From a virus: a stretch of 20,416 nt of DNA. The position numbers and the translations under genes are program-made. The notes below the pieces were generated by a model. It searched no databases. It saw nothing but the letters and a program-made list of their open reading frames with translations, and was not told where the DNA came from. The DNA lies in IMG/VR virus record IMGVR_UViG_3300035183_000764, positions 1-20,416 of that record. One strand, given 5' to 3'. Positions 1 through 20,416 of this stretch are shown in pieces (the first letter of the stretch is position 1; every line of letters begins with the position of its first letter).

Positions 1-860
1 TTGATGAAGAAATTGCTGCTCTTGAAAAAGAAATGGATGAAATGCTTGCTTCATCTGATGAAAATTCAGTTATGGAAAGCAGAAGAAGGGCGAAAAAAGC
101 TAGCAGAAAGGCAGAAGTTTCTAAAAGAATTAAGAAACTAGCAGAACAAATTGCTGAAGCCCAAAAAGAAATGGACGAATGTGGTATGGATACACCTGGC
201 GGACAAACAGTCATCACAATTACAACAGATGGTAAAGTTAGTCGTACAGGAGCGGTTGGTTCTAAAGTTGATCTTGAAGATTTAGATGACGACGACGACG
301 ACGAGGATGTTATCGAGGTTGTTCCAGACAAAGAATCTCGTAAAGAAAAACAACATCTTAAAGAAGAAGATATGTTCGAAATTGTTATGGATGAAGAATC
401 TGAAGATGAAGAATCTGTAGATGAAGAATCTGTAGATGAAGATTGGGATATGGATGAGATGAAATCTCCAGAAGACATGCAATCAAGTCTACAAGAAACA
501 AAACGAATTAAAACATTAAAAGAATACACTAAAGATTTAGAGTCTGTTGCTGCTCGTTCTTTGTATGTAAATAAAATTTTTGCAAACTATGATGGACTGT
601 CTAAAAAACAAAAAGAATTAGTTGTTGAATATCTCGACAGAGCAAAAAATCCTGAAGACGCAAAAAGAATTTACGAAAGAATTAAAAAGCAACTAAATGA
701 AGCGAAAGCAGACGTTGCGTTTCAATTTGAGAGAAAAACTGGTTCTCTTAATGAATCAGTCTCTCGTAGACCAGTTAATTCTGGTAACGCAGCCGAAAGA
801 ATTGTAATCGGTTCAGCAGAGAGATTTAGAGAATTAGTAAATAACAAGAAAAATGGTTAA
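1..860 (+). CDS. Probable prohead scaffold/core protein (gp22-like), 5' end outside window
   Basis: Seen: the frame is open from the left edge (first full codon at 3) to the TAA at 858-860, so the gene starts before the window; the ATG at 33 lies in a charged helical stretch and is probably internal. The product is very hydrophilic: a basic, helical N-terminal part, an acidic block (about residues 80-140 counted from the ATG at 33) with a run of Asp, then a Lys/Glu-rich C-terminal half. No membrane segment or enzyme motif is visible. Known: in T4 the scaffold gene 22 lies directly upstream of capsid gene 23, and scaffolds are acidic, helical and cut by the prohead protease after (L/I)xE. Matching tripeptides occur, such as LNE before Ala-224 and IAE before Ala-43. 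Inferred: a scaffold or core protein, from position and composition, not from recognised homology. A decorating or head-internal protein is the alternative. Confidence 0.6.
   Translation, partial: DEEIAALEKEMDEMLASSDENSVMESRRRAKKASRKAEVSKRIKKLAEQIAEAQKEMDECGMDTPGGQTVITITTDGKVSRTGAVGSKVDLEDLDDDDDDEDVIEVVPDKESRKEKQHLKEEDMFEIVMDEESEDEESVDEESVDEDWDMDEMKSPEDMQSSLQETKRIKTLKEYTKDLESVAARSLYVNKIFANYDGLSKKQKELVVEYLDRAKNPEDAKRIYERIKKQLNEAKADVAFQFERKTGSLNESVSRRPVNSGNAAERIVIGSAERFRELVNNKKNG
390..446 (+). repeat. 15-nt in-frame tandem repeat in the acidic block
   Basis: Three head-to-tail copies of GATGAAGAATCTGWA (390-404, 405-419, 420-434) are followed by a partial fourth copy ending at 446. Each unit encodes Asp-Glu-Glu-Ser-Glu/Val, lengthening the acidic segment without shifting frame. 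A run of five GAC codons lies just upstream at 288-302. The pattern looks like replication slippage in a low-complexity acidic linker. Confidence 0.85.
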
Positions 861-867
861 TTGGACA

Positions 868-875
868 CTAAATAA
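868..875 (+). promoter_or_regulatory. Candidate late promoter -10 box upstream of the capsid gene
   Basis: CTAAATAA lies between the scaffold stop and the capsid start, 28 nt before the ATG at 904. It resembles the T4 late promoter box TATAAATA (T4 gene 23 has such a promoter just upstream). A GGAG ribosome-binding site follows at 889-892. In such AT-rich DNA a near match is weak evidence; placement is the main support. Confidence 0.3.
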
Positions 876-903
876 AATATAGATACTCGGAGAAAAATAA
901 ATT

Positions 904-2805
904 ATGTCTTTTACATTACAACAATTATCAGAAGGTCTAGAACTTAATCCAAATCGTGGAATGGATGATCGTTTAGTTCGAAAATGGGAAAACTACGGTC
1001 TCTTAGACGGTTTTACAAGTAAAAGTGCTAAACAAAAAATGGCTCGCTTGCTTGAAAACCAAGCAGCTGAAATGATCCGTAACCCACAAGTTCTAATGGA
1101 AGCCAATGCGCTTTCTTTAGGTGGAGCTGGTCTTGCTTCTAGTGGGCAAGTAGCTGGATTTATTTCTATTGCATTCCCAATCGTTCGTAGGCTTTTCGCT
1201 GGTCTAATTTCCAATGAACTAGTTTCAGTTCAACCAATGAGCCTTCCATCAGGTCTCATTTTTTATATGGATTATTCATATGGTTCAAATGTTGGTGGAA
1301 CAGCTGGTCTTAGTTTAAGTGATGCAGCTACAACTTCTACATATAAAAAAGGACAATCTGTTTTCGGTTCACCATCTGGTGCCGATATTCGCAGTGGAAC
1401 AAATGCTGCGGGTGGTATGTATGACAACGTTGGAACTGGATACTCAAAAGTTCATAAATCAGCAACAACTGTAGTCGTTCCAGATATCGGTGCATTCGGT
1501 GCAACAGGTACTACTTGGACAGCTGCGGATACAGTTGCAACTGCTGCTGAAGTAACTGGTCTTAACGCTCGTTGGATCGACTATGATAGCAAAGTTTCAA
1601 CAGATGTTGAAAATGGAACACTTGATTACTGCTTTGCTTTCGTTTCTTCTTCAGAAATCACTACTAAAATTCCAGGAGCAGATCTTAGAGCAGTTGATCA
1701 ACTCTCAATTGTTGGTTTTACAACAGCTAACGGTGTTACTAACTGGGATTCAACCTACCAAGGTGGTCAAGGAGTTAAAAACCTTCGTAGACTAACCCAA
1801 CGTGGTAATTGGAACTATTTAACATCAACATTTACTCCAGATCACCTTAACGGTACACACGTACTTTTTGTTCTTGCCATAAGCAATACAGGTACAGTAC
1901 CAGTTGGCCCAGTAACAATGTCAGCAGCAATTGCCGACTCTCTTAATGTTAATACAGATGGAAGTGCTCTTACACTTTCACCATTTGAATCTGATTTTGC
2001 AACCCCACCAACACCTGCAATTCCAGAAGTAGAAATTAAGATTGAATCCACAGCTGTTACAGCTCAATCAAGAAAACTCCGTGCTCGTTGGTCACCAGAA
2101 ATGGCACAAGATCTTTCTGCCTTCTATTCAATGGATATAGAAGCAGAATTAACAAATATGATTTCTGAAATGGTAACACTCGAAATCGACCGTGAAATTC
2201 TTAACCAGTTACTTCTTGAAGCCAAAGCTGCAAGATACTACTGGTCAAGAGCTCCAGGTAAATTTGTTAATAAACAAACAGGATCTGAAGTATTACGTTC
2301 TGCTGCTCTCGCGGCTGGTCCAGCATTTACTGGTACAGTTAGAGAATGGTACGAAACACTTGTTGAAACCATTATTGATGTTTCTAACGAAATTCACCGT
2401 AAAACACTCCGTGGTTCAGGTAATTTTATTGTTTGTGGACCAGATGTTAGCACAATCTTAGAAGCAACACAAGGTTATAAAGCTAATTATAAAGTTGATG
2501 GAAACGGTCAAGTTTCGGATCAAATGAGTGTCGGTGCAGAATCAGTTGGAACAATTGCAAATCGTTTTACTGTATACCGAGATCCATATTTCCCACGTAA
2601 CAAAATCCTCATTGGTCTAAAAGGATCTGGATTCCTTGAATCAGGATTTGTTTTCGCACCATACATTCCATTGGTTCTCACACCAACAGTGTATGATACC
2701 GAACACTTTACTCCACGCAGAGGATTAATGACACGTAATGGTATGAAGATGGTTAACCCAAGCTTCTACGGTGTTATAACTGTTCTCGATATGAACGTAA
2801 TATAA
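904..2805 (+). CDS. 23: Major capsid protein, T4 gp23 family
   Basis: This 633-residue protein forms the head shell. Seen: an N-terminal W-x-x-Y-x-L-L-D segment and ARLLENQ (residues 28-53), then the conserved PIVRRLFAGLISNELVSVQP stretch (92-111), a long divergent Gly/Ser/Thr-rich section (about 130-370), the conserved core with TAQSRKLRARWSPEMAQDLS (386-405) and EAELTNMISEMVTLEIDRE (413-431), and a C-terminal TPRRGLMTRNGMK block. All match the T4 gp23 pattern in order. LME-Ala at 64-67 is a probable prohead-protease site, so the first 66 residues would be removed, almost the same position as in T4 gp23 (after residue 65). The protein is longer than T4 gp23 (521), mainly in the divergent section. 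The start is supported by GGAG at 889-892. The gene follows the probable scaffold gene by 43 nt and ends at its own terminator. Codons are richer in C and G than those of neighbours, as expected for a highly expressed gene. Confidence 0.95.
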   Translation: MSFTLQQLSEGLELNPNRGMDDRLVRKWENYGLLDGFTSKSAKQKMARLLENQAAEMIRNPQVLMEANALSLGGAGLASSGQVAGFISIAFPIVRRLFAGLISNELVSVQPMSLPSGLIFYMDYSYGSNVGGTAGLSLSDAATTSTYKKGQSVFGSPSGADIRSGTNAAGGMYDNVGTGYSKVHKSATTVVVPDIGAFGATGTTWTAADTVATAAEVTGLNARWIDYDSKVSTDVENGTLDYCFAFVSSSEITTKIPGADLRAVDQLSIVGFTTANGVTNWDSTYQGGQGVKNLRRLTQRGNWNYLTSTFTPDHLNGTHVLFVLAISNTGTVPVGPVTMSAAIADSLNVNTDGSALTLSPFESDFATPPTPAIPEVEIKIESTAVTAQSRKLRARWSPEMAQDLSAFYSMDIEAELTNMISEMVTLEIDREILNQLLLEAKAARYYWSRAPGKFVNKQTGSEVLRSAALAAGPAFTGTVREWYETLVETIIDVSNEIHRKTLRGSGNFIVCGPDVSTILEATQGYKANYKVDGNGQVSDQMSVGAESVGTIANRFTVYRDPYFPRNKILIGLKGSGFLESGFVFAPYIPLVLTPTVYDTEHFTPRRGLMTRNGMKMVNPSFYGVITVLDMNVI

Positions 2806-2834
2806 GTTTTTCTCTGAAAAGGGAAAACTAAACT

Positions 2835-2864
2835 AAAGGCAGGAAATTTTCCTGCCTTTTTTTT
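2835..2864 (+). terminator. Intrinsic terminator after the capsid gene
   Basis: AAAGGCAGG (2835-2843) pairs perfectly with CCTGCCTTT (2851-2859) around an AAATTTT loop, and the T-run continues to 2864. It lies 30 nt after the capsid stop and closes the head transcription unit. Confidence 0.9.
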
Positions 2865-2865
2865 A

Positions 2866-3246
2866 TGAAATATAATAATAGAAATTTCTTAGAAATTATA
2901 ATATTGCTAGAATTTCTGTTGCTAAGTCTATTTTCTATACTTACGGGTTTAAAGCCCAATTAAATTTTAACAAAGAAAAGTCAAAAAGATAAATTCAAAT
3001 ATTATTTTATAATAATCTATAAAACTAATGAGACAATAGCTAAATAAACAATTTTATTTAAATCAAATAATACATTATAGAATAAATATATACAATATAA
3101 TTCTAGTATATTATAATAAATTCGTTCTAAATGATTAAAAACAATTTATTTGTAAATAAAAATTAAACTTAAATTTTAAATTTGGTGAATCTTAATTAAA
3201 CTGATTTGTATCTAACAATAAATAAAGGACAGAAGAGAACAAAACA
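2866..3246. other. Non-coding, very AT-rich intergenic region
   Basis: No plausible gene is seen on either strand; stop codons are frequent in all frames. It holds a small GGG/CCC hairpin at 2944-2956 in otherwise nearly pure A/T, a CTAAATA match at 3040-3046, and near the right end an AATAAATA box just before the thioredoxin gene. Such a long gap is unusual beside tightly packed late genes and suggests that the thioredoxin cassette was acquired separately. Confidence 0.6.
3217..3224 (+). promoter_or_regulatory. Candidate late promoter box for the thioredoxin gene
   Basis: AATAAATA lies 22 nt upstream of the ATG at 3247, followed by purine-rich sequence (AAGGACAGAAGAG) that can serve as ribosome-binding site. 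It is a 7 of 8 match to the T4 late box TATAAATA. The capsid terminator upstream means this gene needs a promoter of its own; whether this box is it cannot be decided from the sequence. Confidence 0.3.
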
Positions 3247-3498
3247 ATGAAATTAATAGAATTTTATGCAACATGGTGTGGACCATGCAAAATACAAAAA
3301 CCAATAGTAGAAAAAATAAGTAAAGAATTTCAAATAGATGTTCAATATATTGATATTGATGAAGATCCAGGAATTGCGAATAAATATGAAATTAAAGCTG
3401 TACCATCAATTGTAATTTTAAATGATGAAAATAAAATGATAAAAAAATTAGTAGGATTACAAACAGCTTCAGTGTTGAAAGCAAATTTACAAGTTTGA
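3247..3498 (+). CDS. Mini-thioredoxin (dithiol-disulfide oxidoreductase)
   Basis: The product is an 83-residue soluble thioredoxin-fold protein that would reduce disulfides by thiol exchange in the host cytoplasm. Seen: active site W10-C11-G12-P13-C14-K15, the following helix, and the cis-proline loop A-V-P53-S-I before the next strand; no signal peptide. It is shorter than bacterial thioredoxins (about 105-110 residues) because the first strand and helix are missing, a size close to phage glutaredoxin-like proteins such as T4 NrdC (87), but the motif is the thioredoxin CGPC. The gene stands alone, with 441 nt of non-coding DNA before it and 363 nt after it, between the head and tail modules. 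Known: phage thioredoxins can feed electrons to ribonucleotide reductase, and host thioredoxin is the T7 polymerase processivity factor. Which role applies here is unknown. Confidence 0.9.
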   Translation: MKLIEFYATWCGPCKIQKPIVEKISKEFQIDVQYIDIDEDPGIANKYEIKAVPSIVILNDENKMIKKLVGLQTASVLKANLQV

Positions 3499-3861
3499 TT
3501 TGTATTTAAACGTATAAAAATAAATCTTTTCTTTACAAAGATATAAAATTAGATTAAAAAATAGACGTTTAAATGATGTTTATACTATTCTAGTTATAGA
3601 ATTATCAAACATTTTTATTTTTTAAATCTATTGAGTTATAAGGAATTTTAACTTTTAAATTAATTTTATTCTTAATAAATATTTTTCACTTAAGAAAAAA
3701 TAGACCTTAATAAGGTCTATTTTTTTATTTAAAAATAGAATTAAGAATAAATTATTTAAATAACTTATATTCAGAAGTTTTTGTATTTTTTTTATTGTAA
3801 TAAATAGAAATTAAATAATAGAAAATACAATTTTACTTGCAAATATAGAATTATTAAGTAT
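3499..3861. other. Convergent intergenic region
   Basis: This stretch separates the + strand thioredoxin from the end of the - strand tail operon. No gene is seen in either orientation. Its one clear element is the bidirectional terminator at 3695-3726. That hairpin is flanked by a longer inverted repeat, TTTATTCTTAAT at 3665-3676 and ATTAAGAATAAA at 3740-3751, so a larger cruciform-like structure is possible. The rest is low-complexity A/T. Confidence 0.6.
3695..3726. terminator. Bidirectional intrinsic terminator
   Basis: AAAAAATAGACCTT pairs perfectly with AAGGTCTATTTTTT over a 3-4 nt loop. The A-run on the left and T-run on the right give a U-tract on both strands. It can end transcripts from the thioredoxin gene (+) and from the tail tube gene (-), whose stop lies at 3862. 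Confidence 0.9.
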
Positions 3862-4350
3862 TTAAAACACTAGATACGCTATATCGTATTCAATTGTAAG
3901 CTGGATTTCTTGTACCTCAGCAGATTCGTGAGAGAATTCTCCAAAGTTTGCTGAAGTTAAAAATGCGCCACGAATTTCCCAACGACTTACTACGTTTCCG
4001 ACTGGATCAAGAACTTTGATTGCTATGTCGCGTTTATAAAAGTCCGTATAACCAGAACGACCAGAAATGTATTCTGTTGAAAGTCTAAGCCATTCTTGTA
4101 CTTGTTGTCCTGCGCTTGGTGCAATTGCTTGATGCAATGTAACGTTCATTGGTTGAAAAGTCATTTTTGTCGCAACTTTTCTTTGAACATTAAGCCAGTG
4201 AATATCAGCTTTTTCAATTTGAACTTCTGGGGCCGAAAATGTTTTAACTAAAAAATAATCAATCCCTTCAATCTCAAGGATTGCACGATTTTTCATTACT
4301 GGTTCCCATTTTACTGGGAGCATTTTTCCTACTGGTATTGTCTCTGCCAT
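3862..4350 (-). CDS. 19: Tail tube protein, T4 gp19 family
   Basis: This 162-residue protein would polymerise as stacked rings to form the inner tube of the contractile tail. Its length is almost that of T4 gp19 (163). Seen: the N-terminal strand R-A-I-L-E-I-E-G-I-D-Y-F (about 22-33), the central F-Q-P-M-N-V-T-L segment (64-71), the helix with V-Q-E-W-L (82-86), and the C-terminal repeat of beta strands ending in EIQLTIEYDIAYLVF, as in the gp19/tube fold. It lies directly downstream of the sheath genes, the T4 order 18-19. The ATG at 4350 has AGGAA about 12 nt upstream, but that site lies in the arm of a strong hairpin (4358-4404), so initiation may be controlled. A bidirectional terminator lies about 135 nt past the stop. 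Confidence 0.9.
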   Translation of the reverse strand: MAETIPVGKMLPVKWEPVMKNRAILEIEGIDYFLVKTFSAPEVQIEKADIHWLNVQRKVATKMTFQPMNVTLHQAIAPSAGQQVQEWLRLSTEYISGRSGYTDFYKRDIAIKVLDPVGNVVSRWEIRGAFLTSANFGEFSHESAEVQEIQLTIEYDIAYLVF

Positions 4351-4357
4351 TATAAAT

Positions 4358-4404
4358 ACAAATTCCTATTTCTAGGAATAAATATTTTAGAAATAGGAAT
4401 TTGT
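4358..4404 (-). promoter_or_regulatory. Perfect 17-bp inverted repeat covering the tail tube leader
   Basis: ACAAATTCCTATTTCTA (4358-4374) is exactly complementary to 4388-4404, with a 13-nt loop. In the - strand mRNA the distal arm carries AGGAA, the only Shine-Dalgarno-like sequence before the tube ATG, so a folded leader would hide it. No U-tract follows on either strand, which argues against a simple terminator. Possible roles are translational control, an RNase processing site that stabilises the tube message, or a recombination junction. Confidence 0.7.
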
Positions 4405-4430
4405 TTAAACAAAGATGATAAAATTATATT

Positions 4431-7400
4431 TTAATCTGTAAAACTAACACTACCTCTTGTTAATTCAAAGGTAGTTTCAATAAACTCAAGAGATTCTGTT
4501 GGTTGAATAATAATTTTTCCTCTAATAACGCGATTTTCTTTATCTAATTGTGTTGTAGTTAAGTTATTGATAAATACTCGATATCCATCAAGACCACCAA
4601 GATCTTGAATTTCTTTCAAAACAGGTTCAACAAGTTTTGAAAATTCTTGTAAAAGAGTATCTGTATATTGCTCAAACAATGTAGACTTAGAAATTAGACG
4701 AATTCTTCTTCTGAGTGTGAGTAACAACCTACGGACGTTGATTCTTTCGAGAGAAGAAACACTTGCATTAACAGTTTTCTGTCCCCAAACTTTAACTCCT
4801 TCACCGCTGAATGCAGTAATTGGATTAATTTTTTCTGGATATAAATCATCAAGATTTTCTTGTCTAAGTGTTATTGCAGTTCTATCTACTGTAGATAATG
4901 CACCACGAGTAAAGCCTGCTGGCGCAAACCATGAATAACCGACAAGATCATTTAGTCCATATGCACCGAGAACAGCAACAGAAGGTGGCACTCTAACAGA
5001 AATTTTGTTATAAGAATCTTGAATTATTACATCTGGGAAATATGTTGCAGCATAACTTGAATCAAGACCTCTGTTTCTAAAATTTATAATTGTTTGAGAA
5101 ATTGATACATCTTGTGTATCACTTGTTATGGTATTACCATTTATATCTTTTTCTTCAAGGTCAAAGATATAGAAAATATCATTGCGTGATCTTGTTGCAA
5201 TGTCAATTGCAGCATCTGTAATTATTTCATGGCGAATACCAGGAATTACGAACAATCTACCATCAACTTCTGTAGGATCAGCAACTAAATCTAAAGATTT
5301 TCTATAAGCCTTTACTGTTGGCCCATTAGAGAAACCCCTATTAGAAGAATTCATTTCTTCAACAATTGCTTTATTTGTTAGATATTTTGTATCTAAGTCA
5401 AAGATTCTAACTCCATCAAATCCTCCATAAAAGTAACATGTAAATTTAGCAACTGCTCTTGTTACTGGATCAATTAGGTCACTTAATTGTAAGCCTCTTG
5501 TCAAAGCTGAAATATTTGTTGCGATATTTCCTGCACGAACATATGACCAATCTTTAATCTTACTTGTATTTGGCAAACCATTTGAAGAATTATAGTAAAT
5601 TTTAATTTTTTCTAAAGAGAAAAGATTATTATTAAATCTATCTGCATCTAAAATTCCATTTTCAAGTGTATCAGCAACACCTTCATTATTTTCAACTACA
5701 AAATTCATCCAATCAAGTTGAAAATTAGGGAAGTATTTTGTTCTTGAAACAATACTCTTATTAATAACTTTAGAACTGTTTGGTTCACTTGGAGAAACAA
5801 CATTTTCAAATTGAACACCCCAGTATAAGTTGCGGTCCGCAGTTTTTGTTGCGCCAGAGCCTTTTGATATGTTTAATCTGAAAGGAATAGGTGGTTCAAT
5901 AATTCTATTAAATGGATTTTGAGAAGTAAGATAAGTTGAATCGCTAAATGCTGGCATTGGAGCACTTCCAGAAGTTACTAAGTGTTGTGGGCCTCTGAAA
6001 CCCATTGGAAGTAAAACAGGATCAATTTCTCCATTATCAACTAGTTCATTCATTTCAACACGAATATAACGTGAACGTAGTTCATAGTTTCCAGTTTCGG
6101 TTAATCCTTGTTGTTCTTCAGCAATATCAAAATTGTAATAAATGTGTTTATCACCAATTTGTTTCGCAATGTATTTAGATGATTTTGGATTGAGTGTTAA
6201 ACCTCTAAAAGCTTCTAAGACAATTTTATTACTATCAGTATCATTAAAATCTCTAACTATAACGTCAAATGTACCATATGGATTTACATCATTTGTTGAT
6301 GGAGAAATATTTTCGATACTAACTTTAACTGGATTTTGTTCTCCATCTGTTATAAGATGGAATCTGAATAAGTTTTGATACAATCCACCTTGACGCTGAG
6401 AAATGAACCATGGTGTATGAGCAGCACGATAACGATCTTCAAAAGATTCATAATTTGGAGCAAAAGTAGACCCGCTATTTCTAGCCATTGCACCTGTAAC
6501 TAAAAAGGCAATATCTTCACGAATACCACCACTTACGGCTGTAACAATTCCAGAGCCTGTTGGGACCGCAAGAGAACTATTTACATCATAATAAGAATAT
6601 AAAACATATCCAGCTTCTTCTAATTTTAATGGATCTTTATTTAAAACTGTTCCAAGATAATTTGGAGCAGATGGATCAAATGAAGCTGTTACAGCTCTTG
6701 GATAAGAACTGCTTAATCCTTTGTGCCCATTTAAAAGAATTACAAATTCTTGTGATCCTCCTGAAAGATATACTGTTCCAGTGATAGCACCACGAATTGT
6801 TCCTGCTGAAAAATCAGCAGATGTTGATGCATCTGGAATTGATGAATTTGGTCCTTTTGATGTTGAAAGGGTTGGAATGACACCAGAGGCAGCCATTATA
6901 ACACCACGAAGAATTGATTGGCCAAACCCATTTAATCCAGCATCAGTAAAAATAGTAGAACCATTACTTTCTGACATATAACATCCTAGAAAATATGTTC
7001 TACCAACTGTTCCTACTGCTGTTGGAGCGGAAGAAAAAGCATTAGCATAAGCATTATTTCCAAGTGCTCCTGATAAGCTTGATTGCGGTTGTCTATCTCC
7101 AACAACAAAACCTGCACTGGTTACTTTACCACGATTATTCCCGCTATCTGTTCTTTGTGTGCCATCTCCAACACCTAAAACTCTTATTTGAGTTAAAGCT
7201 TGTTGAGTTCTAAACCATTCTGTTGCAGCAAGAGCTCCATAATTAATATAAGCTTTTGGAACACCAAAAAGAGTTCTCCAATCTTTTAAAGTTGGAACTA
7301 AAACTGGTACGAATGCTGGTCCCATTTGTGTTGTAGAAATTACAACTGCGGGCAATCCAGAAGGTAATATTGAAGTGCCACCGCTTACATCAATTTCTTT

Positions 7401-7439
7401 TATATTTACACCAGGACTTCTAAAAGTTAATTCTGCCAT
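4431..7439 (-). CDS. 18: Tail sheath protein B (gp18-like, second copy)
   Basis: This 1002-residue protein is one of two contractile sheath paralogues. Seen: N-terminal F-R-S-P-G-V-N-I-K-E-I-D (sheath linker start) with Q-M-G-P-A-F-V-P-V (about 38-46); VIVRDFNDTD (about 390); FYGGFDGVRIFD; the conserved V-A-V-L-G-A-Y-G-L-N-D to A-G-F-T-R-G-A-L block (about 823-850); and the sheath C-terminal domain with N-R-V-I-R-G-K-I-I-I-Q-P-T-E-S-L-E-F. Each block has a counterpart at the same relative place in sheath A, so the pair arose by duplication. Both are far longer than T4 gp18 (659), with large surface insertions between the conserved ends. The ATG at 7439 has AGGA about 14 nt upstream. An intrinsic terminator lies immediately upstream, so this gene depends on read-through or an unseen promoter. 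The tube gene follows after 80 nt. Confidence 0.92.
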   Translation of the reverse strand: MAELTFRSPGVNIKEIDVSGGTSILPSGLPAVVISTTQMGPAFVPVLVPTLKDWRTLFGVPKAYINYGALAATEWFRTQQALTQIRVLGVGDGTQRTDSGNNRGKVTSAGFVVGDRQPQSSLSGALGNNAYANAFSSAPTAVGTVGRTYFLGCYMSESNGSTIFTDAGLNGFGQSILRGVIMAASGVIPTLSTSKGPNSSIPDASTSADFSAGTIRGAITGTVYLSGGSQEFVILLNGHKGLSSSYPRAVTASFDPSAPNYLGTVLNKDPLKLEEAGYVLYSYYDVNSSLAVPTGSGIVTAVSGGIREDIAFLVTGAMARNSGSTFAPNYESFEDRYRAAHTPWFISQRQGGLYQNLFRFHLITDGEQNPVKVSIENISPSTNDVNPYGTFDVIVRDFNDTDSNKIVLEAFRGLTLNPKSSKYIAKQIGDKHIYYNFDIAEEQQGLTETGNYELRSRYIRVEMNELVDNGEIDPVLLPMGFRGPQHLVTSGSAPMPAFSDSTYLTSQNPFNRIIEPPIPFRLNISKGSGATKTADRNLYWGVQFENVVSPSEPNSSKVINKSIVSRTKYFPNFQLDWMNFVVENNEGVADTLENGILDADRFNNNLFSLEKIKIYYNSSNGLPNTSKIKDWSYVRAGNIATNISALTRGLQLSDLIDPVTRAVAKFTCYFYGGFDGVRIFDLDTKYLTNKAIVEEMNSSNRGFSNGPTVKAYRKSLDLVADPTEVDGRLFVIPGIRHEIITDAAIDIATRSRNDIFYIFDLEEKDINGNTITSDTQDVSISQTIINFRNRGLDSSYAATYFPDVIIQDSYNKISVRVPPSVAVLGAYGLNDLVGYSWFAPAGFTRGALSTVDRTAITLRQENLDDLYPEKINPITAFSGEGVKVWGQKTVNASVSSLERINVRRLLLTLRRRIRLISKSTLFEQYTDTLLQEFSKLVEPVLKEIQDLGGLDGYRVFINNLTTTQLDKENRVIRGKIIIQPTESLEFIETTFELTRGSVSFTD

Positions 7440-7474
7440 TCTTTAATTTTCCTATTATCAATGGTAATTACGAT

Positions 7475-7516
7475 AAAAAAATAAAACGCACCTCTAATAT
7501 ACTTAGAAGTGCATTT
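7475..7516 (-). terminator. Intrinsic terminator between the two sheath genes
   Basis: Positions 7484-7497 pair with 7503-7516 (core GCACCTCTAA with TTAGAAGTGC, two G-U pairs on the transcribed strand) around a 5-nt loop. On the - strand the hairpin is followed by GTTTTATTTTTTTA, a good U-tract. It lies 29 nt past the sheath A stop and 36 nt before the sheath B start. The + strand side is also T-rich. It probably attenuates transcription into sheath B and the tube gene. Confidence 0.82.
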
Positions 7517-7544
7517 ATTTTTTGTTTTTAAAGAAATATTATGT

Positions 7545-10500
7545 TTATGTTATAAGGAATGTACCAGATCTTGTGATTACAAAATCAAGTACAACATATT
7601 CAAGAGATTCAATTGGTCTTACTTTTATTGAAACATTAATTTTGTGATTTTCTCTATCTACATCTGTATTGTTTGTGTTATCACAAACAACCTGGAAGGC
7701 ACTAATTGCCTTAGCTTGTTGCAAGATTGAAAATCTATTTTCAAGAGCTCTTTTAAGATTTTCTCTTAATGCAGGAGTTTGATTTTCAAAAATAAATGGA
7801 TAACCAATATTAGCAAGCATTCTAGAAATTTCGATTGAAAGACGTTTAATATTTATTCTTGAAGTAAGAACATTTGAACCTTGTTTAAGAGTAAATTGAG
7901 AATAAAGAACATAAAGACCTTCATCTTTAATAATTGGATTTATTCTTGTATCACTGAATACATTTTTATCTTGAGCTTTTGTTTTTTGAGAAACTGCTTT
8001 AACAAAAGTAAGTGCTCCACGATTTAAACCAGCAGCGGCATACCAAGGGTATGTTACTCTATCATTAAATCCAAAAGCAGCTAAAGCTGCAACTGACGCA
8101 GGAACAACTGTTCGTTTTTCATTTAATGGATCTTCAATTGTTACAGATGGGTGATAAACCGCCACTGCTCCATTATCAATTGCTCTTGAATCAAAAATCT
8201 GAGCAGTTTTTTGATTATCAATAAATCTGTTTATTTCTCCATCAAAAATTCTGATTGAATCACTATCATATACTGGAATATCCATGATATAAAAAGCTCT
8301 TCCAAAGTCTGCAACTTTTTGAGCAGCATAATCTGTTACAAGTGGTTCTCTTTGACCTGGGAGGACCATAATATACATTGGAGATGTAAGTGGATCTGTA
8401 ATAATTCTTATTGCCGTTTTATAGCTGTTTACTTGATTGTTTGCATCACCAACACCATTCATATTAGAACTGAATCCTGGTGAAATATAGTTTGAAGAAG
8501 CGCCGCCATATCCAGCAACACCTGATTCAATTGAAGTCGATCTATCTGTAAATTTTCTAGCTTCTTTATCAAGAATATTTACCCCATCAAATCCGCCATA
8601 GAACATTGTAGTAAATTTACTATACTCACTAAAACGGTTAAATTCTGCTGCTGTACCTTTTTGTAAAACTGAAGCTAATGTTATTCTTGCTCCTATTGTA
8701 CCATCTGTAATGGTATAATTTGTTCCATCAGGAACACCATTTCTAATATAAGCTGAATCTTTTAGGATAGAAGTAACAGAAGCTGTAAGATCAGCAACGG
8801 TAGTTGTTGGAAGAACTACTTTAGAAAGAGAAAATTTATTATTATTAAATGTGTCTACAAAAGAACCAGTAAAAAGAGTATCAAGTTTTGATATACCAAG
8901 TAGTTTACCATAACTTGGAATAAGTTCATTTTTTTCACTTATAATATTTGTATTTGTAACTTCTGTATTACGTTCAAATTTAATACCCCAATATAATCTT
9001 CCGTCAACAATTTCAGTTGTTCCTGCTTGACCTGTGTAAGCAGCAACTGAAGAAACATCTCCTCTAGTTATTTTGAATCTAAAAGGAATTGGAGGAACAA
9101 TTGGAGAACCAGCAATTGAACCAGAAGATGCAATTCTTGTTGTCCCACTTGAATCTGTTATTTCATCAGCTGTTTTTAGAGTTGGAATTCCTTTAAAACC
9201 AAATGGTAAGCACTTGGCAGGCAAAGTTTTTGTCGCAACACCATCAGAAACTCTTACCCTTATAAATTTTGATTTGTTAGGATATGTTCCTGTAATATTT
9301 ACTCCACGATCATTTTCATCTTCAAAATCAAATCTATATTCTGCTTTAATATCACCAATTATTTTAGCAATATAACGATCTGAGTCTTTATCTAAATTTA
9401 CATTTGTAAATTGTTCTAATATTTGTGGATTAAAATCAGTATCATTAAAATCTCTAACAATAACAGTAAATGAACCATATTCATTTAAAGGATCAGAAGA
9501 AGCTTTCAAACCCGCAATAGAAATTTTAACCATTCGGTTTGCGTTATCGCCGTCAGAAATTGTTTCGAAGTTAAAGAGATCATATTCGATATTGCCAAAA
9601 GGTTGTGAAATAATCATTGGTGTTTTTGGCGTCGAATATCTTGTGTCAAATCTCCCAAACAAGTTTCTAAATGGAGAATTTGTAATTCCACCATTAGAGG
9701 TTGTTGCTGCTGAACCTGAAATAATAGCAACGCTGTTTACGTTAGATGCACCACTTGCGATTGCTGCAATTTCAGCATCAACTGGGAAATCAGCGTAAAG
9801 ATAGTGTCCTTCTTGGAAGAATTTATCAGGATTTGTATTTAATATTTTGCTAAAATAATCACTATCACTTGGGTTAAATGAAGCGGTTAAGATTTTAACG
9901 CCAGGGGAACTATCGGTTGAAGAAAAACTTGCACCTAAACTTGTTGAAACAACAAGCTTAAATTTTCCTTTTGTTACACTATTTGAACCGCTATCTATTG
10001 AAGCAATATCGTCAACTAAGTCTGAGAAAGATTCACCAGTCCCATCTAGTACCATTATACGGGAACCAGAAGAACATAAAATCATTCCTCTTACAAGATT
10101 TACATATCCACTACCAGCATTATAAGAATCATTATCAGTGAAAATTGGAAACCCATATGATTCTTTTGTTGTTAGGGCATGTTTACCAACTAAAAATTGG
10201 ACAGATCCATTGTGGCGAAAATCCCCAGGAATTCCAACTTGAGATCCAGAAACAAAGAAACCTGCATTTTTAACAATTCCTTTTGTTTTGGTGTCATTAA
10301 AATCTCCAGAATTACTGTTTGCTCCAGCTCCTAGTAACCTGACAATTACAGCGCTATTTCTATTTTCTAGCCATCTTTGCGAAGCATAAGTTGCTGGATA
10401 GCCTGGAGTAACTGGTCCAAACTTCGCGATTTGATCAGATAAAGATCCAATAATAGTTGGTACAAATGCTGGTCCTTGAACCATTGCGCCAACAATTGCA

Positions 10501-10589
10501 GCTGGATTACCTGTTGGAACAGTGTCTCTTATCGAAGCATCTATTTCGCTGTCACTGTATCCTGGAAATTTTAAAATTGTTTCTGTCAT
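7545..10589 (-). CDS. 18: Tail sheath protein A (gp18-like, first copy)
   Basis: This 1014-residue contractile tail sheath protein is a paralogue of the gene that follows it. Seen: N-terminal F-P-G-Y-S-D-S-E-I-D with V-Q-G-P-A-F-V-P-T (about 38-46); VIVRDFNDTD (about 375) followed by R-Y-I-A-K-I-I-G-D; FYGGFDGVNILD; A-S-V-A-A-L-A-A-F-G-F-N-D with A-A-G-L-N-R-G-A-L (about 828-857); and a C-terminal domain with R-P-I-E-S-L-E-Y. The conserved ends build the contractile core in T4-type sheaths; the less conserved middle is expected on the outer surface. AAGGA lies about 6 nt before the ATG, the best ribosome site in this operon, and it is the first of the two sheath genes transcribed, so it may be the more abundant sheath. 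The gp15-like gene ends 84 nt upstream, and an intrinsic terminator follows. Confidence 0.92.
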   Translation of the reverse strand: MTETILKFPGYSDSEIDASIRDTVPTGNPAAIVGAMVQGPAFVPTIIGSLSDQIAKFGPVTPGYPATYASQRWLENRNSAVIVRLLGAGANSNSGDFNDTKTKGIVKNAGFFVSGSQVGIPGDFRHNGSVQFLVGKHALTTKESYGFPIFTDNDSYNAGSGYVNLVRGMILCSSGSRIMVLDGTGESFSDLVDDIASIDSGSNSVTKGKFKLVVSTSLGASFSSTDSSPGVKILTASFNPSDSDYFSKILNTNPDKFFQEGHYLYADFPVDAEIAAIASGASNVNSVAIISGSAATTSNGGITNSPFRNLFGRFDTRYSTPKTPMIISQPFGNIEYDLFNFETISDGDNANRMVKISIAGLKASSDPLNEYGSFTVIVRDFNDTDFNPQILEQFTNVNLDKDSDRYIAKIIGDIKAEYRFDFEDENDRGVNITGTYPNKSKFIRVRVSDGVATKTLPAKCLPFGFKGIPTLKTADEITDSSGTTRIASSGSIAGSPIVPPIPFRFKITRGDVSSVAAYTGQAGTTEIVDGRLYWGIKFERNTEVTNTNIISEKNELIPSYGKLLGISKLDTLFTGSFVDTFNNNKFSLSKVVLPTTTVADLTASVTSILKDSAYIRNGVPDGTNYTITDGTIGARITLASVLQKGTAAEFNRFSEYSKFTTMFYGGFDGVNILDKEARKFTDRSTSIESGVAGYGGASSNYISPGFSSNMNGVGDANNQVNSYKTAIRIITDPLTSPMYIMVLPGQREPLVTDYAAQKVADFGRAFYIMDIPVYDSDSIRIFDGEINRFIDNQKTAQIFDSRAIDNGAVAVYHPSVTIEDPLNEKRTVVPASVAALAAFGFNDRVTYPWYAAAGLNRGALTFVKAVSQKTKAQDKNVFSDTRINPIIKDEGLYVLYSQFTLKQGSNVLTSRINIKRLSIEISRMLANIGYPFIFENQTPALRENLKRALENRFSILQQAKAISAFQVVCDNTNNTDVDRENHKINVSIKVRPIESLEYVVLDFVITRSGTFLIT

Positions 10590-10673
10590 ATTTTCCTTGA
10601 AAACCTTTCAATGAATTTTTAATTCTAACATAATTATTTCGAAGTTTTCAGGAAACTCGTTTTTTAATGAATT

Positions 10674-11984
10674 TCACTCATCTGAAATAAAATTGATTAA
10701 ATCATCTATATTCGAGGCGCTATAAATCTTTTCTTTACTTTCTCGATTAGGCAATACCTCAGCGTAGATTCTTTCATTCTTTTTAGTAAGATTATTTTTT
10801 ATAACTTTTTCAAAATAAAGATTTTCTTCTAGTGTTTTATCCTTTTGATCATTTGGATCAGAAAGATCACTTAATAAAAATTTATCTTGAGATTGTTTAT
10901 TTCCAATAGCTTCAATTTCTTTTTTTAGATAAGTTTTTGTATTTGAATCTTTTATTGTAAAATCAAATGTAACTGAGGTACTATATTTTTTAATAGGGTA
11001 CATGTTTGTTTCATCATTTGGAGTTAATAAAAACGCCTTAACAGTAAGATCAAGTTTTGTCTTAACAATTTTTTCATTTTCTGAATAATCATCGAAATTA
11101 TCTTCCATGGAAATTTCATCACCTAGATATGCACAAAACCAATATCCAGCATCAGTTGTTAAAACAAAACCATTATCCAATGGAAGTTTTGCTGAAAGAA
11201 TTGATTGTAATAATATATTCATTGAATCAATATTTTCTGTCCAAAGAACGATTTCGTATGAAACATCAACGAAAGTTGGAGCAGGCATTGATAAATATTC
11301 AATAATATTGTTATTTGTTTTTGGATCAAGTAAGCTGCCTTGTCTTATACTTAAATCATTTTTATTTCTTTTTTGCTTTCTTTTTGATGTAGGAATATTA
11401 TTTACAGATTTTAATCCAATTTTATTTATGAGATTTTGATAAAAAGGATCTTTTTCTTGATCTAAACTAACTTTGACAATAATTTCTCCTGTTGCGCTAC
11501 TTATACTTCTTGAATTTTGTATATTTAAAGAATGATTAATATTCAATCTTCGTATCGCTATAGAAGGTAAAACTAATACCCCATTTTGTCCCCTTATTGG
11601 AGTTAATTTTTTTGCTAAAGCAAAACGATCACCTCCAGCAACTTTTACTTCAGGTTTATTTATTGAAACTATTTTATTTGTTCCTTTAACATATTTTGTT
11701 GGAAATTTTATAGATTCATCAAAAAGTTTTTTTACACTTTGATCAATATCAAGTAAAGTACATGCTGGAACATAAACAGTCTCATATGCTGGATTTTCAT
11801 CTTGAAGGTTTCCAAAAGGAATTTGTTCAAGTCCTGGTACAGTTTCCGATGGAGGCTGAATATTTTGACGTGTTATATTTCCTTTAGTTCCATCAATAAA
11901 TCTTTCAGGAACAGGTATTTCAGGCTGAAAATTATATGATTCGTTTTCTTGATTTCCAAGACGTGTTACTTTACCAGTAGTCAT
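10674..11984 (-). CDS. Probable tail completion/sheath-terminator protein (gp15-like)
   Basis: This 436-residue protein would cap the tube and sheath at the head-proximal end. Seen: VLVLPSIAIRRLNINHSLN (about 135-153) resembles the T4 gp15 segment ILPRINLHLVDFSYN, and P-A-P-T-F-V-D-V-S-Y-E-I-V-L-W-T-E-N-I-D-S-M (about 235-256) resembles its IKMIYELSIFTRYEDDM, a strand-helix pair of the gp15 fold. The order of both blocks is conserved. The protein is longer than T4 gp15 (272), with a proline-rich N-terminal extension and a Lys/Asp-rich C-terminus. Its position, after gp13- and gp14-like genes and before the sheath, is that of gene 15 in T4. The assignment rests on motif resemblance plus gene order; a different connector protein is possible. 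The stop is TGA at 10674. Confidence 0.65.
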   Translation of the reverse strand: MTTGKVTRLGNQENESYNFQPEIPVPERFIDGTKGNITRQNIQPPSETVPGLEQIPFGNLQDENPAYETVYVPACTLLDIDQSVKKLFDESIKFPTKYVKGTNKIVSINKPEVKVAGGDRFALAKKLTPIRGQNGVLVLPSIAIRRLNINHSLNIQNSRSISSATGEIIVKVSLDQEKDPFYQNLINKIGLKSVNNIPTSKRKQKRNKNDLSIRQGSLLDPKTNNNIIEYLSMPAPTFVDVSYEIVLWTENIDSMNILLQSILSAKLPLDNGFVLTTDAGYWFCAYLGDEISMEDNFDDYSENEKIVKTKLDLTVKAFLLTPNDETNMYPIKKYSTSVTFDFTIKDSNTKTYLKKEIEAIGNKQSQDKFLLSDLSDPNDQKDKTLEENLYFEKVIKNNLTKKNERIYAEVLPNRESKEKIYSASNIDDLINFISDE

Positions 11985-12018
11985 TTAAATTTCTACATTT
12001 AAATATTAGAAATAAACT

Positions 12019-12735
12019 TTAGTCATAGAAATCATCATCAACATTATCATCATTTAAGAATGAGTTAGGCACAATTTTTTCTTCACCATTTTCTGATATT
12101 GTATCATTTATTCCTATTACTCTTGGTCCTTCATTTAAAGTTTTTGGAGCCATATCATCTCCAAGACGTTCACGTATTTCTCTAATATCATTAGTCGGAC
12201 CTTCTTTAGTTTGTTTGAAACCACGTTGTTGCACAAATTCTTTTTGAATTCCATCTTTGTTGCTTTCAGAAGAAGGTATTCCAAATGCTGAAGGATCAAA
12301 TCTTCCTGGCCTTGCTGTCATACATATTGCTTTAAAAGCTCTATCGTATTCTTCCTGTCCCCACATATTATTCGTTGGAGCATATGATATTATTTCATAT
12401 ACATTATTACCATATGTAATAAAATCACCTTCAGAAAGTTTTATTTTCTTTAAAAATAAATCTCTTGATTGAAATAAAATTTCTATTTTGCCACGTAAAT
12501 AAGAGCCATGAGAATCCGTAATGTTTTCCCATTCTGCTTGTCCACATAACGCATCAATTATAATTGGTCCATCAAAAACCTTTTCAATTGCCTCATCATA
12601 AGTTTCATTCATAACTGAATTTGTTCTAGAAATAGAATAGTAATAAACTTTCTGACCAATTACATCTTTAATAACTTCTTGAGTTATGTCCGTGTGATAT
12701 TGTAATTCTTTTTCAGTTATAAAAAGTCGTGCCAT
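12019..12735 (-). CDS. Probable neck protein (gp14-like)
   Basis: This 238-residue soluble protein lies between the gp13-like and gp15-like genes. Seen: a helical start, then Q-K-V-Y-Y-Y-S-I-S-R-T-N with Y-D-E-A-I-E-K-V-F-D-G-P-I-I-I (about 28-60), which looks like the beta-barrel connector pattern; E-G-D-F-I-T-Y-G-N-N-V-Y-E-I (about 101-114), a typical barrel strand pair; and an acidic, probably disordered tail. Known: T4 gp13 and gp14 form the neck that joins head and tail and are encoded side by side before gp15. The 4-nt gap to the upstream stop indicates coupled expression. No close homology is recognised from sequence alone; the name rests mainly on gene order and size (T4 gp14 is 256 residues). 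Confidence 0.55.
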   Translation of the reverse strand: MARLFITEKELQYHTDITQEVIKDVIGQKVYYYSISRTNSVMNETYDEAIEKVFDGPIIIDALCGQAEWENITDSHGSYLRGKIEILFQSRDLFLKKIKLSEGDFITYGNNVYEIISYAPTNNMWGQEEYDRAFKAICMTARPGRFDPSAFGIPSSESNKDGIQKEFVQQRGFKQTKEGPTNDIREIRERLGDDMAPKTLNEGPRVIGINDTISENGEEKIVPNSFLNDDNVDDDFYD

Positions 12736-12739
12736 ATTA

Positions 12740-14047
12740 TTATCTGACTCTAATTACTACTTGTGGGGGATATGGTAAAAGAGATAAAATTTTATTAGTT
12801 TGTTCAATTTTATTTGCCTCTTTTTCCATAAGTTTATCATAACTTAATCCATCTAAATATTCTCTAGCTGTAGTTTTAAGTTTTTCTATTCCATCGCTAG
12901 CATAACTCAATAATTTTTCTCCGTTTAGTGTAAGTTCTGCTCCTGGAATGGGTACAACATTTGTTTTTGAACGAATCCATCCAAGAGTTTCAGCACATAA
13001 ATAAAGCGAATATTCCCTAATCCAATTTCTACACCATATATTTAGACTATCATAATTTACAATTCCAAATGGCACATTTGCAGGGTTTGAAACACCATAC
13101 AAATTAGCAGCAAAGTTATATGTTCCACCTGGGCCACTACCTAGATGCAAACCAGATCCTAAAGAAGAACTTGATTGAACAAAATTAGAATTCATTCTTG
13201 GGTCATATGGAGGCTGTTTAAATCCAACTCTAACCCAAACTCTGCGTACAGAACCTGAAGCCATAAAATCTCCAACGCCTGGAACTGGATATAATCTTAA
13301 ATTTCTTCCAAATTGTTCATAAGAATAATGAGATCTTCTTATTCTTCTTGCATCTTCATAAAGTCCAGCTCTTAAAACATCTTCATAGAGAGGAAGAATG
13401 AAATATTTTGTGTCTGGAATTGCGATTCCTGCTTCTGTTGTAAAATCAGAACCATAAGCTATGGTAGAACCATAATTTGAATTAAAAATATATTCTGCAG
13501 GTTCAAAATGGAATACTTCATAAACAGTAAATCTAACATTTGAACCAGATGTTTGATATCCAAATAAAGGATTACCAGCTTCATCTTTAAGCTCTGTATA
13601 AAGATCATAATCTTGACGACTAGCAGTTAAAATAATTGAACCAGAATAAGATTCAGCCCAGTTTCCAATTCCTATATAACCAGTATATGGACCTGATATG
13701 GAATCTAAAAAATTTAAATTTTGTTGTACATATGTATTTGATAAATTAACAGAAAATAATCCATTTGAGCCAGAAATATAACTTCCAGTAGGAGAACCTA
13801 AAAGAGATGCAAGATTACTTTTTGCTTGATATTCAACAAGAAGTGCATTTAATTGCATAGTTGCTTCTTCAAAAGCATTCCAAATTATTTTTTTTGTAAG
13901 TTCAACACTTAAAACTTGTTCGCCAAATTTTGTTAAAACAAATCTAACAAGATTATCTGCATCGGATTGAAACAGCGGAGAACTGTCATATAATCCATAG
14001 GATGTTGGTCTTATTGTTTGATTAAAGCCGCTTCCAATTGATGTCAT
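12740..14047 (-). CDS. Probable neck protein (gp13-like)
   Basis: This 435-residue protein is first in the neck-to-tube run. Seen: an N-terminal helical part with V-E-L-T-K-K-I-I-W-N-A-F-E-E-A-T (about 49-64); a Gly/Ser/Tyr-rich beta section (about 85-190); the helix D-V-L-R-A-G-L-Y-E-D-A-R-R-I-R-R (about 218-233); and a long C-terminal helical region with L-N-I-W-C-R-N-W-I-R-E-Y, V-P-I-P-G-A-E-L-T-L-N-G and a Lys/Glu-rich coiled stretch. The V-P-I-P-G-x-E-L-T-L-N-G plus helix arrangement recalls connector/neck proteins of T4-superfamily phages. Placement before gp14- and gp15-like genes supports gp13. T4 gp13 is shorter (309). No strong ribosome site precedes the ATG. A TATAAATT box on this strand lies 45 nt upstream. 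Confidence 0.6.
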   Translation of the reverse strand: MTSIGSGFNQTIRPTSYGLYDSSPLFQSDADNLVRFVLTKFGEQVLSVELTKKIIWNAFEEATMQLNALLVEYQAKSNLASLLGSPTGSYISGSNGLFSVNLSNTYVQQNLNFLDSISGPYTGYIGIGNWAESYSGSIILTASRQDYDLYTELKDEAGNPLFGYQTSGSNVRFTVYEVFHFEPAEYIFNSNYGSTIAYGSDFTTEAGIAIPDTKYFILPLYEDVLRAGLYEDARRIRRSHYSYEQFGRNLRLYPVPGVGDFMASGSVRRVWVRVGFKQPPYDPRMNSNFVQSSSSLGSGLHLGSGPGGTYNFAANLYGVSNPANVPFGIVNYDSLNIWCRNWIREYSLYLCAETLGWIRSKTNVVPIPGAELTLNGEKLLSYASDGIEKLKTTAREYLDGLSYDKLMEKEANKIEQTNKILSLLPYPPQVVIRVR

Positions 14048-14056
14048 TTTAACAGT

Positions 14057-14064
14057 TATAAATA
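14057..14064 (+). promoter_or_regulatory. Candidate late promoter box for the isolated + strand gene
   Basis: TATAAATA is an exact match to the T4 late promoter -10 element and points at the + strand gene starting at 14138, 73 nt downstream. It lies in the gap before two diverging genes. Chance matches are common at this base composition, so confidence is limited. Confidence 0.4.
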
Positions 14065-14091
14065 TAACAGGAAAACATAAGCAATTGTTTT

Positions 14092-14099
14092 AATTTATA
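14092..14099 (-). promoter_or_regulatory. Candidate late promoter box for the neck/tail operon
   Basis: On the - strand, TATAAATT (7 of 8 to the T4 late box) lies 44 nt upstream of the gp13-like start. It faces the + strand box at 14057-14064, so the two candidate transcripts would overlap by a few tens of bases at their 5' ends. Confidence 0.3.
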
Positions 14100-14137
14100 A
14101 ATCATTAATAAGAAATAACTTTATAGTTAAACTTGTT

Positions 14138-14866
14138 GTGGCGAATTTTAAGCTTAAAAAAATAAAAGATGAACCAATTGGGAAACTTATAAGACCAATT
14201 AAACTTTATAAAGGCTTTATATTTCCAAATGAAATTAAGAAAAATAAAAATTTCTCTGAATGGTTTTCTTCTAGTGTTAGGCTTCAATGTAGATTTCAGT
14301 CAACAAAAGAGGCTGTTACTTCTTATAAAATTTTTTCAAAATCACTTGATAAAAATATTATAAAGCAATATAAAGAATTAAGTTTAAACGATACTATAGA
14401 TCATAATAAAATTTTAAATGGTTATGCCGCAGAAATTACAGGTTTTATTTATTTTTATAAAAAAGAATATCATCTTTGCAAATCAAAAAAAGAAGAGGCC
14501 GCAATAATAAAAAAAATAAAAAATGGCAACATCAATATTTTATTTGTTATTGTTAAATTATATAAAAATGTTGATCTTAAAAAAGAAAAAGGACTCGAAG
14601 AATGGGATTACCATTCCACCGAGTCCTTTGAATTAATATATCCAGTAAAACAGACTATTTTATTAAATTATATTTTAAAAATTGAATCTGTAATGCCTGG
14701 TCAATCTCTAAAGTCAACAAAACAAGAATATATTGTTTTATCAAAGGAAAGAAAAGATAATTTAAATATTATCTACAATTCGCTAAGTTTTTATAAAATT
14801 TTCTGCCTTGGACAACATCTAATGAAAAATGTAAATTTTAATACATATTATTCTATATTAGATTAA
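14138..14866 (+). CDS. Isolated + strand gene of unknown function
   Basis: The 242-residue product is not recognised. Seen: Lys-rich (basic) N-terminal third, mixed helix/strand pattern, several Cys (such as C51, C114, C225), no signal peptide, no clear membrane segment, and no HNH, GIY-YIG or helix-turn-helix motif. A frame this long free of stops in such AT-rich DNA is unlikely by chance, and no competing - strand frame is present. The start is GTG at 14138, since the in-frame upstream sequence has no ATG, GTG or TTG before a stop at 14078; the ribosome site is weak. It is the only + strand gene between two - strand operons and ends 11 nt before the convergent stop of the small gene at 14878. 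A strong hairpin that looks like a - strand terminator is embedded at codons for residues about 148-164. Its codons are more A/T-rich than those of the structural genes, suggesting separate acquisition. Confidence 0.75.
   Translation: MANFKLKKIKDEPIGKLIRPIKLYKGFIFPNEIKKNKNFSEWFSSSVRLQCRFQSTKEAVTSYKIFSKSLDKNIIKQYKELSLNDTIDHNKILNGYAAEITGFIYFYKKEYHLCKSKKEEAAIIKKIKNGNINILFVIVKLYKNVDLKKEKGLEEWDYHSTESFELIYPVKQTILLNYILKIESVMPGQSLKSTKQEYIVLSKERKDNLNIIYNSLSFYKIFCLGQHLMKNVNFNTYYSILD
14579..14629 (-). terminator. Terminator of the baseplate-dnaJ unit, inside an opposing gene
   Basis: AAAGGACTCG (14588-14597) pairs with CGAGTCCTTT (14620-14629); inside, GAATGG (14600-14605) pairs with CCATTC (14611-14616) over a GATTA loop. 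The two stems are separated by AA and CAC. On the - strand the hairpin is followed by TTTTTCTTTTTT, a good U-tract; on the + strand only TTT follows before GAATTAAT. It therefore suits - strand transcripts coming from the gene ending at 14878, some 250 nt upstream in that direction. Confidence 0.75.
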
Positions 14867-14877
14867 TTCTAATTTGG

Positions 14878-15132
14878 CTAGGCTTGAACATCAGAGGATT
14901 CAATTAAATCAGTTAGTTCCTTAACTTGTTTATTATAAACATCAACATAAGAAGGAGTTAAAACTAACTTACCATCCATTCCTTGTTGATCGCTCTCCTC
15001 AACACGAATCATTCTAAAATGGTCAACAACATTTGTTTGTGTGGCCATCGCTACACAAATTAAATTTGCTAATTGCCCAATTAATTGATCAGAAAGTTTG
15101 TATTCTTTTTTTGTTGCTTCTTGTTTATCCAT
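14878..15132 (-). CDS. Small conserved-looking protein downstream of DnaJ, unknown
   Basis: The 84-residue product is not recognised. Seen: a charged start, a helix with L-I-G-Q-L-A-N-L-I-C-V-A-M-A (hydrophobic and helical, probably a packing helix rather than a membrane anchor because of its polar residues), a beta segment with K-L-V-L-T-P-S-Y-V, and a second amphipathic helix (Y-V-D-V-Y-N-K-Q-V-K-E-L-T-D-L-I). The ATG at 15132 is preferred: GGAA lies 5 nt upstream, and it follows the dnaJ stop by 10 nt. An in-frame TTG at 15153 would add seven residues and overlap dnaJ, but has no better ribosome site. The tight coupling suggests co-expression with DnaJ; a small tail-assembly or adaptor protein is possible but unproven. 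Confidence 0.75.
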   Translation of the reverse strand: MDKQEATKKEYKLSDQLIGQLANLICVAMATQTNVVDHFRMIRVEESDQQGMDGKLVLTPSYVDVYNKQVKELTDLIESSDVQA

Positions 15133-15142
15133 GATATTCCAA

Positions 15143-16135
15143 TTATAAACCAAGTTTCTTTAAATTGTTTAACAAATTTTTTTGTTCTTCAGTTAAAGAA
15201 GTTGGAAATTTTGGTTTGATATTGATTTTAAGTGGTAACCTTGTTCCTTTATGGGGAAAGCCTCGATTCTCAATTAACACATAAGAATCTCCAGTTTTTG
15301 TTTCAAATTCAAAATCTCCCAATCCATCTTCTAAATTTAATTTAAATTTTCCACCTAGTAGATAATCAGAAACAGAAACAGAATATTCAGTTGACAAAAT
15401 TCTTTGTTCATTGAAAAATTCAACTTTCATGAATTCAGGAATAATTGTTTGAACTTTAACTAAAAACAAATAATCAATTCCTTGAATTTTTCTAGCTATC
15501 TTTTTTCCTGTTGGGTTACAACTTTCAAACTCTAATTCTTCATTTAGAGTATATGAAATATTTCCTTTTCCTTTACACTCTTTACATTCATGCAATTCTT
15601 TTTTTGATCCACCACAAACATGACAGGTTATTGTTTGTCGAAAAAATCCAAAAATTTCTTTTCTTTCAACTGTTTTTACACCCTTTCCATCACATTCTTT
15701 ACAAGAAATAGAAGAAGGAACAACCCCATTTCCATTACATGGAAAACAATTTAACTCAAGTTTATAATTTAAATTTTTCTTACAACCAGAAATTGCTTCA
15801 GCAAATGTTAATTTGATTGGGTTTGGTATCTCAGCTTGAATAATTGATGGTTGTTGATATCTAGTTTGAAACCTAGAAAACAAACCAGAGAAAAAATCTG
15901 AAAATCCTCCGAAATGTTCATTTTGTTGTGAAGTACCATATGACCCATCTTTAATTGAATTATAGGCATTTTGAATTTTTTTAAATTGTTCTTCAGCTTC
16001 TTTTTGTTTTTCTGGTGATTCCGCTGCAAATCTATCTGGATGATATTCAAAACATTTTTGTTTATATGCCTTTTTTAATTCTTCTTCACTGCAATCAGAA
16101 GAGACACCTAGAATTTCATACGGATTATTTTCCAT
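15143..16135 (-). CDS. dnaJ: Type I DnaJ/Hsp40 co-chaperone
   Basis: This 330-residue J-domain protein would deliver clients to a DnaK-type Hsp70 and stimulate its ATPase. Seen: J domain (residues 4-65) starting N-P-Y-E-I-L-G-V, with the invariant H32-P33-D34; a short G/F segment (about 71-90); the zinc-binding domain with four CxxC pairs at 130/133, 145/148, 171/174 and 184/187, three in the CxxCxGxG form and the third (CHVCGGSK) lacking the last Gly; and a C-terminal substrate-binding domain with R-G-F-P-H-K-G and a terminal T-E-E-Q-K-N-L-L helix. All type I domains are present, although the protein is about 45 residues shorter than E. coli DnaJ (376), mainly in the G/F linker. No DnaK or GrpE is in the window, so host Hsp70 is the likely partner. 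GGAG lies 6 nt before the ATG, next to a hairpin. It sits between the hub-like gene and a small unknown gene. Confidence 0.95.
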   Translation of the reverse strand: MENNPYEILGVSSDCSEEELKKAYKQKCFEYHPDRFAAESPEKQKEAEEQFKKIQNAYNSIKDGSYGTSQQNEHFGGFSDFFSGLFSRFQTRYQQPSIIQAEIPNPIKLTFAEAISGCKKNLNYKLELNCFPCNGNGVVPSSISCKECDGKGVKTVERKEIFGFFRQTITCHVCGGSKKELHECKECKGKGNISYTLNEELEFESCNPTGKKIARKIQGIDYLFLVKVQTIIPEFMKVEFFNEQRILSTEYSVSVSDYLLGGKFKLNLEDGLGDFEFETKTGDSYVLIENRGFPHKGTRLPLKINIKPKFPTSLTEEQKNLLNNLKKLGL

Positions 16136-16143
16136 GTTTTGCT

Positions 16144-16202
16144 CCAGTCATGTTACTGGTAACCACTGCTAGACCGCGTGTCAAGATGCCTTATTGCACG
16201 CG
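16144..16202 (-). promoter_or_regulatory. GC-rich structured junction between hub gene and dnaJ
   Basis: About 55% G+C over 16141-16204, against roughly one third around it. Two hairpins are visible: CCAGT/ACTGG (16144-16159, 6-nt loop), whose CC/GG base overlaps the dnaJ ribosome site GGAG, and CGCGTG/CACGCG (16175-16180 with 16197-16202), whose 16-nt loop holds the hub stop codon. No U-tract follows either. It could tune dnaJ translation relative to the hub gene or be a scar of cassette insertion. Confidence 0.5.
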
Positions 16203-19200
16203 CCTATTTGAGTTTGATCTAGAAACATCATCAAGTTGTACAGCAAAGGCGTTAACTTGATCGATAAATGAACGATATTTTCCATATCCATCATAAAAAA
16301 CAAGTTTAATATCTGTTTTAAATTCTCCTTGAGTTATTGTATGACTAAGCCCATTAACAACATAAATATTATCAACAGTAGTTCCAGTCTGAAAATCTAC
16401 AAAAATTCTTTGCGCGAAATTAACAAGTGTATTTCCAAAACAGTTAATATTTAATTCGGCAGGAATAATTTGAATAGGTAATCCACCAGGCTGTTCTCCA
16501 TTTGCTCTTTGTGGGTTTGCGTTTGTACTTCGTATCATATTAACAGATGATAAAGCTGGATCATTTTGTGAAGTGAGATTTGCTGTTTGAATTGTAGTAC
16601 CTGCACAACCATATATGATATATGGCATTGTTTTCATTATAAATTCTTTGAGCTTTCCTTGACTTCCAACAAATTTATAATAAGAATATCTGCCATCAGG
16701 ATTTAATTCTCGTCTCGAAGGATTTATCCTTTCTATTATTCCATTCCTAATTGCACTATTAATAATTTGTTCAATTTGTTGTTTTTGAGCTTGTCCAATT
16801 ATAGAATTTTGATTTGTAGAATCAGCAGTAATAGTTGAAAATGCAGAAAGTGTATTGTCTCTAGCTAATTCTAAAATACTTCCTAGTCCTTCATATTGGG
16901 AAGCTTGTTTATCATAGACATGAATTCTCAAAATTGTTTTAGAATTATCTAGTGACTCTTCAGTAGAGTTCGGATTAAAATTTTTTCTTGGAACACTTTC
17001 TATATAAAGATCTATGGTTGGTTGTTTAAATGTTCCATCTGGAGTTATGTTTCTTAAACGTTCACTTATTTCAGTTTGCAGTCTTACAGCATCAAACCTA
17101 GCAGTTGTTTGAGCTTGATTTGTATCTCGATTTATTGTTTTTTCATAAAAATCATCAATTCCATAAACTGGTGCAGCTGGATCATCTATAATTGTTGATT
17201 GAATAAATTGCATAAATTCATTTAAATTAACATTTGCCGCGCGTGAAACAGATTCCATTCTAAACCGAAAATATTGCTCAATCATAAATCTTAAATCAAT
17301 CATAAATTGACCAGTATGAAGAAAACGTGCATAACCTGCATAATTGTTAAAAGGATAAAAAATAAATTGAATCTCATCATAATTTCCAGTAGAAGCTAAT
17401 GGTTGTCCAATAAAAGTCATTAGCAACTTTCCAAGAGAAACTTGTTCATTATCAAACTCATTTAAAATATTGTTTGAAATTGTTTGTCCAGGAACGGTTT
17501 GTTGTCGTTGATTTGCTCCTTGTCCGCTTCTTAATACCCTTCTAAATCTTTCTGAACGTTTTCTAACAGGCGCACCTTGTATTCTGTTATCTGGTAATTC
17601 AAAACCAAATGGATAAAATGGATCATATCCTTCTTTAAGAATAGAAAACTGCTGCCTAATATCAGATTGAATTGAATTAGATAATTGTTCTAAAGCAGAT
17701 GTTTGTGTTGTTTGAGAACCTCTTCTTGAATTTCTATTTTGATTTATTGTTTGAAATAATGATGTTAAAGAATCTAACAATATAGAAACATCTCTGTTTC
17801 TTGAAGAAATTGGCCCAAGACTTCGTTTAAGTTCTCTTATTTGATTTATTATTTCAGGAGAAAGCCTTATATTAGATTGAATATCTGAAGCTGCGTCTAA
17901 TGCTTGTATGCCTCTAATTTCTCTTGTGTTGTTTTGTCCACTTTGATTTGGTAACGCTTGTCTAAATCTTGAAATAATGTCACTTAATTCTTGAATTCTT
18001 ACAATAGATTGACGAGTTGCTTCAGATGCGGTTGCTATATTAGCTGTATAAATATCTGTTCCTCCTTTAGTAAACAATTCAAGAGTTATATTTACTTGTC
18101 CAACTTCATCAAAAGTAAATTGAACATTTTTTATACCATATTTTTCTTTTATTCTTGTTGAATTAAATAAATCAGCGTAAGCATTATTCATTTCAGGTCC
18201 ATCTGGATGTGACCATCCATATTCAACCATTAATTCTGTTGTTCCATATAAATCAGGTTTAACTAAATCTGCAATTTCACTTAATCGACTTCTATCATGT
18301 AGAACAAATTCCATTTTTGCTGTTTTAAATGAAAATAATCCAACAGAAGGGGCAACATCAATTGTTAACTGCTTAAAACTTAAAAATGGACGAAATTTAT
18401 CAATTACTGAAGTTGATCTTAATTCATATTCTTTTGTTGAACTATTTAATCTATTATATCTTGGATTGGGAATGTCTGCATTAACCATTGTCTGTGGAGA
18501 AGTGAAAAGTTCCATTCCAGCAATTGCAAGATTTCCCGTATCATTTCTTGCACCTTCTATTCTTCCTTCGATTTGATTTCCTCTTGTTAATAACGCTAAA
18601 GTTGAATTATCTTTTACTTTTATTGCTCCTTCTAAAAATTTAAAAATAGAAGGGGCTGACAAATTTCCATCATAATCTGCTGTAGGTTTTCCAAACATAA
18701 ATTGGACGTCAAGATAAGGAATAAGCCTTGCCAGTTCAATGTTTGGTATTCCATTAAATAAAATCGAAAGACCTTCTGTATCTTTGGCAGATGGAGCAAT
18801 GTTTGGTGAAAATATTTCAATTGCTGAAAGTTTTTTTACAATGTTATCATCGTCTTGTTTTTTTAACATTTCTCCTATATCTGCAATAGAGAACTCATTT
18901 TCATTTAGTTTTGAGCTATGATGTAATTTTATGAAATTACTAAGTCTAGTCTGAAGATCAGTTGCTGTAGAACTTCTTGTATAATATACTAAGGCAGTAT
19001 GTAAATCATTTTGTGAAGATTCTGGATATTCTGTTGGTGGGGTTGAAACTATTCCAAAACCATTTATTGTTCCTCTTGCTCCAGTAGCATTACGATTTCT
19101 AACCTCATCAATAATTGGTAAAGCTCCCTCTCTTGTGTTAATAACAAGATCAACAATTTTTGATTCTACTTGTGATGGCTGAATAGCACTTTCAATATTT

Positions 19201-19337
19201 CTTTCGTTGATTGAAATTCCTTGAAGTTGTTCTAAAGCTATTGCAGAAGATAAATCTCTTGCGCTAAGAATACCAAAATAAGGTGCTAATTTTTGCACAG
19301 CTCTATAGTAATAAACTTTATCTAATTTTTTAACCAT
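16191..19337 (-). CDS. Large baseplate/hub-like structural protein
   Basis: This 1048-residue protein is probably part of the central baseplate. Seen: a helical N-terminal third; F-S-F-K-T-A-K-M-E-F-V-L-H-D-R-S-R-L (about 335-352) followed by T-T-E-L-M-V-E-Y-G-W-S-H-P-D-G (366-380), beta-rich; a Gln/Asn/Ser/Arg-rich low-complexity region (about 470-640); and a C-terminal I-Y-V-V-N-G-L-S-H-T-I-T-Q-G-E-F-K-T (991-1008), which resembles the closing strands of gp27/gpD-type hub domains (V-x-x-H-x-I-x-x-G-x-Y-x-T). Neighbours support a baseplate role: a LysM protein starts the preceding position, as P2 X (LysM) lies near D, and a beta-rich structural gene lies beyond. The ATG at 19337 follows the LysM stop by 7 nt, without a strong ribosome site, suggesting coupling. 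No lytic enzyme motif is visible. Another baseplate wedge protein is the alternative. Confidence 0.6.
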   Translation of the reverse strand: MVKKLDKVYYYRAVQKLAPYFGILSARDLSSAIALEQLQGISINERNIESAIQPSQVESKIVDLVINTREGALPIIDEVRNRNATGARGTINGFGIVSTPPTEYPESSQNDLHTALVYYTRSSTATDLQTRLSNFIKLHHSSKLNENEFSIADIGEMLKKQDDDNIVKKLSAIEIFSPNIAPSAKDTEGLSILFNGIPNIELARLIPYLDVQFMFGKPTADYDGNLSAPSIFKFLEGAIKVKDNSTLALLTRGNQIEGRIEGARNDTGNLAIAGMELFTSPQTMVNADIPNPRYNRLNSSTKEYELRSTSVIDKFRPFLSFKQLTIDVAPSVGLFSFKTAKMEFVLHDRSRLSEIADLVKPDLYGTTELMVEYGWSHPDGPEMNNAYADLFNSTRIKEKYGIKNVQFTFDEVGQVNITLELFTKGGTDIYTANIATASEATRQSIVRIQELSDIISRFRQALPNQSGQNNTREIRGIQALDAASDIQSNIRLSPEIINQIRELKRSLGPISSRNRDVSILLDSLTSLFQTINQNRNSRRGSQTTQTSALEQLSNSIQSDIRQQFSILKEGYDPFYPFGFELPDNRIQGAPVRKRSERFRRVLRSGQGANQRQQTVPGQTISNNILNEFDNEQVSLGKLLMTFIGQPLASTGNYDEIQFIFYPFNNYAGYARFLHTGQFMIDLRFMIEQYFRFRMESVSRAANVNLNEFMQFIQSTIIDDPAAPVYGIDDFYEKTINRDTNQAQTTARFDAVRLQTEISERLRNITPDGTFKQPTIDLYIESVPRKNFNPNSTEESLDNSKTILRIHVYDKQASQYEGLGSILELARDNTLSAFSTITADSTNQNSIIGQAQKQQIEQIINSAIRNGIIERINPSRRELNPDGRYSYYKFVGSQGKLKEFIMKTMPYIIYGCAGTTIQTANLTSQNDPALSSVNMIRSTNANPQRANGEQPGGLPIQIIPAELNINCFGNTLVNFAQRIFVDFQTGTTVDNIYVVNGLSHTITQGEFKTDIKLVFYDGYGKYRSFIDQVNAFAVQLDDVSRSNSNRRVQ

Positions 19338-19344
19338 CTTAAAA

Positions 19345-19626
19345 TTAAGTAATAAGATTAATATCTTCCAAATTTGGAATTATGATAACAGTACCAGGAG
19401 GAACCTGTAAGCAATTACCAATATTTGAAGCCGCTGCAAGTATATCATATTTTAATGAATCCCCATAATATTGAGCAGCAATTGTGTCTAATCGTTCTCG
19501 TCCAGTTAAAATATGTACTTCATAACGTATTTGATTTGTTTCAATAGCTTTTCTAATTTTTGGAGCAAATTCAGAAGTGCCATATTGAATACCAAAATTT
19601 AAAAGTGGTGTTTTATCATATCTCAT
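19345..19626 (-). CDS. LysM-domain baseplate protein (gp53/gpX-like)
   Basis: The 93-residue product consists of a short N-terminal part and a LysM-like domain (about 36-86). Seen: E-R-L-D-T-I-A-A-Q-Y-Y-G-D (44-56), the helix after the first strand, then a second helix and the closing P-P-G-T-V-I-I-I-P (76-84) strand, the typical LysM signature. Known: small LysM proteins recur in contractile-tail baseplates (P2 X, LysM-containing gp53 of T4), where they bridge hub and tube or wedge rather than bind peptidoglycan. Its ATG overlaps the stop of the preceding gene (ATGA at 19626-19623) and the large hub-like gene follows after 7 nt, so the three are translationally coupled. There is no signal peptide, arguing against an envelope enzyme. 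Confidence 0.8.
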   Translation of the reverse strand: MRYDKTPLLNFGIQYGTSEFAPKIRKAIETNQIRYEVHILTGRERLDTIAAQYYGDSLKYDILAAASNIGNCLQVPPGTVIIIPNLEDINLIT

Positions 19627-20416
19627 GTTCTTGGACCTCTTACTGATGGAAAGTTATAGACTGATCTACTTTGATGAAAGTTTTTATAACCATCATCAGA
19701 TGAATGTTTGTTCCCCATTAAATTTGTAACAATTTCACCCGATGGCCAAATTGGAGCAACCATTGCACCTTTATGATCTAATCCTGGATTTATATCATAA
19801 ATTGGAGTTATATCCATATTAACTGTTACTAAAGATGGAACCCTACCATCAAACTTATCTGTTACCCAAGGAGCATCCATAATATTTTCTATGTTCATTG
19901 ATTTTATAACGCATGCTAATCCTTTTCCTTCTGTTGTGCAAAAAGCTTTCATAATCGGATTAGCATTATCGCCATCGCATTTAAAAAAATCAGCAATTGT
20001 TGTATCAATAGTCTCTCTTCGAGTTATTGGATCGGGAGGTTCAACATTTTCTCTTGGTGGTAATATTCGTGTTAAACGATCTGGATTGACACATACAATA
20101 TCACCAGTTGGATCGTCACCAATCATATTAAATAATGAAGTTGGACTTTGACCACGACGATTTCCAGATATAGTTCTAAACCCTAATTGTTGACCATTAG
20201 GTCTTGTATTTGTAATCCTAACAAGATAATTGTTTCCAGTTCCTCTTGTTGAAGGATGGAATTCTACAATTTCACCTTGAACATACCCAGAAGGAATATA
20301 AAGAAAAGCTCCAGGTACAATTCTATATTGCCCAATTTGTTGTCCAAGTCTACGAGCATTTGTTGAAGAAGCATCAGATTGAACAACAATTGGCCATCTG
20401 TTTTTATTTGAAGTTG
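19623..20416 (-). CDS. Baseplate/tail structural protein, 5' end outside window
   Basis: The frame is open from the TGA at 19623 to the right edge, so the gene begins beyond it; the ATG at 20126 is internal, because 96 further codons upstream are open and show the same coding character. Seen in the 264 visible residues: a beta-rich part with I-V-P-G-A-F-L-Y-I-P-S-G-Y-V-Q-G-E-I-V-E-F (small barrel-like pattern), a Pro/Arg-rich linker, and a C-terminal part with S-L-V-T-V-N-M-D-I-T-P-I-Y-D-I-N-P-G and M-V-A-P-I-W-P-S-G. This end resembles the closing strands of tube-initiator/baseplate hub proteins, but I do not recognise a specific family. Overlap with the LysM gene places it in the baseplate unit. 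Two Cys (near D-F-F-K-C-D and F-C-T-T) are present without a metal-site pattern. Confidence 0.6.
   Translation of the reverse strand, partial: TSNKNRWPIVVQSDASSTNARRLGQQIGQYRIVPGAFLYIPSGYVQGEIVEFHPSTRGTGNNYLVRITNTRPNGQQLGFRTISGNRRGQSPTSLFNMIGDDPTGDIVCVNPDRLTRILPPRENVEPPDPITRRETIDTTIADFFKCDGDNANPIMKAFCTTEGKGLACVIKSMNIENIMDAPWVTDKFDGRVPSLVTVNMDITPIYDINPGLDHKGAMVAPIWPSGEIVTNLMGNKHSSDDGYKNFHQSRSVYNFPSVRGPRT

Follow-up and report, generated by a model that had tools for sequence, protein, structure and literature searches.

A divergent class A DnaJ at a junction between virion modules of a T4-related phage, with a predicted promoter of its own

The stretch of viral DNA analysed here (20,416 nucleotides; IMG/VR record IMGVR_UViG_3300035183_000764; hereafter, the window) encodes a DnaJ that, in the reading we cautiously favour, would act as a general or host-directed recruiter of DnaK, made early from a promoter of its own, rather than as a chaperone dedicated to the baseplate. 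Judging from the sequences, what appears to be new is a divergent clade of class A DnaJs together with an early-type promoter-like element inside a late block. Phage DnaJs are listed in several surveys, with roles that are mostly open, and among the published cases that we found only one, Rki of phage RB43, has been tested (see below). The locus offers a small and tractable system, with a single divergent class A J-protein, relatives in whose contigs no DnaK was found, a predicted promoter that sets dnaJ apart from the neighbouring late genes, and conserved neighbours; it also calls for caution in deducing function from position, as a gene may be part of the early programme even when it lies among structural genes. 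An initial annotation of the window, which had read the gene as part of the baseplate operon and its product as a dedicated folding or assembly chaperone, is partly supported.

Results and discussion

The window encodes a class A DnaJ with a modified J-domain and linker

The dnaJ gene (15143–16135; 330 aa) is read on the minus strand, from 16135 to 15143, the plus-strand frame being riddled with stops, and is preceded by a GGAG ribosome-binding-like site (16142–16145, minus strand). The initial annotation had placed the gene, its HPD motif (residues 32–34) and its four CxxC pairs correctly, leaving the strand unstated. Pfam DnaJ matches residues 4–63 (15947–16126, minus; E = 1.2e-16), with the HPD at 16034–16042 (minus) as also seen in alignments, and DnaJ_CXXCXGXG matches residues 130–191 (15563–15748, minus; E = 6.4e-10). 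The Cys pairs of this zinc domain (130/133, 145/148, 171/174 and 184/187) comprise eight residues that are invariant in an alignment of 14 phage DnaJs. Pfam DnaJ_C falls under its cut-off (18.8 bits vs 26.6 required); the remaining C-terminal client-binding body (residues 192–330; 15146–15562, minus), with a helix at its end, was recognized from an AlphaFold2 model and Foldseek. The model, built from the 14 phage DnaJ sequences, has a mean pLDDT of 83, low mainly at residues 70–93 of the linker, and a pTM of 0.51, so that the relative placement of the domains is uncertain. Its top Foldseek matches are class A DnaJs, namely Streptococcus pneumoniae DnaJ (6jzb; E = 7.8e-18), DNAJA2 (7zhs; 9.7e-17) and Ydj1 (1nlt; 1.1e-13). 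Of the features of class A, the HPD J-domain, the four-CxxC zinc domain and, in the predicted fold, the C-terminal client-binding domains are present. The analysis confirms that the ORF is a genuine class A DnaJ, and bears out the earlier description of a complete type I protein.

The protein shares with the cellular class A DnaJs (6jzb; Ydj1, 1nlt) the HPD J-domain, the four CxxC pairs and the predicted fold of the body, but is only about 24–30% identical to them, is shorter (330 vs about 370–380 aa) and has a longer loop after the HPD. In the alignment, the helix IV/QKRAA stretch of a standard J-domain, found in the cellular proteins, is absent. The G/F-type linker (about residues 64–97; 15845–15946, minus), very short by comparison with theirs, has about 30 residues, rich in F and with few Gly, and is predicted to be disordered at residues 70–93 (pLDDT <50); the short linker reported earlier therefore stands. 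The third zinc motif does lack its last Gly in the window copy (CHVCGGSK), as had been noted, but since the L003 orthologue (see below) reads CEYCGGMG, the lack is, on the sequences compared, not a family trait. The best PHROG of the window DnaJ is phrog_14336 (E = 8.3e-26), where related phage proteins are already grouped; only its residues 3–198 are matched, whereas the L003 orthologue matches the family almost end to end.

dnaJ lies at a junction between virion modules

The gene upstream of dnaJ (16191–19337, minus) codes for a 1048-aa protein that has no match in Pfam, PHROG or the PDB and whose structure prediction reached a pLDDT of 30; a profile comparison with a 938-aa protein of immuto, a related Flavobacterium phage, was not significant. 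It is a candidate baseplate hub by position only. Next to it lies the gene for a gp53-like, LysM-type baseplate wedge protein of 93 aa (19345–19626, minus; phrog_7145, 3.3e-07; Phage_tail_X below threshold), and it is this adjoining gene, together with the gene order, that assigns the cluster to the baseplate. dnaJ stands at the 3′ end of the hub/gp53 cluster. It is followed by a small gene, conserved in place (14878–15132, minus; 84 aa from ATG, 91 aa from a TTG at 15153), by a convergent gene at the module junction (14138–14866, plus; 242 aa), and by the gene for an Ad2-like neck or head–tail adaptor protein (12740–14047, minus; 435 aa; phrog_211, 1.6e-4, with an immuto homologue), which opens the next virion block. 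Neither the small gene nor the convergent gene has a family match in Pfam, PHROG or PADLOC. The position of dnaJ is thus a junction between virion modules. The earlier placement inside a baseplate operon fits the gp53-like neighbour and the gene order, but dnaJ closes the cluster at the junction, and the large neighbour is baseplate-like by its position only. As dnaJ and the hub candidate gene are co-directional and 55 bp apart, with no terminator in the gap, late transcription of dnaJ is likely too.

Two independent relatives carry dnaJ orthologues at the same place. One phage is represented by contigs of 172 kb and 204 kb (L002/L004), with identical 23-kb loci and a DnaJ 65% identical to that of the window; the other is a 24.6-kb contig (L003; 44% identity). 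In both, dnaJ is flanked by the genes for the 1048-aa protein and the 84–91-aa protein, as in the window, and L003 has one more opposite-strand gene at the junction. A scan of viral contigs with a single protein gave no relative and one with a three-sequence alignment did, an alignment of 16 DnaJs being too diverse as a seed for a genome scan; short matches labelled as Listeria/Enterococcus phage were left out, these being unannotated records of 1.7–17 kb in which bacterial contamination is suspected.

NG86 estimates against L002 gave a dN/dS of about 0.20 for DnaJ, 0.24 for the convergent 242-aa protein, 0.13 for the small downstream protein and 0.03–0.10 for the neck, sheath, hub, gp53-like, p238 and p436 proteins; for DnaJ the values over the comparisons are about 0.2–0.3, all of these ratios being approximate as synonymous changes are near saturation, above all against L003. 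The ratio of about 0.20 against L002 places DnaJ under purifying selection. The protein is constrained, yet its rate of evolution is 2–7 times that of most neighbouring virion proteins.

We also considered whether dnaJ could be a passenger, captured recently from a host and without a selected function. Phages do acquire host chaperones, an example being the DnaK of moraphages, from Flavobacteriales (PMC12619734). However, three distinct copies, with intact motifs, occupy one place and show the constraint just described, and the searches found no cellular DnaJ whose main body is more than about 32% identical. A phylogeny with phage and cellular DnaJs, which the initial annotation had proposed, placed the window clade alone on a long branch (support 100/100); its only apparent neighbour, L016, is flagged as a long-branch join, and the cellular sampling is biased to NPYE-type DnaJs, with no Bacteroidota DnaJ in the tree. 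The low cellular identity and the isolated branch argue against recent acquisition from a host, and we regard a passenger gene as highly improbable.

A promoter-like element precedes dnaJ

A predicted promoter of dnaJ's own lies at 16156–16184 (minus strand), about 50 bp upstream of the gene in the gap after the hub stop: a −35 box TTGACA (16184–16179), a spacer of 17 nt and a −10 box TACCAG (16161–16156). The element is kept, though the spacers differ, as TTGACA-N17-TACGAG in L002/L004 and as TTGACA-N17-GATACT in L003; the −10 boxes of the window and of L002/L004 are imperfect, the usual last T being missing. To score it, a matrix was trained on 13 similar sites of the 204-kb relative, drawn from its tRNA/host-interaction region; none of these sites precedes a DnaJ gene. 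The dnaJ site took first rank both among the 40,760 positions of the window and in L003, and second rank in L004; at the 14 gene starts of the window dnaJ scored 14.0 and none of the other 13 exceeded 2.8, and shuffled sequence attains the score of the dnaJ site at 1.1e-5 per position. Independent support comes from the ranks in the window and in L003, since neither was used for training.

In the 204-kb relative, TTGAC-TANNNT with a GC-rich spacer occurs at 14 sites vs 3.4 in shuffles (maximum 7 in 20), the GC-rich-spacer subset having been picked after inspection; the unrestricted motif, TTGAC-N17..19-TANNNT, is not enriched (29 vs 36 in shuffles). The GC-rich-spacer sites lie mainly at 7–88 kb, where all 17 predicted tRNAs are located along with a TerD-like gene, an SPFH gene, an AAA/vWA gene pair and a sigma-70-region-2 gene. 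Matches to the T4-type late promoter motif TATAAATA were at chance level (3 vs 3.3 expected). Upstream of 13 other phage DnaJs no element of this kind was seen near the start, the sole match lying 128 bp upstream in L027, and this near-absence marks the element as a trait of the present lineage. On this evidence dnaJ is predicted to have its own promoter of host-sigma type.

Several features of the same relative are recorded here in passing. The phage is AT-rich, with about 33% GC, and its 7–88-kb region (L146–L150) carries predicted promoters of the form TTGAC-N16/17-TANNNT with GC-rich spacers. Promoters of this class are unlike those of Bacteroidota, whereas the capsid protein is closest to that of a Flavobacterium phage, which leaves the host uncertain. 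An AAA ATPase (469 aa) and a vWA plus metallopeptidase-like protein (493 aa) are encoded at L149:14020–19451, and the vWA gene carries the same promoter class as dnaJ. At L149:323–395, ARAGORN calls a tRNA with a CTA anticodon, labelled Pyl, a possible TAG suppressor.

The main rival to the favoured reading is a late role: dnaJ would be transcribed together with the hub gene, and its product, acting with host DnaK, would be dedicated to folding or assembling baseplate, sheath or neck proteins. We give this a lesser but appreciable probability. It draws on the shared strand and the distance of 55 bp between dnaJ and the hub gene, a position conserved in two relatives, on the virion genes that adjoin dnaJ in unrelated phages (L012, L059/L060), and on the prediction, in a jumbo-phage survey, that DnaJs of such phages help folding and assembly (PMC7824862). 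Against it stand the host-type promoter-like element, the module-junction position, the fast evolution of dnaJ, its presence in replication modules of several phage lineages (see below), and the case of immuto, which has the same virion genes without a DnaJ. By hmmsearch, the immuto stretches that were read hold homologues of the MCP, tube, sheath, neck, p238, p436 and gp53-like proteins, as well as of the protein upstream of gp53 and a core protein; no DnaJ was found in these stretches by hmmsearch, and tblastn of phage records lists none for immuto either. A dedicated assembly role, which the initial annotation had deduced from gene position, is therefore weakened by the promoter-like element, the junction with its fast-evolving accessory gene, the fast evolution of dnaJ and the immuto comparison. 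The protein that comes next after the immuto hub candidate, immuto35A_238, was considered as a DnaJ and ruled out.

Host DnaK as the likely partner

The three records of the relatives each contain one J-domain gene. The search for DnaK and GrpE genes proposed in the initial annotation, widened to GroES, found none of these genes in the three records, which include the long contigs of 172 kb and 204 kb; as the window is only a 20-kb piece, the absence is read from relatives' contigs whose completeness is not established. The two long contigs accordingly do not encode a complete phage DnaK/DnaJ/GrpE machine. As these long contigs lack DnaK, GrpE and GroES, a partnership with the DnaK of the host is likely, in line with the earlier proposal, and the DnaJ of the window phage most likely works with it.

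A partnership of this kind is known for the Rki protein of RB43 (gene 057w), which has an early promoter (TTGACA/TAAAGT) and early RNA and protein, binds and needs DnaK and gives a growth benefit (PMC3486835). It is a type III protein of 237 aa, with no generic chaperone activity (PMC3486835). Rki and the window DnaJ are both J-proteins of T4-related phages, with a TTGACA-type promoter of their own (here predicted) and a divergent helix IV, and no phage DnaK has been described in RB43 either (PMC3486835). Unlike Rki, which lacks a zinc domain and CTD homology, the window DnaJ has both and is thus not of type III; moreover, early expression and DnaK binding were measured for Rki and are inferred for the window DnaJ.

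The initial annotation had regarded a complete DnaJ as uncommon in phages. This was overstated: there are many phage DnaJs, in several genomic contexts, with published cases in jumbo phages (PMC7824862), moraphages (PMC12619734) and RB43 (PMC3486835). According to the first of these, DnaJ cochaperones are sporadic in jumbo phages, mainly in group 2.2, and are predicted to recruit host HSP70; the sections available give neither a promoter nor a genomic position for them (PMC7824862). A pair formed by a vWA/metallopeptidase and an AAA ATPase, like the MoxR–vWA pair of jumbo phages described there, is also present in the 204-kb relative; the likeness of the DnaJs is one of description (PMC7824862). 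Moraphages, like the present lineage, are large aquatic phages with a DnaJ; some also encode DnaK and Hsp20, whereas no DnaK was found in the window's relatives (PMC12619734). In two phages of 634–642 kb (LR756502 and LR745206; L059/L060), as in the window, a four-CxxC DnaJ is encoded near an Ad2 head–tail adaptor gene, but the DnaJs are 26–27% identical, and GrpE and DnaK are encoded by the larger phages themselves.

The genomic contexts of dnaJ vary among the phages surveyed. L012 belongs to another T4-like lineage, and its dnaJ stands immediately before a T4_baseplate (baseplate-hub) gene and an intein-carrying portal gene (10001–15217). In L015, dnaJ lies between RuvC-like and RecA/primase genes, and L011, L018, L019 and L022 join it by sequence likeness, which suggests a role in replication for the DnaJ of that lineage. 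Elsewhere dnaJ is found beside GrpE (L017, L059), after a ClpA-like gene (L016) or a few genes from DnaK (L020).

A phage J-protein could also serve in counter-defence, replacing or competing with host DnaJ so that a defence that senses through DnaJ/DnaK, such as bNACHT25, stays silent. bNACHT25 requires host DnaJ and its HPD function for phage sensing (PMC12169576), the same idea has been put forward for moraphage chaperones (PMC12619734), and both the fast evolution and the early-type promoter would suit a host-directed factor. Yet a mere decoy would have no use for the intact client-binding body, and there is no PADLOC match; we consider counter-defence very unlikely.

Proposed mode of action

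In the favoured reading, of a general or host-directed DnaK recruiter, dnaJ would be transcribed early by host RNA polymerase from TTGACA-N17-TACCAG (16184–16156), and read-through from the hub gene may provide a further, late supply. The HPD J-domain would dock on host DnaK, the body formed by the zinc finger and the CTD would hold unfolded clients, and the activity of host DnaK/GrpE would be steered to the benefit of the phage. Since the client-binding body is kept, unlike in Rki, DnaJ may fold phage proteins as well. In this scheme we infer the early timing, the partnership with host DnaK and the identity of the clients. A more elaborate version, which we think unlikely, is that a re-shaped DnaJ, made early, draws host DnaK away from host DnaJ, which would disarm DnaJ-dependent sensing or heat-shock control and, at a later stage, serve virion proteins as well. 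If this were true, the re-shaped DnaJ, with no helix IV and a minimal G/F linker, would be the full-body counterpart of Rki.

Other features of the window

Three further features of the window were recorded. The gene for an 83-aa thioredoxin (CGPC active site; 3247–3498, plus) has the major capsid gene on one side and the tail genes on the other, and no homologue of its product was found in the immuto stretches. The convergent 242-aa gene (14138–14866, plus) evolves fast and keeps its place at the junction in both relatives, L002/L004 and L003. Finally, two big tandem sheath paralogues, of 1002 and 1014 aa, are encoded at 4431–10589 (minus), and both match the single sheath of immuto.
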